Shown here: piece by piece, positions 1 through 64,000 of the stretch
Layout of the letters: every line of letters starts with the position of its first letter
Numbering within the stretch: position 1 is the stretch's first letter
Notes under the pieces: model-generated
Databases searched by the model: none
What the model saw: the letters and a program-made list of their open reading frames with translations, nothing else
What the model was told of the DNA's origin: nothing
From: Lachnoclostridium sp. An76
GTDB lineage: Bacteria; Bacillota; Clostridia; Lachnospirales; Lachnospiraceae
Direction: 5' to 3'
DNA: 64,000 nucleotides
Assembly: GCF_002161355.1 (NCBI RefSeq)
Contig: NZ_NFHL01000007.1
Coordinates: 1 to 64,000, forward strand
Translations under genes and position numbers: made by a program

Positions 1-588
1 CCTCCGCAGTCACCTCAGTCACCCACACACCCGTGCTGAAAGGTTTTCGAAAAAGGCGCTTCGCTGTTTTCTGGTTTACTCAAGCCGGAAGGTCCCCAGC
101 AAATGCAGCATTTAAAAACGTAGCGAGAAGGGAACTTTCCCGGCAAAAGGCACCCCCTCTCCCGGAAGTCCGCGGTCCCTTCCGATTGGTAAAACTTCTT
201 GTTTTGCCGCTGAAGCTCCCCTCTCACCCACCTTTCGAAATCCTGCATTTGACTGCGGGGACCTTCCGATCGGATGCGCGCAGAAAACCGACCCTTTGAT
301 GCGCCTTTCGCGGCGGGCGGGGATATGGCGACGGTGACTTGGAGTAATCTGCTGGAAAGACTTAAAAGAATGGGATGCGGCGTTAATTTCAAAGCGGATG
401 CCTGAGCCGCAGGCGAATCTTCCGCTTTGAAATTGTCCTTAGCCGTATCCCATTCTTTTTACGTCTTTCCCAGATTACGGAACCGGAACCTGAGCCATAT
501 CCCCGTCCGCCGCGAAAACATCCTCAATCAGATCAACGGTTTTCGGACGTTATATCCACAAGGAAGGCTCCTCCACAAATACAGATTT
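1..588. repeat. Structured repeat element, copy A (left part outside window)
   Basis: This non-coding stretch is homologous to the right two-thirds of copy B at 29216-30175; base 1 here corresponds to about 29463 there. Near-identical blocks lie at 1-130 and about 235-588. Copy B carries roughly 150 extra bases in the middle. The right end, with ACAAATACAGATTT at 575-588, is the same terminal inverted repeat as in copy B. A nested hairpin occupies about 306-518: TTTCGCGGCGG near 306 pairs with CCGCCGCGAAA near 508, GTAATCTG with CAGATTAC, and inner arms 385-398 and 421-434 pair perfectly. The segment 20-38 is one arm of another hairpin whose partner must lie upstream of the window. Short open frames here do not keep their reading frame between copies, so I see no protein. 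Confidence 0.85.
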
Positions 589-653
589 CATGTTATAATA
601 GTCCCATGGATTTTTGCCAGGCTGTATAACCACATCTGGAAGGGAGACAGATC

Positions 654-1272
654 ATGACTGACATTAAGATCATATTTTTTGATATTGACGGAACTCTGAT
701 CGATATGAAGAAAAAATGTATTTCGGAAAAAGCGTTGGAGACGCTGCAGAGGTTAAAGGAGAACGGGATCAGGATCTGCGTTGCCACCGGGCGGTCGCCG
801 ATGCAGGTGCCGCGGTTCCCCGGGGTTGAATTCGACGCGTTCCTGACCTATAATGGATCCTACTGTTTTGACAGACATCAGGATATTTTTTCGAATCCTT
901 TAAGGCGAGAGGACGTCCGTACGCTCATTAAAAATGCGGCGGGGCTAGGCCGGCCGGTATCTGTGGCCACGAAGAGCAGGCTTGCGGCCAACGGCGCGGA
1001 TGAGGATCTGACGGAATATTACGGGTTCGGAGGAGTGGACCTGGAAATAACAGATGATTTTGATACCGTGGCAGAGCAGGAGGAAATCTACCAGCTCATG
1101 CTTGGATGCAGGAAGGCAGATTACACAGCCATACTGGAAGGGACCAGAGCGGCAAAGATCGCAGCCTGGTGGGACCGCGCTGTGGATATCATTCCCTCAA
1201 ACGGCGGGAAAGGGATCGCGATCGACGGAAGATGGAATCTATTTCTATTGTAAAGAAAAGGGATTGATATGA
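654..1272 (+). pseudogene. HAD-IIB (Cof-type) phosphatase, internally deleted and frameshifted
   Basis: The first ~190 codons are a good Cof-type HAD phosphatase. Motif I FFDIDGTL lies at residues 8-15, followed by VATGRSP and a cap region ending in IIPSNGGKG. In an intact family member about 50 more residues should follow, including the metal-binding GDxxND motif. Here they are missing. After GGKG the original frame runs into DGRWNLFLL and stops at 1253, while the +1 frame reads EDGIYFYCKEKGLI to a stop at 1272, which looks like the normal family C-terminus. The simplest reading is a deletion of roughly 150 bp that changed the frame. Without motif IV the product should be inactive. A Shine-Dalgarno (GAAGGGAG) precedes the ATG. 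Confidence 0.8.
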
Positions 1273-1364
1273 TCTCCGAACAGGTGCAGGAATGTGCAAA
1301 GGAGCGGAAGGATGAAGAAAGATGAAGAAAGATGCACAGAGATGATCCGGAAGGAGAGACGCGG

Positions 1365-1779
1365 ATGGAAAAATGGCTGAAATGGGCGATCGAGATACAA
1401 AATCCTGCTTGTCCATGAAAATAACGGGACATGGTCTCTGCCGGGAGGCTGGTGCGATGTGCTGGAGTCTGTTCGGTCAAATACAGAGAAGGAAGTCCGT
1501 GAGGAAACCGGGCTTACAGTAAACGCGGTAAAGATTATTGCTGTGCAGGACAGGAATAAGCATAATAAACCATTATATGCATACGGCGTGTGCAAAATTT
1601 TTGTTTTATGCGAAGTGATGGGCGGGGAGTTTGCCGAAAATGCGGAGACCACGGAAACGAGATTTTTCTCCCTGGCGGATCTGCCGGGTGAACTGGCGGA
1701 AGAGAAAACGACCCGTGAACAGATTGAAATGTGCTTTCGAGCGGTAAAAGATAAAAACTGGCAGACATGGTTTGACTGA
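1365..1779 (+). pseudogene. Nudix hydrolase, internally deleted and frameshifted
   Basis: An ATG at 1365 opens MEKWLKWAIEIQ, then the frame ends within a few codons. From 1399 a different frame reads KILLVHENNGTWSLPGGWCD and continues through the Nudix box to the stop at 1779. The Nudix signature is visible as GGWCDVLESV then EVREETGL. Related Lachnospiraceae Nudix proteins have the same N-terminus joined to the Nudix domain by about 60 residues that are absent here. I infer an internal deletion with frame change. The Nudix box itself is intact, so a shorter product from an internal start (for example ATG 1459) cannot be excluded, but that would lack the first half of the fold. The broken HAD gene lies directly upstream. 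Confidence 0.75.
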
Positions 1780-1841
1780 GTGATGGGGACAGAGGATGCC
1801 ACAGGCGCAAGTGCTGCACAGGACGAGACAGGAGGTATGAA

Positions 1842-4800
1842 ATGTCATTACAATTTATATTCGGCAATTCGGGCAGCGGGAAATCCCACTGGCTGTACCA
1901 GTCTATCATCGAGGATTCCATAAAGCACCCGGAGAAGAATTATCTTGTCCTTGTGCCCGAGCAGTTTACCATGCAGACGCAGAAGGACCTCTGCCTGATG
2001 CATCCCAGGGGCGGGATCATGAATATCGATGTGTTAAGCTTCGGGCGTCTGGCCCACCGCGTGTTTGAGGAGGTGGGCAGGGACAGCCTCCCCGTGCTGG
2101 ATGATGAGGGCAAGAATCTGGTGCTCAGGAAGATCGCGGGGAACTTTGAGGATGAGCTCACGGTCCTGAAAGGGAACCTTAAGAAACAGGGCTATATCAG
2201 CGAGGTGAAATCCGTGATCTCGGAGTTTACCCAGTACGGCGTGGATCTGGAGAGAATCGACGGATTTATGGAAGGGCTGGACCAGAACAGTTATCTCTAT
2301 TATAAGCTGAAAGATATCCGAAGGCTCTACGAAGGGTTCGAGGATTATCTGAGTGAAAAATATATTACAAAGGAAGAGATGCTGGATGTGCTCAGCGATG
2401 TGGTCCCCCAGTCGGAGATCTTAAAGGACAGCGTAGTCGCGATGGATGGGTTTACCGGCTTTACCCCGGTCCAGGACCGGCTGCTGGGAGAGCTGCTCAG
2501 AGTGTGCGGCAGGGTCATGATCACCGTGGAGATGGATGAGAGGGAAGATCCTTTTGTGTACCGCCATCCGTACCAGCTCTTTGCGCTCAGCAAGCAGATG
2601 GTCACTTCTCTTGTGAAGATCGCCCGGGAGACAGGGGCAGAGGTGGAGGAGCCGGTGTGCCTGTACGGGAAACCGCCGTACCGGTTCCGCGAAAATCCGG
2701 AGATGGCATTCCTGGAGTCAGAGCTGTTCCGCTATTCGGGAAAGAAGTTCCGCGCAGATGAGGACGGAGAGGAAGAAAGCGCGGAGCGGGCGGTCACTCT
2801 CCACGAGGCGGGGAATCCGCGGGGGGAGGCTCAGTATGCCGCTGAGGCAATCCGCTGTCTGGTGAGGGAAAAGGGCTATCGGTACCGGGACATCGCGGTG
2901 ATCGCGGCGGATATGAATGTCTATGCGGATGCGCTTGAAAAGGCATGCGCGGCGTTTGGCATTCCGGTGTTTATGGACCATAAGAAGAGCATCCTTCTGA
3001 ATTCATTTGTAGAGTATGTGCGGAGCCTTCTGGCAATGGCAGAGCAGAACTTTACCTATGAGAGCGTATTCCGCCACCTCAGGACCGGACTGTGCGGATT
3101 TACGGACGAAGAGATCGACCGCATGGAGAATTACTGTCTTGCCCTCGGGATCAAGGGTTATAAGAAATGGCAGCAGGCGTGGGTGAGACGGACCGCATGG
3201 GTCGGCGAGGAAGAACTTCAGGAACTGAACCATCTCAGAGTACAATTTGTGGAAAAGACGAGCAGTCTCATGGCCATCCTGAAGCAGCGCAGGAAGACCG
3301 TCCGGGACGTGACGCTGGCTGTTTACGGATATATTGCCGGTGAACGGCTCCAGGAGCAGCTCGCGGCGATGGAGCAGAAGTTCCAGGCGGAAGGGGAGCT
3401 TGCCCTGGCAAAGGAATACGCCCAGGTCTACCGGATCGTGCTGGAGCTGTTCGACAAGTTTGTGGAGCTTCTCGGAGATGAGAAGATCTCGCTGAAAGAA
3501 TACTGCGAACTCCTGGACGCAGGGCTGGAGGAGGCGAAAGTGGGCGTAATTCCGCCGAGCATGGACCAGGTCGTCATAGGCGATGTGGAGCGCACCAGGA
3601 TCAAAAATATCCGGGCTCTCTTTTTCGTGGGGGCAAATGACGTCCTCCTTCCGGGAAATACAGCGGCGGGCGGGCTATTGTCGGAGCGGGACAGAGAGCA
3701 GTTCCACCGGGAGGAGATCAGCCTGTCCCCGGGCCCGAAGGAGAAGATCTATATCCAGAAATTTTATTTATACATGAACCTGACAAAGCCTTCGGAGCGG
3801 CTTTCCATTTCCTGGTCAAAGGTGTCCGCCGAGGGGAAGACCATGCGTCCGGCATACCTGGTCCAGGATATCAGGCGGCTCTTCCCGGAGCTGCGCCCGG
3901 TTGATGAAGAGAAACGGGGACTGACGGAGCGCGAGGTCACGAGAAAGACCGGGATGCGCAGAGTGGCGGAAGGCCTGAGAGACCGGCAGAGAGGACTGGA
4001 TGATCAGTGGAAGGAGCTGTACACATGGTTTGCCGCAGATGAGAAGAGCGCAGAAGACCTGTCCCACACTCTGAGGGCTGCGTTCCTGCGCAGGGAGTAT
4101 CCCGTACTGGGCAGGGAGCGCGCGGAGGAGCTCTACCCGGACCGAAGCCGTGTGAGCGTGACGCGGCTGGAACAGTTCGCTTCCTGTGCGTACGCCCATT
4201 TCCTGAGCTACGGGCTCCGCCTCTCCGACAGGGAAGAGTACGGGTTTGAAGCTCTGGACCTGGGGAACATCGCTCATCAGTCTCTGGAGCGTTTTTCCAG
4301 AAAAGCGGACCGGGAAAAGCTGAGCTGGACAGAGATGTCCCCGGAGAAACGGGAGGAGCTCATCTCGGAGAGCGTGGAAGAAAGCGTCATTGATTACGGG
4401 AATACCGTGCTTTTCAGCTCCGCGAGGAATGAGTATATGATCGGGCGGATCAAGCGGCTGATCAGCCGTTCCGTCTGGGCGCTCACCCGCCAGCTTGAGA
4501 AGGGGGACTTTGTGCCCAGCGGATATGAACTGAAATTCGGGAGCGGGAAGATCGACCGGATCGACACCTGCGAGGACGACGGCTGTGTGTATGTGAAGGT
4601 GACCGATTATAAGACGGGTATGAAAAGCTTTGATATCACAGCGCTGTACCACGGGCTGCAGATGCAGCTCCCGGTCTACCTGAACGCGGCAGTAGAGGTG
4701 GAAGAGAGGAAACATCCGGGCAGGGAGATCATTCCCGCGGGGATCTTTTATTACAGGATCCAGGATCCGGTTGTCCCGGAGAAGGACAGCGCTGAGGCGG

Positions 4801-5297
4801 TGGAGCAGAGCATTTTAAAAGAACTGAAGCTGGACGGGCTCATCAACGGGGACGAGGCCGTCGTCTCCCATCTGGAGCGGGATCTCTCAGGCGCTTCCGT
4901 CTTGTTCCCCATGGGACGCAATAAGGACGGTTCCCTCAGCAAAAGCTCCAGGGCGCTTCCACGGGAGACGTTTGAGGCTGTGCTGAGATATACAAGAGAA
5001 AAGGAACGTGCCCTGAAAGACGAGATGTATGCAGGGGAGATCGGGGCGGCCCCCTACGAACTGGGCGGGGCCACCGGCTGTGACTACTGCGCGTACAGTG
5101 ATATCTGTGGGTTTGACCTGAGGATATCCGGGTGCGCATACCGCAGGCTGGAAAAACTCTCTGTGGAGGAAGCCGTCGGCGCCATGGCGGCAGCCGTGGA
5201 GAAGGGACAGGGCGAAACAGAGGAGAAAGCAACCGGGGAGAAAGCAACAGAGAATAAAGAAACCGGGGAGAAAGAAAAAGGGGGTGAGCAGGAGTGA
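1842..5297 (+). CDS. addB: ATP-dependent helicase/nuclease AddAB, subunit B
   Basis: AddB is the second nuclease/helicase-like subunit of the AddAB complex, which resects double-strand breaks and generates RecA-loading 3' tails in Firmicutes. The 1151-residue length is normal. The N-terminus carries a P-loop, FGNSGSGKSHW (about residues 6-16). The C-terminal nuclease region has VTDYKTG near 921. Cysteines for the 4Fe-4S cluster are present: one in FASCAYAHF near 782 and three in CDYCAYSDIC near 1080-1089. The last ~35 residues are a low-complexity Glu/Lys/Thr/Gly tail from short tandem duplications. The stop codon overlaps the addA start by 4 bases, so the two are translationally coupled. Confidence 0.95.
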   Translation: MSLQFIFGNSGSGKSHWLYQSIIEDSIKHPEKNYLVLVPEQFTMQTQKDLCLMHPRGGIMNIDVLSFGRLAHRVFEEVGRDSLPVLDDEGKNLVLRKIAGNFEDELTVLKGNLKKQGYISEVKSVISEFTQYGVDLERIDGFMEGLDQNSYLYYKLKDIRRLYEGFEDYLSEKYITKEEMLDVLSDVVPQSEILKDSVVAMDGFTGFTPVQDRLLGELLRVCGRVMITVEMDEREDPFVYRHPYQLFALSKQMVTSLVKIARETGAEVEEPVCLYGKPPYRFRENPEMAFLESELFRYSGKKFRADEDGEEESAERAVTLHEAGNPRGEAQYAAEAIRCLVREKGYRYRDIAVIAADMNVYADALEKACAAFGIPVFMDHKKSILLNSFVEYVRSLLAMAEQNFTYESVFRHLRTGLCGFTDEEIDRMENYCLALGIKGYKKWQQAWVRRTAWVGEEELQELNHLRVQFVEKTSSLMAILKQRRKTVRDVTLAVYGYIAGERLQEQLAAMEQKFQAEGELALAKEYAQVYRIVLELFDKFVELLGDEKISLKEYCELLDAGLEEAKVGVIPPSMDQVVIGDVERTRIKNIRALFFVGANDVLLPGNTAAGGLLSERDREQFHREEISLSPGPKEKIYIQKFYLYMNLTKPSERLSISWSKVSAEGKTMRPAYLVQDIRRLFPELRPVDEEKRGLTEREVTRKTGMRRVAEGLRDRQRGLDDQWKELYTWFAADEKSAEDLSHTLRAAFLRREYPVLGRERAEELYPDRSRVSVTRLEQFASCAYAHFLSYGLRLSDREEYGFEALDLGNIAHQSLERFSRKADREKLSWTEMSPEKREELISESVEESVIDYGNTVLFSSARNEYMIGRIKRLISRSVWALTRQLEKGDFVPSGYELKFGSGKIDRIDTCEDDGCVYVKVTDYKTGMKSFDITALYHGLQMQLPVYLNAAVEVEERKHPGREIIPAGIFYYRIQDPVVPEKDSAEAVEQSILKELKLDGLINGDEAVVSHLERDLSGASVLFPMGRNKDGSLSKSSRALPRETFEAVLRYTREKERALKDEMYAGEIGAAPYELGGATGCDYCAYSDICGFDLRISGCAYRRLEKLSVEEAVGAMAAAVEKGQGETEEKATGEKATENKETGEKEKGGEQE

Positions 5298-8200
5298 GTG
5301 TGAGATGGACAGACGAACAGCAGAAGGTGATCAATCTGCGGGACCGGAATATCCTGGTGTCAGCGGCAGCGGGCTCCGGCAAGACGGCAGTGCTCGTGGA
5401 GCGGATCATCCGGAGGCTCACAGAGGAAACGCATCCCGTGGATGTGGACCGCCTGCTCATCGTGACATTTACCGAGGCAGCGGCAGCGGAGATGAAAGAG
5501 CGGATCGGGGCTGCGATCGAGAAGAAATTGCTGGAACGCCCCGGTGACGCAAGGCTGGAGCAGCAGGCGTCCCTGATCCACAGCGCCCCCATCACGACGA
5601 TCCACAGCTTCTGCCTCTCTGTGATCCGGGATCATTTCCATGTCATCGGCATTGACCCCGGATTCCGCATCGCGGAGGAGGGAGAGCTCCGGCTCCTGCG
5701 CCAGGACGTGCTGGATGAGCTGCTGGAAGCGTGCTATGACGAAGGGACAGAAGAGTTCCTTGATTTTGTGGAGCGGTTCGGGACCGGGAGAAATGACCGT
5801 AAGATCGAGGAGATCATCCTGAAGCTCTACGAGTATTCCAGAAGTTATCCTCAGCCGGAAAAATGGCTGGGATCCTGTGTGAAGGCATATGAGACGCCCG
5901 GGAGCGGGGAGCTGGCACACCGTGCCGCAGAGAGGGTATGCCGGCGGGCGGGAGATATCCGGAAACTGCTGGAGCATGCCCTGAAGATCTGCGAAGAGCC
6001 GGACGGACCATATATGTACGGGGATATGCTGGAGTCAGATCTGGAAAATGCGTCGCGGCTGGAACAGACGGAAGCGTTTGACGATCAGTATGAAGCGGTC
6101 TGCGGGTTTGCCTGGAAGCGTCTGTCCGGGAAAAAGGATGAGACTGTGTCCGATGAGAAAAAGGAAGCTGTGAAAAAGCTGCGCGAGCAGGCAAAAAAAC
6201 TGGTAAAGGATCTCCGCGAGCTGTATTTCTATGCGCCCCGCGAAGAGTGGAAAGAGGACATGCGGCGGGCATGCCCGTCCATGAGGACGCTGGCAGGTCT
6301 GGTGAACCGTTTTGCAGAGCTGTTCGCTGAGAAGAAGCGGGGCAGGAATATGATCGACTTCAGCGATATGGAGCAGTTCGCACTGGAGATCCTTACCGTG
6401 GAAAAAGACGGGGAACTGGTGCCCTCGCCTGCCGCGGGGGAATATCAGGAACGGTTTGAGGAGGTCATGATCGATGAGTACCAGGACAGCAACCTGGTGC
6501 AGGAGACGATCCTGACCAGTGTGTCCAGAATGTCAGAGGGCAGATACAATGTCTTTATGGTAGGAGATGTAAAGCAGAGTATTTACAGCTTCCGTCTTTC
6601 CAGACCGGAGCTCTTTATGGAAAAGTACCACACATACAGCCTGGAAGACAATGTAATGCAGAGGATCGACCTGCACAAAAATTTCCGGAGCCGGGCGGAG
6701 GTCCTGGACAGTGTGAATTATCTGTTCCGCCAGATCATGGGAAAAGACCTTGGGGGCATCGAGTATGACGACAGCGCCGCCCTGTATGTGGGGGCGGATT
6801 TCCCGGAGCTGCCCGGGGAGACGCGCGCCGCAGGATTTTCTGACAGGACGGAGCTCCTTCTGCTGGATAAAGCGGATACAGGGGATGAGGCTGCCCGCAG
6901 GGCGGAGGCCCGCATGATCGCCCGGCGGATCCGGGAGCTGGTCAGGAACGGCGCGGTCATTGACCGGGAGACCGGCGGGTACCGCAGGGTACAGTACCGG
7001 GATATCGTGATCCTGACCCGCAGCATCCGGGGCTGGGCGGAAGACTTTGCCGCCGTGCTCTCCGAGGAAGGGATCCCTGCCTATTCTGTGAGCAGGGAGG
7101 GATATTTTGAGACTTATGAGGTGAGCGTGCTCCTGGATTACCTGAAGATCCTGGACAATGCGAGGCAGGACCTGCCCCTTGCGGCTGTGCTCACATCCCC
7201 GTTCGGGAACCTGACTCCTGCGGAAATGGCGGAGATCCGGACCGCGTACCCGAACCTGCCGTTCTATGAGGCTGTGCGCGCTTACGCCGAGGAAGGCGGG
7301 GACAGCGGAAATGAGGGCATGGCTGCAGGCAGAGCGTTTACCGGGGAGTCCGGCAGAGAGTCTGACAGCGGGCGTGACCGGGCACTGTGCCGGAAGCTGG
7401 AGCGGTTTTTTGACCAGATGGCACATTTCCGGGCTAAGGTGCCCTATACCCCTGTCCATGAACTTCTCACGGAGATCATCGAGACTACGAGCTTCGGGCT
7501 TTCTGTGGCGGCAATGCCCGCCGGAGCGCAGAGGGCCGCGAATGTGGATATGCTGGTGGAGAAGGCGTCTGCGTTTGAGGGGACGAGCTATAAAGGACTG
7601 TTTAATTTTGTGAGATATATCGGACAGCTCAGGAAATATGACGTGGATTACGGGGAAGCCGGGGTCATGGACGAACAGTCGGATACTGTGCGCATCATGA
7701 GCATCCACAAAAGCAAGGGGCTGGAGTTCCCAATCGTATTTGCCGCGGGAATGGGAAAGCGCTTTAATATGCAGGATACGAAGGGCAGTGTGGTCCTCCA
7801 CCCGGAATGGGGCGTGGGACTGGATGACATCGACCTTGACAGGCGGACAAAGAAGCCGGTATTCCTGAAGAAAATGATCCGGGAAGAGTCCATGATGGAG
7901 ACGCTGGCGGAAGAGATGAGAGTTCTCTATGTGGCACTGACCCGCGCGAAGGAAAAACTCATTATAACAGGCTGCACAGATGCAGACGCGCTGTCGGACG
8001 CTGCCGGGAGCGTGGGGATCTTCCGCCCGGACGGGGCAAGGTGTTATCTGGACTGGATCCTGCCCGCAGTGCTGGAGAAATCCGGACAGCAGCCCGGCGG
8101 GCATAGAGAGGATGGATTGGGAAAGAACAGACAGGAAGAGACTGGACAGGAAGAGACTGGACAGGAAGAGACTGGACAGGCAGAGGATAGACAGAGCGGG

Positions 8201-9058
8201 GAAAATGGGATCAGAGAAAAAGAAGGCGCTCCGCTGGAAATGAGGTTATATACAGGACAGGATCTTGCGCCGGGCGCGGCGGAGACGAGAGCGGAAGAGA
8301 TCGCGCTGGATGTGCTGGAACACTGGGATACGCACAGGGTTTACGCGCCGGAGCTGAGAGCCCGCCTGGAAGAACAGATGGATTATGTATATCCTTTCGA
8401 AGAGGCGGGAAGGATGAAACTGAAATTTACGGTGTCCGAGCTGAAAAAGCGCACAGCGCTTGCAGAGGAGGCCGGTCAGGAGATGTATGAGGAGCCGGAG
8501 ATCGTCCCGCTGATCCCGGGATTCCTTAAGGAAGAGGAAGTCCTTACCGGAGCCCCCCGGGGCAGCGCCTACCACAAGCTTTTGGAGCTTCTGGATTTTA
8601 CGGAAGAGTACGATGAGGAGAGCCTGCCGCGGGCAGTGGAGGCACTGCGGAAGGACGGCAGGCTGACCGCTGAGATGGCAGAGTGCATCCGCCCGGAGGA
8701 TATCCTGCGCTTCCTGCGGTGCGAGAGCGGCAGAAGGATGAGCCGCGCGGCGCAGAGAGGGCGGCTTTACAGGGAGCAGCCCTTTGTCCTTGGGATCGAC
8801 GCGTCGGAAATCTACCCTCAGGATGAGTCAGGAGAAAAGATCCTTGTGCAGGGGATCATTGATGTGTATTTTGAGGAAGAGGACGGGCTTGTTGTGCTGG
8901 ACTATAAGACAGACCGGGTAAGGAGCGCAGGGGAGCTCTGTGAGAAATACCATGCGCAGCTTGACTATTACGCGCAGGCCCTGACACAGCTGACCGGCAG
9001 GGCGGTAAAAGAGAAGATCATATATTCATTCACACTGGGAGAGGAGATCAGGGTATGA
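5294..9058 (+). CDS. addA: ATP-dependent helicase/nuclease AddAB, subunit A
   Basis: AddA is the UvrD/Rep-type helicase and nuclease subunit of AddAB. At 1254 residues it is full length. The GTG start at 5294 overlaps the addB stop. The Walker A motif AAAGSGKTAVL sits near residues 24-34. The DEYQDSN helicase motif, the VGDVKQSIYSFR motif and the SIHKSKGLEFP motif follow in order. The C-terminal RecB-like nuclease has IIDVYFEEEDGLVVLDYKTD near 1188-1207. Between the helicase and nuclease parts, near residues 940-965, lies a linker built from a 15-base tandem repeat (8131-8190) encoding ETGQE units. A single-gene start 4 bases before the addA stop adds DUF1294 to the operon. Confidence 0.95.
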   Translation: MSVRWTDEQQKVINLRDRNILVSAAAGSGKTAVLVERIIRRLTEETHPVDVDRLLIVTFTEAAAAEMKERIGAAIEKKLLERPGDARLEQQASLIHSAPITTIHSFCLSVIRDHFHVIGIDPGFRIAEEGELRLLRQDVLDELLEACYDEGTEEFLDFVERFGTGRNDRKIEEIILKLYEYSRSYPQPEKWLGSCVKAYETPGSGELAHRAAERVCRRAGDIRKLLEHALKICEEPDGPYMYGDMLESDLENASRLEQTEAFDDQYEAVCGFAWKRLSGKKDETVSDEKKEAVKKLREQAKKLVKDLRELYFYAPREEWKEDMRRACPSMRTLAGLVNRFAELFAEKKRGRNMIDFSDMEQFALEILTVEKDGELVPSPAAGEYQERFEEVMIDEYQDSNLVQETILTSVSRMSEGRYNVFMVGDVKQSIYSFRLSRPELFMEKYHTYSLEDNVMQRIDLHKNFRSRAEVLDSVNYLFRQIMGKDLGGIEYDDSAALYVGADFPELPGETRAAGFSDRTELLLLDKADTGDEAARRAEARMIARRIRELVRNGAVIDRETGGYRRVQYRDIVILTRSIRGWAEDFAAVLSEEGIPAYSVSREGYFETYEVSVLLDYLKILDNARQDLPLAAVLTSPFGNLTPAEMAEIRTAYPNLPFYEAVRAYAEEGGDSGNEGMAAGRAFTGESGRESDSGRDRALCRKLERFFDQMAHFRAKVPYTPVHELLTEIIETTSFGLSVAAMPAGAQRAANVDMLVEKASAFEGTSYKGLFNFVRYIGQLRKYDVDYGEAGVMDEQSDTVRIMSIHKSKGLEFPIVFAAGMGKRFNMQDTKGSVVLHPEWGVGLDDIDLDRRTKKPVFLKKMIREESMMETLAEEMRVLYVALTRAKEKLIITGCTDADALSDAAGSVGIFRPDGARCYLDWILPAVLEKSGQQPGGHREDGLGKNRQEETGQEETGQEETGQAEDRQSGENGIREKEGAPLEMRLYTGQDLAPGAAETRAEEIALDVLEHWDTHRVYAPELRARLEEQMDYVYPFEEAGRMKLKFTVSELKKRTALAEEAGQEMYEEPEIVPLIPGFLKEEEVLTGAPRGSAYHKLLELLDFTEEYDEESLPRAVEALRKDGRLTAEMAECIRPEDILRFLRCESGRRMSRAAQRGRLYREQPFVLGIDASEIYPQDESGEKILVQGIIDVYFEEEDGLVVLDYKTDRVRSAGELCEKYHAQLDYYAQALTQLTGRAVKEKIIYSFTLGEEIRV
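8131..8190 (+). repeat. 15-bp tandem repeat inside addA
   Basis: About four copies of ACAGGAAGAGACTGG, the last one diverged. The 15-bp unit keeps frame and encodes a repeating five-residue acidic/polar segment in the AddA linker between helicase and nuclease domains. A length-variable site of this sort expands and contracts by slippage without breaking the gene. Confidence 0.85.
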
Positions 9059-9330
9059 GCTGGCTGGCAGGGTATCTTGCAGTGATCAATTTTATGACAT
9101 GGGTCGCCTACGGCCTTGACAAAGGACGGGCGAAAAGAGGAAAATGGAGGATCTCGGAGAGAAATCTCCTTATCCTTACGGCGGCGGGAGGTTCTGTGGG
9201 CGCCCTGGCGGGAATGCTTATGTTCCGCCATAAGACGAAAAAGGCGAAATTTGTCATCGGGGTGCCGGTGCTGCTTGTGGTGCACTGCGTCCTCGTGGCG
9301 ATGGCTGCCCAGTGGTTCATGAGGATGTGA
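9055..9330 (+). CDS. DUF1294 small membrane protein
   Basis: A 91-residue protein with hydrophobic stretches at both ends: WLAGYLAVINFMTWVAYG at the N-terminus, and around LVVHCVLVAMAAQW at the C-terminus. The middle holds the DUF1294 pattern, YGLDKGRAKRGKWRISE, then LLILTAAGGSVGALAGMLMFRHKTKK. The family is a small integral-membrane protein of unknown function. The ATG overlaps the addA stop by 4 bases, so it is translated from the addBA message, but nothing in the sequence ties it to recombination. The insertion sequence lies 60 bases downstream. Confidence 0.85.
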   Translation: MSWLAGYLAVINFMTWVAYGLDKGRAKRGKWRISERNLLILTAAGGSVGALAGMLMFRHKTKKAKFVIGVPVLLVVHCVLVAMAAQWFMRM

Positions 9331-9452
9331 GGGCGCGGCTGAACTGTTGCATCATGTGAGAATGAGCCGGAGAGAGCATGAGCCGGAATCCAGGGTTGTT
9401 TCATGAAAGATTTTTAAAAATATAAGAAGATTGGATTTTATCGGGGGTTATA

Positions 9453-9537
9453 CGTGTTATACAAATACGCGTATAACTCTCGACTTTTTATTCCTGTAGA
9501 GGTATAATGTCTATATAGTATAGGTATACTCCACCTA
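9453..9537 (+). promoter_or_regulatory. IS promoter region with inverted repeats
   Basis: Between the left IS end and ORF1 there is a candidate promoter: TCGACT at 9480-9485, a 17-base spacer, and TATAAT at 9503-9508. A palindrome, GTTATAC...GTATAAC (9453-9474), lies just upstream. A second short inverted repeat, TATAGGT...ACCTATA, lies just downstream of the -10. These could be transposase or host-factor sites, which is inference. AGAGAGGAGG follows before the ORF1 ATG. Confidence 0.55.
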
Positions 9538-9555
9538 TACAGAGAGGAGGACATT

Positions 9556-10137
9556 ATGCCAGTAACTGAGAAAAAGTATCCGGATTGGGTTCAGAAGTAT
9601 CGGACAAAGGGAACTACTGTGAAGAAAAAAGGAGATTCGTATTATCTCTATAAAAGGACATCCCGACGTGTGAAAGGGAAAAAGTATCCGCAGCCAGTCG
9701 ATACATATATCGGCGTGATTACTCCGGAAGGAGTCATACAAAGTAATAAAAGAAAAATATCTTTAACAGACGCAGAAGTATGGGAATACGGATTTTCGAA
9801 AGCTGTCTGGGAGTTGTGTCCGGATGATTGGAAAAAACCATTGGGGGATGATTGGAAGGATGTACTTGCCATCATTCTCTTAAAACAGTCTCCGACCTCT
9901 TATATCCAGAAAACACGGATGATAAAAAAGGAATCGGATTTCCATTATCAGTTTGCAGCTCAGATATCCTCACTTTCCCGTAGGATCCATAAAAAATGGG
10001 GCATTGGATTGGAAGAATTACATCAGTTAGAGACAATCTATTTAGTGTGCCTGGATAAAACAGAAATCATTTCGAAAGTGAGTGAGGAGCAGCGGAAACT
10101 TCTGGAGAAAATACAAGTGGTGCTGGAAATGTGCTGA
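9556..10137 (+). CDS. IS-encoded ORF1, unknown function
   Basis: A 193-residue basic protein preceded by a strong Shine-Dalgarno (GAGAGGAGG). I do not recognise the family. The N-terminal ~60 residues (YYLYKRTSRRVKGKKYPQPV and DTYIGVITPEGVI) look like the beta-rich N-terminal segment seen before the catalytic domain in some IS4/IS1634-type transposases. The C-terminal part is predicted helical. It overlaps the transposase frame by 56 bases. Because it is the only extra gene in the element, it is probably a DNA-binding partner or accessory of the transposase, but that is inference. Confidence 0.75.
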   Translation: MPVTEKKYPDWVQKYRTKGTTVKKKGDSYYLYKRTSRRVKGKKYPQPVDTYIGVITPEGVIQSNKRKISLTDAEVWEYGFSKAVWELCPDDWKKPLGDDWKDVLAIILLKQSPTSYIQKTRMIKKESDFHYQFAAQISSLSRRIHKKWGIGLEELHQLETIYLVCLDKTEIISKVSEEQRKLLEKIQVVLEMC

Positions 10138-11422
10138 AAGAACATTTGTGACAGAAAAGCTGATCCATTATTTCAGGCAGATTCCGGATTACCGGTGCGA
10201 CAGAGAGAAAAAACATGACCTTGCAGAAATGCTGGTATGTGTCACTCTCGGAGTTCTTTGTGGCAGGACGACGATCCGCAGGAGCCTGAAATGGTGTAGA
10301 AACCACCTGGAAGAACTGCGGAAACATATGAAATTGAACTACGGGATTGCCTCGCCTTCCACCATTACCCGGATGCTGTCTGGGATTGATGAGGAATTAG
10401 CCTTGTATGCTTTTATGGAATGGATCGGTGAGATCGTGGACTCGAAGAATACCCATCTCGCTATTGATGGGAAAGCATTACGCGGCGCAGCGGAAAAGAC
10501 GAAAAGCGGGACAGCACCGATGCTGTTGAATGTAGTGGAAACGGTTCGAGGGTTGATACTTGCACAGCTTCCGGTCGATTCAAAGACGAATGAGATTACG
10601 GTGATTCCGGAATTGTTGAAACTTCTGGATATCAGAGGGAGTGTTATAACGATTGATGCGATTGGGACACAGACAGCAATCATGGAACAGATACATGAAC
10701 AGGAAGGGCATTTTGTATTTACAGTAAAGAAAAATCAGCCAGACGCTTATGAGGAGATCCATACGTTCCTGGATAAACTGGAAGAAGAAGCAGAGAAAAA
10801 AGGAAAAAGTGAAACTCCAGATCCTGTTATGCAGGATTATCTTGGGAAATATGAAGAGATCAATCAGATGGAAAAAAATCGGGACAGAAATGAGTACAGG
10901 ACTTGCCAGATATGTAATAATGCATTAAATCTGACGAAAAAACAAAAAGAATGGACATACGTTCAGAGCATTGGGCGGATCAAGCAGGTGAGGATTCCTG
11001 TTGAAAAAGACAGCCAGGGGAATGATATCACTCCGACAAAAGAAGAGTTTTTGAAAAAAGGCTCAAGAAGAGTCCCAGTTCCTTCTGCTGAAGAGGGAAT
11101 TGGAAAAGACATCCAGTGTACGGCACTGATCTCAGACCTTATCCTCACGGCAGAGGAACTGGGAAGCATAAAAAGAATGCACTGGTCAATAGAGAACCGG
11201 CTCCATCATGTACTGGACGACACATTCAGGGAAGATCGCTCGCCAGCCAAAAAGTCCCGAAACAATCTGTCGCTCATCAGAAAATTTGCATACAACATCC
11301 TGCGCCTGGCAATGTACGAGACAGGTCTGACAAATATAATGACAGAAATGATGGACTGCTTTTGTGACAATGCCACCTTGCGAGAACAGTATGTATTTCA
11401 AGGCATAGCCAGTCTGTATTGA
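10082..11422 (+). CDS. ISAs1 family DDE transposase
   Basis: The body is a clear ISAs1-type transposase. YFRQIPDYRCDREKKHDL opens the family domain. AIDGKALRG holds the first catalytic Asp and TIDAIGTQ the second. The C-terminus has the Glu-containing signature HWSIENRLHHVLDDTFREDR followed by LIRKFAYNILRLAM. The longest frame starts at GTG 10082. A GTG at 10148 beginning VTEKLIHYF fits the family N-terminus better. The frame is +1 relative to ORF1, so the usual -1 slippage would not fuse them. Independent initiation or coupling at the ORF1 stop (10135-10137) is more likely. Confidence 0.9.
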   Translation: MRSSGNFWRKYKWCWKCAERTFVTEKLIHYFRQIPDYRCDREKKHDLAEMLVCVTLGVLCGRTTIRRSLKWCRNHLEELRKHMKLNYGIASPSTITRMLSGIDEELALYAFMEWIGEIVDSKNTHLAIDGKALRGAAEKTKSGTAPMLLNVVETVRGLILAQLPVDSKTNEITVIPELLKLLDIRGSVITIDAIGTQTAIMEQIHEQEGHFVFTVKKNQPDAYEEIHTFLDKLEEEAEKKGKSETPDPVMQDYLGKYEEINQMEKNRDRNEYRTCQICNNALNLTKKQKEWTYVQSIGRIKQVRIPVEKDSQGNDITPTKEEFLKKGSRRVPVPSAEEGIGKDIQCTALISDLILTAEELGSIKRMHWSIENRLHHVLDDTFREDRSPAKKSRNNLSLIRKFAYNILRLAMYETGLTNIMTEMMDCFCDNATLREQYVFQGIASLY

Positions 11423-11643
11423 CTATATATAGAGAATACCTCTGAAAAAAAGTCTTGTAAAGAGATAGAGAGATAGTTTGCGTTTTTTTACGTGATCAGC
11501 TTACCAGAAACGATATGGGGATGTAATAATAAGATTATAAAAGGTAGTGCTGCTCATGAATAGTTCATGAAACAACCCTGGCCGGAATCAAATAAATATT
11601 GAAAAAAGACCGGGATTCTGCTAAGATATCTCTGGAAATAACA

Positions 11644-11720
11644 GAGCGGGTTCTGATACTCCTGACATTTACCGCAATGGGGCGGAGGGCAGGGGCAGTC
11701 CCGCTTTTATCTTTTTTAGA
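11644..11720 (+). promoter_or_regulatory. Possible attenuator in the aminotransferase leader
   Basis: GCGGGTTCTG at 11646-11655 can pair with CAGTCCCGC at 11696-11704, enclosing a smaller CCGC...GCGG hairpin. A T-rich tract (TTTTATCTTTTTT) follows. The arrangement resembles an intrinsic terminator placed about 25 bases before the aminotransferase start. I see no recognisable riboswitch core. The IS insertion 55 bases upstream may have separated this leader from its original promoter. Confidence 0.35.
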
Positions 11721-11739
11721 TCCAGAAAGGAAGAGGAAA

Positions 11740-12942
11740 ATGCCAAAATTAAATGAAAATTATCTGAACGTACAGGACAGCTATCTCTTTGCGGAGATCG
11801 CCCGCAGAGTGAAAGCTTATGAGGAAGCCCACCCGGATAAGACGGCGTCCATTATCCGCCTGGGCATCGGCGATGTGACCCGCCCGCTGACAAAGAGCGC
11901 TATAGAGGCGCTCCACGAGGCAGTGGATGAGCAGGCAGTCCCGGAGACCTTTAAGGGATACGGACCGGAGCAGGGATATGAGTTTGTCCGTCAGGCAGTG
12001 GCTGATTATTATGCACGCGCCGGGGTAACAGTGGATGCGGACGATGTGTTTATCTCTGACGGCGCAAAGAGCGATACCGGGAATATTACAGAGCTGTTTG
12101 CAAAAGATAATGTGATCCTTGTGCCTGACCCGGTGTACCCGGTCTATGTGGATACAAATACAATGGACGGGAAGCAGATCGTCTATATGAACGGCACGGA
12201 AGAGAATGATTTTCTCCCGATGCCGGACGATTCCGTAAAGGCGGATATCATTTACCTGTGTTCCCCGAACAATCCGACCGGGGCGTGCTACAGCAAAGAG
12301 CAGTTAAAAGCATGGGTGGATTATGCGCTGAAGAATGAGGCTGTGATCCTGTTTGACTCTGCTTACGAGGCATTCGTCTCTGAGCCGGATCTGCCGCGCA
12401 GCATCTATGCAGTAGAGGGCGCAGAGAAGTGCGCGGTCGAGTTCTGCTCTCTGTCCAAGACCGCAGGATTCACCGGGACACGTTTTTCATACACGATCGT
12501 TCCCAAAGAGCTTGTCTTCACTGCATCCAACGGTCAGCAGATGAGCCTCCGCGACATGTGGAACAGGAGGCAGTCCACGAAATTCAACGGGACTCCGTAT
12601 ATCATCCAGTATGCGGCGGCAAAGGTATTTTCTGAAGAGGGCATGAAAGAGTGCATGGAGAATATCTCCTATTATATGGAAAACGCCCGTGTTATCGCAG
12701 AGACGCTCCGCAGGAAGAATATTTCCTTTACCGGGGGCGTGAACTCTCCGTATATCTGGTTCAAATGCCCGGACGGCATGGAGTCATGGGAATTCTTTGA
12801 CTATCTTCTGGAAAATGCCCAGGTCGTAGGTACCCCGGGGGCGGGATTCGGAGTGAACGGAAAGAATCATTTCAGGCTGACATCCTTCGGGACACATGAG
12901 AAGACAAAAGAAGCGATGGAACGCTTTGAGAGGCTGTTCTGA
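11740..12942 (+). CDS. dapL: LL-diaminopimelate aminotransferase
   Basis: A class I/II PLP aminotransferase of 400 residues that makes LL-diaminopimelate directly from tetrahydrodipicolinate for lysine and peptidoglycan synthesis. The start MPKLNENYLNVQDSYLF follows AGGAAGAGG; the open frame extends upstream into the leader without support. Visible features are IIRLGIGDVTRPL near the N-terminus, the PDPVYPVYVDTN and SPNNPTGACY segments, and the PLP lysine in SLSKTAGFTGTRFSY near residue 240. The protein is full length for the DapL family. The gene stands alone, facing the DAHP synthase gene. Confidence 0.93.
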   Translation: MPKLNENYLNVQDSYLFAEIARRVKAYEEAHPDKTASIIRLGIGDVTRPLTKSAIEALHEAVDEQAVPETFKGYGPEQGYEFVRQAVADYYARAGVTVDADDVFISDGAKSDTGNITELFAKDNVILVPDPVYPVYVDTNTMDGKQIVYMNGTEENDFLPMPDDSVKADIIYLCSPNNPTGACYSKEQLKAWVDYALKNEAVILFDSAYEAFVSEPDLPRSIYAVEGAEKCAVEFCSLSKTAGFTGTRFSYTIVPKELVFTASNGQQMSLRDMWNRRQSTKFNGTPYIIQYAAAKVFSEEGMKECMENISYYMENARVIAETLRRKNISFTGGVNSPYIWFKCPDGMESWEFFDYLLENAQVVGTPGAGFGVNGKNHFRLTSFGTHEKTKEAMERFERLF

Positions 12943-12973
12943 AAAGTTTCAGGAGCATCAGACGACAAAAAGA

Positions 12974-13030
12974 GCCGGCATGGCGCTGCGGATCGGATCC
13001 GCGGCGCCATGCCGGCATTAAATTGCTGTT
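12974..13030. terminator. Bidirectional terminator between convergent genes
   Basis: A long hairpin spans 12974-13017: GCCGGCATGGCGC pairs with GCGCCATGCCGGC and an inner GCGGATC/GATCCGC continues the stem. A-rich sequence lies to the left (ACAAAAAGA) and the T-rich TTGCTGTTTTTTAAAA to the right, so it can serve dapL on the plus strand and probably the DAHP synthase gene on the minus strand. Confidence 0.85.
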
Positions 13031-13048
13031 TTTTAAAATTGCTGTCTT

Positions 13049-14080
13049 TTAGCACTGCTCGGCAATCGTGTACAGCAGCTTTTCTGTATCTTCCCATCCA
13101 AGGCAGGGGTCTGTGATGGATTTTCCGTACACATGGTCAGCGCCGATCGGCTGGCATCCCTCTACCAGGTAGCTTTCGATCATGACGCCTTTGACAAGCC
13201 TGCGGATATCTTCATCGATCCGGCGGCTGTGCAGGATCTCTTTTACAATGCGGATCTGCTGTTTATACTTTTTGCCGGAATTCGAATGATTGGCATCGAT
13301 GAGGACCGCAGGGTTCTGCAGGTTTCTCTCCTCATACTTTTCCAGAAGGAGCTGGATGTCCTCATAGTGATAGTTGGGGATCGTGTTTCCGTGCTTGTTT
13401 ACAGCGCCCCTGAGGATCGTGTGGGTGAGGGGGTTGCCTTCCGTACGTACTTCCCAGCCTCTGGAGATAAAGTCGTGCCCGCCCTGTGCGGCAACGACAG
13501 AGTTGAGCATGACAGAGAAGTCTCCGCTGGTGGGATTCTTCATGCCCACGGGGATGTCCAGGCCGCTGACCATGAGGCGGTGCTCCTGATTCTCCACGGA
13601 GCGTGCTCCGATGGCCACATAGGAGAGGATATCGGAGAGATAGTGCCAGTTGTCCGGGTAGAGCATCTCATCCGCAGCGGTAAGCCCGGTCTCTGAGATG
13701 GAGCGGATATGCATGCGGCGGATCGCGAGGATTCCTGTCAGGATATCCGGCTTTGCCTCGGGATCCGGCTGATGGAGCATTCCCTTATAGCCCTCGCCAG
13801 TTGTCCGGGGCTTATTCGTATAGATGCGCGGAACGATCACAAGACGGTCCGCAACTTTTTCCTGTACCTCTGCAAGGCGGTTTGTGTATTCGCATACAGC
13901 GTCTTCGTTGTCAGCCGAACAGGGACCTACGATGACGAGAAACTTATCGGATTTCCCTGTGATCACATCGCGGATCAGCTGGTCGCGCCCGGCTTTTATC
14001 TGCGCCATTTCTTCGGACATAGGTTCCAGTGCTTTGACTACATCCGGAGTAGGCAGTTGTCTGATAAATGTAAAACTCAT
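13049..14080 (-). CDS. aroF: 3-deoxy-7-phosphoheptulonate synthase (DAHP synthase), class I
   Basis: This enzyme condenses phosphoenolpyruvate and erythrose 4-phosphate, the first step of aromatic amino acid synthesis. The 343-residue length and motifs match the class I (AroF/G/H-type) enzyme: VIVGPCSADN, PRIYTNKPRTTGEGYKG, SVENQEHR, GMKNPTSGD, LIDANHSNSGK and MIESYLVEG. The choice of aroF over aroG or aroH is arbitrary since feedback specificity cannot be read. No fused chorismate mutase or ACT domain is seen. It is transcribed alone from a promoter at 14139-14167. Confidence 0.93.
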   Translation of the reverse strand: MSFTFIRQLPTPDVVKALEPMSEEMAQIKAGRDQLIRDVITGKSDKFLVIVGPCSADNEDAVCEYTNRLAEVQEKVADRLVIVPRIYTNKPRTTGEGYKGMLHQPDPEAKPDILTGILAIRRMHIRSISETGLTAADEMLYPDNWHYLSDILSYVAIGARSVENQEHRLMVSGLDIPVGMKNPTSGDFSVMLNSVVAAQGGHDFISRGWEVRTEGNPLTHTILRGAVNKHGNTIPNYHYEDIQLLLEKYEERNLQNPAVLIDANHSNSGKKYKQQIRIVKEILHSRRIDEDIRRLVKGVMIESYLVEGCQPIGADHVYGKSITDPCLGWEDTEKLLYTIAEQC

Positions 14081-14112
14081 TGTATTTTCCCTCTGTGTCT
14101 AGATTTTATGAT

Positions 14113-14167
14113 GCGGGATCAGATGTCCCGCCTGACAAATTATAATACAGAGAAGAGAGATTGTCGA
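14113..14167 (-). promoter_or_regulatory. Promoter and leader hairpin of DAHP synthase
   Basis: On the minus strand TCGACA (14162-14167) and TATAAT (14139-14144) are separated by 17 bases, a near-consensus vegetative promoter. The leader contains a GCGGGACATCTGATCCCGC hairpin (14113-14131). There is no U-run after it, so it is not an obvious terminator. Confidence 0.7.
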
Positions 14168-14248
14168 TACTTCTGTGTAAAAAGTCCCTCTGCTTCTTTT
14201 TCGTAATTCAGGGAAATTAAGTTTAACCTGGTCTGTACTTCCCTGCGA

Positions 14249-14277
14249 TTGACAAAAGATGCCGATAAAGATAGAAT
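14249..14277 (+). promoter_or_regulatory. Promoter of the LRR surface protein gene
   Basis: TTGACA at 14249-14254, 17-base spacer, TAGAAT at 14272-14277. This is a strong sigma-A type promoter about 100 bases before the ATG at 14376, which is preceded by AGAAGG. Confidence 0.75.
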
Positions 14278-14375
14278 AAGAACGGTTTATTTTCAACATT
14301 CAGAGAACGTATTCCCGGAGAGTTCAAAATAAAATGAGAAAATAAGACGTATGTTATGCGGAAAGAAGGTTAAAT

Positions 14376-16352
14376 ATGAGGAGAAGAGTAATAGGGGGAC
14401 TGCTGGCAGCGATGCTTGTCATCGGACTGGCGCCGACGTCGGTCCTGGCGGAAGGCCCGGGCGTATCTGTTAATGCAGAGGAGGAAATCAATATTCCTGA
14501 TCAAAATTTTAAAAAACTGATCAACAGTACTCTGAAGCATGAAGAGAATGCTGCGGTTACGGAAGAGGATATGGCAGGGATCACCTCTCTGTCTGTCAAT
14601 GCAGGCTCCGATGTGACCGATATTGAAGGGATCCAGTATGCGGTCAATCTTGTGTCTTTAAATCTGGACGGAGATATTAAAAATATTGAGAAAATTAATA
14701 ACCTGACAAAACTGGAAAGACTTAACATAGACAGCAATGATCTCTTAACAGATCTTTCGTTCCTTGGCTCTAAGCCGGATCTTACAGACTTAACTGTGTT
14801 TGGAAGTACAGGGCTGACTTCCCTTGAGGGGCTTACCGCGGGAAACTGTCCGAAGCTTGAGGAACTGTCCTGTTCACGCTGCACTTCGCTGAGCGATATC
14901 TCAGCATTGGCGGACAGGGAAATCCCGACGCTTATCGCAGCGGACTTTGAGGACTGTGCTATTGCGGATCTCTCTCCGTTAAAGGGATATACTTCAATAA
15001 CTGAACTGAATCTTGAAAAGGTTGAGATCACTGAGGAAAACAGAGCGGTTTATAAGGAGACAGTCAGCTCGATGACTGGCCTGGAGACGCTTTATATGCC
15101 TTATTGCGATATTACTGATGAAGACACAGAGATGTTTTCCACATTGCGGAACCTGAAGACACTGCTGCTGAATATGAACGAACTTACCAGTACAGACTTC
15201 TGTGACAAGCTTCCGGCAGGGATGGAGGTGCTAGGCCTGCTCGATAATGACATTGAAGATATGGACAATCTGGGCAGGTTGACACAACTGGAGATTTTGA
15301 GCCTGGGCGGCAATAAAGTGACGGACTTTTCCTTTATTTCAAAACTGACTTCCCTGACCGACGAGACCATCCGGCATGCGGACGGCACAGAGGATTTCCC
15401 GTCACGTGAGATTTATTCCTATGGCAGCCAGAGTGATCCCATTGAGATCAAGGACGGTCAGGCCACCATTGAGAACCCGTATATCGGAGTGGATGGAAAG
15501 CCGGTTTCTTTTGACGGTGCAGAGATAGCTTCCACCGGTGACAGCATGGTTACCGTAAGCTATGATGCGGAAAAGAATGAAATCACACTTGGCAATATCC
15601 CTTCCAGTGCTTCGGTCGACTCGATCATGATACAGGTACGGTATAACATTCCCGTATCAAATGGGGAATACAAAGTCGCTGATCTGCGCATCGAGACATA
15701 TGTAAGGGAAAAATCCCACGAGCATAGCTGGGGCGATGTGACATATACATGGTCAGAAGACGGGAAAACCTGTACGGCAGAGAGAGTCTGCGAAGAGGAC
15801 AGCACCCATGTGGAGAGTGCGCAGGCATCAGTGAATGCTGAGATCACAAAGCATGCAACATGTACCTCAAAGGGTGAGACTACATATACTGCTGGCTTTG
15901 ATAACGACTGGGCGGAAACACAGACAAAAGTTTTGGAAGATGTGGAAATGATCCCTCACTCCTACGGCACTGAGTGGAAGTCAGACGAAAACGGTCACTG
16001 GCATATGTGTGCTGCCTGCCAGGCTAAAACAGACGAGGCTGACCATACTTTTGAATGGATCGTGGATAAGGAAGCGACTGATGCACAGCCCGGTTCCAGA
16101 CATCAGGAATGTACTGTGTGCGGGTATGCGCTTGCCGCAGTAGAAATCCCGCCGCTTAAGGACGACACAGAGGATACGGAACAGACAGTCCCGCCTCAGA
16201 CAGAGAAGCCGGAACCAGTTCCGTCCAAACCGGCAGCGGCAACACCCCGGACAGGGGATGTGGGAAATATGCTTCCCTGGGCGCTGCTGTTTGTTGGCGC
16301 AGCCGGTGTGGGAGCAGTTCTCCATACCAGGAGAAAACTGGAAGAGCGATAA
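14376..16352 (+). CDS. Cell-wall-anchored leucine-rich-repeat protein
   Basis: A 658-residue secreted protein. The signal peptide is MRRRVIGGLLAAMLVIGLAP followed by a VLA cleavage site. Internalin-like leucine-rich repeats occupy about residues 45-330 (LVSLNLDGDIKNIEKINNL, LTDLTVFGSTGLTSLEGL, LEILSLGGNKVTDFSFI). After a linker come His/Cys/Trp-rich modules (HSWGDVTYTW, CTSKGETTYTAGF, HWHMCAACQAKT, RHQECTVCGYAL) common in Lachnospiraceae surface proteins. A Pro-rich stretch leads to the sorting signal TPRTGD near 623, a hydrophobic segment and a basic tail HTRRKLEER, a sortase substrate with a non-LPXTG first residue. Probably a surface adhesin or ligand-binding protein; the ligand is unknown. 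Confidence 0.88.
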   Translation: MRRRVIGGLLAAMLVIGLAPTSVLAEGPGVSVNAEEEINIPDQNFKKLINSTLKHEENAAVTEEDMAGITSLSVNAGSDVTDIEGIQYAVNLVSLNLDGDIKNIEKINNLTKLERLNIDSNDLLTDLSFLGSKPDLTDLTVFGSTGLTSLEGLTAGNCPKLEELSCSRCTSLSDISALADREIPTLIAADFEDCAIADLSPLKGYTSITELNLEKVEITEENRAVYKETVSSMTGLETLYMPYCDITDEDTEMFSTLRNLKTLLLNMNELTSTDFCDKLPAGMEVLGLLDNDIEDMDNLGRLTQLEILSLGGNKVTDFSFISKLTSLTDETIRHADGTEDFPSREIYSYGSQSDPIEIKDGQATIENPYIGVDGKPVSFDGAEIASTGDSMVTVSYDAEKNEITLGNIPSSASVDSIMIQVRYNIPVSNGEYKVADLRIETYVREKSHEHSWGDVTYTWSEDGKTCTAERVCEEDSTHVESAQASVNAEITKHATCTSKGETTYTAGFDNDWAETQTKVLEDVEMIPHSYGTEWKSDENGHWHMCAACQAKTDEADHTFEWIVDKEATDAQPGSRHQECTVCGYALAAVEIPPLKDDTEDTEQTVPPQTEKPEPVPSKPAAATPRTGDVGNMLPWALLFVGAAGVGAVLHTRRKLEER

Positions 16353-16369
16353 TGAAATTGAAATAAAAT

Positions 16370-16402
16370 AAGGGACTGCCGGGTGAGTCCGGCTTCCCTT
16401 TC
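16370..16402 (+). terminator. Terminator after the LRR gene
   Basis: AAGGGA...GCCGG, loop GTGAGT, CCGGC...TCCCTTT: a two-part stem ending in a short T tract, 18 bases after the stop codon. Confidence 0.7.
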
Positions 16403-16410
16403 TGATATGA

Positions 16411-16468
16411 AAAAAAGATGGTCCCGCAGGATCCATTACCGACTGATCTGGATGCCTGTGGGACCATC
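16411..16468 (-). terminator. Terminator downstream of plsC (minus strand)
   Basis: GATGGTCCC at 16417 pairs with GGGACCATC at 16460-16468. Read on the minus strand, the hairpin is followed by CTTTTTTTTCAT. A further inverted repeat, CGCAGGACTCG/CGAGTCCTGCG (about 16480-16526), overlaps the plsC 3' end. Confidence 0.75.
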
Positions 16469-16508
16469 TCCGGCTTTGAGCGCAGGACTCGGGAAAAACT
16501 GTTGTTTC

Positions 16509-17264
16509 CTATACGAGTCCTGCGTTTTTGTTTATGGTCTCCCGTATGATATTTTCTACATAATCCCCGATATGTCTTTTGGTGTCTTTGTCCAGTTCTT
16601 CCGGATAGATCGGTTTCCCGTATTCAATGACCACATGCGTCTTTTTTACTTTCGGCAGATGGTTCTCAAAGATCTCGGCTGTGTTGTTCATGGAGATCGG
16701 GACGATCGCGCAGCCGCTTTTTGTCGCGATCTTGAACGCGCCGTCTTTAAACGGGAGCAGGGTCAGCTCCTCACCGCTGTTGCGGGTCCCCTCAGGGAAA
16801 ATGCAGATGGAGATGCCTCTCTTGATATCGTCGATCGCAGTGAGGATGGTCTTGAGTCCTTCTTTTGGATCCTTTCTGTCAAGGAAGAGGCAGTAGACGC
16901 GCTTCATCCAGGTCGTCAGTGTGAGATAGCGTTCCATTTCTTTTTTTGCGATATAGCCGGTCAGCCTTTTGCATCGGCTGTAAGTGAGCAGGATATCAAA
17001 ATAGCTGCGGTGGTTCCCGATGAAAAGGACCGGCTCGTCGGGGATGTTTTCTTCTCCGATGACCGTCGTCCTGACGCCGGACATACGGAGGATCACTTTG
17101 AATCCCCACTGTACGATGCGCAGGGAACTGATATCTCTGGCGTAAGGATTAAATTTCCCGATGATCCATTCAGCGATCAGGACCGGGATGGTCAGGATGA
17201 GATACAAGATCAAAAAGATTACGATACAGATAAAACGAAACATATTCTGGTCTCCATTTTCCAT
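16509..17264 (-). CDS. plsC: 1-acyl-sn-glycerol-3-phosphate acyltransferase (PlsC family)
   Basis: Transfers an acyl chain to lysophosphatidic acid to give phosphatidic acid at the membrane. The 251-residue protein has an N-terminal membrane helix (FICIVIFLILYLILTIPVLI, residues 11-30). The catalytic HX4D motif is NHRSYFD (H85, D90). The substrate-binding FPEGTRN lies near 156-162, and VPIS at the expected later position. Length and motif order fit the family. The paralogue-like DUF374 protein at 47739 is a more distant relative. It is a single gene with its own terminator at 16411-16468. Confidence 0.9.
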   Translation of the reverse strand: MENGDQNMFRFICIVIFLILYLILTIPVLIAEWIIGKFNPYARDISSLRIVQWGFKVILRMSGVRTTVIGEENIPDEPVLFIGNHRSYFDILLTYSRCKRLTGYIAKKEMERYLTLTTWMKRVYCLFLDRKDPKEGLKTILTAIDDIKRGISICIFPEGTRNSGEELTLLPFKDGAFKIATKSGCAIVPISMNNTAEIFENHLPKVKKTHVVIEYGKPIYPEELDKDTKRHIGDYVENIIRETINKNAGLV

Positions 17265-17461
17265 AATAATAGTGTAAATCGTGCAAAGACAATTATACAG
17301 CGGCAGTGGCGAAAAAACAAGACTTATGCAGGTCGGGGACAGGCGGCTGCGGGAGCGATGCGGGCGGGGTACTGCTTACGGCAAACAGCCGGGCAATAGA
17401 ATATTTCCCCCGCGGAACACATATGATTATATGGAAAATACTGCCGGGGCGGGAAAGAAGG

Positions 17462-17938
17462 ATGGACAGGGAAAAGGCGCTTCGTTTCCGGAAGACAGAA
17501 AAGCAGATCCGGGGATCTGTTCTGGCCCGGGGAGCTGCTCTGGTCTGGGGGATCTTTATTTTCATGACAGCATGCATGCTGCCCGGATGTGCCGTCCGCA
17601 TGCAGGGCACGGAGAAGATCCGGGAGCTGGAGTTTACAGTGTTGGATAAGGAGGACATTCCCCCGGAGCTGCAGCGTCTGATCGGGGAAAATAAGGAAAC
17701 GCCCTTTCAGTTGACTTATGCAGACCAGGGGAAGCTTTATATTGCAGAAGGTTATGGCCCGCAGCCGACCTCAGGATACAGCGTTGAGGTAACGGCGCTG
17801 TACGAAACGCAGGATGCGGTCCGCATGGAAACAAATCTCCTGGGACCTGGGAAAGGGGAGGAGACAAAAGAGAAAACCACATTCCCATATGTGGCCGTAG
17901 AGCTGGAATATATTGAAAAAGATGTCTTATTTGACTGA
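17462..17938 (+). CDS. PrcB-domain lipoprotein
   Basis: The chosen start, ATG 17462 after GAAAGAAGG, gives 158 residues. A basic N-terminus and a hydrophobic segment (GAALVWGIFIFMTACM) precede a lipobox-like LPGC near residue 43, so it is probably a lipoprotein, though the n-region is long. The C-terminal half resembles the PrcB C-terminal domain: PFQLTYADQGKLYIAEGYG, then SGYSVEVTALYETQDAV and FPYVAVELEY. In the founding case PrcB is a protease-complex subunit, and the role here is not known. The SPOCS-LysM gene follows after 30 bases, probably in the same transcript. Confidence 0.7.
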   Translation: MDREKALRFRKTEKQIRGSVLARGAALVWGIFIFMTACMLPGCAVRMQGTEKIRELEFTVLDKEDIPPELQRLIGENKETPFQLTYADQGKLYIAEGYGPQPTSGYSVEVTALYETQDAVRMETNLLGPGKGEETKEKTTFPYVAVELEYIEKDVLFD

Positions 17939-17968
17939 GTGTGAGAAAGGATCGACAGGAGGAGAGAG

Positions 17969-19528
17969 ATGGAACTGATCAAAAGACCGATTCATTATAC
18001 GCAGGAGGGGAAGAGTATCTTCGACCAGTTTTACCTGGATGAGGACTATAATGTACCTGAGCAGAAGGAGGATGTGAGAAGGATCATCCAGGGAAATGCA
18101 GAATGCAGGACCGAGGACATCCGACCGGTGGAAAACTATGTGAAAGTGACCGGAAAAATCTATTTCAGGATCCTTTACATGACTGCTTCCGTAGACTCTA
18201 AGCCGGCTGTGCTCGAGGGGAGTCTTCCGTTCGAGGAAATGGTTTACGCGGAGAGCGACGGGAACGAGACATTTTTTATCCGCAGCATGCGGACAGAATT
18301 TGCCGGGACAGTAGTCAATTCGAGAAAGCTAAGCCTGAGAGTGATGGCGGAGATGGAGATTGGAAGAGAGCGTCTGAGGGACGAGGAGCTGACAGAAGAT
18401 GTAGAGGGCCAGATCCCTGTTTACCGCAGGAAGGAGAAGCTGGATCTTCTGAAGCTGGCGGTCTCCGGGAAGGATACATACAGGATCAAAGAAGAGATCG
18501 TACTTCCCGGGACGAAGGAAAGTATCGGACAGGTACTGCTTACAGATATCGGAAGCCGTAAGCTGGATATCCGCCTGGGACAGGATGAGATCCTCCTGCG
18601 GGGCGAGCTCCTGGTCTTCTGTATGTATCTTTCCGCTGATGAAAAGGCGGACTGGATCGAGCAGAGCGTCCCCTATGAGGGGCGGATTTCCTGCGACGGC
18701 GTGACAGAAAGTATGTACCACCATATCCGGCATTCTCTCGAAGATACGCTCGCCGATGTCAGGCTGGATGAGGACGGGGAGATGCGCATCCTCGGGATCG
18801 AGGCGACCCTTGCGCTGCGCATGAATATCTATGAGGAAGAAGAGACAGAAGTGCTCCGGGATATGTATTCCCTGGAGCAGGTGTGCGAGTTTGACACGAG
18901 GGACGTCGTGTACGAGGAGCTCCTGATGCAGAACCAGTCCCGGTGCAAAGTCTCGGAGCGGCTGGCGCTCCCGGAATTAAAAGAAGATGTACTGCAGATC
19001 CTGCACAGTCAGGGGAGCATCCAGATGGAGAGCGAGCAGTATACAGAGGAAGGCATACGGGTAGAGGGGATCCTCCATCTGTCTTTCCTGTATCTGCGGG
19101 GAGATGATATGGAGCCTTACGGAAGCTGGCAGGGCATCCTGCCATTTTCCTATCTGATCGAATATCCGGATATGCCGGATCATGTGGAGAGCAGCCTGTC
19201 GAGCCATGTGGAACAGCTTGCCGTGACGCTGGCGGGAAGCGAGGCAGTGGAGGTAAAAGCAGTCCTGGCTTTTGATGTCTTCCTGAGGAAACAGATCCCC
19301 ATCGAGATGATCACGGATGTAAGGATGCGGCCGGCGGATAAAGAGGCAGCGGAAGAACGCCCGGGCATAGTGGGGCACATTGTACAGGCGGGAGAAGACC
19401 TGTGGAGCCTCGCGAAAAAATATATGACCACAGTGGAGGGGATCATGGAGATCAACGGGCTCGACAGCGAAAACGTAAGACCAGGTGATAAACTGTTGAT
19501 TTTGAAAGAAAATGTGAGTATACTGTAA
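17969..19528 (+). CDS. SPOCS (DUF3794) and LysM domain protein
   Basis: A 519-residue protein. The N-terminal and middle parts hold two or three DUF3794/SPOCS-type modules (IIQGNAECRTEDIRPVENYV near residues 40-58; a second similar segment around VRLDEDGEMRILGIEATLAL; a third around LKEDVLQILHSQGSIQM). The C-terminus is a LysM peptidoglycan-binding domain: IVQAGEDLWSLAKKYMTT and IMEINGLDSENVRPGDKLLI (about residues 467-512). The same architecture is known from clostridial spore-coat assembly proteins of the SpoVID/SafA type, so a sporulation role is likely but inferred. There is no signal peptide, consistent with action from the mother cell. AGGAGGAG precedes the ATG. Confidence 0.85.
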   Translation: MELIKRPIHYTQEGKSIFDQFYLDEDYNVPEQKEDVRRIIQGNAECRTEDIRPVENYVKVTGKIYFRILYMTASVDSKPAVLEGSLPFEEMVYAESDGNETFFIRSMRTEFAGTVVNSRKLSLRVMAEMEIGRERLRDEELTEDVEGQIPVYRRKEKLDLLKLAVSGKDTYRIKEEIVLPGTKESIGQVLLTDIGSRKLDIRLGQDEILLRGELLVFCMYLSADEKADWIEQSVPYEGRISCDGVTESMYHHIRHSLEDTLADVRLDEDGEMRILGIEATLALRMNIYEEEETEVLRDMYSLEQVCEFDTRDVVYEELLMQNQSRCKVSERLALPELKEDVLQILHSQGSIQMESEQYTEEGIRVEGILHLSFLYLRGDDMEPYGSWQGILPFSYLIEYPDMPDHVESSLSSHVEQLAVTLAGSEAVEVKAVLAFDVFLRKQIPIEMITDVRMRPADKEAAEERPGIVGHIVQAGEDLWSLAKKYMTTVEGIMEINGLDSENVRPGDKLLILKENVSIL

Positions 19529-19560
19529 GTACAATGTATACAACATACAGAAGAGGAAAA

Positions 19561-19616
19561 GGGGTCAGACCCCTTTTAAGAGGGGTCTGACCCCTCTTGG
19601 CAAAGTAATCAGAAAA
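19561..19616. repeat. GGGGTCAGACCCC palindromic repeat, copy 1
   Basis: Two adjacent 13-bp palindromes, GGGGTCAGACCCC (19561-19573) and GGGGTCTGACCCC (19582-19594), separated by TTTTAAGA. They are followed by TTGGCAAAGTAATCAGAAAA, which is also recognisable after copy 3 at 54550. The element lies between the SPOCS-LysM gene and ispE and may form a cruciform or RNA hairpin. Confidence 0.85.
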
Positions 19617-19639
19617 TTCAGAAAAAAGGGGAACTCAGG

Positions 19640-20527
19640 ATGAATCAGATTGAACTGAAAGCGCTGGCAAAGATCAATCTGGGGCTGGATGTACTTGGAA
19701 GACGGGAGAATGGCTATCATGATGTGAGGATGGTCATGCAGTCGATCTATCTGTACGACGAAGTGAAGATAGAAAAGACAGAAGCGCCGGGGATCACGCT
19801 GGCATCTAATTTAAGTTTCCTGCCAACGGGAGAGGGTAATATCGCGTATAAGGCTGCGAAGCTTTTAATGGAAGAGTTTCATATCCCTGCCGGGGTCAGG
19901 ATCACATTAAATAAGCATATCCCGGTGGCTGCGGGGCTTGCCGGCGGCAGCTCCAATGCGGCGGCGGTCCTGTTCGGGATGAACAGGATGTTCCGCCTGG
20001 GGCTGAAACAGGAGGAACTGATGGCAAGGGGAGTCCGCCTGGGCGCGGATGTCCCCTACTGCATCATGCGGGGCACTGTGCTCGCAGAGGGGATCGGTGA
20101 GGAGCTGAGCGTACTGCCGGCGATGCCGAAATGTACGGTCCTGATCGCGAAACCGCCGGTGAGCGTGTCCACAAAGGTCGTCTATGAAGCGCTGGATGCA
20201 AAGGAGATCGCGGAGCACCCGGACATCGACGGAATCATCGACGGGCTGGAGAAACACAGCTTAAAGCAGGTGGCAGCGTGCATGGGAAATGTGCTGGAAG
20301 ATGTGACGATCCCCATGCATCCGGTCATCGAGCAGATCAAGCAGGAAATGAAAGACGCGGGCGCCCTGAACGCGATGATGAGCGGGAGCGGGCCGACGGT
20401 GTTCGGACTGTTCGAGAGCAGGGCAGCGGCCCGCGAGGCACAGAGACGGATCAGAGAAAAGTCACTGACCAGGCAGGTGTATGTGACGAGTATACACAGT
20501 GTGAGGAGGGATCAGGATGCCAATTGA
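19640..20527 (+). CDS. ispE: 4-diphosphocytidyl-2-C-methyl-D-erythritol kinase
   Basis: A GHMP-family kinase of the MEP isoprenoid pathway that phosphorylates CDP-methylerythritol. The 295-residue length is typical. The N-terminus has LKALAKINLGLDVLGRRENGYH. The ATP-binding loop is PVAAGLAGGSSNAAAVL near 95-110, GADVPYCIMRGT follows, and MMSGSGPTVFGLF marks the C-terminal GHMP motif. RBS GGGGAACTCAGG precedes the ATG. The next gene's ATG lies inside its last codons, so the pair is coupled. Confidence 0.95.
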   Translation: MNQIELKALAKINLGLDVLGRRENGYHDVRMVMQSIYLYDEVKIEKTEAPGITLASNLSFLPTGEGNIAYKAAKLLMEEFHIPAGVRITLNKHIPVAAGLAGGSSNAAAVLFGMNRMFRLGLKQEELMARGVRLGADVPYCIMRGTVLAEGIGEELSVLPAMPKCTVLIAKPPVSVSTKVVYEALDAKEIAEHPDIDGIIDGLEKHSLKQVAACMGNVLEDVTIPMHPVIEQIKQEMKDAGALNAMMSGSGPTVFGLFESRAAAREAQRRIREKSLTRQVYVTSIHSVRRDQDAN

Positions 20528-21197
20528 TTTTGAAGTTACGATGAATGAATATCTCCCGCTCCGGGACGTCGTGTTCAATACACTGCGCAGGGCGATCCTG
20601 CGGGGAGAGCTGAAACCGGGCGAAAGGCTCATGGAGATCCAACTTGCAAACAAATTAGGGGTGAGCCGCACTCCGATCAGGGAGGCAATCCGTAAGCTTG
20701 AGCTGGAAGGTCTTGTCCTCATGATCCCGCGGAAGGGTGCGGAGGTGGCGGAGATCACGGAGAAAAACTTAAGGGATGTCCTGGAAGTGCGCTGTGCTCT
20801 GGAAGAGCTGGCAGTCCAGCTCGCATGCGACCGCATCGACCGGGAAGAGCTGGGCAAACTGCAGGCGGCGGCGGACCATTTCAGAGACGTGCTGGACAGT
20901 GACGACATCACTCTGATCGCGCAGGCGGACGAGGCGTTCCACGATGTGATCTTTACCGCTACAAATAACGGAAGGCTGATCCAGCTCCTGAATAATCTGC
21001 GGGAGCAGATGTACCGCTACCGGATCGAATACCTGAAAAAGAAAGAGTGTTATCCCCAGCTGCTGGCAGAGCACAGGTCGATCATAGAGGCGATCGAAAG
21101 CCACGACAAAGAGAAGGCGACCGCGATCACGGGCCAGCATATCAACAACCAGGTGGACACCGTGGTGGGGACACTGCGCCACAGGGACGAAGAATAG
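20517..21197 (+). CDS. GntR family transcriptional regulator (FCD type)
   Basis: A 226-residue regulator. The N-terminal winged helix is clear (VVFNTLRRAILRGELKPGER, then LANKLGVSRTPIREAIRKLE and GLVLMIPRKGAEV). The remainder is an all-helical FCD ligand-binding domain (VRCALEELAVQLA, ADEAFHDVIF, EHRSIIEAIESHD) with the His/Asp positions that usually bind a metal and a carboxylate ligand. The effector cannot be read from sequence. It overlaps the ispE end by 11 bases, a pairing more likely to reflect co-transcription than control of isoprenoid synthesis. Confidence 0.9.
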   Translation: MPIDFEVTMNEYLPLRDVVFNTLRRAILRGELKPGERLMEIQLANKLGVSRTPIREAIRKLELEGLVLMIPRKGAEVAEITEKNLRDVLEVRCALEELAVQLACDRIDREELGKLQAAADHFRDVLDSDDITLIAQADEAFHDVIFTATNNGRLIQLLNNLREQMYRYRIEYLKKKECYPQLLAEHRSIIEAIESHDKEKATAITGQHINNQVDTVVGTLRHRDEE

Positions 21198-21302
21198 AGA
21201 CCGCCTGTATAAAACTTCCATATCTGTCTATACTCTGGATATCTGAAAAAGATATTTGTGAAATGATATCAAAGAAAATGATCAGATATGGAGGAGATAC
21301 AT

Positions 21303-21959
21303 ATGGAAGGTTCTTATATTCAGACAATACAGAAGCGGGAGAGAAATATGGCATGGATCATCCTGCTCCTGGCAGCAGGCATAGCCATACTTCTCACAGG
21401 GATCCTGTGCCGGAGGGCAGATGCCGCCGTGCAGGCTGAGATGCAGGAGCATCTGGCGCAGGAGGTGCTGAGATTCCATGTCCTTGCCAACAGTGACAGC
21501 GATGCGGATCAGGCATTGAAACTGAAGGTGAGGGACTCAGTGCTGGGCTTCCTGGAAGAAACCATGCCGGAGATGGACGGCGCTTCCGGGACAGCAGCCT
21601 GGATGAGGGAGCACATCGATGACATCGAGGCGGTCAGCCGGGAGACTGTGGCAGCAGAAGGAGCGGATTATCCTGTCAGCGCCGCGGTCACGACCTGCTG
21701 GTTCCCGGACAGGACCTACGGTGACCTTACATTCCCGGCAGGGAACTACGAGGCGCTGCGCGTAGAGATCGGCGCCGCAGAGGGACATAACTGGTGGTGC
21801 GTGCTCTATCCGGGGCTCTGCTTTCTGGACTCCGCCAATGCGGTCGTGCCGGAAGAGGGCAGAGAGAAGCTTAAGAATGTTTTGACAGAAGAGGAGTATT
21901 CCAGGATAACAGCCACATCAGATTTTAAAGTGAGCTGGTTTTTCTGGCAAAGGAAATAG
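21303..21959 (+). CDS. spoIIR: Stage II sporulation protein R
   Basis: SpoIIR is the forespore-secreted signal that activates SpoIIGA to process pro-sigma-E in the mother cell. The start ATG 21303 follows GGAGGAGATACAT; the in-frame ATG at 21288 contains the Shine-Dalgarno itself and is rejected. An N-terminal membrane segment (MAWIILLLAAGIAILLTGIL) precedes the conserved body, with LRFHVLANSDSDADQALKLK, VRDSVLGFLEE, YPVSAAVTTCWFPDRTYGD, FPAGNYEALRVEIG and NWWCVLYPGLCF. About 218 residues, normal for the family. It is a good marker that the organism sporulates. Confidence 0.93.
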   Translation: MEGSYIQTIQKRERNMAWIILLLAAGIAILLTGILCRRADAAVQAEMQEHLAQEVLRFHVLANSDSDADQALKLKVRDSVLGFLEETMPEMDGASGTAAWMREHIDDIEAVSRETVAAEGADYPVSAAVTTCWFPDRTYGDLTFPAGNYEALRVEIGAAEGHNWWCVLYPGLCFLDSANAVVPEEGREKLKNVLTEEEYSRITATSDFKVSWFFWQRK

Positions 21960-21961
21960 CA

Positions 21962-23158
21962 ATGACAGAATTTTTGGTAAGACATTTTATAAAGGATTAT
22001 AAAGACGTGGAGAAGATATCCGTGCGGACGGCATATGGGGTGCTCGCCAGCATTGTGGGTATCTTCTGTAATGTGTTTCTTTTTATTGTAAAATTTATCG
22101 TGGGCCTGGTGCTCCACAGCGTTTCCGTCACAGCGGATGCATTTAACAACCTGTCCGACGCAGGATCATCTATCATCAGCTTTGTGGGCGTGAAGATGGC
22201 GGAGAAGCCGGCGGACAGAGACCATCCTTTCGGGCATGGCAGGATCGAATATATCGCGGCTCTGATCGTGTCTTTCCTTGTGCTGGAAGTGGGGTTCACC
22301 TTCCTGAAAGATTCCTTCAGCAAGATATGGACGCCGGAGACGCTGAATTTCCAGGCTGTGTCCGTTGTCATCCTGATCCTGTCGGTGGCTGTGAAGCTCT
22401 GGCTGGGGATGTTCAACAGAAAGCTCGGGCAGAAGATCGATTCCAAGGTGATGATGGCAGTCTTTACGGATTCCATGGGTGATGTGATCACTACGGGAGC
22501 CACGATCCTTTCTATCGTCTTTTTCGGCGTCACAGGGATCAATATCGACGGTTTTGTCGGAGTCGGGGTAGCACTTGTAGTCATGTGGGCAGGTGTGGGC
22601 ATCGCGAAGGACACGCTGGAACCTCTGATCGGCGAGGCGATCGACCCGGAAGTCTATGACCAGATCAAGAAATTCGTGGAGAGTTACGACGGGATCGCGG
22701 GTACCCACGACCTGATCGTACACAATTACGGCCCGGGGCGGAGCATGGCTTCTATCCACGCGGAGGTGCCGAATGATGTGGATATCGGACAGTCTCATGA
22801 GATCATTGACCGGATCGAGAGGGAGGCGTCAAAACAGCTCGGGATTTTCCTTGTCATACATATGGACCCTGTTGAGATGAAGGATGAGAGAGTGCTCCGT
22901 ATCCGTGAGAAAGTGGAAAAAATATTAAAGGAAATGGACCCGTCGTGCAGTATCCATGATTTCCGGGTCGTACACGGAGAAGCGCAGAGCAATCTTATTT
23001 TTGATATGGTGATCCCCATTGAATATGACGAGAAGACGAGAGAAGAGCTCCCGGTCAGGCTGGCGGAGAGGATCAAAGAAGCGGATCCCAGGTATGAGTG
23101 TGTGATAACAGTGGATTATGATTACGTGGCAAAGCCGGAAGAAGGACCGGAGAAATAA
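21962..23158 (+). CDS. Cation diffusion facilitator transporter
   Basis: A 398-residue CDF/CzcD-type exporter, probably of zinc, iron or manganese, working as a proton antiporter in the membrane. About six hydrophobic segments occupy the first ~210 residues. The metal-site motifs are SVTADAFNNLSDAGSS in TM2 and DHPFGHGRIEY before TM3, with FTDSMGDVITTGA in TM5. The C-terminal cytoplasmic domain (AEVPNDVDIGQSHEIIDRIE, LVIHMDP) is longer than in minimal CDFs. It begins 2 bases after the spoIIR stop, without obvious functional linkage. Confidence 0.9.
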   Translation: MTEFLVRHFIKDYKDVEKISVRTAYGVLASIVGIFCNVFLFIVKFIVGLVLHSVSVTADAFNNLSDAGSSIISFVGVKMAEKPADRDHPFGHGRIEYIAALIVSFLVLEVGFTFLKDSFSKIWTPETLNFQAVSVVILILSVAVKLWLGMFNRKLGQKIDSKVMMAVFTDSMGDVITTGATILSIVFFGVTGINIDGFVGVGVALVVMWAGVGIAKDTLEPLIGEAIDPEVYDQIKKFVESYDGIAGTHDLIVHNYGPGRSMASIHAEVPNDVDIGQSHEIIDRIEREASKQLGIFLVIHMDPVEMKDERVLRIREKVEKILKEMDPSCSIHDFRVVHGEAQSNLIFDMVIPIEYDEKTREELPVRLAERIKEADPRYECVITVDYDYVAKPEEGPEK

Positions 23159-23181
23159 ACCAGGCAGAGGAGTGCAGCAGT

Positions 23182-23904
23182 ATGCAGAGAGCAGAAAACA
23201 ACAGCTATGAATTTGAAGCAAGAGTCAGGTACAGCGAGATCGGCCACAGGGGGACAATGACCATTCCGGCGCTGATCAACTATTTTCAGGATTGCAGCAC
23301 ATTCCATTCGGAAACAGTGGGGCTGGGGATGGAGCATCTCAGGCAGGAGAAAAAAGCATGGGTGCTTTCCTACTGGCAGATCGTGGTCGGACGATGCCCG
23401 AAGCTCTGCGAGAAGATCACAGTGGGCACCTTTGCCACAGAATTCAAAGGACTCTTCGGAAACCGTAACTTTTATATGAAGGATGAGGCGGGAAATGTGA
23501 CTGCCTGTGCGAATTCCATCTGGGTGTTCATGGATCTGGAGAAGGGGCGCCCCTGCCGCCCGGCGGAAGGGGATATCGCCCCCTACGGCGTGCATGAGCC
23601 CCTGGACATGCCCTACGAAGGGCGGAAGATCACTGTGCCGGAGGAGCTGGAAGACAGAGAACCTTTCCCTGTGAGAAAATACCATATCGACACAAACGAG
23701 CATGTGAATAACTGCCAGTATGTCCAGATGGCGCTGGAAATGCTCCCGGCGGACCCGGACGTGAGGCAGGTGAGAGTGGATTACAGGAAATCCGCCGTAC
23801 TCGGAGATATGATCTTCCCCAGGACGGCAAAGACGCAGGAAGGCTATATCGTGGAACTCTGCGATGAAAAAAGCGCGCCGTACGCGGTCGTGGAACTGAG
23901 ATGA
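23182..23904 (+). CDS. Acyl-ACP thioesterase
   Basis: A 240-residue double hot-dog protein of the acyl-ACP thioesterase family (PF01643) that releases fatty acids from acyl carrier protein. The N-terminal domain has VRYSEIGHRGTMTIPALINY and FQDCSTFHSETVGLG. The C-terminal half has the conserved YHIDTNEHVNNCQYVQMALE with the catalytic Asn/His near residues 171-175, and VRVDYRKSAVLGD. The next gene starts 11 bases on, giving a short run with two other acyl-handling proteins. Confidence 0.92.
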   Translation: MQRAENNSYEFEARVRYSEIGHRGTMTIPALINYFQDCSTFHSETVGLGMEHLRQEKKAWVLSYWQIVVGRCPKLCEKITVGTFATEFKGLFGNRNFYMKDEAGNVTACANSIWVFMDLEKGRPCRPAEGDIAPYGVHEPLDMPYEGRKITVPEELEDREPFPVRKYHIDTNEHVNNCQYVQMALEMLPADPDVRQVRVDYRKSAVLGDMIFPRTAKTQEGYIVELCDEKSAPYAVVELR

Positions 23905-23914
23905 TGGAGATACG

Positions 23915-24892
23915 ATGACAAAGGCAGTAAGAGCGATCCTTCAGGCGCTGTCCTACGGCAATATCGAGGTGGAGTCCGCGCGGCGCCTGGCGGATCTCAA
24001 AAAACTGGATCCCATGCGGATCTTTCTGAAAAAACTGGATACGGAAATCTACAACGGCAGCTATAAAGTCCCGGTACGCCTGTATTTCCCGGACGAGAAA
24101 GCGGCAGTGAGCGAGAGGGCACCTGTAAGCGGGAACGGGGCTGTATCGGAAGAGGAAAATTGGGATCCCGGGGTGATCCTCTTCTTCCATGGCGGTGGAT
24201 GGACCACGGAGAGCGTAGAGACTTACGACAGGGTATGCTCCAGGATGGCACAGTCCACCGGGCGGTTTGTCCTGTCCGCAGAATACCGCCTTGCGCCGGA
24301 ACACAGATTCCCCGACGGGTTTGAGGACTGCTATGCAGTGGCTGAGGCGCTTTTCGGCGGGAAGATCCTGCCCGGGCTCGATCCCAGGCGGATCACGGTC
24401 ATGGGGGACAGCGCAGGCGGAAACCTGGCTGCCGCTGTGTGTATGAAAGCAAGGGATACCGGGGACTTTTCCCCGGCGAGACAGATCCTGATCTATCCTG
24501 CGCTCTACAATTGTTATACAGAGGATTCGCCCTATGAGTCTGTGAGGACAAACGGTACGGGATATCTGCTGACAAGCGTAAAGATGGAAGATTATGTAAA
24601 GCTCTATGCCCGCACGGAGGAGGACAGGCTGGACCCGTATTTCGCCCCGCTTCTGGCGGAGGATTTTTCCGGCCTTCCGGATACGCTCATACTTACAGCG
24701 GAGTTTGATCCTTTGAGAGATGAGGGGGAAGACTACGGGCGCAAGCTGAGAGAAGCGGGATGCCGGGTGAGGGTGGAGAGGATAGAAGGAGCGCTCCACG
24801 GGTATTTTGCGCTGGGGATACAGCAGTTTTATGTACAGGAGAGCTTCCGTCATATCAACCGCTTCCTGAGTGTGGAGCAGGCACTGTTATAG
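23915..24892 (+). CDS. Alpha/beta hydrolase, HSL family esterase
   Basis: A 325-residue serine esterase/lipase of the hormone-sensitive-lipase type, without signal peptide. The oxyanion motif HGGGW is at about residue 92, the nucleophile motif GDSAGGN at 165, an acid region EFDPLRDEGEDY near 267, and a catalytic His in GALHGYF near 296. AEYRLAPEHRFPDGFEDCY is typical of the family. Substrate is probably a short- or medium-chain acyl ester, by family only. It lies between an acyl-ACP thioesterase and an acyltransferase. Confidence 0.9.
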   Translation: MTKAVRAILQALSYGNIEVESARRLADLKKLDPMRIFLKKLDTEIYNGSYKVPVRLYFPDEKAAVSERAPVSGNGAVSEEENWDPGVILFFHGGGWTTESVETYDRVCSRMAQSTGRFVLSAEYRLAPEHRFPDGFEDCYAVAEALFGGKILPGLDPRRITVMGDSAGGNLAAAVCMKARDTGDFSPARQILIYPALYNCYTEDSPYESVRTNGTGYLLTSVKMEDYVKLYARTEEDRLDPYFAPLLAEDFSGLPDTLILTAEFDPLRDEGEDYGRKLREAGCRVRVERIEGALHGYFALGIQQFYVQESFRHINRFLSVEQALL

Positions 24893-24913
24893 AAGAGAGA
24901 GGAGGGAGCAGCA

Positions 24914-26725
24914 GTGAGGGAAAAAAGAAAGAGCCAGTGGAGAAAACTGGACAATGCGGCGCAGGCGTTCCCCGCGGCCACGGGGAAAAAGGATACAAGA
25001 GTTTTCCGCTTTTACTGTACTCTGAGAGAAGAGGTTCAGGAAGGCATCCTTCAGAAGGCGCTGGACCTGACGCTGGAGAAATACCCGCTCTTCCTCTCAG
25101 TCCTCAGGAAAGGAGTGTTCTGGTTCTACATGGAGCCCAGGGATATCCCGGCGGAAGTGCGCCCGGAAAACCGTCCCCCGTGCAGCAGGATCTATGTGCC
25201 GGATCAGAAGAAGCTGCTCTTTGAAGTGACATACCACAAAAACAGGATTAATTTTGAAGTGTTCCACGGGCTGACCGACGGCACCGGGGCGATGAACTTC
25301 CTGAAAGAGCTTGTGCGGAATTATCTGATGCAGGCCCATCCGGGAGAGGACTTCCCGGAGGTGGACAATGGAGATGAACTGACGCAGAACGATTATGAGG
25401 AGGACAGCTTCTCCCAGTATTATACAGGGAAAAAGAAGAAGACAGCGAAGTCAAAGCCCGCGTTTCAGATGAAGGGAGAACGCCTGGAACAGGAAGAAAT
25501 GGAGATCACGGAGCTGACACTGTCCGCCCGTGAGGTCCACGCGAAAGCGAGAGAGTACGGCGTGTCAGTGACCGCCTTCCTTGCGGCGGCTCTCCTCTAT
25601 GCGATCTATGAGGAGGTCCCCAGGAGCAGGCTGAAAAAGCCGGTGTCGCTGATGATCCCCGTGAATCTGAGAAATTTTTTCCCGTCGGAGTCCATGACGA
25701 ATTTCTGGAGCTGGATCGAGACCGCCCAGACGCTCGGGGAAAATGCCAGCCTCGAAGATGTGGTCAGCAGGATGAAAGAAGCGTTCGGAAAAGATGCACT
25801 AAGGGAAGAGATATCGTGCCGCATGAATGACCTGGTCCGCCTGGAGAAAAATCCCTTCCTGCGAGCGGTGCCTCTTGAGATCAAAAATCTTTTCCTCATG
25901 GCGGGAACGACGCTTGGCGGACGCAGTGTGACAGCAGTGTATTCCAATATCGGGCGCATCCGGATGCCTGAGGGATATGAGCGGTATATTAAACGGTTCG
26001 GATTCTTCGCCAGCACGGATAAGCTCCAGCTCTGTTCCTGCTCGTATGGGGACGCGCTGGTACTGGGGTTTACCTCAAAGATCATGAATTCCAATATCTG
26101 CCGCAATTTCGTGAATATACTCAAAGGGCAGGGCATCGCCTGCCGGGTGGAAGAAAATGATTTCCCGGGATACCGGGAGAAGCCTTCACGGTCTGCGCTC
26201 ATGGGCCTGCGCATCTTTACCTTTACCTGCACTGTGGCAGTTGTGGTCTGCTGGATGCTCGATTACCTGCTCACGCCGGGCGCCTGGTGGGCCGGATATG
26301 TGACGGGCGGGGTGTTCTGTACATGGCTGCTGATCATGGTGGGGTTCCGCAAGAGGAAAAACCCGCTCAAAAACGGGATGTGGCAGCTTACGATCGTGTC
26401 CGCGGGCGCTGTGCTTTGGGATATATTTACCGGCTGGCTTGGATGGTCCGTGGATTATGTTATCCCTCTCGCCGCACTGGTGACCCTGCTGTCCATGGTG
26501 ATCGTGTCCGCGGCGTGCAGGATGGAGGCGGCGGAGTATCTGTTCTATCTGGCGCAGGCAGGGGCGTTCGGGCTGATCCCGTTTATCCTGCTCGCGGCGG
26601 GCGTGGTATCTGTTCCGTATCCATCCGTGATCTGCGCGGGCGTGAGCCTTCTGTTCCTGCTCGGGCTCGTTATATTTAAAGGGAAAGAGTTTGTAAGAGA
26701 AATAAAGAAGAAATTCCGTGTGTGA
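24914..26725 (+). CDS. Condensation-fold acyltransferase with C-terminal membrane domain
   Basis: A 603-residue protein beginning at GTG 24914 after GGAGGGAGCA. The first ~420 residues resemble the chloramphenicol-acetyltransferase/condensation superfamily (alcohol acetyltransferase or wax-ester-synthase type). The key motif HGLTDGTGA (HxxxDG) sits near residue 118, with VSVTAFLAAALLYAIYEEVP and LMIPVNLRNFFPSESMTNFW further on. The C-terminal ~180 residues are five or six membrane helices (DUF6320-like). A membrane-tethered O-acyltransferase acting after the upstream thioesterase and esterase is plausible, but the acceptor is unknown. The fusion itself is seen in the sequence. Confidence 0.75.
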   Translation: MREKRKSQWRKLDNAAQAFPAATGKKDTRVFRFYCTLREEVQEGILQKALDLTLEKYPLFLSVLRKGVFWFYMEPRDIPAEVRPENRPPCSRIYVPDQKKLLFEVTYHKNRINFEVFHGLTDGTGAMNFLKELVRNYLMQAHPGEDFPEVDNGDELTQNDYEEDSFSQYYTGKKKKTAKSKPAFQMKGERLEQEEMEITELTLSAREVHAKAREYGVSVTAFLAAALLYAIYEEVPRSRLKKPVSLMIPVNLRNFFPSESMTNFWSWIETAQTLGENASLEDVVSRMKEAFGKDALREEISCRMNDLVRLEKNPFLRAVPLEIKNLFLMAGTTLGGRSVTAVYSNIGRIRMPEGYERYIKRFGFFASTDKLQLCSCSYGDALVLGFTSKIMNSNICRNFVNILKGQGIACRVEENDFPGYREKPSRSALMGLRIFTFTCTVAVVVCWMLDYLLTPGAWWAGYVTGGVFCTWLLIMVGFRKRKNPLKNGMWQLTIVSAGAVLWDIFTGWLGWSVDYVIPLAALVTLLSMVIVSAACRMEAAEYLFYLAQAGAFGLIPFILLAAGVVSVPYPSVICAGVSLLFLLGLVIFKGKEFVREIKKKFRV

Positions 26726-26744
26726 CCCCGGAGGATCATCGGCC

Positions 26745-26824
26745 GGCTCATGCGGGAAAGGCCCGTTGGATCATAGGGGAAAGGTCTGTTGGATCCTAAG
26801 GGAAAGATCCGCCGGCTCACAGGG
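26745..26824. repeat. 23-bp tandem repeat between convergent genes
   Basis: Three and a half diverged units at 26745-26767, 26768-26790, 26791-26813 and 26814 onward. The common pattern is GGATCATAGGGGAAAGGTCT with variation. The last unit overlaps the stop codon of the minus-strand HAD gene. No T-rich terminator is visible between the two convergent genes. The 23-bp period is not a multiple of three, so a coding origin is unlikely. Confidence 0.7.
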
Positions 26825-27602
26825 AGCGGAGGATCTCTTCCAGGACATCTTCTACAGAGTCCGTTACATAGTCTGCGTGTTCCGCGATACCGGGGACCGC
26901 GTTTGCCATGGCATAGCTTATGCCTGCCGCTTCCAGCATCTCCACGTCATTGTACTGGTCCCCGAAGGCGATGCATTCTTCGGGCCTGACACCGAAGAGC
27001 TCCATGAGCTTCATCAGGGCGGTCCCTTTGTTGCAGTCCGGCACGATAAAGTCGATCCAGACATGCCCGGAAGTCACTACTTTGATCTCAGAAGCGAACA
27101 TTTCCCGGAGATGTTTCAGATATCCTTCCATGTCGTGGGAGGCCATATTGGCGATGGCGATCTTCAGTACCGGTCCTTCCACATCCCGCACATCATCCAC
27201 GATCTTTGTGGTATTGTGCATGACATTGACGATGTGGTTGACAAATTCTTTATCATTATCTTCGATATAGCAGGCGTCTTCCTTTGACACAACGATTTCA
27301 AATCCGGGGCACTTTTTGATCTCATCCAGGATCCGGCGGACGAGGCCGTCCGGGATCACTCCGCGGGAAATGACCTTCCCCTGGTGGATGCACAGGGAAC
27401 CGTTTTCCGCTATATATGAGATCTCATCCCTGATCTCGTGGAAGACACGGCGCTCATTGTCATACTGGCGGCCGCTCGCAGCTGCAAAATGGATCCCTTT
27501 CTGCGTGATCTCATGGATCAGTTTTACCGCTCTTGGGGTGAGTTCCTGGGCGCCATTCTGCAGCAGGGTGCCGTCCAGGTCGCTTGCGATCAGTTTTATC
27601 AT
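26817..27602 (-). CDS. Cof-type HAD-IIB phosphatase
   Basis: A 261-residue HAD phosphatase with all four motifs: IASDLDGTLL at residues 4-13, AASGRQY in motif II, a lysine in the cap/motif III region, and AFGDQYNDVEML for motif IV near 207. The C2b cap marks the Cof/YidA subgroup that dephosphorylates sugar phosphates or flavin/PLP-type substrates. Specificity cannot be read. It is intact, in contrast to the broken paralogue at 654. It is transcribed alone, divergent from glmM. Confidence 0.9.
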   Translation of the reverse strand: MIKLIASDLDGTLLQNGAQELTPRAVKLIHEITQKGIHFAAASGRQYDNERRVFHEIRDEISYIAENGSLCIHQGKVISRGVIPDGLVRRILDEIKKCPGFEIVVSKEDACYIEDNDKEFVNHIVNVMHNTTKIVDDVRDVEGPVLKIAIANMASHDMEGYLKHLREMFASEIKVVTSGHVWIDFIVPDCNKGTALMKLMELFGVRPEECIAFGDQYNDVEMLEAAGISYAMANAVPGIAEHADYVTDSVEDVLEEILRSL

Positions 27603-27767
27603 AAAAAATCTCCGTTCTGTTCATTCATCAGACTGTTGTACTGTTTTTTGTTTTCTCTGGTCTGTCGGTAAAGACTGCCGCGGGTCCTGAGAAATCCCGG
27701 GGACAGTGCTTACAGTATATTCTAAAAATTTTCCTGTGTAAATACTTGCGTAACAAAAAAGAAATAC

Positions 27768-27796
27768 TTGTAACCGTTATGTAATAGTAATATAAT
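27768..27796 (+). promoter_or_regulatory. Promoter of glmM
   Basis: TTGTAA at 27768-27773, a 17-base spacer, TATAAT at 27791-27796, about 76 bases before the glmM ATG. AAATACTTG occurs twice just upstream (27740 and 27763), possibly a regulatory direct repeat. Confidence 0.75.
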
Positions 27797-27872
27797 GTGA
27801 ATGTGTCAGAGCAAGCGGATGAACAGTCCGTCTCCGGCATAAATATTATGGAAGATCAAGAGGTAGATTGCT

Positions 27873-29216
27873 ATGGGTAAATATTTTGGGACAGACGGTT
27901 TCCGGGGCGAGGCGAATGTCGTCCTGACAGTGGAGCACGCATTTAAAGTGGGACGCTATCTGGGATGGTATTTCGGACAGGATCACAAGGCAAGAGTCGT
28001 GATCGGCAAGGATACAAGAAGGAGCAGCTATATGTTTGAGTATGCGCTGGCCGCAGGACTGACAGCTTCCGGGGCAGACGCGTACCTTCTCCACGTTACT
28101 ACAACACCCAGCGTTTCCTATGTTGTAAGGACAGAAGATTTTGACTGCGGGATCATGATCTCAGCAAGCCACAATCCTTTCTATGACAACGGGATCAAAG
28201 TGATCAACAGTGCAGGGCATAAGATGGAGGCAGAAGTCGAGGAGAAGATCGAGGCATACATTGACGGCGAGACAGAAGAGCTTCCCCTTGCCACAAAAGA
28301 AAAGATCGGGCGCACTGTGGACTATGCAGCGGGAAGAAACCGCTATATCGGGCATCTGATCTCCCTGGCGACAAGGTCCTTTAAAGATATGAGGGTAGGA
28401 CTTGACTGCGCGAACGGAAGCTCCTCTGCTATCGCGAAGAGCGTGTTTGACGCGCTGGGAGCAAAGACTTATGTGATCAATAACGAGCCGGACGGCACGA
28501 ATATCAATACGGACTGCGGCTCCACCCATATCCATGTGCTCCAGGAGTTTGTAAAAGAGAAAAAGCTGGATGTCGGATTCGCGTATGACGGAGATGCAGA
28601 CCGGTGTATCGCGGTAGATGAGAACGGAAACGTCGTGGACGGCGACCGTATCATGTACGTGTGCGGCAAATATCTGATGGAGCAGGGACGCCTGGAGGGC
28701 AACACGATCGTCACAACAGTGATGTCAAACCTGGGGCTCTACAAGGCATGCGATAAGATCGGAATGAAGTATGAGCAGACAGCAGTCGGCGACAAGTACG
28801 TATATGAAAACATGCTGAAGAACGGATTCGTGCTCGGCGGCGAGCAGTCCGGACATATCATCTTCAGCAAACATGCGAGGACAGGCGACGGTATCCTGAC
28901 TTCCCTGATGATCATGGAAGTTATCCTGGAGAAGAAGCAGACTCTCGGCAAGCTGGCGGATGAAGTGAAGATCTTCCCGCAGCTTTTGAAAAATGTCCGC
29001 GTGAAGGATAAGAAGACCGCAAGGGAAAATCCGGCAGTGCAGGCAGCGGTGCAGAAAGTCGCAGACGAGCTTGGAAGCGACGGGCGCATCCTCGTGCGCG
29101 AGAGCGGCACAGAACCGGTGATCCGCGTCATGGTCGAGGCGGCGTCAGATGAGATCTGCGCGAAGTATGTGGACAGCGTGGTAGAAGTCATCGAGGCGGA
29201 AGGCCTGTCAGAGTAA
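27873..29216 (+). CDS. glmM: Phosphoglucosamine mutase
   Basis: Converts glucosamine 6-phosphate to glucosamine 1-phosphate for UDP-GlcNAc and peptidoglycan synthesis. The 447-residue length is standard. The N-terminus is KYFGTDGFRGEAN. The active-site phosphoserine loop is MISASHNPFYDNG near residue 100, the metal-binding DGDADR near 239, the sugar-binding GEQSGH near 325, and the phosphate-binding RESGTEPVIRVMVE near the end. It is not beside cdaA-cdaR, its usual Firmicute neighbours. The stop codon (29214-29216) abuts the terminal repeat of the structured element. Confidence 0.96.
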   Translation: MGKYFGTDGFRGEANVVLTVEHAFKVGRYLGWYFGQDHKARVVIGKDTRRSSYMFEYALAAGLTASGADAYLLHVTTTPSVSYVVRTEDFDCGIMISASHNPFYDNGIKVINSAGHKMEAEVEEKIEAYIDGETEELPLATKEKIGRTVDYAAGRNRYIGHLISLATRSFKDMRVGLDCANGSSSAIAKSVFDALGAKTYVINNEPDGTNINTDCGSTHIHVLQEFVKEKKLDVGFAYDGDADRCIAVDENGNVVDGDRIMYVCGKYLMEQGRLEGNTIVTTVMSNLGLYKACDKIGMKYEQTAVGDKYVYENMLKNGFVLGGEQSGHIIFSKHARTGDGILTSLMIMEVILEKKQTLGKLADEVKIFPQLLKNVRVKDKKTARENPAVQAAVQKVADELGSDGRILVRESGTEPVIRVMVEAASDEICAKYVDSVVEVIEAEGLSE

Positions 29217-29294
29217 AATCTGTATTTGCGGGGGAGCCGACAGATTGGTTAAACGTCCGAAAACAGTGAAGCACGGTTTATAGAAGACGTATTC

Positions 29295-29500
29295 AGCACG
29301 GGTGTGTGGGTGGCTTCGGCTCCGGGGCTCCGTGGCAGCAAAAACTAAGAAATCCGGGACTATGCTAAAGACAGAGATCAGCAGGGCGCAACTCGGCGTT
29401 GCCTCAGACAAGCCCCCTGCTGATCTCAACGCATAGTCCCGGATTTCAAGTTTTTTCAAGCCCCTCCGCAGTCACCTCAGACACCCACACACCCGTGCTG
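29295..29500. repeat. Left nested hairpin of copy B
   Basis: Perfect stems stack from outside in. CAGCACGGGTGTGTGGGTG (29295-29313) pairs with 29482-29500. GGGGCT (29324-29329) pairs with AGCCCC (29459-29464). GAAATCCGGGACTATGC (29349-29365) pairs with 29431-29447. GAGATCAGCAGGG (29374-29386) pairs with 29415-29427. A small apical GCAAC/GTTGC hairpin lies at 29388-29402. No long T tract follows, so it is not an ordinary terminator for glmM. Confidence 0.9.
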
Positions 29501-29870
29501 AAGGGTTTTCGAAAAGGCGCTTCGCTGTTTTCTGGTTTACTCAAGCCGGAAGCCCCCGACAAATGCAGCGTTTAAAAACGTAGTGAGAGAGGGGAACGTC
29601 TTCGACAAAAAGTAACCCATCCCCAGCCAGCAAAAACATACAATGGGGAAAAACTCTCCGCAAAAAAGTAAAATCCCCTCAGCAGGCAGAATTCTATAGC
29701 CAGAGAGGCGTAGCTCGCTGCGCCAAATCGAACGGCTAATATCCCCTCCCGGAAGCCCACATCACCTTCCGTCCGATAAAAATTCCTGTTTCGCTACAGA
29801 AGATCCCCTTTCATCCAACTTTCGAAATCCAGCATTTGACTGCGGGGATCTTCCGATCGGATGCGCGCAG

Positions 29871-30130
29871 AAAACCGCTCCTTTGATGCACCTTTCGCGG
29901 CGGACGGGGATATGGCGACGGTGACTTGGAGTAATCTGCCGGAAAGACTTAAAGGGAGAAAGCGTGGCGTTAATTGTCCGGCGGATGCCTGAGGCGGAGC
30001 CGAATCTTCCGCCGGACAATTGCTTTTAGCCATGCTTTCTCCCTTTTACGTCTTTCCCAGATTACGGAACCGGAACCTGAGCCATATCCCCGCCCGCCGC
30101 GAAAACGTCCTGCATCAAACCAACGGTTTT
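29871..30130. repeat. Right nested hairpin of copy B
   Basis: Outer stems AAAACCG/CGGTTTT, TTTGATGCA/TGCATCAAA, TTTCGCGGCGG/CCGCCGCGAAA and CGGGGATATGGC/GCCATATCCCCG lead to GTAATCTG/CAGATTAC and GGAAAGAC/GTCTTTCC. Then come a variable stem (29951-29968 with 30029-30047) and a perfect 14-bp inner stem (29972-29985 with 30008-30021). The variable and inner stems differ in sequence from copy A yet pair equally well there. Loop sequences such as GGCGTTAATT, TGCCTGAG and TTAGCC are constant. Confidence 0.9.
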
Positions 30131-30236
30131 CGGACGTTCATCCAATCGCCCGGCTCCCCCACAAATACAGATTTGTATATTTGGGGGAGGGCCCGGCAAT
30201 ACTTCTGGGGAAAGAAGACGGAAGGAAGGGCTTGCT

Positions 30237-30425
30237 ATGAGTAAAAAGAAGGAAAAACCGATCGACCTGAAGAATCTGGAGCCGGAGGAAAAGCTGAAGT
30301 ATGAAGTGGCGGAGGAGTTAGGGCTCCTGGATAAGGTGCTGTCCCAGGGGTGGAAGTCGCTGACTTCGAAAGAGACCGGGCGGATAGGGGGGCTGGTTAC
30401 GAAAAAGAAAAAACAGGAACCGTAA
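30237..30425 (+). CDS. Small acid-soluble spore protein, alpha/beta type
   Basis: A 62-residue protein. KLKYEVAEELGLLDKV (residues 19-34) contains the germination-protease recognition region, E23-V-A-E, of alpha/beta SASPs. SLTSKETGRIGGLVTKKKK matches the second conserved DNA-binding block (T/S-x-x-x-x-G-x-x-G-G). These proteins coat and protect DNA in the dormant spore and are degraded on outgrowth. It is monocistronic, 62 bases after the structured repeat, with its own Shine-Dalgarno (GGAAGGAAGGG). Expression is expected in the forespore under sigma-G, but I cannot assign that promoter confidently. Confidence 0.85.
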   Translation: MSKKKEKPIDLKNLEPEEKLKYEVAEELGLLDKVLSQGWKSLTSKETGRIGGLVTKKKKQEP

Positions 30426-30497
30426 AGACAGCAAAACGGATAAAAACAGACGGGCAAAAACGGACGGGCAAAAACGAAAAACAGGCGCAGTAAAATC

Positions 30498-30526
30498 TTT
30501 ACAAAAAAGCAGATATTTGATAAAAT
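30498..30526 (+). promoter_or_regulatory. Promoter before the TagA-type glycosyltransferase
   Basis: TTTACA at 30498-30503, a 17-base spacer, TAAAAT at 30521-30526, 34 bases before the ATG. The stretch before it (30440-30480) repeats ACGGGCAAAAACG twice. Confidence 0.6.
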
Positions 30527-30559
30527 TGTACAACTGGGGAGACGATAGGTGATGTAGTT

Positions 30560-31234
30560 ATGGCAGATAGCATAGAAGTCATGGGTGTGGTACTGGACTG
30601 CCTTACCGCAAAAGAAGCTATGCTTCAGGCAATGCAGTTTATGGAAAACGACCTGGTTGATACAATAGAGATCCTGTCCATGAGAGACCTGATGAACGGC
30701 AGGGAGGACACGGAATGGAAAAATCTGGTGAATGAGTCCGGGCTTGTGATACCCGGAGAGGCGGAGATATTAAAAGCAGGGGATGCAGGCGGCAGGAACC
30801 TGGAGAAGGAGACAGCAGACCATACTTTTTTAAAGCTTTTTCTCAAATATCTCCAGAAAAATCAGATGAAAGTTTTCCTGCTCGCAGATACGGATGAGAA
30901 CCTGCAGCATGCGGCGGACGCGCTGCGCAGGTATGGCAGGGGGATCCGCCTGACGGGGAGCGGGATCATTAAGCCGGATGACAACAGAGAGGAAAGTGTG
31001 GTCAACGAGATAAACGGTACGGAAACAGACTGTATCCTCTCCGTGCTTGGCTCTCCGTACCAGGAACAGTTTGTCGGAAGGAACAGGGTCCTGCTCAACG
31101 CGAAGGTATGGCTTGGGTGCGGAGCTGTATTCCGGGATGGATACAAGGCGCGCAGACCGTCGGGCAGGGTGAAGCATTTTTTCAGGAAGTTTCTGTTTTC
31201 CTGGCGTGCCGGAAAAGAACAGCAGAGGGGATGA
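30560..31234 (+). CDS. WecG/TagA/CpsF family glycosyltransferase
   Basis: A 224-residue GT26-type protein. The family usually transfers a ManNAc residue to an undecaprenyl-linked sugar in teichoic acid or capsule synthesis. Visible conservation is IEVMGVVLDCLTAKEAM at the N-terminus, SGLVIPGEAEILK where family members have a conserved Asp-rich segment, VFLLADTDENLQ, and VLGSPYQEQFVGRNR toward the C-terminus. The expected catalytic-region NP..D...P is altered, so the protein is divergent. It stands alone, without other teichoic-acid genes nearby, and has a strong terminator downstream. Confidence 0.75.
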   Translation: MADSIEVMGVVLDCLTAKEAMLQAMQFMENDLVDTIEILSMRDLMNGREDTEWKNLVNESGLVIPGEAEILKAGDAGGRNLEKETADHTFLKLFLKYLQKNQMKVFLLADTDENLQHAADALRRYGRGIRLTGSGIIKPDDNREESVVNEINGTETDCILSVLGSPYQEQFVGRNRVLLNAKVWLGCGAVFRDGYKARRPSGRVKHFFRKFLFSWRAGKEQQRG

Positions 31235-31292
31235 ACCGGCATTTTGTGAAGAATGTATATGGCAGAAAATATGAATTTTTTGTAAAAACTAT

Positions 31293-31333
31293 GAGGAAAT
31301 GCATAAAAAGAATGCATTTCCTCTTTCTTTTTT
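31293..31333 (+). terminator. Strong intrinsic terminator
   Basis: GAGGAAATGCAT, loop AAAAAGA, ATGCATTTCCTC, then TTTCTTTTTTTG. A perfect 12-bp stem with U tract, 58 bases after the glycosyltransferase stop. Confidence 0.92.
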
Positions 31334-31442
31334 TGATGTTTTGCATTAATATATTACATGAGTATGTGAACGGAAGAAGTTATTTGGGTTTAAAATTTGT
31401 GAAAAATGTACATGGTATAACTAAAGGAGCGGAGGGAAAGAC

Positions 31443-32534
31443 ATGATTTCTAATCAGATACTGCAAAATACAATAGAGGGGCTGAAGGGGATCTCAAGAG
31501 TGGATTTCTGTGTCCTTGATACGGAGGGCAAAGAACTGGCGGCTACATTTGAGAGCGGGCAGGACAGAAGTGAGGCGGTGCTCTCTTTTGTTGAATCTCC
31601 TGCGGACAGCCAGGTGATCCAGGGATGTCAGTTTTTCAAGATCTTTGACGAGCAGAGGCTGGAGTATGTACTGCTTGCGGATGGAGACAGCGAGGATGTG
31701 TATATGCTGGGCAAGATCGCGGCGTTCCAGATCCAGAGCCTTCTCGTGGCATATAAGGAGAGATTTGACAAAGACAATTTCATCAAGAATCTTCTCCTTG
31801 ACAACCTGCTTTTAGTAGACATTTACAACCGCGCGAAAAAATTACATATTGACACAGAGGCAAAACGTGTTATCTTTATTATTGAGACATCGCACGAAAA
31901 AGACAATGCAGCGCTTGAAAACGTAAGGAGCCTTCTCGGCGGCAGGTCAAAAGATTTCATCACTGCCGTTGATGAGAAGAATATCATTGTGGTCAAGGAA
32001 CTGACGGATAAAGAAAGCGGCAGGGAACTTGAAAAGATGGCGAAGGAAATGCTGGATACGCTCCACAGCGAGGGAGAGGAAGAGCGGATCCGCATTGCAT
32101 ACGGAACCATTGTCAATGATATCAAGGAAGTTTCCAAGTCTTATAAGGAAGCAAAACTTGCCCTTGATGTGGGGAAGATCTTTTTCGATGAGAAAGATAT
32201 CATAGCGTTTGCGACTTTGGGCATCGGGCGTCTGATCTATCAGCTCCCGCTCCCGCTGTGCAGGATGTTTATCAAAGAGATTTTCGAGGGGAAATCTCCG
32301 GACGAATTTGATGAGGAGACATTGACGACGATCAATAAATTCTTTGAGAACAGTCTCAATGTATCAGAGACGTCCAGGCAGCTTTATATTCACAGAAATA
32401 CTCTTGTATACAGGCTGGATAAGCTCCAGAAGAGCACCGGGCTGGATCTTCGCGTGTTTGAAGATGCGATCACTTTTAAGATCGCGCTCATGGTCGTGAA
32501 GTACATGAAATATATGGAGTCATTAGAGTACTAA
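31443..32534 (+). CDS. PucR/CdaR family transcriptional regulator
   Basis: A 363-residue regulator. The first ~120 residues are a sensory region (VDFCVLDTEGKELAATFESG, LADGDSEDVYMLGKIAAFQI). The middle is a GGDEF-like CdaR region (RIRIAYGTIVNDIKEVSKSY). The C-terminus has the PucR helix-turn-helix (SLNVSETSRQLYIHRNTLVYRLDKL, residues about 303-325, then TGLDLRVFEDAITFKIAL). Family members sense sugar diacids, purine or other small ligands. The ligand is not identifiable here. It is directly upstream of ftsE, 34 bases away, but the regulator family has no established link with division. Confidence 0.88.
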   Translation: MISNQILQNTIEGLKGISRVDFCVLDTEGKELAATFESGQDRSEAVLSFVESPADSQVIQGCQFFKIFDEQRLEYVLLADGDSEDVYMLGKIAAFQIQSLLVAYKERFDKDNFIKNLLLDNLLLVDIYNRAKKLHIDTEAKRVIFIIETSHEKDNAALENVRSLLGGRSKDFITAVDEKNIIVVKELTDKESGRELEKMAKEMLDTLHSEGEEERIRIAYGTIVNDIKEVSKSYKEAKLALDVGKIFFDEKDIIAFATLGIGRLIYQLPLPLCRMFIKEIFEGKSPDEFDEETLTTINKFFENSLNVSETSRQLYIHRNTLVYRLDKLQKSTGLDLRVFEDAITFKIALMVVKYMKYMESLEY

Positions 32535-32568
32535 TATACGCAGGAGTATGAATAATTAGGAGGAACAT

Positions 32569-33255
32569 ATGATTGAATTAAGGAACGTGACGAAGGAGTA
32601 TTCCAAAGGGAATGCTGCTCTTAACGGTGTTTCCGTTAAGATCGAACGGGGAGAGTTCGTTTTCATCGTCGGCGACAGCGGTTCAGGTAAATCCACTCTG
32701 ATCCGCCTTATCATGAAGGAGCTGAACCCGACCGAGGGAACGATCATCGTGAACGGACAGAACTTAAACCGGATGAAGCACCGCCATATCGCCAAATACA
32801 GAAGGGGACTTGGCGTTGTATTCCAGGACTTCCGTCTTTTAAAAGACCGAAATATTTATGAGAATATCGCATTTGCGCTGCGTGTGACAGAGACGCCGAC
32901 CAGAGTGATCAAGAAGAAGGTGCCTGCTGCGCTTTCACTGGTAGGACTGGCACAGAAATATAAGTCCTTCCCGAAGGAGCTCTCAGGTGGAGAGCAGCAG
33001 CGTGTCGCAATTGCAAGGGCTCTCGTAAATGAGCCTGCCATTTTGTTGTGCGACGAGCCGACAGGAAACCTGGACCCGACGAACTCATGGGAGATTATGA
33101 GTATCCTGAAGGAGGCAAATGAGCGTGGGACGACAGTCCTTGTCGTTACGCATAACCAGGAGATCGTAAACGAGATGAACGAGCGCGTTATCACGATGAA
33201 ACAGGGCGTGATCGTCAGTGATGAACAAAAAGGTGGGTATATAGATGAGGATTAG
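32569..33255 (+). CDS. ftsE: Cell division ATP-binding protein FtsE
   Basis: The ATPase of the FtsEX complex, which converts ATP hydrolysis into activation of periplasmic or extracellular peptidoglycan hydrolases. The 228-residue length is standard. Walker A GDSGSGKSTL is near residues 35-44, the Q-loop segment VFQDFRLL follows, the signature LSGGEQQRVAIARAL is near 138, and Walker B ILLCDEPTGNLDP completes the site. RBS AGGAGG lies 7 bases before the ATG. The ftsX start overlaps its 3' end by 11 bases. Confidence 0.96.
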   Translation: MIELRNVTKEYSKGNAALNGVSVKIERGEFVFIVGDSGSGKSTLIRLIMKELNPTEGTIIVNGQNLNRMKHRHIAKYRRGLGVVFQDFRLLKDRNIYENIAFALRVTETPTRVIKKKVPAALSLVGLAQKYKSFPKELSGGEQQRVAIARALVNEPAILLCDEPTGNLDPTNSWEIMSILKEANERGTTVLVVTHNQEIVNEMNERVITMKQGVIVSDEQKGGYIDED

Positions 33256-34195
33256 TACAGTAGGATACGTCGGAAAACAGGGCGTTAAGAATATCTGGAG
33301 GAACAAGATGTTTTCTCTCGCATCCATTGCGACGATGTCAGCTTGTATCTTCCTGTTTGGTTTATTTTTCTCGATCCTTGTAAACTTTCAGTACATTATC
33401 AGGACCGCAGAGGAAGGCGTGGCGATCACCGTATTTTTCGATGAGGATGCCACGGATGCACAGAAGAGGGAAATCGGGGAAGAGCTGGAAAACCACGAAG
33501 GTGTGTCGGAAGTAGTATATGTTTCGGCTGATGAGGCGTGGGAAGAATTCCAGAAACAGTATTTTGGGGACAACCCGGAACTTGCGGAAGGGTTCAAAAA
33601 CGACAACCCGCTGGCGAGCTCGGATAACTATGAAGTGTATATGAAGACGATGGATGATAACCAGAGTCTTCTGGCGAGAAGCCGTTCTCTGTCCGCGACA
33701 CAGAAAGAACTCGTGGAATTCGCCCAGAAACTTGACGGAGTCAGGGAGGTCAACCGCTCCGATGTGGTGGCGAACACGCTGTCCAGTGTGAATACTCTTG
33801 TGGCAGTCGTGTCGATCGCGATCATTATCATTCTGTTCGGTGTGTCTATCTTCCTGATCAGTAATACGGTTACCATGGGTATCACTGTCCGGAAAGAAGA
33901 GATCGCGATCATGAAGTACATTGGAGCGAAAGACTTTGTGGTGCGGTCGCCGTTCGTGATCGAAGGTCTGATCATCGGTATCTTCGGCGCGGCGATACCG
34001 CTTGTGCTGCTGTACTTCCTGTATGATAAGGCAGTAGAGTATATTATGGAGAAATTCAGTATCCTGCAGAATATCATTGATTTCCTGCCGGTAGGTACAG
34101 TTTACCAGATCCTTCTCCCGATCGGACTGGTGATGGGGATCGGGATTGGTTTCCTGGGAAGTTTCTTCACCGTGCGCAAGCACCTGAAAGTATGA
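33245..34195 (+). CDS. ftsX: Cell division protein FtsX
   Basis: The membrane partner of FtsE. The 316-residue protein has one N-terminal membrane helix (FSLASIATMSACIFLFGLFF), an extracellular domain (residues about 55-175, with ITVFFDEDATDAQKREIGEE and SEVVYVSADEAWEEFQKQ), and three further helices toward the C-terminus (VAVVSIAIIIILFGVSIFLI; IEGLIIGIFGAAIPLVLLYF; ILLPIGLVMGIGIGFLG). IGAKDFVVRSPFVIEG is the conserved inter-helix segment. It is followed 20 bases later by a peptidoglycan-hydrolase-type gene, its likely partner. Confidence 0.95.
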   Translation: MRISTVGYVGKQGVKNIWRNKMFSLASIATMSACIFLFGLFFSILVNFQYIIRTAEEGVAITVFFDEDATDAQKREIGEELENHEGVSEVVYVSADEAWEEFQKQYFGDNPELAEGFKNDNPLASSDNYEVYMKTMDDNQSLLARSRSLSATQKELVEFAQKLDGVREVNRSDVVANTLSSVNTLVAVVSIAIIIILFGVSIFLISNTVTMGITVRKEEIAIMKYIGAKDFVVRSPFVIEGLIIGIFGAAIPLVLLYFLYDKAVEYIMEKFSILQNIIDFLPVGTVYQILLPIGLVMGIGIGFLGSFFTVRKHLKV

Positions 34196-34215
34196 TAACA
34201 GGAGGAGACTCTGCT

Positions 34216-35322
34216 ATGAAAAGACGAATGAGGAGACTGGGAGGACTGGCAATGGCAGCTGTCCTGACAGCGGGGCTGGCACTCAATGTCAATGCCGTTA
34301 CTCTGAATGATGCGCAGCAGAAGGCGGATGAGCTGGAAGACCAGAAGGACGCCGCTGAGGCTGAAAAGGCATCGCTGGCGGAAAAGCTGGATTCCATTAT
34401 CAAAAATATGGAGGACACGAAGTCAAAGCTGGATGCGAAGAAGGCAGAGGTCGAGGAAGTTGAGAATGAGCTTGCCCAGGCGCAGATTGACGCGAGCAAT
34501 CAGTACGAGAGCATGAAAGTGCGCATCAAGTATATGTACGAGAGCGGCGGCAACCAGCTGTTTGAGGTTCTCATGGAGAGTGAAAATATGGGGGACTTCC
34601 TCAATAAAGCGGAGTATGTTTCCCAGATTTCAGAATATGACAGGAATGAGCTGATCCGGTATCAGGATACAGTGGAAGAGGTAGAGGAAAAAGAAGAAGA
34701 GATCCAGGCAGAGTATGAAGAACTCAATACACTCCAGACGGATCTGATCACGCAGCAGGAAGAAGTGCAGACGCTGATCGACAGCAATGAGGCAGAGCTT
34801 GCGGAGATCCAGGATAAGATCGATGAAAATTCTGCGCTCCTTGCACAGCTGAAGGCGCAGGCCGAGGAAGAGGCGAGAGTCCAGCAGGAGATGCAGAGCG
34901 GTACGAACTGGATCCAGGGCGGGCCGAATGTGGTCAGCGGGAACGGATTTTTCACCCATCCTTGTCCGGGGTACAGTTATCAGTCCAGTTATTTCGGCGA
35001 GGTGAGAGATTTTGACCCGGTACCCCATAAAGGGCATGACTATGCTGCGCCTGCAGGAACCCCGACTTATGCGGCGGCAGCCGGGCGGGTCACGATCGCG
35101 GGCTGGAGCAGCAGCGCCGGCAACTGGGTGGTTATTGACCATGGCAACGGGCTGGTCACAAAGTACATGCACCACAGCGCATTATGTGTGACCGCCGGGC
35201 AGTATGTAGAGAAGGGACAGCAGATCGGAGCGGTCGGTACGACCGGATATTCCACCGGGAACCATCTCCATTTCCAGGTAGAGCTGAATGGTGTTGCGGT
35301 AAATCCGGATCTGTATATGTGA
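34216..35322 (+). CDS. EnvC/NlpD-type murein hydrolase (coiled coil plus M23)
   Basis: The start ATG 34216 follows AGGAGGAG and opens a signal peptide (LGGLAMAAVLTAGLALNVNA). Residues about 28-230 form a long coiled coil rich in Glu, Lys and Ala. The C-terminal LytM/M23 domain has KGHDYAAPAGTPTYAAAAGR and GNGLVTKYMHHS, with the metal-ligand HLHFQVE near the end. The Zn ligands H-x3-D and H-x-H are all present, so it may be catalytically active rather than a pure activator like EnvC. About 368 residues. Position right after ftsEX strongly suggests control by FtsX. Confidence 0.93.
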   Translation: MKRRMRRLGGLAMAAVLTAGLALNVNAVTLNDAQQKADELEDQKDAAEAEKASLAEKLDSIIKNMEDTKSKLDAKKAEVEEVENELAQAQIDASNQYESMKVRIKYMYESGGNQLFEVLMESENMGDFLNKAEYVSQISEYDRNELIRYQDTVEEVEEKEEEIQAEYEELNTLQTDLITQQEEVQTLIDSNEAELAEIQDKIDENSALLAQLKAQAEEEARVQQEMQSGTNWIQGGPNVVSGNGFFTHPCPGYSYQSSYFGEVRDFDPVPHKGHDYAAPAGTPTYAAAAGRVTIAGWSSSAGNWVVIDHGNGLVTKYMHHSALCVTAGQYVEKGQQIGAVGTTGYSTGNHLHFQVELNGVAVNPDLYM

Positions 35323-35526
35323 TACATAGCAGCGCATGGAGACATGGCGGCATATGGATACACGGATGTATATCCTGCGCGGACGTCAGGACATGGCGGA
35401 CTGCGGCAGAGAATAGAACGAGGGAGGACAAAGCGGAAGGAGTGTTCTGCTTTGTCCTTTCTTATAGTCCGGGTACGGAGAAGTCCGGAGGTGGACGGAA
35501 AAAAGAGAAGATGGAGAGAGTGAGCT

Positions 35527-36741
35527 ATGGATTGGGAAACAGAAAAGAAATCACAGACAAGGAGATTCTGGCTGGGTGTATTTGCCGGATCCCTGGCGGC
35601 GATATTTGTCCTTGCCGGGATCTGGTGTGTCTGGCAGATCAGTGGAAGGACGGCCAGAGGAGACTTCGCGTCCGGGGAAATATCCGAGCGTGATGTGGAG
35701 GATAAGCTGGACCAGATAAACGGCCTGATCGAGAGATATTACCTGTATGAGGATGAGATCGATGAGGATGCGTTGATAGACGGGATCTATTCGGGATATG
35801 CCAGTGCGCTTGGAGATCCATATACAGAGTATTATGATAAAGAGGAAACGCAGGCACTCCTGGAGACGACCAGCGGGGAGTTTTCCGGGATCGGCGCTAC
35901 GATGTCAATGAATGTTGACAGCGGCGAGATCACGATCGTGAATGTATACAAGGATTCCCCGGCGGACAGGGCAGGGATCCGCGAGGGGGATGTACTGTAC
36001 CAGGTGGATGATAAAGAAACCGCAGGTGTTGACCTGGATACTGTGGTTTCCTGGATCAAAGGCGAAAAGGGGACGGATGTGACTCTCCATGTCCTTCGTG
36101 ACGGCGAGGAGATCGAGACAACAGCCACCCGTGATATTATTGAAGTGCAGACCGTTGAGTATGAGATGAAGGACGGGCAGACTGGCTATATCGCGGTCAG
36201 CGAATTTGATGACGTGACATACGAACAGTTTAAGACAGCTCTGGAAGAACTGGAGGCACAGGGTATGCAGGGGCTCGTGATCGACCTGAGGAATAATCCG
36301 GGCGGAAATCTTTCCACGGTCACTGATATGCTGAAGCTCCTTCTCCCGGAGGGGACGATCGTCTCTACGAAGGATAAGTACGGAAATACGGACGAGATCA
36401 CCTGCGACGGATCTCATGAGTTTGCGAAGCCTCTGGCAGTCCTGGTGAACCAGTACAGCGCCAGCGCGTCGGAGATCTTCAGCGGCGCCATCCAGGATTA
36501 TGGCATCGGGCAGATCGTGGGGATGACCACTTACGGGAAGGGCGTTGTGCAGCAGCTGATGGACCTGGGGGATGGCACTTACCTGAAGGTGACGATCGCG
36601 GAATATTATACTCCCAGCGGAAGGAGCATAAACGGAACGGGCGTTGAGCCGGATGTGGAAGTGGAGTATGAGTATGACGCGGAGGATCCGGAAGCGGATA
36701 ATCAGCTGGAAAAGGCGTTGGAGGTGGTGCGGGGAGAGTGA
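35527..36741 (+). CDS. ctpA: S41 family C-terminal processing peptidase
   Basis: A 404-residue CtpA/CtpB-type serine protease with one N-terminal membrane anchor (FWLGVFAGSLAAIFVLAGIW). A PDZ domain follows (IGATMSMNVDSGEITIVNVY, SPADRAGIREGDVLYQVD). The catalytic Ser is in NQYSASASEIFSGA near residue 311 and the general-base Lys in TYGKGVVQQ near 338. VIDLRNNPGGNL is the conserved oxyanion-side segment. It is separated from the EnvC-like gene by 204 bases but is likely co-oriented in the same cell-envelope unit and may trim the hydrolase. In clostridia, paralogues (CtpB) act in sigma-K activation, an alternative role. Confidence 0.93.
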   Translation: MDWETEKKSQTRRFWLGVFAGSLAAIFVLAGIWCVWQISGRTARGDFASGEISERDVEDKLDQINGLIERYYLYEDEIDEDALIDGIYSGYASALGDPYTEYYDKEETQALLETTSGEFSGIGATMSMNVDSGEITIVNVYKDSPADRAGIREGDVLYQVDDKETAGVDLDTVVSWIKGEKGTDVTLHVLRDGEEIETTATRDIIEVQTVEYEMKDGQTGYIAVSEFDDVTYEQFKTALEELEAQGMQGLVIDLRNNPGGNLSTVTDMLKLLLPEGTIVSTKDKYGNTDEITCDGSHEFAKPLAVLVNQYSASASEIFSGAIQDYGIGQIVGMTTYGKGVVQQLMDLGDGTYLKVTIAEYYTPSGRSINGTGVEPDVEVEYEYDAEDPEADNQLEKALEVVRGE

Positions 36742-36765
36742 CCGGTGAGACAGGAACCGGACGTG

Positions 36766-36816
36766 AAAAAGAGAGGAAGTTGCTCTTATTAAAAAGGGAA
36801 ACTGCCTCTCTTTTTG
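36766..36816 (+). terminator. Terminator after ctpA
   Basis: AAAAAGAGAGG (36766-36776) pairs with CCTCTCTTTTT (36805-36815), with AGTT/AACT extending the stem. It ends in a U-run. Confidence 0.88.
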
Positions 36817-36836
36817 TATGTGTAGCAGAATTATGA

Positions 36837-37031
36837 TCCGAGCTCCCTGTTATAAACGGACTGTACAAGGGTAAATTTGTCTGTCCGGTAATATTCATAA
36901 CCAAAATTAAACGGGATCCGCTTCTGACTCTTGGCGTATATAAACTTATAAAGAAAGGAGTATCCACTACGAAGGTGCTTTTCCTTGTGATCGCACTGTC
37001 GATCCTTGGAGCTGTCGTGGGGATTTTCTAG
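36837..37031 (+). pseudogene. Remnant of PTS mannose-family EIID (C-terminal stub)
   Basis: An open frame without a start codon runs from 36837 to the TAG at 37029-37031 and ends DPLLTLGVYKLIKKGVSTTK then VLFLVIALSILGAVVGIF. That is the terminal pair of features of mannose/sorbose-family EIID proteins: a conserved Leu-rich tract with a basic turn, then a last membrane helix ending at GIF. The rest of EIID, together with EIIB and EIIC that should precede EIIA, is absent. I infer a deletion between the ctpA terminator and this stub that removed most of a PTS operon. The stub ends 8 bases before the intact EIIA gene, as an EIID gene would. Confidence 0.7.
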
Positions 37032-37039
37032 GAGGAAAA

Positions 37040-37483
37040 ATGATTCAGATTATTTTGACGAGCCACGGACCAATGGCGGAAGCAATGATCTCATCCGCAG
37101 CTATGCTGTATGGTGAGAAAGACAATGTAACTGCTCTGTCCCTGGGAGAGGATGACAATATAGAAGAATTCCACGCCCGTATGGAAAGGCTTCTTCATAC
37201 CAATACAGGTGGAGAGGGATCGCTCATTTTATGCGATATACCAGGAGGGACACCGTGTAATACAGCAGTGAGGCTGGCAGAGGAATATAGTAGCATTGCT
37301 GTCCTGGCAGGCATGAATATGGTCATGCTTCTGGAAGCTCTTTTATGTGATGAGGAGACCGGGCTTGAAGCGTTGGCTGCCATTCTCCTTGAGAGTGGAA
37401 GAGAAAATCTGAAACGAATGCTCCCTGTGGCACAAATGGAAAAAGATGCGCTGGACTCTGCGATGGAAGAGGAGGAATGGTGA
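37040..37483 (+). CDS. PTS mannose-family EIIA component
   Basis: A 147-residue EIIA of the mannose/fructose/sorbose class. The phosphorylated His is in LTSHGPMAEAM (H9). The second conserved block is LILCDIPGGTPCNTA, followed by VLAGMNMVMLLEAL. This domain accepts phosphate from HPr and passes it to EIIB. Here EIIB and EIIC are missing locally and EIID is a stub, so the protein either serves a permease encoded elsewhere or has become a regulatory relic. RBS GGAGG precedes the ATG. It overlaps the ceramidase-like gene by 7 bases. Confidence 0.9.
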   Translation: MIQIILTSHGPMAEAMISSAAMLYGEKDNVTALSLGEDDNIEEFHARMERLLHTNTGGEGSLILCDIPGGTPCNTAVRLAEEYSSIAVLAGMNMVMLLEALLCDEETGLEALAAILLESGRENLKRMLPVAQMEKDALDSAMEEEEW

Positions 37484-38760
37484 CATTGAAAACAGGATTT
37501 GCGATGAGAAAGATCACGCCGGAGGGTCCGTGCGTCCTGGCAGGATATGCTCCGGCGCGGGAGATGAAAGGAGTACATGATGATTTATATGTAAAGGCGC
37601 TGTTCTTCTCTGTGAAAGATGTAGTCTATGGCTGCATTGCTTACGATCTTCTGGCAGTGGACAGCCTGCTGATCGAGCCTGTGATCCGCTGTCTGGAGGA
37701 GAAAGGCATACAAAGGGAAAATGTTGTGATCAGTGCCATACATACGCATTCAGCTCCCGGCGGGATTCTGGAGACAAGAAATGGATATCTGCGTACAGCT
37801 CTGGATCTTGCCGGAAAGGTTGACGAGGATCTGATCGGGAACATACTCGCCGGCACCCGGGAATGTATAGAGGAGGCTCTGTTGGACATGCGGGATGGAG
37901 AGATCTTCCGTATGTACGGTACATGCCCAGGGGTGGGCAGTAACCGGAATGTAAGAGAATGGGAAGGGAACGATGCCCTTTTGTGCTTTGAAATCTGGTC
38001 GGGCGGCAGGAAAATGATGCTGGTACATTTTGCATGCCATCCGACTGTGCTCCATGCGGAGAACCAGCTCTGCAGTGCGGATTATCCCGGTGCACTGCAG
38101 AGGCATATGGAAGCAGAAGGGTATGAAATGATCATGTTTCTGAACGGAAGCTGCGGAGACATCTCTACCCGTTTTACACGGAAAGGTAATGGATTTGATG
38201 AGGTAGAGAGAGTGGGGGATCTGCTGGCTGCGAAGTGCGTTTCGCTGTCGGGACAGAAAGTTCCATATGAGGTATATGATATAAGGGTGAAACGTAAAAA
38301 GATTGTTCTGAGGGCAAAGGATGCTCTTTCTATGGATGAGGCAGAGCGTATGCTTGAGATCCGGCAGAAAGAGTTTGAGGAAGGTGTTGAAAAAGGTGTA
38401 TCACCGGTGCAAAAGAGGCTGCTGGAAAGTATACTGGAAGGGGCACAGGCAGATCTGCGTTATGCGAAGAATTATGATGGCGAAAAGCAGTATGAAGTAG
38501 AACTGCATTTTTACAAGATCAATGAAGATATTTTTGTCTGCATTCCCGGAGAACTGTTTTCAAGGCTGAGTAATCCTGTTCAGGATGAAAAAACGCATTT
38601 TATAGGTTATGCCAATGGTTATCTGATGTATTTTGCTGACAGAAATGCCTATGAGCAACGCTATTATGAAGCTTTGAGCAGCCCTTTCGCCGCAGGAGAG
38701 GCAGAGCGGATGATGGATCTGATACAAAATGAAATAGAAGAATGGAGGGAGCAGAAATGA
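37477..38760 (+). CDS. Neutral/alkaline ceramidase-like hydrolase
   Basis: A 427-residue protein matching the N-terminal catalytic domain of neutral/alkaline non-lysosomal ceramidases (PF04734), metal-dependent amidases. Visible motifs are GFAMRKITPEGPCVLAGYAP near the N-terminus, VVISAIHTHSAPGG near residue 90 with the Zn-type histidines, VHFACHPTVLHAENQLCSAD near 190, and FLNGSCGDISTRF. No signal peptide is seen, so it should be cytoplasmic and act on an imported substrate. The context (PTS EIIA, SIS, nucleotidyltransferase) makes an N-acylated amino-sugar or related amide a more attractive substrate than host ceramide, which is inference. It overlaps both neighbours. Confidence 0.82.
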   Translation: MVTLKTGFAMRKITPEGPCVLAGYAPAREMKGVHDDLYVKALFFSVKDVVYGCIAYDLLAVDSLLIEPVIRCLEEKGIQRENVVISAIHTHSAPGGILETRNGYLRTALDLAGKVDEDLIGNILAGTRECIEEALLDMRDGEIFRMYGTCPGVGSNRNVREWEGNDALLCFEIWSGGRKMMLVHFACHPTVLHAENQLCSADYPGALQRHMEAEGYEMIMFLNGSCGDISTRFTRKGNGFDEVERVGDLLAAKCVSLSGQKVPYEVYDIRVKRKKIVLRAKDALSMDEAERMLEIRQKEFEEGVEKGVSPVQKRLLESILEGAQADLRYAKNYDGEKQYEVELHFYKINEDIFVCIPGELFSRLSNPVQDEKTHFIGYANGYLMYFADRNAYEQRYYEALSSPFAAGEAERMMDLIQNEIEEWREQK

Positions 38761-39488
38761 GTGCAGCAGCAGATTATCTGTTACATGTGGAAGAAATTTT
38801 GAAGAAAACGATCGCAACCCAGGAGGAATCTCTGCTCAAAGCGGCAGACATGGTAACGGATTCCTGCCTGAATAACGGACGGTTTTATGTGTTTGGATCA
38901 GGGCATTCTCACATGATCGCAGAAGAGATTTATATCCGGGCAGGAGGACTCGCTTACGTAAAGGCTATCCTTCCGCCGGAGCTGATGCTCCACGAGATGC
39001 CGAATAAAAGTACTTATCTGGAGCGATTGGAAGGTTATTCAGATGCAATGCTGAATCTGTACAAAGTGGACAAAAAAGATACGATCATGGTGATCTCGAA
39101 TTCGGGCAGGAATGCTGTTCCGGTCGAGATGGCGCTGGGAGCAAAGGAGAGGGGATGCGGAGTCATTGCAATGACTTCTCTTGAGCATTCAAGGAATACG
39201 AGCTCAAGGCACAAGAGCGGGAAAAAGCTGTATGAGATTGCTGATGTGATCTTGGATAATGGGGCGTGCAAAGGAGACGCAGGCTTTTATATTGAAGGAT
39301 TTGACGTGCCCACGGGTCCTACAAGCGATACGATTGGAACCGCTCTCGCCCAGGCTCTGATCGCCCAGACGATCCAGGATCTTGTGGAGAAGGGAATGAA
39401 GCCGCCGGTCTTCAAAAGTTCCAATATAGACGGAGCAGACGAGTATAATGACGCCCTGTTTGACAAATATTATGGATACTGGAAATAG
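38757..39488 (+). CDS. SIS-domain sugar phosphate-binding protein
   Basis: The start ATG 38757 (MSAAADYLLHVEEILKKT) follows GGAGGGAGCAGAA and overlaps the preceding stop in an ATGA. The 243-residue protein belongs to the UPF0309/'sugar isomerase domain' group. The phosphosugar-binding SIS fold shows as GRFYVFGSGHSHMIAEEI and TIMVISNSGRNAVPVEMAL, with GVIAMTSLEHSRN and FYIEGFDVPTGPTSDTIG further on. Relatives include the GmhA/MurQ-type isomerases and etherases, but residues specific to MurQ are not evident. It likely handles the phosphosugar produced by the PTS and hydrolase steps. Confidence 0.85.
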   Translation: MSAAADYLLHVEEILKKTIATQEESLLKAADMVTDSCLNNGRFYVFGSGHSHMIAEEIYIRAGGLAYVKAILPPELMLHEMPNKSTYLERLEGYSDAMLNLYKVDKKDTIMVISNSGRNAVPVEMALGAKERGCGVIAMTSLEHSRNTSSRHKSGKKLYEIADVILDNGACKGDAGFYIEGFDVPTGPTSDTIGTALAQALIAQTIQDLVEKGMKPPVFKSSNIDGADEYNDALFDKYYGYWK

Positions 39489-40824
39489 ATCCGCGGTTAT
39501 CTTGTGCAATCCACCGGACAGCAGGATATTCCCGTTTGCGCGTGAGGAGGGGAACAGTGTGCTCCCTGTGGGAAATGAGTCTCTCCTGGAACGAAATATA
39601 AATATTTTGAAAAATCAGGGCATTCAGGATATTTATGTTATCGGGAAACAAAGTGCTGTTTTAAAAAGGATTGCAGTTGATAATTTCTGTGTATTTGAAG
39701 AAATGCAGAACGAGATATTTCTTCAGATTGCCGGTCTTGAAATCCCGGGTAATGTGCTGATCATGTATGGCAGCCTGTACCTTGAAGATGGGGATATGGC
39801 TGCTCTTGTACAATACTTGGATCAGGGGACTGCCGCGGTTCTGGGAAGACCGTGGAAAGAGCAGGAAAGCGGATTCGGGGCGTGCCCGGACGGAGACAGG
39901 ATCCATACGATATATGGACATCCCCGTGATCATTATGTGGATACCAGGATCTTCGGTGCCTGTGTACTGCCAAAGAGCTGGATTTCCGCTCTGCAATATA
40001 CCGTCAGAGGGGCTGGCGTCATCAATTGCGGACAGATGCCGGATGAACAGTACTACCTGGAAAGTGCGCTGGGGCAGATGATCGGACTGGGAATGGAACT
40101 CCATGTGTATATATGCGAAAGACCTGTTGTACAGATCCGTTTTCCGTGGGAGTTGTTTGAGGCGAACCGGTATTGCTGCCGGACCTTGTCAGAACTGAAA
40201 GAAGATTGCATCGGAGCAGGAAGCATGGTGCAGGATGTATACCGGAAACAAGGTTTCCTGAAAGTGGGGAAAAACTGCCGTATCCGCCGTGTGACGTTTG
40301 AAGGAAACTGTGTGATCGGGGATAATGTTGTGCTGGAAGACGGTGCAGTGATCGGGAATAACTGTATGATCGGGAGTGGGAGCGTCATCCGCCATTCCTG
40401 CATGATCCATGAGGAAACCGTGATCGGACCGGGAAATAAAGTGGACTTCGGCGCAGAGATCAGCGGGGTCACAATGGAAGGGACAGCGGCGGTCCATGGA
40501 TGCGAAGTATTCGGCGTTGTCGGAAGGTATGTGGATATCGCGGCAGGTGTCGTGATGGCGGTGCTGCGTTTTGATGACGCTCAGGTGCCCAGGCGGGTAA
40601 ATGGCAGAGTGTACCGGAGTGCTTATACAAATTGCGTGTGTATCGGAGATTATACAAGGACCGGAGTACATACCACTTTTCTGCCCGGAGTGTCCGTGGG
40701 GTCCCGTTGTGCGGTCGGACCTGGGGTGCTGGTAGAGAAGGATGTGAGAGACAACACGCTTCTTCTTCTCCGGCAGGAGACGGTCCAGAAAGAGTGGGGA
40801 AGTGCACGGTATGGCTGGCAGTAA
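39472..40824 (+). CDS. GlmU-like nucleotidyltransferase with left-handed beta-helix
   Basis: The ATG at 39472, overlapping the SIS gene end by 17 bases, gives 450 residues. The N-terminal ~230 residues resemble sugar-nucleotidyltransferase folds (ILCNPPDSRIFPFAREEGNS, LPVGNESLLERNINILKNQG, IQDIYVIG). The usual GxGTRM-type nucleotide loop is missing, replaced by CNPPDSRIFP. The C-terminal half is a hexapeptide-repeat left-handed beta-helix (VIGDNVVLEDGAVIGNNCMI, GPGNKVDFGAEI, GVHTTFLPGVSVGSRCAVGP). It looks like GlmU in outline but probably has a different or lost transferase activity. It closes the four-gene amino-sugar-like cluster. Confidence 0.75.
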   Translation: MDTGNRSAVILCNPPDSRIFPFAREEGNSVLPVGNESLLERNINILKNQGIQDIYVIGKQSAVLKRIAVDNFCVFEEMQNEIFLQIAGLEIPGNVLIMYGSLYLEDGDMAALVQYLDQGTAAVLGRPWKEQESGFGACPDGDRIHTIYGHPRDHYVDTRIFGACVLPKSWISALQYTVRGAGVINCGQMPDEQYYLESALGQMIGLGMELHVYICERPVVQIRFPWELFEANRYCCRTLSELKEDCIGAGSMVQDVYRKQGFLKVGKNCRIRRVTFEGNCVIGDNVVLEDGAVIGNNCMIGSGSVIRHSCMIHEETVIGPGNKVDFGAEISGVTMEGTAAVHGCEVFGVVGRYVDIAAGVVMAVLRFDDAQVPRRVNGRVYRSAYTNCVCIGDYTRTGVHTTFLPGVSVGSRCAVGPGVLVEKDVRDNTLLLLRQETVQKEWGSARYGWQ

Positions 40825-40874
40825 CTCGATGCCTGGGTCACAAAATAAGCCAGAAAAATAAAGAAAATGTAAAT

Positions 40875-40917
40875 TAGCACTCGCCTCTTGACATGGCTAA
40901 TAACTATTGCTATATTA
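40875..40917 (+). promoter_or_regulatory. clpB promoter with CIRCE-like operator
   Basis: TTGACA (40889-40894), 17-base spacer and TATATT (40912-40917) form a strong promoter. Overlapping it is TTAGCACTC (40875-40883), exactly nine bases, then CATGGCTAA (40893-40901). The left half is a perfect CIRCE half-site and the right half matches 6 of 9 positions of GAGTGCTAA. HrcA repression of clpB is therefore likely. GAAGGAGGG precedes the start codon. Confidence 0.75.
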
Positions 40918-40968
40918 CTACTAGAACACGAAAAGATATCGTGTGGTGATATGAAGGAGGGAATAGCC

Positions 40969-43572
40969 ATGAATATCAATAAATTTACACAGAATTCATT
41001 ACAGGCTGTCCAGAACTGTGAGAAGATCGCCGCGGACAACGGCAATCAGGAGCTGGCGCAGGAGCATCTGCTCTACGCGCTGCTCACACAGGATGACAGC
41101 CTGATCTTAAAGTTGCTTGAAAAGATGAGTATCCAGGGCCAGCTCTTTGTCAACAGAGTGGAGCAGGCGATCGGTAAGCGGCCGAAAGTCCAGGGCGGCC
41201 AGGCTTATGTGGGACAGGATCTCAACAATGTCCTCATCCATGCAGAGGATGAGGCGAAACAGATGGGAGACGAGTATGTATCTGTGGAGCATCTGTTTCT
41301 TGCCCTGTTGAAATATGCAAGCAGAGATATGAAGCAGATCTTCCGGGAGTTTGGCATCAGCCGGGAGGGATTTCTCCACGCGCTGTCAACGGTCAGGGGA
41401 AACCAGAGGGTGACCAGCGATAACCCGGAGGCTACGTATGATACGCTGAATAAATACGGGCAGGACCTTGTAGAGCGTGCGCGGGACCAGAAGCTCGATC
41501 CGGTCATCGGACGTGATGAGGAGATCCGCAATGTGATCCGCATCCTTTCCCGTAAGACGAAGAACAACCCGGTGCTGATCGGTGAACCCGGCGTCGGCAA
41601 GACAGCTGTTGTGGAAGGCCTGGCGCAGAGGATCGTCAGCGGGGACGTGCCGGAAGGGCTGAAGGAGAAGACCATCTTCTCCCTTGACATGGGAGCCCTT
41701 GTAGCGGGCGCGAAGTACCGCGGCGAGTTCGAGGAACGTCTGAAAGCAGTCCTCGAAGAAGTGAAGAACAGCGATGGCAGGATCATCCTGTTTATCGATG
41801 AGCTGCATACGATCGTGGGTGCCGGAAAGACCGACGGCGCAATGGATGCGGGCAATATGTTAAAGCCCATGCTGGCAAGGGGCGAGCTGCACTGTATCGG
41901 TGCGACTACCCTCGACGAATACCGCCAGTATATCGAGAAGGATGCAGCGCTGGAACGGCGTTTCCAGCCGGTCATGGTAGATGAGCCTACAGTGGAAGAC
42001 GCCATCTCAATATTGAGAGGGCTGAAAGAGCGGTATGAAGTGTTCCACGGCGTGAAGATCACAGACAGCGCCCTTGTGGCGGCGGCGACACTTTCGAACC
42101 GTTATATTTCCGACCGGTTCCTGCCGGACAAGGCGATCGACCTGGTGGACGAGGCGTGTGCCCTGATCAAGACAGAGCTGGATTCCATGCCCACAGAGCT
42201 GGATGAGCTGAGGCGGCGTGTGATGCAGCTCGAGATCGAAGAGGAAGCGCTGAAGAAAGAGGAAGACCGCTTAAGCCGCGAGAGGCTGGAACATCTCCAG
42301 GAAGAACTTGCCGGCTTGAAAGAACAGTATGCCAATAAGAAAGTACAGTGGGAAAACGAGAAGAAATCTGTGGAACGGGTCCAGAAGATCCGCGAGGAGA
42401 TCGAGCAGGTCAACAAGGACATCCAGAAGGCGCAGAGAGAGTATGACCTGAATAAGGCGGCGGAGCTTCAGTATGGAAGGCTGCCGCAGCTTCAGAAGCA
42501 GCTCGAAGAAGAGGAGGAGCGGGTCAAGGCAAAAGACCTGTCCCTTGTCCATGAAGCTGTGACAGACGAGGAGATCGCCCGCATCGTTTCGAGGTGGACC
42601 GGCATACCGGTGGCGAAATTAAACGAGAGTGAGAGGAACAAGACTCTCCATCTTGCGGATGAACTGCACAAGAGAGTGGTCGGGCAGGATGAAGGCGTGG
42701 AGCTCGTGACCGAGGCGATCATCCGCTCAAAGGCAGGGATCAAAGATCCCAGTAAACCCATCGGTTCCTTCCTGTTCCTCGGGCCTACCGGTGTCGGTAA
42801 GACGGAACTTGCGAAGGCGCTCGCCCAGAGCCTGTTCGACGATGAGAACAACATGGTCCGTATCGATATGAGTGAGTATATGGAGAAATACTCCGTGTCC
42901 AGGCTGATCGGAGCGCCTCCGGGATATGTGGGATATGATGAGGGCGGACAGCTCACTGAGGCAGTCCGCAGGAAACCGTATTCTGTCGTGCTGTTCGATG
43001 AGATCGAGAAAGCGCACCCGGATGTGTTCAATGTGCTGCTCCAGGTGCTGGACGACGGGCGTATCACGGATTCACAGGGACGTACTGTGGACTTTAAGAA
43101 TACGATCCTGATCATGACTTCCAATATCGGGGCAAATTACCTGCTGGAAGGCATCCGCGATGACGGTTCCATTGACGAGAAATGCCAGGAACTGACCATG
43201 AATGACCTGAAAGCGCATTTCAGGCCCGAGTTTTTGAACCGTCTGGATGAGATCATTATGTTTAAGCCATTGACGAAACAGAATATCCGTGCCATCATAG
43301 ACTTGTTGATCGCGGATGTGAACCGGCGGCTTGAGGAGAAGGAACTGAGGATCGAGCTCACGGAAGCGGCGAAGGATTTCGTCGTGGACGGCGGGTATGA
43401 CCCGATGTACGGAGCGAGGCCGCTGAAGAGATATCTGCAGAAGAATGTGGAGACACTTGCCGCAAGGCTGATCCTTGCAGGAAATGTGGGCAGGGAAGAT
43501 ACGATCCTCATTGATGTAAAAGACGGAAAGCTGACAGCGGACGTGAAGGGGCGGATCGTTTCCGCGGAGTAA
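40969..43572 (+). CDS. clpB: ATP-dependent disaggregase ClpB
   Basis: The Hsp100 chaperone that, with DnaK, pulls proteins out of aggregates. The start ATG 40969 ([20 protein letters not shown]) follows GAAGGAGGG and gives 867 residues, standard for ClpB. Two Clp_N repeats come first. AAA-1 has [13 protein letters not shown] near 205, then a long coiled-coil middle domain near 405-525. AAA-2 has [13 protein letters not shown] near 605 and the sensor/arginine region through [11 protein letters not shown]. The middle domain distinguishes it from ClpC and ClpA. Confidence 0.96.
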
Positions 43573-43592
43573 GCGGCAGTGTGAAAGGACGG

Positions 43593-44834
43593 ATGTGCCA
43601 GATGACACCCATTATCTTTCATATTGATGTGAATTCGGCTTATCTGAGCTGGACAGCAGTGGAACAGTTAAAGAACGGCTCCGCAGTGGATCTGCGCGAG
43701 ATACCGGCCATCATCGGCGGGGACCAGAAGTCCCGCCACGGCGTGGTGCTCGCCAAATCCCCTGCGGCGAAACAGTATGGCATCCGCACGGGGGAACCTG
43801 TTGCGAATGCCTTTCGTAAGTGCCCGGATCTTGTGATGTATCCCCCGGACCATAAGATGTACCGGGAGAAGAGCAGGCTCCTGATGGAATATCTCCGGAC
43901 ATTTACGAAAGAGATCGAACAGGTCAGCGTGGATGAGTGCTATATGGATTTTACATCCATCGCGGGCCGGTACCATTCTCCAGTGGACGGGGCGCTGGAG
44001 ATCAAGGACGGCATAAAAGAGAGATTCGGATTCACCGTAAATATCGGGATCTCCACGAACAAGCTCCTTGCGAAGATGGCTTCGGATTTCCGGAAGCCGG
44101 ACCGGATCCACACTCTTTTTCCCGAGGAGATCCGGGTGAAGATGTGGCCTCTGCCCATCGGAGAACTTTACATGGCAGGCAAGTCCAGCGTGGAGACATT
44201 GAAAAAGCTGGAGATCAATACGATCGGGGATCTGGCGCAGGCAGACCCGGAGCTGATCGCCCTCCATCTGAAGAGCCATGGGAAAATGCTCTGGGAGTTC
44301 GCGAACGGCAGAGGGCGGGATGTGGTCCAGGCGGAGCCGGAAGAGGCGAAGGGGATCGGGAATTCCACGACCCTCAGAGCGGATGCGGAGACAGAGGAAG
44401 AGGTTTACGCTGTGTTTGGGGAGCTGGCGCAGAGCGTGGGGAGGCGGCTGAAAAAGGCCGGGAAGAAGGCGGGCATGGTGAGTATGGAGATCAAGTACCA
44501 TGACTTTCGGACGATCTCCCACCAGATGCAGCTGGAAAAGCCGTCCAACGATCCGGAGCTGCTGAAGGACACTGCGTACAGCCTGTTCCTCGAGGTGTGG
44601 AGCGGAGAACCGGTGCGTCTGCTCGGCATACGGACGTCGAAACTGGCGGATGAGTCGGAGCCGGAACAGCTTTCGATCTTTGATATCGAGATGCCGCCGG
44701 AACCGGATGAGAAACATAAACGTCTGAAAAAGGCCATAGACGAGCTGAACGCCCGGTTCGGCGAAGGGGCGGTCGTGAAAGCGAGCCTGATGAAAAAGGG
44801 CGGGGGCGGACGGAAAAGAGACGGAGAGGCGTGA
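43593..44834 (+). CDS. dinB: DNA polymerase IV (Y family)
   Basis: A translesion polymerase of 413 residues from ATG 43593; ATG 43602 is equally possible. The catalytic Asp sits in FHIDVNSAYLSW near residue 12, and the Asp-Glu pair in SVDECYMDF near 112-115. NIGISTNKLLAKMASDFRKP is the palm/thumb segment. Little-finger domain features (GNSTTLRADAETEEEVYAVF, RLLGIRTSKLAD) are present. The C-terminus is QLSIFDIEMPPEP followed by a basic tail rather than a clear beta-clamp peptide, though QLSIF fits one. It sits 20 bases after clpB, probably co-transcribed. Confidence 0.92.
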   Translation: MCQMTPIIFHIDVNSAYLSWTAVEQLKNGSAVDLREIPAIIGGDQKSRHGVVLAKSPAAKQYGIRTGEPVANAFRKCPDLVMYPPDHKMYREKSRLLMEYLRTFTKEIEQVSVDECYMDFTSIAGRYHSPVDGALEIKDGIKERFGFTVNIGISTNKLLAKMASDFRKPDRIHTLFPEEIRVKMWPLPIGELYMAGKSSVETLKKLEINTIGDLAQADPELIALHLKSHGKMLWEFANGRGRDVVQAEPEEAKGIGNSTTLRADAETEEEVYAVFGELAQSVGRRLKKAGKKAGMVSMEIKYHDFRTISHQMQLEKPSNDPELLKDTAYSLFLEVWSGEPVRLLGIRTSKLADESEPEQLSIFDIEMPPEPDEKHKRLKKAIDELNARFGEGAVVKASLMKKGGGGRKRDGEA

Positions 44835-44858
44835 TAATATAAGGAAGGGGATGCGCGG

Positions 44859-45872
44859 ATGAAGGAGAAAAATTATAATCTGGAACTGATCCGGCTGATA
44901 TCCTTTATCCTGGTGATCGTGATCCATGTGACGAATTATTTCTGCCGGGATTACGGGGAGATCACCCAGGGGGAATACGTATTCTCTCTTGCCCTGGATA
45001 CGGCGGCAAGAGTCAGTGTCCCATGCTTTTTCATGATCTCCGGGGCACTCCTGCTGGGACGGCAGGAACCACTGAGGAAACATGTGCGCAGGCTGGCGCG
45101 GTTTCTGATCGTGCTTGCAGTGTGGAGCGCTGTGTATTACCTGTGGAACCGCTTTTATATGGGGACGCCGTACGAATTAAGGGATATACTCACTGAGCCC
45201 ACGGAAGCCCATCTGTGGTATCTTTATGCTATGATCCCGATCTATCTGACGCTGCCATTTTTTCAGGTGCTCTGCAGGGGGATGAGCATGAAGCTGGAGA
45301 AGGCGTTCCTCGCCGTGACGACAGCGGCTGTGGTGCTGAATTATCTTTTAAGGCTCGCGGGGCAGGAACTGTATTATGATATCCCTCTGGTCGGCGACCG
45401 GATCTATGCCTATTATCTGTATGTGGGGTATTATCTGTACAAATACAGACGGCATACGCCTCTGGGACAGCGCCCGGTGCTGGTCCTCTGTCTGCTGAGC
45501 ACGGCTGCTACATTCGGGATCACCCTGGGAGTGACTGTGGAGCAGGGAGAGCACTATGAGGGTGCGCTTACTTATGAGAGTATTTTTGTTGTTGTAGCGG
45601 CGGTCACGTTTTTCCTGTTCATGCTGCGGCTGGGGAATGCCCATATCCGTTTCGGGGAGAGGGCGAAGAAAGTGATCAGCCTGTTCTGTGGCTGTTCCTT
45701 CGGGATCTATCTGATCCATATCCTGTTTCTTGACAATTATAAAAAATATATGGAAGCGGCGGATCTGACCGCATGGGCGGCGGTGCCGGTGCTGACGGCG
45801 GGGATCACGCTTGTGTCTTTTGTCTGCGTGTGGGTGATCCGGCGGTTTAAGATCGGGCGGAAGATCACCTGA
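44859..45872 (+). CDS. Acyltransferase 3 family membrane protein
   Basis: A 337-residue integral-membrane O-acyltransferase with about ten hydrophobic segments and no extracellular SGNH domain. The N-terminus has the conserved LIRLISFILVIVIHVTNYF including the catalytic His, with FFMISGALLLG and HLWYLYAMIPIYLTLP later. Members acetylate peptidoglycan, lipopolysaccharide or exported polysaccharide. The substrate here is not readable. RBS AAGGAAGGGG precedes ATG 44859. It starts a run of envelope-type genes (DedA, GT4, DUF374). Confidence 0.85.
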   Translation: MKEKNYNLELIRLISFILVIVIHVTNYFCRDYGEITQGEYVFSLALDTAARVSVPCFFMISGALLLGRQEPLRKHVRRLARFLIVLAVWSAVYYLWNRFYMGTPYELRDILTEPTEAHLWYLYAMIPIYLTLPFFQVLCRGMSMKLEKAFLAVTTAAVVLNYLLRLAGQELYYDIPLVGDRIYAYYLYVGYYLYKYRRHTPLGQRPVLVLCLLSTAATFGITLGVTVEQGEHYEGALTYESIFVVVAAVTFFLFMLRLGNAHIRFGERAKKVISLFCGCSFGIYLIHILFLDNYKKYMEAADLTAWAAVPVLTAGITLVSFVCVWVIRRFKIGRKIT

Positions 45873-45968
45873 AATCTTTACAATCTTTAGAAAATCTTTC
45901 GATTCTCACAACAGCCTCCTTAAGATTTACAGTTTATCCTGTAAACAGTGAAAGGGGGCTGTATTTTT

Positions 45969-46478
45969 ATGTCAATCCAAGAGCTTACCAACTATTTTCT
46001 TCAATATGGAGCTTTTTTTATCTATCTTATCGTACTGTTAGAATATCTGAACCTTCCGGGATTCCCGGCGGGGGTGATCATGCCGCTGGCCGGGCTCTGG
46101 GCGGCGCGAGGAGAGATCAGCTTCCCGGTCGTGATGCTGCTGACCGTAGCAGCGGGTCTGACAGGGAGCTGGGCACTGTACCTTCTGGGAAGATACGGCG
46201 GGGGCAAGGTGCTGGGCTTCTATTTTAAGAAATTTCCAAAGCATCAGCCCGTGATCGAGGAGAAGATGGAATTTTTGCGCAGAAAAGGCTGCGTAGGAGT
46301 ATTTGTGAGCAAGCTGCTCCCTATGGTAAGGACGCTGATCTCCATTCCCGCAGGGATGGTGAAAATGAATTTTACAAAATATACGCTCAGCTCACTGGGA
46401 GGGGTATTCCTCTGGAACCTGGCTTTTGTCGGGGCGGGGTATTTTTTCGGTGACGCGGCGGTCGGATTTTTTGCATAG
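45969..46478 (+). CDS. DedA family membrane protein
   Basis: A 169-residue SNARE-associated/DedA protein from ATG 45969 after AAAGGGGG. Family members scramble phospholipids or undecaprenyl phosphate across the membrane. LPGFPAGVIMPLAGLWAARG is the conserved N-terminal re-entrant segment, GLTGSWALYLLGRYGG follows, and VFVSKLLPMVRTLISIPAGM holds the conserved Arg/Pro and AG positions. At 169 residues it is shorter than the ~200 typical and ends soon after the last helix. A hairpin TTTACAGTTTATCCTGTAAA precedes it. Confidence 0.87.
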   Translation: MSIQELTNYFLQYGAFFIYLIVLLEYLNLPGFPAGVIMPLAGLWAARGEISFPVVMLLTVAAGLTGSWALYLLGRYGGGKVLGFYFKKFPKHQPVIEEKMEFLRRKGCVGVFVSKLLPMVRTLISIPAGMVKMNFTKYTLSSLGGVFLWNLAFVGAGYFFGDAAVGFFA

Positions 46479-46504
46479 ACGGGATGGAAAAGGAGGCGGA
46501 TGAC

Positions 46505-47788
46505 ATGCGGATCGCAATGCTGACAAATAATTACAGGCCTTTTGTGGGCGGTGTGCCGATCTCTGTGGAGAGACAGGCTCAGGAGCTGGTCAGGCTCGGA
46601 CATGACGTAACGGTTTTTGCCCCTCATTACGGGGATACAAAAGAGGAGAGAGAAGCTGTCCGTAGGGAGGATGAGGCGGCTTTGGAGAATGTCGTCCGAT
46701 ATCGGGCGCGGAGAAAGAAAATGGACAACGGCATGGTGTACCCGGCGGTATTCCCGGCGGAGATCACGAGGGCATTTGAGAATGAGAGATTTGACTGTAT
46801 CCATGTGCACCATCCGATGTTTGTCGGGCCGCTGGGGGTAAAGCTGGGGAAGCGTTATGGGATCCCTGTCATCTTTACCTGCCATACACGCTATGAAGAT
46901 TATCTCCATTATATCCCTGCTTTCCGGGTGGACGGGAAGAGTTCTGCGGTGAAGAAGCGGGCAGTGGAGTGGATCCGGACGAAAGTGATCCCATCTTATA
47001 TCAGATGGTTTGCAGACCAGTGCGACCTGGTACTGGCTCCGTCGGCAGGAATGCAGCGGGTGCTGCGCGGATACGGGATGAAAAGCAGGTCAGCAGTGTT
47101 CCCGACAGGGCTGGAGGAGCGCTTTTTCCGGACTTCTCCCGAACGCGCGATGCGGATCCGGAAGGAGTGGGGACGCGGAAAGAAGCATCTTCTGGTCACA
47201 GTGTCCCGCCTGGAGAGGGAGAAAAATTACGGCTTCCTGCTCAGGGGGATCGCGGGACTCCGGGATAGGATAGGGGATGATTTCCATGTGCTGATCCTTG
47301 GGGACGGCAGCCAGAAGGCAGAGTTAAAGGTGCGGGCGTCGATCCTGGGGATCCAGGATATGGTCACATTTGTTGGAAATGTCCCAAATGATCAGGTCAG
47401 GGATTACCTGGAGGCAGCGGATCTTTTTCTCTTTGCCTCTACATCGGAGACCCAGGGGATCGTCCTGGCAGAGGCGATGGCAGCAGGCGCGCCGGTCGTG
47501 GCTGTGCGGGCAGTGGGGACAGATGATATCATAGAAAACGGAGTGAACGGATTCCTCACGGAAGAGTCGGAGGAGGAGTGGGCAGGCTGCGCGGCGGAGA
47601 TCCTTTCCTGCGGAAACCTGGAAAAGATGAGAGAGGCTGCGCGGCTGTCTGCCGAAAATTACCGGGCTTCAAAGCTTGCCATCTATGAAGAGATGCTCTA
47701 CAATCAATGTATCTGCGAAAAAAGAGCGGAGGTGTCTTATGGGTCAGAAGAAGATCATGCAGAACATTCTGCAGTGGCTGTTCACTAA
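46505..47788 (+). CDS. Glycosyltransferase family 4
   Basis: A 427-residue GT-B glycosyltransferase. ATG 46505 lies 8 bases after AGGAGG; an upstream in-frame ATG is less well placed. RIAMLTNNYRPFVGGVPISV is the N-terminal GT4 segment. VHVHHPMFVGPLGVKLGKRY and FTCHTRYEDYLHY follow, and the C-terminal donor site is FASTSETQGIVLAEAMAAG with the EX7E pair near residue 317. Relatives are diacylglycerol glucosyltransferases (1,2-diacylglycerol 3-glucosyltransferase type), which fits the neighbouring lipid-type genes, but the assignment is by resemblance. Confidence 0.87.
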   Translation: MRIAMLTNNYRPFVGGVPISVERQAQELVRLGHDVTVFAPHYGDTKEEREAVRREDEAALENVVRYRARRKKMDNGMVYPAVFPAEITRAFENERFDCIHVHHPMFVGPLGVKLGKRYGIPVIFTCHTRYEDYLHYIPAFRVDGKSSAVKKRAVEWIRTKVIPSYIRWFADQCDLVLAPSAGMQRVLRGYGMKSRSAVFPTGLEERFFRTSPERAMRIRKEWGRGKKHLLVTVSRLEREKNYGFLLRGIAGLRDRIGDDFHVLILGDGSQKAELKVRASILGIQDMVTFVGNVPNDQVRDYLEAADLFLFASTSETQGIVLAEAMAAGAPVVAVRAVGTDDIIENGVNGFLTEESEEEWAGCAAEILSCGNLEKMREAARLSAENYRASKLAIYEEMLYNQCICEKRAEVSYGSEEDHAEHSAVAVH

Positions 47789-48371
47789 ATATCTGGAGCT
47801 GATCGACCGCACAGTGCAGATCGAGTGGCACGAGGAAAATACGTACGGCGACAGCCAGATATTCGGATTCTGGCACGAAGACAGCTTCTTCATGAACCTT
47901 GTGCTGGAGAAACTGTCGCGTAAGACGACACCAGTGGATGTGATCGTGACCGCGGATGCCAGAGGAAACTATATAGAGCATATGATAAAGAAATGCGGGG
48001 GAAGCGCCCTGAGAGTGCCCGATGGCTACCGCGCATTCGCAGCGCTGAAAAAGATCGTGCAGGACTCTTACGAGAGTACCCACTCCATCGCTGTGGCTTT
48101 GGACGGCCCGCTGGGACCGAGACATGAGCCGAAGAAACTGGCGTTTTACTTATCCGAACACGCGGAAGAAGAATTCGTAGGGATCAGCCTGTCGTATTCA
48201 TCCTGCATCCGCCTGACACGCAGATGGGATAAATACGTGATCCCGCTGCCATTTACCAGGGTGTCGGTGGCAGTGAAAAATTATGGGGTGGTGTTAAAAA
48301 GTGCAATACCGGAATTGCCGGTGGATGCTCAATTTGTGCAAGGGGTCAGACCCCTTTTAAGAGGGGTCTGA
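47739..48371 (+). CDS. DUF374 lysophospholipid-acyltransferase-like protein
   Basis: The start ATG 47739 follows GGAGGTG and lies inside the 3' end of the glycosyltransferase gene (50-base overlap). The 210-residue protein has the DUF374 pattern: GFWHEDSFFMNLVLEKL near residue 40, TADARGNYIEHMIKKCGG, and VALDGPLGPRHEPKKLAFYL with the DGPxGP motif near 120. The family is distantly related to LpxL/PlsC acyltransferases. The last ten residues (QGVRPLLRGV) and the stop codon are encoded by the GGGGTCAGACCCC palindrome at 48342-48375, so the original C-terminus was probably changed by insertion of that repeat. Confidence 0.83.
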   Translation: MGQKKIMQNILQWLFTKYLELIDRTVQIEWHEENTYGDSQIFGFWHEDSFFMNLVLEKLSRKTTPVDVIVTADARGNYIEHMIKKCGGSALRVPDGYRAFAALKKIVQDSYESTHSIAVALDGPLGPRHEPKKLAFYLSEHAEEEFVGISLSYSSCIRLTRRWDKYVIPLPFTRVSVAVKNYGVVLKSAIPELPVDAQFVQGVRPLLRGV

Positions 48372-48392
48372 CCCCAATGGGCAGAATTATCA
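48342..48392. repeat. GGGGTCAGACCCC palindromic repeat, copy 2
   Basis: GGGGTCAGACCCC (48342-48354), TTTTAAGA, GGGGTCTGACCCC (48363-48375), then CAATGGGCAGAATTATCA. The core is identical to copy 1 at 19561. It overlaps the end of the DUF374 gene and lies 43 bases before the response-regulator ATG, so it may also separate the two transcripts. Confidence 0.85.
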
Positions 48393-48417
48393 CACAAAAG
48401 GAGATATTGTATACATT

Positions 48418-49116
48418 ATGGAAACAAATCACATTCTGATCGTTGAGGATGACAAGGAAATACGGGAAGGCGTCCAGATCTATCTTCAGAGCCAGGGCTA
48501 CAAGGTCTTTCAGGCTGCGGACGGCATTGAGGGGCTGGAGATCATTGAGAAGGAGGAGATCCACCTGGCGATCGTGGATATTATGATGCCGCGGATGGAC
48601 GGGATCCGGATGACGATGAAGCTGAGGGAGAAATATGACTTTCCGGTGATCATGCTTTCTGCGAAGTCGGAGGAAGTGGATAAGATCACGGGATTGAATA
48701 TCGGGGCGGATGATTATGTGACGAAGCCGTTTACGCCCATGGAGCTGATGGCGAGGGTGAATTCGCAGCTCCGCCGCTACCGGAAGTTCCTGGAGAAGCT
48801 GGCTCCGAAGGAGAATGTCCATGTGATCGGCGGGCTGGAGATCAACGAGGAGGCAGTGGAAGTGACCATGGACGGAAACCCGGTGAAGCTGACGCCGATT
48901 GAATATAAGATCCTGCTCCTTCTGGCGAAAAATCCGGGGCGGGTATTCTCAGCGGAAGAAATCTATGAGAGAGTGTGGCAGGAGAAAGCGATCAATACGG
49001 ATACGATCATGGTCCATGTAAGGAATATCAGAGAGAAGATTGAGATCGATCCGAAGAATCCGAAATATTTAAAGGTGGTGTGGGGCGTTGGATATAAGAT
49101 CGAAAAGCAGCCGTAA
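48418..49116 (+). CDS. OmpR/PhoB-type response regulator
   Basis: A 232-residue two-component response regulator. The receiver domain has VEDDKE, the phosphoacceptor D54 in AIVDIMMPRMDG, and MLSAKSEEVDKITGLNIGAD with the conserved Thr/Ser and DDYVTKPF Lys. The C-terminal winged helix is complete (LTPIEYKILLLLAKNPGRVF, AINTDTIMVHVRNIREKIE). It resembles VanR-type regulators and is followed by an overlapping sensor kinase. Targets are unknown. RBS AAAAGGAG is present. Confidence 0.94.
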   Translation: METNHILIVEDDKEIREGVQIYLQSQGYKVFQAADGIEGLEIIEKEEIHLAIVDIMMPRMDGIRMTMKLREKYDFPVIMLSAKSEEVDKITGLNIGADDYVTKPFTPMELMARVNSQLRRYRKFLEKLAPKENVHVIGGLEINEEAVEVTMDGNPVKLTPIEYKILLLLAKNPGRVFSAEEIYERVWQEKAINTDTIMVHVRNIREKIEIDPKNPKYLKVVWGVGYKIEKQP

Positions 49117-51328
49117 GGCGGGGATTATTGCTGTTGTGCTCCTTCTGGCTTTTTGTGCTCTGTCTATGCTGAGGAGCTATCCGGAGATGTCGGCTTTTCT
49201 GGAGAGCGAAGAGTCGGACGAAACGATGTATATGGAAGGACTCTATAGTATCGGCAACGATCTGGCGGAGGGAAATTATATTCTCTATAATGAGTACGCA
49301 AGAGAGACAGACCCGGGCCAGGTGCTGGATGAGTTCGGACAGAGGCCGTTTGATCTGGTGAGAAAATATATGGACTGCGCTGTATTTGCGGAAGAGGACG
49401 CAGGAGGAGATGCAGAGACAGCGGAAACCAGTGAGGGATCCGGTGAGCAGGACAGAGAACTGTCAGTCCTCACGGAAAATCTGGCGGAAGACACTCAGGA
49501 ACTGCTGACTGCTCCGGAGACAGATCATTATGCATTCCGGGCGGAATACAGATTCTCAGGCGATGGGATGCTCTCCGGCGTTCAGGTGGACGGGACCGTG
49601 CTTTCCCCGGAGGATGCATATAATCTCGAGAACAACTACATCCGTGAGACGGAGATCGAGGAGGACAACTACGGGATATCGAGCATATCCGTACCGGCGG
49701 GTGTCACTGTGATCTATGGAATGACAAAAGAAAATCTTGACGCATATATAAAAGCCACGGATCCTATGTATCCGGATATATACAGTCTGAGCAGCAGCGG
49801 AGCATACAGGGATACTCTGGAGATGCTGGGCCTGCTGGTGATCGCCGCGGCGCTTCTTTTGCCTTTGGTCAGGAGACTGGATATCAGCGGCATGAAGATG
49901 TTTGCCGTGCCTTTCGAGATTCCTGTGCTGGTCCTGTTCCTCTGCTTTTGCTCGGATCTTTATTTCCTGCCCATGCAGGTCGTGTACGGCTCGCTGACCG
50001 GCAGCCTCCTGCCGACAGCGTCGACCGGCGGACTGGAACTCCCGGCAATGCTGCTTAATTTCTTTATGTGGATGCTGGTGTTCGGTGTTCTGTTCTGGGC
50101 AGTGACCTCGCTGAGAGCAATAGTGCGCATGAAGGGGGCGTATTGGCGGGAGCGGACGCTGACCTACAGGCTGATCTGCCGCATCAGGAACAGAGGTGAT
50201 GAATATGGCGGGACTATGACGAAGAAGGCGGGCGGAGCCTTCCGAAAAGTAAAATCATTTATTTCCAGGCAGTATGACGCCCTGCTGCATCTGGATTTCC
50301 AGGATAAGACGAACCGCACGATCCTGAAGGTCGTGGTCATCAACTTCCTTCTCCTATGCGTGGTGTGCGCGTTCTGGTATTACGGCATCTTCGCGCTGAT
50401 CGTGTATTCTGTGATCCTGTTCTTATTCCTGAGGAAATATACAAAAGACCTTCAGGAGAAATATAAGATGCTCTTAAAGTCCACAAACCAGCTGGCGGAC
50501 GGGCATCTGGATGTGCCCATCGAGGGCGACATCGGCCTGTTCAACCCGATCCAGGAAGAACTGAAGAAGATCCAGAAAGGCTTTAAAAAAGCCGTGGACG
50601 AAGAAGTAAAGAATGAGCGCATGAAGACCGAGCTTGTGACAAATGTATCCCATGACCTGAGGACACCGCTCACAGCGATCATCACGTACACGGATCTTCT
50701 CAAAAATGAGGAGGATGAGGACAAGAGAAAAGAATATATCGAAGTGCTGGAAAAGAAGTCGCTGAGACTGAAAGTGCTGATCGAGGATCTGTTTGAGATC
50801 AGCAAGGCTGCCAGCAGGAATATCGTCATGCACTATATGAAAGTGGATATCGTAAATCTCCTGAAAGAAGTGGGGCTTGAAAATGACGGAAAGATCCGGG
50901 ACGCGAACCTGGAGTTCCGCTGGAAGCTGCCGGAACAGAAGGTGGTCATGTACCTGGACAGCCAGAAGACTTACCGGATCTTTGAAAATCTCATCGTGAA
51001 TATCACAAAATACGCGATGCCCCACTCGCGGGTATATATCGAGATGAAGGATCAGGAAAATTCCGTGCATATCTCTATGAAAAATGTGTCGGCAGCGGAG
51101 CTGGATTTTGATGTTGACGAGATCACGGACCGTTTTGTCCGCGGGGATTCGTCGAGAAATACCGAAGGATCCGGGCTGGGCCTTGCTATTGCCAAGAGTT
51201 TTGTGGAGCTCCAGCACGGGACGCTGAAGATCTCTACAGAGGCGGACCTGTTCAAGGCAGATATCGTGCTCCCCAAAATGGATATGCCGGAGGAAGAAAT
51301 GACCGAACACAACAGCAGTATTTTATGA
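49088..51328 (+). CDS. Sensor histidine kinase
   Basis: A 746-residue membrane kinase beginning at TTG 49088, overlapping the regulator by 29 bases. A first helix (AGIIAVVLLLAFCALSMLRS) precedes a ~220-residue extracellular region rich in Glu/Asp. Several further helices follow near residues 240-450. The DHp H-box is TNVSHDLRTPLTAIITYTDL near 517-536, with LEKKSLRLKVLIEDLFEISK downstream. The ATP-binding domain has NLIVNITKYAMP (N box) and GSGLGLAIAKSFVELQHG (G2). The unusually long extracellular and multi-helix input module suggests an envelope signal, perhaps cell-wall stress by similarity to VanS-type kinases. Confidence 0.92.
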   Translation: MDIRSKSSRKAGIIAVVLLLAFCALSMLRSYPEMSAFLESEESDETMYMEGLYSIGNDLAEGNYILYNEYARETDPGQVLDEFGQRPFDLVRKYMDCAVFAEEDAGGDAETAETSEGSGEQDRELSVLTENLAEDTQELLTAPETDHYAFRAEYRFSGDGMLSGVQVDGTVLSPEDAYNLENNYIRETEIEEDNYGISSISVPAGVTVIYGMTKENLDAYIKATDPMYPDIYSLSSSGAYRDTLEMLGLLVIAAALLLPLVRRLDISGMKMFAVPFEIPVLVLFLCFCSDLYFLPMQVVYGSLTGSLLPTASTGGLELPAMLLNFFMWMLVFGVLFWAVTSLRAIVRMKGAYWRERTLTYRLICRIRNRGDEYGGTMTKKAGGAFRKVKSFISRQYDALLHLDFQDKTNRTILKVVVINFLLLCVVCAFWYYGIFALIVYSVILFLFLRKYTKDLQEKYKMLLKSTNQLADGHLDVPIEGDIGLFNPIQEELKKIQKGFKKAVDEEVKNERMKTELVTNVSHDLRTPLTAIITYTDLLKNEEDEDKRKEYIEVLEKKSLRLKVLIEDLFEISKAASRNIVMHYMKVDIVNLLKEVGLENDGKIRDANLEFRWKLPEQKVVMYLDSQKTYRIFENLIVNITKYAMPHSRVYIEMKDQENSVHISMKNVSAAELDFDVDEITDRFVRGDSSRNTEGSGLGLAIAKSFVELQHGTLKISTEADLFKADIVLPKMDMPEEEMTEHNSSIL

Positions 51329-51418
51329 TATGATGAGAACAGAGATCCGGCAGAGGAGGGCGGATGAAGAAAACGGAAAAACAGGTCAGAGCAGTAAGAA
51401 AAGAGAGGAGATCAGAAG

Positions 51419-52099
51419 ATGAGATATGAGATCAAAGGGGAAACACTACCGGTAGTGGTATGCTATCTGGAGGATGGGGAAGTGATGATCACAGAGCGCG
51501 GCTCCATGAGCTGGATGTCGCCGAATATGAAGATGGAGACAACGTCCAACGGAGGAGTGGGCAAGGCTCTGGGGAGGATGTTCGCGGGAGAGGCGATCTT
51601 CCAGAACCGGTATACAGCCACAGGCGGGAACGGGATGATCGCTTTCGCCTCCAGCTTCCCGGGGCAGATCCGTGCCTGGGATATCAGTCCGGGAAATGAC
51701 ATCATCGTACAGAAAACCGGATTCCTTGCAGCGGAGGAGAGCGTGGAGCTGTCCGTATTCTTCCGAAAAAAACTGGGTGCAGGACTGTTCGGCGGCGAGG
51801 GCTTCATCATGCAGAGACTGTCCGGGCAGGGCACTGCATTCGTAGAATTTGACGGACATGTGGTAGAGTACCAGCTCCAGCCCGGCCAGCAGATCATCGT
51901 GGATACGGGATATCTGGCCGCGATGGACGCGACCTGCAGCATGGATATCAAGACGGTACCGGGACTGAAAAATATGGTATTCGGCGGCGAGGGCGTATTC
52001 AATACCCTGATCACAGGGCCGGGGCGGGTGTGGCTCCAGACCATGCCGATCTCCGGGGTGGCAGGAGAGATCCTGAAATTCATGCCTGCTTCAAAATAG
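51419..52099 (+). CDS. TIGR00266/AIM24 family protein
   Basis: A 226-residue AIM24-type beta-sandwich protein of unknown function, related to mitochondrial Aim24 and found widely in bacteria. Visible segments are RYEIKGETLPVVVCYLEDGE and ITERGSMSWMSPNMKMETTS, a Gly-rich GGEGFIMQRLSGQGTAFVEF and QPGQQIIVDTGYLAAMDATC. RBS AGAGAGGAG precedes the ATG. The last eight codons including the TAG stop are the first unit of a 24-bp tandem repeat that continues downstream for four further units (52100-52195). Confidence 0.87.
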   Translation: MRYEIKGETLPVVVCYLEDGEVMITERGSMSWMSPNMKMETTSNGGVGKALGRMFAGEAIFQNRYTATGGNGMIAFASSFPGQIRAWDISPGNDIIVQKTGFLAAEESVELSVFFRKKLGAGLFGGEGFIMQRLSGQGTAFVEFDGHVVEYQLQPGQQIIVDTGYLAAMDATCSMDIKTVPGLKNMVFGGEGVFNTLITGPGRVWLQTMPISGVAGEILKFMPASK

Positions 52100-52195
52100 A
52101 AATTCATGCCTGAGTCAAAATAGAACTTCGTGTCTGCGTCAAAATAGTATTTCACGCCAGCGTCAAAATAGGACTTCATGCCTGCGTAAAATATC
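52076..52195 (+). repeat. 24-bp tandem repeat carrying in-frame stop codons
   Basis: Five units: 52076-52099, 52100-52123, 52124-52147, 52148-52171 and 52172-52195. The first unit is the end of the AIM24 coding region and reads KFMPASK-stop. The following units keep the same frame and read as near-copies of that heptapeptide plus TAG (KFMPESK, NFVSASK, YFTPASK; the last ends early). The repeat arose by duplication of the gene's own tail. Confidence 0.85.
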
Positions 52196-52228
52196 AGGAC
52201 AGAAATGCGGCGTGTACATCGGGAAACA

Positions 52229-52278
52229 CAAAAAAGAGAGGGGGCGGATCTGTGCGATCCGTCTTCCCTCTTTTTTCT
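52229..52278. terminator. Bidirectional terminator after the AIM24 gene and degV
   Basis: AAAAAAGAG...AGGG...CGGATC, loop TGTGC, GATCCG...CCCTCTTTTTT. A symmetric A-stem-T structure lies between convergent genes. Confidence 0.88.
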
Positions 52279-52313
52279 GAGCTCTGTATTTTTTGAGCTC
52301 TGTATTCTTGTTT

Positions 52314-53192
52314 TTACTTATCGTGGAATCTTACAGCTCCGATCCCAAGCCCGCCGGGACCCACATGCGTCCCGATGCTCATGGTGAGCGGGAAATAGAC
52401 AAAATCCATGTCCGGGAAATTTTCGTGCATCTCAGCTTTAAATGCATCCAGCTTTTCAGGCTCCATCGGTGTGTTTGCGAGGCCGACCTTCAGGCAGCCC
52501 TGCGCTCTGAGCGGCGCAAGCCTTGTGTCGAGATCCTTTTTCAGCGCGCCCAGCATAGTGTGGAATGCAGATCTCATCCCCCGTGCCCTGGCACAGGAGT
52601 CGAGCTTTCCGCCCTGGATCGTGAGGACGGGCTTGATCCGGAGCATGCTGCCGAAGGCTGCCGCCGCCGGGGTGATCCGTCCGCCTTTTTTCAGATATTC
52701 TAAAGTATCCACTGCGATGTAGATCGTGGCGTCGAGAGCTTCCTGCTCCAGGATCTGTTTTATTTCAGCTCCGGACCTGCCCTCGTCTGCCAGGATTTTT
52801 GCGTCCAGCACGGAGACTGCCTGGGTGACGGAGATGCGGTGATTATCTACAACGTGGACTCTCCCGCGGTACGGCTCATCGTCTGCCAGGATGAGCGCGG
52901 TCTGGCATGTATTGCTCAGTCCCGATGACATTGGGATAAAGACGATCTCATCGTAAGAAGACAGCAGCCTGTCCCACATTGCCGCCACATCCCCCGGGGA
53001 CGGCTGGGAGGTCGTGATCACAGAGCCTGAGGCCTGCTTCTGGTAAAATATATCCGGCGTGATATCAACGCCTTCGCTGAAAGTTTTCCCGTCGATGATA
53101 ACGGGCATGGGGAGAACATGGATCCCATATCCTCTCTCTTCTGACGGCATGATCCCGCAGTTGCTGTCCGTCATAATGCCAATTCCAGGCAT
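52314..53192 (-). CDS. DegV family fatty-acid-binding protein
   Basis: A 292-residue DegV protein. The start chosen (ATG at 53190-53192, MPGIGIMTDSNCGIMP) follows GATCAGGAGGG; the open frame extends further upstream without an RBS. IMTDSNCGIM and VITTSQPSPGDVAAMWDRLL are the N-terminal domain landmarks. FIPMSSGLSNTCQTALILAD and YIAVDTLEYLKKGGRITPAA are strongly conserved in the family, which binds a fatty acid in the cleft between its two domains and can act as FakB for host-fatty-acid phosphorylation. No FakA gene is nearby, so a FakB role is only possible. A TetR regulator is divergent. Confidence 0.9.
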   Translation of the reverse strand: MPGIGIMTDSNCGIMPSEERGYGIHVLPMPVIIDGKTFSEGVDITPDIFYQKQASGSVITTSQPSPGDVAAMWDRLLSSYDEIVFIPMSSGLSNTCQTALILADDEPYRGRVHVVDNHRISVTQAVSVLDAKILADEGRSGAEIKQILEQEALDATIYIAVDTLEYLKKGGRITPAAAAFGSMLRIKPVLTIQGGKLDSCARARGMRSAFHTMLGALKKDLDTRLAPLRAQGCLKVGLANTPMEPEKLDAFKAEMHENFPDMDFVYFPLTMSIGTHVGPGGLGIGAVRFHDK

Positions 53193-53371
53193 GATATCCC
53201 TCCTGATCTTCAGATTAAAAATTTTGGTGTATCCTGAGTGTCCTATTATTTTATGAATATTGACCGTTATTATAACAGGTGTTAAAATTATAGCAAAATA
53301 ATTTTTGCTCCACAATGAACAATAAAATAAAAATGTAAGCTATCTATACAAAAAAGGAAATATGTAAGGAA
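53193..53371. other. degV-tetR divergent intergenic region
   Basis: An A+T-rich 179-base gap between divergent genes. It contains several short ATT/AAT-rich inverted patterns, but I could not pick out a single convincing operator or -35/-10 pair. Confidence 0.4.
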
Positions 53372-53974
53372 ATGGAAGATAAGCGGATCGTAAAAACAAA
53401 GCGCAGCTTAAAGGCAGCGATGACAGAGATGCTCGCCAGAGAAGATTTTGAGCATATCTCTATCACAGCGCTCTGCCGGAAAGCGGATGTCAGCAGGATT
53501 ACTTTTTATTCCCACTATAATGATAAATATGCGCTCCTGGACGATATTTTTAATGATATGCTCTGGCAGGGGACAGAAGATTATTACAAAAGACAGGAAG
53601 AGAATAATCCCTCGCACCGGCTGGCGGCGGGATATGTAAATATGCTGGACAGTATTTTGGAGCTGTACTATGAAAGATTTGATTTTTTCCAGCACACAAA
53701 TCCGGAGAAAAATCCTTACCTTGCTTCCCGGTTTTACAGCATTGTGCTGGAGACGGTGGAAAAACATACGCTCCATGTCAAAAAGCATCTCCGCCTGAAA
53801 TATTCGCCGAAAAAGATCGCGGGATTCGTATGTTTTGGAATGCTCGGATTTGTCAACGAATCGCACAAGGAAAAGACGCCGCTGGAAGAGATAAAAAGAC
53901 AGGCGAGGGAACTGCTCACGGATCTGCTCAGATCGGGCGTGCTCACAGAGGAAGAGGGAGAAAAGCAGGCATGA
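53372..53974 (+). CDS. TetR/AcrR family transcriptional regulator
   Basis: A 200-residue TetR-type repressor. The N-terminal helix-turn-helix is clear (KRSLKAAMTEMLAREDFEHI, then ITALCRKADVSRITFYSHYN and DKYALLDDIFNDML). The remaining ~140 residues are a helical ligand domain that resembles the DhaS/'TetR C-terminal' group. The gene is divergent from degV with a 180-base A+T-rich gap between the starts, so degV is the obvious candidate target. RBS TAAGGAA is modest. Confidence 0.87.
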   Translation: MEDKRIVKTKRSLKAAMTEMLAREDFEHISITALCRKADVSRITFYSHYNDKYALLDDIFNDMLWQGTEDYYKRQEENNPSHRLAAGYVNMLDSILELYYERFDFFQHTNPEKNPYLASRFYSIVLETVEKHTLHVKKHLRLKYSPKKIAGFVCFGMLGFVNESHKEKTPLEEIKRQARELLTDLLRSGVLTEEEGEKQA

Positions 53975-53979
53975 AAAAA

Positions 53980-54053
53980 TGGAAGCAATGGGGCTCGAAC
54001 CCATGACCTCTCGCGTGTGAGGCGAACGCTCATCCCAGCTGAGCTATGCTTCC
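53980..54053 (-). tRNA. tRNA-Val (anticodon CAC)
   Basis: On the minus strand the sequence folds as a full cloverleaf: acceptor GGAAGCA/TGCTTCC, D stem GCTC/GAGC, anticodon stem TTCGC/GCGAG with loop CTCACAC, T stem ATGGG/CCCAT with loop TTCGAGC, and discriminator A. Anticodon CAC reads GUG (Val). CCA is not encoded; a short T-run follows, suitable as terminator. No other tRNA or rRNA genes are adjacent. It converges with the TetR gene, ending 5 bases beyond its stop. Confidence 0.95.
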
Positions 54054-54253
54054 ATGTGACCTATTATATCACTCTCAATAGAAAATGCAAGTGCTGTCTG
54101 CCAGGATCACCTTTGTCAGGGTTAAGGGTCCGGGTTAAGGCGTCAGGGTTAAGGATGATCCGGCAGTGAAAATATGTTAAGATAATTGAGGCTGATATAG
54201 ACTGTATGAAACGGATAACAGACATTTTTTGTTGGAGCTGAGGGAGACTGCAT

Positions 54254-54526
54254 ATGTCGGAAGTGAGAAAACATATCGTATTTTACGGGCGGGTCCAGGG
54301 AGTGGGCTTCCGCTACACAGCTAAATATCTCACCAGGTCACTGGGGCTGACCGGCTGGGTGCGCAATGACCCGGACGGGACTGTGACCATGGAAGTCCAG
54401 GGGAGAGAAGCATTGATCAATAAGCTGCTCGTAGGGCTTAACGGTGGGCATTTCATTTCCATCGAATGGATGGACACAAAAGAGATCCCGCTGGAGGAAG
54501 AGCGGGAGTTTGTTGTAAAAATGTGA
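54254..54526 (+). CDS. acyP: Acylphosphatase
   Basis: A 90-residue acylphosphatase that hydrolyses carboxyl-phosphate bonds such as acetyl phosphate and carbamoyl phosphate. The catalytic Arg is in GRVQGVGFRYTAKYLTR (FR at residues about 21-22) and the Asn in GLTGWVRNDPDGTVTMEVQG (N near 40). Length is exactly that of the single-domain family. It is 83 bases upstream of proC with a palindromic repeat between. Confidence 0.93.
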   Translation: MSEVRKHIVFYGRVQGVGFRYTAKYLTRSLGLTGWVRNDPDGTVTMEVQGREALINKLLVGLNGGHFISIEWMDTKEIPLEEEREFVVKM

Positions 54527-54549
54527 ATTGTCTGAAAACTTGGGTAAAA

Positions 54550-54591
54550 GGGGTCTGACCCCTTTTGGTAGAATCGTCAGAAAATTTAGAA
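54550..54591. repeat. GGGGTCTGACCCC palindromic repeat, copy 3
   Basis: A single palindrome, GGGGTCTGACCCC (54550-54562), with flanking AAAA...TTTT making a 21-base perfect inverted repeat. TTGGTAGAATCGTCAGAAAA follows, closely similar to the tail of copy 1. It lies between acyP and proC. Confidence 0.82.
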
Positions 54592-54608
54592 AACAGGAGG
54601 ATATGATC

Positions 54609-55403
54609 ATGATGAAATTAGGTTTTATCGGAACAGGAAACATGGCTGGGGCTATTATGGGAGGGATCATCAAAAAAGGGATCTTCCGCCCGGAGGAGAT
54701 CATAGGAGCGGACATTTCTGAGGAAGGACGCCGGAAAACGAAGGAGGCTTACGGGATTGAGGTTACGGATGACAACAGAAAGGCAGCGGATGCGGAGGTG
54801 CTGATCCTGTCAGTGAAGCCGCAGTTTTATGCGGATGCGATCGCAGAGATCAAGGACTGCATAAAAGATGACCAGCTTGTGATCACTATCGCTCCGGGGA
54901 AAACTTTGTCGTGGCTGGAGGCGCAGTTTGGGAAAAAAGTAAAGATAGTGCGCACGATGCCGAATACACCGGCTCTGGTGGGAGAAGGGATGACAGCGGC
55001 GTGTGTGAACCAGTATGTGACAGAGGAAGAAAAGGAATATGCGCTCCGGATCCTGTCTTCATTCGGGAAAGTGGAGCTTGTGCCTGAACATCTCATTGAC
55101 GCTGTGGTAGCAGTCAGTGGCAGCGCGCCGGCCTATGTATTTATGTTTATTGAAGCAATGGCTGATGCAGCCGTGGCGGAGGGGATGCCCAGGGCACAGG
55201 CGTATGCATTTGCCGCGCAGGCTGTTTACGGCAGTGCAAAGATGGTATTAGAGACCGGGAAGCATCCGGGAGAACTCAAGGATATGGTATGCTCACCGGC
55301 AGGGACGACGATCGAGGCGGTCAGGGTACTGGAGGAAAAAGGATTCAGAAGCGCGGTCATAGAAGCGATGCGTGCCTGCGCGGATGTATCCAGGAGTCTG
55401 TAA
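54609..55403 (+). CDS. proC: Pyrroline-5-carboxylate reductase
   Basis: The last step of proline synthesis, NAD(P)H-dependent reduction of pyrroline-5-carboxylate. Three in-frame ATGs (54603, 54609, 54612) follow ACAGGAGG; 54609 has the best spacing. The Rossmann motif is GFIGTGNMAGAIMGG. ILSVKPQF and RTMPNTPALVGEGMTA are the NADP-loop and substrate segments. VSGSAPAYVFMFIEAMADAA and CSPAGTTIEAVRVLEEKGFR complete the C-terminal domain. About 264 residues, full length. Confidence 0.95.
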   Translation: MMKLGFIGTGNMAGAIMGGIIKKGIFRPEEIIGADISEEGRRKTKEAYGIEVTDDNRKAADAEVLILSVKPQFYADAIAEIKDCIKDDQLVITIAPGKTLSWLEAQFGKKVKIVRTMPNTPALVGEGMTAACVNQYVTEEEKEYALRILSSFGKVELVPEHLIDAVVAVSGSAPAYVFMFIEAMADAAVAEGMPRAQAYAFAAQAVYGSAKMVLETGKHPGELKDMVCSPAGTTIEAVRVLEEKGFRSAVIEAMRACADVSRSL

Positions 55404-55418
55404 ACAGGGAGTGGGATC

Positions 55419-56114
55419 ATGGATATTCAGGGCCTTCAGAAAGTAACTCTTTTAGATTTCCCGGGCAGGGTGGCCTGCACGGTTTTCCTTGCGGGATGCA
55501 ATTTCCGCTGCCCGTTCTGCCATAACGCATCCCTTGTAACACATGTGGATCCGGACAGGAATATCCCGGAAGAAGAGATCCTGTCATTCCTGAAAAAGCG
55601 CAGAGGCGTTCTCGACGGGGTATGCATTACCGGGGGTGAACCCCTGCTCGCTCCGGGGCTTGACAGATTGATCCGTGAGATAAAAGATCTGGGGTATGAG
55701 GTGAAGCTCGATACCAACGGAAGTAATGCGGAGCGGCTGAAAACCCTGGCCGGGTCAGGAATGATAGATTATGTGGCAATGGATATAAAAAACGCTCCGG
55801 GAAAGTACGGGATGACGATCGGGATAGACGGTTATGATATGTCAAATATCTTTAAAAGCGTGGATTATCTTATGTCCGGGTCAGTGCCGTTTGAATTCCG
55901 CACGACAGTGGTCAGGGAGTTCCATAAAAGAGAGGACTTTGAAGAGATCGGGCGCTGGCTGAAAGGAGCACCTGCATATTATCTCCAAGGGTTCGTGGAT
56001 TCAGGGGATGTGATACGTCCAGGGCTGCGTGCATATACAAAAGAGATCATGGAACAGGCCCTTGGGATCGTGAAAAAATATATCCCGGCAGCAGGACTGC
56101 GGGGAGTGGATTGA
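55419..56114 (+). CDS. nrdG: Anaerobic ribonucleotide reductase activating protein
   Basis: A 231-residue radical-SAM enzyme that installs the glycyl radical on NrdD. The CxxxCxxC cluster motif is CNFRCPFC (C27, C31, C34). GVCITGGEPLL is the SAM-binding GGE motif, and VKLDTNGSN and DIKNAPGKYG follow. The N-terminal GLQKVTLLDFPGRVACTVFL is typical of this subgroup. It is longer than E. coli NrdG and resembles the pyruvate-formate-lyase-activase-like members common in clostridia; location directly before nrdD supports the assignment. A terminator-like hairpin separates the two. Confidence 0.9.
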   Translation: MDIQGLQKVTLLDFPGRVACTVFLAGCNFRCPFCHNASLVTHVDPDRNIPEEEILSFLKKRRGVLDGVCITGGEPLLAPGLDRLIREIKDLGYEVKLDTNGSNAERLKTLAGSGMIDYVAMDIKNAPGKYGMTIGIDGYDMSNIFKSVDYLMSGSVPFEFRTTVVREFHKREDFEEIGRWLKGAPAYYLQGFVDSGDVIRPGLRAYTKEIMEQALGIVKKYIPAAGLRGVD

Positions 56115-56177
56115 AAAACACAACACCAATATCTAGAATGAGATGAAAAGTTAAAATACTAGATATTGGTGTTTTTC
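56111..56177 (+). promoter_or_regulatory. nrdD promoter with terminator-like inverted repeat and possible NrdR boxes
   Basis: AACACCAATATCTAG (56122-56136) pairs perfectly with CTAGATATTGGTGTT (56159-56173), followed by TTTCC: a good intrinsic terminator for nrdG. The same bases contain CAATATCTAG and CTAGATATTG, each 9/10 to the NrdR-box core CwAtATaTwG, with centres 32 bases apart. A promoter TTGAAA (56111-56116), 17-base spacer, TAGAAT (56134-56139) overlaps the first box. Both readings may hold. Confidence 0.55.
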
Positions 56178-56259
56178 CTTGCGTTCCTATCCGCAAGGTG
56201 ATAGAATGGATTCAGACACCTGCTGGACGGACGATCGGATAAAGGAAGGGGATAGGACG

Positions 56260-58629
56260 ATGTATCAGGTCAAAAAAAGAGACGGAAAGATCGCAGAATT
56301 TAATCTGGCAAAGATAGGGGAAGCTATCAGAAAAGCTTTTGAAGCCCAGGAGAAAAATTATAACCAGGATATCATAGATATGCTGGCGCTGAAAGTGACA
56401 GCAGCATTTGAGCCAAAGATCAAAGACGGGCTTGTCTCAGTGGAAGATATCCAGGACAGCGTGGAGTCTGTCCTGATCCAGGCGGGATATGATGATGTGG
56501 CGAAAGGATATATCCTGTACAGGAAGCAGAGAGAAAAGATCCGCAACCTGAATTCCACTCTTCTGGATTATAAAGAGCTTGTGGACGGATATGTCAAAGT
56601 TACGGACTGGCGCGTAAAGGAGAATTCTACAGTGACGTACTCTGTGGGAGGGCTGATCCTGAGCAACTCCGGCGCGATCACGGCGAATTACTGGCTTTCC
56701 GAGATTTATGATGAAGAGATCGGCAGAGCCCATAAGAATGCGGATATCCATATCCACGACCTGTCCATGCTCACAGGCTACTGCGCGGGCTGGTCATTAA
56801 AACAGCTCATCCAGGAAGGGCTGGGCGGTATCCCGGGAAGGATCACATCCGCCCCGGCGAAGCATCTGAGCGTGCTCTGCAACCAGATGGTGAATTTCCT
56901 CGGGATCATGCAGAATGAGTGGGCAGGCGCCCAGGCATTCTCATCATTTGACACGTATCTGGCGCCGTTTGTCAGGACGGATCACCTGACTTACCCGGAG
57001 GTGAAAAAATGCGTGGAATCATTTGTCTATGGCGTGAATATCCCGTCGCGCTGGGGGACCCAGGCGCCGTTTACCAATATCACGCTGGACTGGACTGTGC
57101 CGGACGACCTGAAAAATCTCCCTGCCATCGTGGGCGGCAAGGAGATGGATTTTACTTACGGAGACTGTAAAGAAGAGATGGATATGGTCAACCGCGCGTT
57201 CATTGAGACAATGATCGAGGGGGATGCAGAGGGGCGCGGATTCCAGTACCCGATCCCGACTTATTCCATTACCAGGGATTTTGACTGGTCTGAGACAGAG
57301 AACAATAAACTGCTTTTTGAGATGACGGCAAAATACGGCACTCCGTATTTTTCGAATTATATCAACAGCGACATGGAGCCCAGCGACGTGCGCAGTATGT
57401 GCTGCCGTCTCCGCCTTGACCTGCGCGAGCTGCGCAAGAAATCAGGCGGCTTCTTCGGGAGCGGGGAGAGCACGGGATCCGTGGGCGTCGTGACCATCAA
57501 TATGCCGAGGATCGCATACCTGTCAGAAAATAAGGAAGAATTTTATAAGAGGCTGGACCGCCTGATGGATCTTTCTGCAAGATCACTGCATATTAAGAGG
57601 ACAGTGATCACAAAACTGCTGAATGAGGGGCTGTATCCTTATACAAAGAGATATCTGGGCACATTTGAGAATCATTTCTCAACGATCGGGCTCATAGGCA
57701 TGAATGAGGCATGCCTCAACGCGAAATGGCTCCGCCAGGACCTGACCCATGAGGAGGCGCAGGAATTTACAAAAGAAGTCCTGAACCATATGAGAGAGCG
57801 CCTTTCGGACTATCAGGAGGAGTACGGAGACCTCTACAATCTGGAGGCGACTCCGGCAGAGTCCACGACCTACCGCCTGGCGAAACACGATGTGGAGCAA
57901 TTCCCGGATATCATTACCGCGGCGGAGAAAAACGGGACGCCTTATTACACGAACAGCTCCCATCTCCCGGTCGGCTATACGGACGATGTGTTCGAGGCCC
58001 TGGATATCCAGGACGAACTCCAGACATTATATACATCAGGGACCGTATTCCATACGTTCCTCGGAGAGAAGCTGCCTGACTGGAAGTCTGCCGCATCTCT
58101 TGTGAGAAAGATCGCGGAGAATTATAAACTCCCGTACTACACGATGTCGCCGACTTACTCGATCTGTAAGAACCATGGGTACCTCTCGGGCGAGCAGTTC
58201 AAGTGCCCGTACTGCGGCGAGGAAGCGGAAGTATACAGCAGGATCACAGGATACTACCGTCCGGTAAAGAACTGGAATGACGGAAAGACGCAGGAGTTTA
58301 AGGAGAGGAAAGTATACGATATCACAAATTCCCATATGCGTCCCAGGACTCAGGCAGCGGCTGAGGAGGCGGAGAAAGCTGCGGTGGATGACAGTGAGAC
58401 AAAGACACTGCTGTTTACGACCAAGACATGTCCGAACTGCCGGGTGGCGACAAGTTCTCTCGAGAAGGCGAATATCCCGTATGAGCTGATCGATGCGGAA
58501 GAGAACATGGAGCTTGTGGAGAAATACGGGGTCATGCAGGCGCCGACGCTGATCGTCGTAAAAGACGGGAAGGTCACGAAACTGGCGAATGCATCTAATA
58601 TAAAAAATTATGCAGAAAAGGAAGGCTGA
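56260..58629 (+). CDS. nrdD: Anaerobic ribonucleoside-triphosphate reductase with fused thioredoxin-like domain
   Basis: The class III reductase making dNTPs without oxygen. ATG 56260 (MYQVKKRDGKIAEFNLAKIG) follows GGAAGGGGATAGGACG. An N-terminal ATP-cone allosteric domain covers residues 1-95. The catalytic barrel follows, and the C-terminal zinc region has CKNHGYL and CPYCGE near 645-652. The glycyl radical site is RITGYYRPVKNWNDGK near 661-676. Unusually, ~75 more residues follow: TKTLLFTTKTCPNCRVATSS through APTLIVVKDGKV, a glutaredoxin/NrdH-like thioredoxin fold with CPNC. NrdD usually ends soon after the radical glycine, so this is a fusion. trxB follows 5 bases later. Confidence 0.95.
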   Translation: MYQVKKRDGKIAEFNLAKIGEAIRKAFEAQEKNYNQDIIDMLALKVTAAFEPKIKDGLVSVEDIQDSVESVLIQAGYDDVAKGYILYRKQREKIRNLNSTLLDYKELVDGYVKVTDWRVKENSTVTYSVGGLILSNSGAITANYWLSEIYDEEIGRAHKNADIHIHDLSMLTGYCAGWSLKQLIQEGLGGIPGRITSAPAKHLSVLCNQMVNFLGIMQNEWAGAQAFSSFDTYLAPFVRTDHLTYPEVKKCVESFVYGVNIPSRWGTQAPFTNITLDWTVPDDLKNLPAIVGGKEMDFTYGDCKEEMDMVNRAFIETMIEGDAEGRGFQYPIPTYSITRDFDWSETENNKLLFEMTAKYGTPYFSNYINSDMEPSDVRSMCCRLRLDLRELRKKSGGFFGSGESTGSVGVVTINMPRIAYLSENKEEFYKRLDRLMDLSARSLHIKRTVITKLLNEGLYPYTKRYLGTFENHFSTIGLIGMNEACLNAKWLRQDLTHEEAQEFTKEVLNHMRERLSDYQEEYGDLYNLEATPAESTTYRLAKHDVEQFPDIITAAEKNGTPYYTNSSHLPVGYTDDVFEALDIQDELQTLYTSGTVFHTFLGEKLPDWKSAASLVRKIAENYKLPYYTMSPTYSICKNHGYLSGEQFKCPYCGEEAEVYSRITGYYRPVKNWNDGKTQEFKERKVYDITNSHMRPRTQAAAEEAEKAAVDDSETKTLLFTTKTCPNCRVATSSLEKANIPYELIDAEENMELVEKYGVMQAPTLIVVKDGKVTKLANASNIKNYAEKEG

Positions 58630-58634
58630 AAGAT

Positions 58635-59540
58635 ATGTACGATATTGGGATCATCGGCGGCGGGACCGCCGGGATGACAGCTGCCATTTACGGGCAGCGC
58701 GCAGGCAAAAAGACGATCATCATTGAGGGCGGTGTGTTCGGGGGACAGATCACATCGTCCCCGAATGTGGAAAATTATCCGGGGATCGCAAGTGTGAGCG
58801 GCAGTGAATTCTCGATGAACCTGCTGGACCAGGCTGTGAAGCTGGGCGCGGAGACCGCCATGGAGCAGGTCACGGGCATCCGCGATGAGGGCAGCGTCAA
58901 GGTGATCGAGACCGCCGGAAAAGAATATCCGTGCCGCAGCGTCATCCTGGCGACCGGGGTGACACACAGGCATCTTGGCGTCCCCAATGAAGAAAGGCTG
59001 ACAGGCGCGGGTGTGTCCTACTGTGCGACCTGCGACGGGATGTTCTTCCGCGGCAGGGATGTGGCAGTGGTAGGCGGAGGGAGCACCGCGCTCCAGGATG
59101 CGGAATTCCTGTCCAATTACTGCCGGAAAGTCTATCTGATCCACCGCAGGGATGAGTTCCGCGGTGAGGACAGTATAGTAAAGCGGCTCGAAAGTAAAGA
59201 AAATGTAGAGTTTATCCTGAGCGCAACGGTCAGGGATATCATAGGCGACCAGGCGGTGGAGCGCCTGATCGTAAACAGTAAGAAGACAGGAAAAGAATTT
59301 AAGCTGGATGTGTCCGGGGTATTTATCGCTGTGGGACAGATCCCGAAGAATGAGATCTTTGCGGATGTAGTGAAGCTGGATGCGGACGGATTTATCCTGG
59401 CTGCGGAGGACTGTATCACATCCCGCCCGGGGATATTCGCCGCGGGAGACTGCCGTACAAAAGAAGTAAGGCAGCTCACAACAGCAGCCGCTGACGGCGC
59501 TGTGGCGGCGCTGGCAGCGTGCAGATACATCGCGGGATAA
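58635..59540 (+). CDS. trxB: Thioredoxin reductase
   Basis: An FAD/NADPH disulfide reductase of 301 residues. The FAD-binding IIGGGTAGMTAAIYGQRAG is near residues 5-23. The redox-active CATC is at 130-133 (SYCATCDGMFF). NADPH binding is VAVVGGGSTALQDAEFL and the C-terminal FAD motif is GIFAAGDCRTKEVRQLTTAA. It starts 5 bases after nrdD, so the reductase can feed both the NrdD-fused CPNC domain and the TrxA encoded nearby. RBS overlaps the nrdD end (GGAAGGC). Confidence 0.94.
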   Translation: MYDIGIIGGGTAGMTAAIYGQRAGKKTIIIEGGVFGGQITSSPNVENYPGIASVSGSEFSMNLLDQAVKLGAETAMEQVTGIRDEGSVKVIETAGKEYPCRSVILATGVTHRHLGVPNEERLTGAGVSYCATCDGMFFRGRDVAVVGGGSTALQDAEFLSNYCRKVYLIHRRDEFRGEDSIVKRLESKENVEFILSATVRDIIGDQAVERLIVNSKKTGKEFKLDVSGVFIAVGQIPKNEIFADVVKLDADGFILAAEDCITSRPGIFAAGDCRTKEVRQLTTAAADGAVAALAACRYIAG

Positions 59541-59584
59541 ATCCTGTAGAATGACTTTTTTACTGTTGGATAAGCGAGGATATG

Positions 59585-60253
59585 ATGGACGGAAATTTGG
59601 AGCAGATGTTTAAAAAGGCATTCCCCTTTTGGGAAGATCTCACGGAGAAACAGAGAGGCGATGTACAGGCAAATACAGTGAGGAATCTGTGCCCCAGGAA
59701 AACGAGCCTCCATTTCGGAGGCGGCGAATGCGCCGGGGTCCAGATCATCGCGCAGGGAAGAGCGCGCGTGTTTATCACATCCCCGGGCGGCGGCGATATC
59801 ACCCTGTTCCGGCTGCTGGAGGGGGATGTGAGCATCTTAAGCGCGGCGTGCATGCTGAACGGTATGGACATCGAGCTGGATATGGAGATGGAGACAGACT
59901 GTGTCATATATACGATACCGAAAAAGATCTACCGGAAGCTGTATGATGAGAGCAGTGCGGTGAAAGAATATACGATGGAGATGATATCGGAGAAGTTTTC
60001 GGATATTATGTGGCTTTTTAATCAGTTCGTATTTTCCAATGTGGCGTCCCGGGTCGCGGGAGCTCTCCTGGAGCACCGGGGGATCACAGGGGAAGATGTG
60101 CTGAATATCACTCACGATGTGCTGGCAAGGGACGCGGGCACTGCGAGAGAAGTGGTGACGCGTATTTTAAAGCAGTTCCAGAATGACGGTCTCGTGAAGC
60201 TGACGAGAGGGAAGATCGAAGTGCTGGACGCGTCAGGGCTTGGGAAGATATGA
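59585..60253 (+). CDS. Crp/Fnr family transcriptional regulator
   Basis: A 222-residue regulator. Starting at ATG 59585 gives better spacing from GCGAGGA than the ATG at 59582. The N-terminal cyclic-nucleotide-type beta barrel has ITLFRLLEGDVSILSAACML. The C-terminal winged helix is DVLARDAGTAREVVTRILKQ then FQNDGLVKLTRGKIEVLD. No N-terminal Cys cluster of the FNR type is apparent, though Cys residues occur in the sensor part, so a redox-sensing role is only suggested by the thioredoxin neighbours. It sits between trxB and trxA. Confidence 0.88.
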   Translation: MDGNLEQMFKKAFPFWEDLTEKQRGDVQANTVRNLCPRKTSLHFGGGECAGVQIIAQGRARVFITSPGGGDITLFRLLEGDVSILSAACMLNGMDIELDMEMETDCVIYTIPKKIYRKLYDESSAVKEYTMEMISEKFSDIMWLFNQFVFSNVASRVAGALLEHRGITGEDVLNITHDVLARDAGTAREVVTRILKQFQNDGLVKLTRGKIEVLDASGLGKI

Positions 60254-60322
60254 GGGGATGCAGAGCTCGTTGGACAAAGAATAAGAAGACAGATACTGTC
60301 AGGGGCTGTTATCCGCTAAAGT

Positions 60323-60335
60323 GTGACTTTGTCAC
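60323..60335. promoter_or_regulatory. Palindrome upstream of trxA, possible Crp/Fnr site
   Basis: GTGACTTTGTCAC is a perfect 5-bp inverted repeat around TTT, between the Crp/Fnr gene and trxA. It resembles Crp/Fnr half-sites (TGTGA...TCAC) with a spacer one base shorter than usual. TAGAAT at 60357 could be the -10 of a trxA promoter without a good -35, as at activated promoters. Confidence 0.35.
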
Positions 60336-60417
60336 TGAAAAAGCAAAAGAATGTGATAGAATAAAGGCATAACAAAGAAAAAAACAAATAGAAATGATCT
60401 TGAAGGAGGATATAAAC

Positions 60418-60726
60418 ATGGCAGTTGTAAAGTTGACAGGAGCGAATTTTGAGCAGGAAGTAATGCAGGCTGACCAGCCGGTGCTGGTGGACTTCTACGC
60501 AGACTGGTGCGGACCGTGCAAGATGATGGGACCGGTCGTGGAGGAGATCGCGGGAGAAGAAGCAGGAGTGAAAGTCTGCAAGATCAATATCGATGAAGAG
60601 ATGGGACTGGCTCAGAGATTCGGCGTGATGAGTATTCCTACTTTTATCGCATTCAAGAATGGGGAGATCGCAGGAAAACAGATCGGGGCAGTGCCGAAGA
60701 ACGCGCTCCTGGATCTGGTGAAATAG
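60418..60726 (+). CDS. trxA: Thioredoxin
   Basis: A 102-residue thioredoxin with the active site WCGPCK (C31, C34). LVDFYADWCGPCKMMGPVVE precedes INIDEEMGLAQRFGVMSIPT with the conserved cis-proline. The start ATG 60418 follows GAAGGAGGATATAAAC; the frame's upstream extension includes the Shine-Dalgarno and is not used. It is likely the electron carrier for TrxB. Confidence 0.96.
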   Translation: MAVVKLTGANFEQEVMQADQPVLVDFYADWCGPCKMMGPVVEEIAGEEAGVKVCKINIDEEMGLAQRFGVMSIPTFIAFKNGEIAGKQIGAVPKNALLDLVK

Positions 60727-60747
60727 GATCACGCGATAGTATCGGAA

Positions 60748-61368
60748 GTGAAAACAGTGCAAGTGAGAACAACTGATGTATTCAGACTTGTTGAAGAAGA
60801 GCTGGAAAAGTATGTCTCTGGCTATGTCTCTGGCAGCACGGGCGGCAAAAAACTGCCGGTGCTCCTGGCGATCGACGGGCGCTGCGGCAGCGGAAAGACA
60901 ACTCTTGCAGGGATGATCGCACAGCGGTACAGGGCGGAAGTGATCCACATGGATGATTTTTTCCTGCAGAAGGACCAGAGGACGCCGGAGAGGCTGGCAG
61001 AGCCGGGCGGAAATGTGGACCGGGAGCGGTTCCGTCAGGAAGTGATCCTTCCGATCCTGGAAGGGAAGGAAAAATTTGAATATCAGCGGTATGACTGCTC
61101 CAGGCAGGAGCTCGGAGAAACCGTGCATATCGCAAAGAGCCCCCTCATTGTCATAGAGGGGGCTTACAGCTGTCATCCGTATTTTGGGGATGTCTATGAT
61201 ATCAGGATATTTATGGACGTGGATCCGGCGGAGCAGCGGCGGAGGATATTATCAAGAAACGGCCCGGAGATGCTGCCCCGGTTTGTCAGTGAGTGGATCC
61301 CAATGGAAGAGCTGTATTTTAAAACATTTCGGATAAAAGAAAAATGCAGTATCTGCCTGACCGTCTAA
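60748..61368 (+). CDS. Uridine-kinase-like P-loop protein
   Basis: A 206-residue P-loop kinase related to uridine kinase and phosphoribulokinase. Walker A is AIDGRCGSGKTT (residues 41-52). VIHMDDFFLQKDQRT is the Walker-B-like substrate segment. IVIEGAYSCHPYFGDVYDIR and FMDVDPAEQRRRILSRNG follow. The start is uncertain between GTG 60748 and GTG 60757. It could phosphorylate a nucleoside or a small metabolite; the N-terminal ~40-residue helical extension is typical of an uncharacterised clostridial subgroup. It converges with the HAD gene, overlapping its 3' end by 4 bases. Confidence 0.82.
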   Translation: MKTVQVRTTDVFRLVEEELEKYVSGYVSGSTGGKKLPVLLAIDGRCGSGKTTLAGMIAQRYRAEVIHMDDFFLQKDQRTPERLAEPGGNVDRERFRQEVILPILEGKEKFEYQRYDCSRQELGETVHIAKSPLIVIEGAYSCHPYFGDVYDIRIFMDVDPAEQRRRILSRNGPEMLPRFVSEWIPMEELYFKTFRIKEKCSICLTV

Positions 61369-62177
61369 TCGCGCATGAACAGGTTGACCACATGGAGGAT
61401 GCCGTCCTCATCGTTGGAGCGGGTGATAAAGTCAGCGGATTCTTTGATGACCGGCTGGGCGTTTTCCATTGCCACACCGAGTCCCGCGTATTCGATCATG
61501 GACAGGTCATTGTACCCGTCCCCGCAGCAGATCATGGAATCCGCGGTCAGTCCGATGCTGTTCAGGAGCTTCTGGAGAGACTGCGCCTTGTCGATATTTC
61601 TCGGCATGATCTCCAGGAAGAACGGCTCAGAGCGGTAGATGTTCAAAAGCCCGTGGTATTTCTCCCGGAGCGGGTCCATCAGTGTCTCCAGGACCTCAGG
61701 CTCGCCTGCCACGAGGAGCTTGTTCACGGGAAAGCTTAAGAATTCCGGGAAGTCTTCCACGGAGATGATCTCCATGCTGTTGATGCCGGACTCGATCTCT
61801 ACGTATCGGTTCGGCCGGATGCCGGAGATGATCTGGGTGTCAGTGTAGGAGATGATGTCCAGTCCGGGGAATGTCTTTACATATTCATATACCGGGCGGA
61901 TGATCTCCCGGGGGACTGTACGGTTGTAAATGATCTCTCCGGTCGAGCATTTTGTGATGCGCGCTCCGTTAAAGGAGAGCATATATCCGCCGAAGCGGTC
62001 CATCCGGAGAGCTTTGGCCAGTGGGGCGACTCCGTTGATCGGGCGGCCGCTGGCCAGGACAACAATCTTTCCTGCTTCCTGGATCTCGATCAGAGCCTGT
62101 CTCGTGGGCTCTGTGATCTCTTTTTTCGAATTTGTGAGCGTACCGTCCAGATCCAGTACGAGAACCTGATATTTCAT
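61365..62177 (-). CDS. Cof-type HAD-IIB phosphatase
   Basis: A 270-residue HAD phosphatase with a C2b cap. Motif I VLDLDGTLTNSKKE is at residues 6-19, VLASGRPINGV holds motif II, a conserved Lys lies in motif III, and CCGDGYNDLSMIEYAGLG is motif IV near 216. It belongs to the YidA-like sugar-phosphate phosphatase subgroup. Substrate not readable. It is the downstream gene of the ddl-murF run, 19 bases after murF, so probably co-transcribed. Confidence 0.9.
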   Translation of the reverse strand: MKYQVLVLDLDGTLTNSKKEITEPTRQALIEIQEAGKIVVLASGRPINGVAPLAKALRMDRFGGYMLSFNGARITKCSTGEIIYNRTVPREIIRPVYEYVKTFPGLDIISYTDTQIISGIRPNRYVEIESGINSMEIISVEDFPEFLSFPVNKLLVAGEPEVLETLMDPLREKYHGLLNIYRSEPFFLEIMPRNIDKAQSLQKLLNSIGLTADSMICCGDGYNDLSMIEYAGLGVAMENAQPVIKESADFITRSNDEDGILHVVNLFMRD

Positions 62178-62196
62178 GGGTATCTATCCTTTCCTG

Positions 62197-63576
62197 TTAG
62201 TGCTGGAGCCAGTCTACGATCCTGGAAAAATCCATTGCATGCGATGCTTTTACCAGGATGGTATCGCGCTCTTTCAGAAGGCTGTCCGCCTGGCCGAAAA
62301 ATTCCTCCTTTGAAGCATAGTGAACGACTTCCATGGGAAGTCCTTTTTTCTGCGCGGTCTCCTCTGCTCCCCGTGCAGTGTCCGCAGAGAGGCTGCCGAT
62401 GCATACAAGGACATCGATCCCCGCGTCTGCGGCATGGGCGCCTGTGTCATAGTGCATTTTTTCGGAATGCTCACCCAGCTCAAACATATCGCCCAGAATG
62501 GCTACGGTCCTGGTGTCCGCGCAGGAAAGTACATCCAGAGATGCCTTTACGGAAGCAGGATTTGCATTGTAGCAGTCGTCGATCACAGTGTACTTCCCGG
62601 TTTCGATCAGGTTGCTGCGGCCCTGGATGGGCACATTTGCCTCGATGCCCCGGGCGATCTGCTCATCGGACATGCCGAATGCGTAACCCACTGCGATCCC
62701 GGCAAGAGCATTGGATACCATATGGCTGCCGGGGATATTGATATGCGCCTGGAAACGGGACTTGGGTGTGATGAACTCCGCATCCGTTCCTTTCAGCCCG
62801 CGGCTTGCGATATGGTCTGCGTGGAACGGACAGGAGGGATCCAGCCCGAAATAGACCGGCGTTATCCCGTTTTGAGGAGTAAACTCCCGGAGCTTGTCAT
62901 CGTCCCCGTTCAGTATGATCGTGCCGTTGGGGTTCATATAGTCAAACATCTCTGTCTTTGCCTTCAGGATGCCGGCGCGGGAGCCCAGGTTTTCCAGGTG
63001 CGCCACGCCGATATTGGTGAGGACGCAGATGTCCGGGCGGGCGATCTTCGCAAGGCGGGTCATTTCCCCGAACCCGCTGATCCCCATCTCGAGCACCGCG
63101 ATCTCATGCTCTTCCCTGAGATTGAATACGGTCAGGGGAAGCCCGATCTCATTATTAAAGTTTCCCTCTGTTTTCAGGACATTGTATTTCTGGCTGAGCA
63201 CGGAGGCGATCATTTCTTTTGTGCTCGTCTTTCCGACGCTTCCGGAGATCCCGACTACCTTGATGTCCAGGGAACGGCGGTAGTGCTCCGCGATGTCCTT
63301 TAACGCCTGCGTGCAGGAGACAACCTGGATATACGGGTAGGGCGCATCGCCCAGATCCTGCTCGGACACGGAGCAGAGCGCCCCGTTTTCCATTACCTGG
63401 GGAATAAAAGTATGGCCGTCCACCCGTGCGCCTTTTATCGCGATGAAAAGGCTGTCCTTTTCCACTTTCCTGCTGTCAATGACCACGCTGCTGACTTCCC
63501 GGGAAGCAAGCCCGGGGCTGCCGTGGTATGTCCCGCCGCAGGCGGCAGCGATTTCCTGTAATGACATGTGTTTCAT
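62197..63576 (-). CDS. murF: UDP-MurNAc-tripeptide:D-Ala-D-Ala ligase
   Basis: Adds D-Ala-D-Ala to UDP-MurNAc-tripeptide, the last cytoplasmic step of the peptidoglycan stem peptide. The start ATG (63574-63576, MKHMSLQEIAAACGG) has GGAGG 9 bases upstream. The central ligase P-loop is GISGSVGKTSTKEM near 109-122, with TEGNFNNEIGLPL, VLEMGISGFGEM and the C-terminal DDCYNANPASVKASLDVL. About 459 residues. Its ATG overlaps the ddl stop by 4 bases, consistent with the product of Ddl being its substrate. Confidence 0.95.
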   Translation of the reverse strand: MKHMSLQEIAAACGGTYHGSPGLASREVSSVVIDSRKVEKDSLFIAIKGARVDGHTFIPQVMENGALCSVSEQDLGDAPYPYIQVVSCTQALKDIAEHYRRSLDIKVVGISGSVGKTSTKEMIASVLSQKYNVLKTEGNFNNEIGLPLTVFNLREEHEIAVLEMGISGFGEMTRLAKIARPDICVLTNIGVAHLENLGSRAGILKAKTEMFDYMNPNGTIILNGDDDKLREFTPQNGITPVYFGLDPSCPFHADHIASRGLKGTDAEFITPKSRFQAHINIPGSHMVSNALAGIAVGYAFGMSDEQIARGIEANVPIQGRSNLIETGKYTVIDDCYNANPASVKASLDVLSCADTRTVAILGDMFELGEHSEKMHYDTGAHAADAGIDVLVCIGSLSADTARGAEETAQKKGLPMEVVHYASKEEFFGQADSLLKERDTILVKASHAMDFSRIVDWLQH

Positions 63577-64000
63577 GAATATCTTGCCTCCAGTGATTTT
63601 TTGATGATGAGTTCGCACAGATCCCCGTATTCAATGCCTATCGCCTTTGCTTCTTTTGGGAGAAGGCTCGCGGCGGTCATTCCCGGGAGTGTGTTCATCT
63701 CCAGGCAGTACAGGTTCCCTTTTTCATCCAGAAGGAAATCCGCACGGCTGTATACATTGAGTTTCAATGCGTGGAATGCGCGGACAGTCAGGTCGCGCAT
63801 CCGCCGGTCTGTCTCTTCCGGGATATCGGCGGGGCATACTTCCAGTGTCGCGTCCGCCTGATATTTGTTCGCGTAATCAAAGAAACCGGTCTTCGGGATG
63901 ATCTCGATCGGGGGAAGCGCCTCTCCGTCAATGACTCCGCAGGCGAATTCCCTTCCTTTGATATATTCCTCGATGACAACTTCATCCTCATAGCGGAAGG
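63573..64000 (-). CDS. ddl: D-alanine--D-alanine ligase (3' part; 5' end beyond window)
   Basis: The C-terminal ~142 residues of Ddl are present, reading in from the right edge. EVVIEEYIKGREFACGVIDG and ALPPIEIIPKTGFFDYANKY are ATP-grasp core segments. NLYCLEMNTLPGMTAASLLP contains the Mg-binding E-x-N and the conserved MT-S loop. The start codon lies outside the window. It overlaps murF in the ATGA fashion, giving a ddl-murF-HAD transcript. Confidence 0.93.
   Translation of the reverse strand, partial: FRYEDEVVIEEYIKGREFACGVIDGEALPPIEIIPKTGFFDYANKYQADATLEVCPADIPEETDRRMRDLTVRAFHALKLNVYSRADFLLDEKGNLYCLEMNTLPGMTAASLLPKEAKAIGIEYGDLCELIIKKSLEARYS

Follow-up and report, generated by a model that had tools for sequence, protein, structure and literature searches.

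Large palindromic repeats with most ends at stop codons in a Mediterraneibacter-like genome

Introduction

REP palindromes are interspersed, for the most part in gaps separating ORFs that are unidirectional or convergent (PMC3733652), while BIMEs contain REPs in alternating orientation (PMC2817692). Most of the bacterial MITEs tabulated in a review show target duplication (PMC2229807), the Coxiella QMITE2 copy at enhC is a single case of a MITE at a gene end (PMC5896051), the DNA-uptake signals of Neisseria and Pasteurellaceae exemplify a repeat co-opted as a gene-end hairpin (PMC1852404), and inverted repeats in E. coli are enriched just downstream of stop codons (PMC6060812).

Here we describe a repeat family from a Mediterraneibacter-like genome that has something in common with each of these. 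With REPs it shares interspersed palindromes between ORFs, and with BIMEs the alternating orientation, but REPs are 20-40 bp long and tagged with GTAG or CGTC, whereas the family in this genome does not consist of 20-40-bp palindromes ending in either tag and instead has ~350-bp units, AAATCTG ends and most ends on stops. Bacterial MITEs (ERIC, RUP, Correia, Coxiella QMITE) are similar in their inverted ends, lack of a transposase and foldability, but most of them have a target duplication, whereas none was found here, nor was a partner IS in the loci inspected. The DNA-uptake signals also amount to a repeated sequence co-opted as a gene-end hairpin, but these are 9-11-nt signals in ordinary terminators as opposed to nested hairpins of 350-960 bp. 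Finally, the E. coli inverted repeats share the position right after stop codons, but are mostly parts of ordinary intrinsic terminators, whereas here one repeat family abuts both stops. By analogy, the family is like a MITE and, at the same time, like a repeat recruited as a terminator; since target duplication was not found and the size and tag of REPs are not found, we class it as an interspersed palindromic repeat that is neither MITE nor REP. The passages of the open-access literature returned by our searches held no description of it.

What the data establish for the family is a high copy number, inverted ends, forms with one or two units, covariation in the stems and the placement of most ends at stops. 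With moderate confidence, we read it as a non-coding palindromic repeat of the non-autonomous type, which took the place of native gene ends and today serves as a two-way gene end. If many gene pairs indeed have it as their common end, message ending in a gut bacterium would have been rewired by a DNA family that looks selfish, and many copies could be tested together. The precision of the boundaries at stop codons raises the question of how repeats in bacteria select or remodel the places they occupy.

Structure of the element

The analyzed stretch of DNA (the window) is 64,000 nucleotides long and corresponds to positions 1-64000 of contig C24. It harbors one complete two-unit element of the non-coding family (copy B) and a second, truncated one (copy A), with the following features:

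29216..30174, no strand: two-unit element copy B, 959 bp
29216..29238, + strand: left terminal inverted repeat, AAATCTGTATTTGCGGGGGAGCC
30152..30174, - strand: right terminal inverted repeat
29216..29572, - strand: L-type palindromic unit on the left, with an approximate right edge and its apical motif on the - strand
29391..29407, - strand: apical motif of the left unit, CTGAGGCAACGCCGAGT
29573..29828, no strand: middle stretch separating both units (edges approximate)
29829..30174, + strand: right palindromic unit, R type (locus L001, 2114-2459)
29989..30005, + strand: apical motif of the right unit, CTGAGGCGGAGCCGAAT
29214..29216, + strand: glmM stop codon TAA; the element begins with the final A of this codon (offset +1)
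1..588, no strand: copy A, left side cut by the contig start

A first-pass annotation of the window had placed the element at 29216-30175; its left edge stands, while on the right the element stops at 30174. The matching inverted ends, then estimated at ~45 bp, are arms of 52 nt (29216-29267 and 30123-30174, 87% complementary) inside which the 23-nt terminal inverted repeats are found, and the two large nested hairpin systems were recovered as pairs I2/I4/I7 and I3/I6/I8 (85-100% complementary). Upstream of copy B is glmM (ORF 27873-29216; TIGR01455, E 3.4e-168), and 62 bp past the end of the element, at 30237, a small ORF starts, to which no NCBIfam model matched at 1e-5.

The basic building block of the family is a ~350-bp palindrome, and the 960-bp form consists of two inverted units around a middle of ~250 nt. 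Each half of the latter has its own polarity, marked by the apical motif CTGAG-N7-CGA(A/G)T, and the two units are opposed in direction. This motif served as the criterion for unit selection; out of 187 unique full-length unit matches, 84 had it in the forward direction, in 80 it was found on the opposite strand (palindromic double hits) and 23 lacked it altogether. In the 84 forward units it can be read as a 3-bp stem with a triloop, namely GGA (27), GCA (22), GAA (14), AAA (12), AAC (6) or AGA (3), with a mismatched A/G in the stem in three cases.

Copy number and size variation

Copy A, which had been proposed as a second copy at 1-588, was confirmed as two matching segments (162 bp with 87% and 433 bp with 83% identity) and is incomplete on its left because the contig begins there. 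Two copies are, however, far too few. We found 171 DNA matches in the own genome, which, when merged by eye, represent at least 40 large places among the matches listed, and further copies beyond these turned up in later searches. The 18-nt end motif, with up to two mismatches, occurs at 66+69 = 135 sites in the own genome vs 0+1 for the reversed-pattern control. Both ends were present in 36 out of 39 inspected loci, and no ORF of at least 50 aa was common to more than eight of the 13 full-length copies (ORFs binned by stop position, 25-nt bins), in agreement with the earlier statement that no reading frame is conserved; the family thereby combines inverted ends with a lack of coding capacity, as MITEs do.

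Distributed by size, the 36 two-ended loci comprise 13 above 940 bp, 14 of 600-940 bp, four of 400-600 bp and five of 340-400 bp. Identity to copy B is 78-89% for the remaining 12 full-length copies (in alignments including 20 nt of flank per side). Small forms of 43, 56, 67, 107 (two), 125 and 162 bp also occur; the minimal ones span 43-110 bp, and the 43-bp form is a hairpin with 20-bp perfect arms around 3 nt. Several contigs of the own and sister assemblies also end within elements, and the repeats therefore seem to break assemblies.

High copy number, inverted ends and the lack of a conserved ORF would also be expected of purely selfish, foldback or MITE-like DNA, in which pairing is maintained because the mobilizing enzyme requires a hairpin in the DNA, and whose position at stops merely reflects what survived selection in a gene-dense genome. 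We consider this explanation possible but doubtful, for reasons given below.

Element ends and stop codons

The first-pass annotation had recognized structure at this locus, but missed the size series, the contig edge and the anchoring at stop codons. For the latter, we searched for reading frames of at least 300 nt with a stop near the element end in 49 two-ended elements (36 large and 13 further ones, small forms included). A stop codon was located within -6 to +3 nt at 71 of the 98 ends (52/72 and 19/26), while the same was true for 241 out of 19600 random positions in the same flanks (1.2%). Counted per element, 26 were stop-anchored at both ends, 19 at one end and four at neither, and the first group thus sits between convergent genes. 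The count omits L020, L033 and L041 (contig ends) as well as L166, L169, L173, L175, L203, L206, L207 and L208; in the omitted own-genome loci, four of the ten clear ends (at most two errors) were at a stop, for a total of 75/108. Ends away from any stop number 27/98 in the main set and 6/10 in the omitted loci. Among loci from an exact-pattern scan of named genomes, 59 of 83 ends were at a stop, a set that is dependent on the main one because many of its sites are orthologous.

The most common offset, +2, was found at 38 of the 71 stop-anchored ends; here the gene contributes the T and the repeat end overlaps the AA (or GA). This precision is the least explained part of the picture, and it is difficult to reconcile with chance survival of selfish DNA, which predicts variable leftovers. 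What fits selfish DNA better is that clear ends facing a start codon keep 30-138 bp of leftover upstream DNA (L005, L009, L018, L024, L028 and L030). The +2 junction could be explained either by a short-homology deletion, joining the AA of TAA with the AA of the repeat end, or by directed insertion. Insertion targeted to stop codons or to sites of termination, be it coupled to translation or mRNA or guided by recognition of terminator hairpins, would account for the sharp +2 peak, its recurrence in a family with different ends (G044, below) and the replacement of an entire spacer at site S2 (below). We nevertheless hold it to be quite unlikely, considering that no enzyme and no fresh insertion were seen, that a short-homology deletion could give the identical junction and that a third of the ends are away from stops.

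Secondary structure

Folding of 29216-30175 gave z-scores of -14 (+ strand) and -32 (- strand), with none of 20 shuffles as low. For the covariation analysis, 28 R-type and 22 L-type units were picked at less than 93% identity out of 50 and 34, respectively, and 24 and 21 of these were used as rows, leaving out five partial units. In the R-type alignment 98.2% of cells pair and 36 out of 84 pairs have changes on both sides, and in the L-type alignment 97.9% of cells pair and 36 out of 78 pairs are changed on both sides. None of 500 shuffles reached these values, and one of 500 reached the R-type value for the measure of further pair types; these shuffles control less well for relatedness than R-scape. 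Pairing is maintained by compensatory changes. Sliding the partners lowered pairing to 36-48%, although this control favors the structures, as they were derived from those very alignments. Changes in the stems are mostly blockwise, with both arms differing together, and the double changes therefore represent fewer events than cells. Taken together, this supports pairing under selection as well as the swapping of entire cores from copy to copy.

Columns with only G.T outnumbered those with only A.C by 15 vs 6 and 13 vs 8 (sign test 0.04 and 0.19), as counted on pairs predicted from both strands. As a test of RNA-level against DNA-level selection this is suggestive, not decisive, and the weak asymmetry leaves room for a constraint on the DNA itself, in line with the selfish DNA explanation. 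On the motif strand of R-type units, two G.U pairs are near-invariant (22/24 and 24/24), while L-type units have one near-invariant G.T pair, on the opposite strand instead.

The first-pass annotation had offered two alternatives, i.e. a large non-coding RNA in multiple copies or a non-autonomous mobile element with a functional fold. The second fits in terms of a non-autonomous repeat with a functional fold, given the many copies, inverted ends and covariation, with its mobility being putative. A multicopy gene for a large structured non-coding RNA would explain the strong covariation and the G.U pairs on the R-type motif strand. It appears very improbable, in that minimal forms of 43-110 bp exist, the units of two-unit forms have opposed polarity, L-type units carry their G.T pair on the other strand and no Rfam family matched at gathering score; the filling of gaps between genes likewise makes a free-standing RNA less likely.

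Comparison of orthologous sites

At site S2 (C1:349902-350258), the gap between two genes in the own genome consists of the element, from stop to stop. Both flanking genes also occur in congeners, of which 23 were searched and 15 retrieved; none of the 15 has a full element there, but other short spacers of 20 to ~190 nt, differing in sequence and often, by eye, with a hairpin and a T-rich stretch. The spacer in element-free congeners differs, with no restored target. In G010, it is just 20 nt long and resembles one element end, i.e. it is possibly an end remnant. Size also varies at other sites: L006 is 959 bp in the own genome vs a 70-nt hairpin with the same ends in G014 (and an unrelated hairpin in G010), the site shared by L024 and L090 holds 350 vs 743 bp, and that shared by L037 and L117 holds 534 vs ~350 bp. 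The order and direction of units could be compared in ten orthologous cases, of which five were reversed (L001, L002, L003, L017 and L037), two agreed (L010 and L024) and three were uninformative (L014 and, twice, L016).

For 31 of the 36 sites the flank reaches an element in another genome, and no fresh insertion was therefore caught. Sites are retained even in species with 79-84% flank identity (L001, L003 and L007), a persistence that argues against purely selfish DNA. Two own-genome stretches contain four sites; at three of these, the genes on either side are not adjacent in any of the matches listed for 23 congeners, and elements thus coincide with rearrangement points.

Under the preferred reading of a repeat that became a two-way gene end, the element would have been spread by a trans-acting enzyme that worked on its ends or hairpins, and would have become fixed where it was able to substitute for native gene ends. 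The former spacer, together with the terminator, would then have disappeared through deletions that fused the stop codon's T to the AA of the repeat, so that in the end the element occupied the entire gap. Transcripts from either side may form long hairpins by which both messages are terminated or protected. An established element could be remodeled by recombination between copies, giving core swaps and inversion, and could shrink via deletion within the palindrome, down to the 43-bp hairpin. Copy number, anatomy, covariation, placement and remodeling of the repeat were observed, and mobility, the deletion step and termination or mRNA capping are what we infer for it. In a bolder version, which we deem unlikely, a mobile palindrome installs itself with precision from stop codon to stop codon and replaces the native terminators of both genes, with its placement set by translation stop signals and its hairpin cores exchanged and flipped like cassettes without loss of pairing.

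A few loci deserve separate mention. L058 (G012, about 1396-2631), at the L003 site, contains unit remnants and an unrelated AT-rich stretch that is coding-like, with a P-loop-like motif by eye. The flanks of L016 and L022 are 97.4-99.5% identical to those of G004 loci L042, L051 and L056, vs 76-82% at other loci, hinting at possible interspecies transfer or contamination. The left flank of L009 is identical in 1200 out of 1200 bases to L112 from Candidatus Mediterraneibacter surreyensis.

Searches for relatives, mobilizing enzymes and signals

OLE, GOLLD, ROOL and HEARO had been named earlier as large RNAs with partial similarities, but no Rfam model, including these, matched at gathering score. 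With E values up to 1, seven microRNA models and one lncRNA model appeared, all far below gathering score; the best was MIR1858 (E 7.4e-5, 39.2 bits vs a gathering score of 137). The sole Rfam match at gathering score in the 64-kb window is a tRNA gene at 53980-54053 on the - strand.

No target-site duplication was found in 46 elements, with four end positions tried. Identical flanks were of 2 nt in at most 12 elements, 3 nt in at most four, 4 nt in at most two and 6 nt in one, and the 2-nt cases are probably TA from two stop codons. A TA duplication, as in RUP and ERIC, was rejected on the grounds that ends away from stops mostly lack the T by eye, and that 2 nt were common in at most 12 of the 46. 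In the inspected loci, no facing pair of ends was more than 966 bp apart, i.e. there was no enzyme with matching ends. The lack of both a target duplication and a partner enzyme at these loci also speaks against purely selfish DNA. The transposase search was confined to Rpn (Transposase_31, PF04754), which was dismissed as a shared mobilizer after giving no match at E 0.001 in G000, G046, G014, G070 and G071; PF04754 matches were present in seven of 26 genomes, and no Rpn was found beside any locus except four in G044. A phage or plasmid origin was also discarded, as blastn of phage and plasmid collections gave no match, and the exact end motif was absent from viral contigs.

Canonical terminators, in a scan covering loops of 3-8, numbered zero at 29100-30300 vs 2.2 in shuffles. 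This counts against the preferred reading, as do the failure to find an enzyme with matching ends at the inspected loci, a target-site duplication or a fresh insertion, and the ends located away from stops in the own genome and in G044. Promoter-like sites were likewise zero, which says little since 0.4 were expected.

Taxonomic distribution

The wider search for copies in Lachnospiraceae that had been proposed earlier was performed with the end motif. Allowing one mismatch, it matched in 24 out of 58 genomes of the genus, but high counts were confined to five of them: G000 (54+45), G046 (48+47), G014 (51+43), G070 (31+32) and G071 (19+18). Lower counts were obtained for G057 (15), G044 (15) and G010 (11), and all other genus genomes had six or fewer. 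Among 200 genomes from 200 genera of the family, 69 had a match, and only the own genome had more than five. With the exact pattern, 68 stretches were obtained from named genomes, the majority in Candidatus Mediterraneibacter tabaqchaliae and an uncultured Mediterraneibacter, while Ca. M. stercorigallinarum and Ca. M. surreyensis contributed a single stretch each.

The complete genome G044 harbors a cousin family with the ends AAATTTGTATTTGTTGGGG, lengths of 524-950 bp and 85.6-94.9% pairwise identity, whose copies were absent among the blastn matches listed for the own-genome elements. One copy was folded and has nested hairpins of the own-genome type. After leaving out two of 12 fetched loci, which lacked two clear ends, eight out of 20 ends were within -6 to +3 of a stop and 12 were not; two of the ten elements had both ends at a stop, four had one and four had none. 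The offset +2 was again the most common value (4/8). Four of the ten copies (L210, L212, L213 and L215) adjoin paralogous Rpn genes with 94-98% protein identity, and one of these genes terminates on the element at +2.
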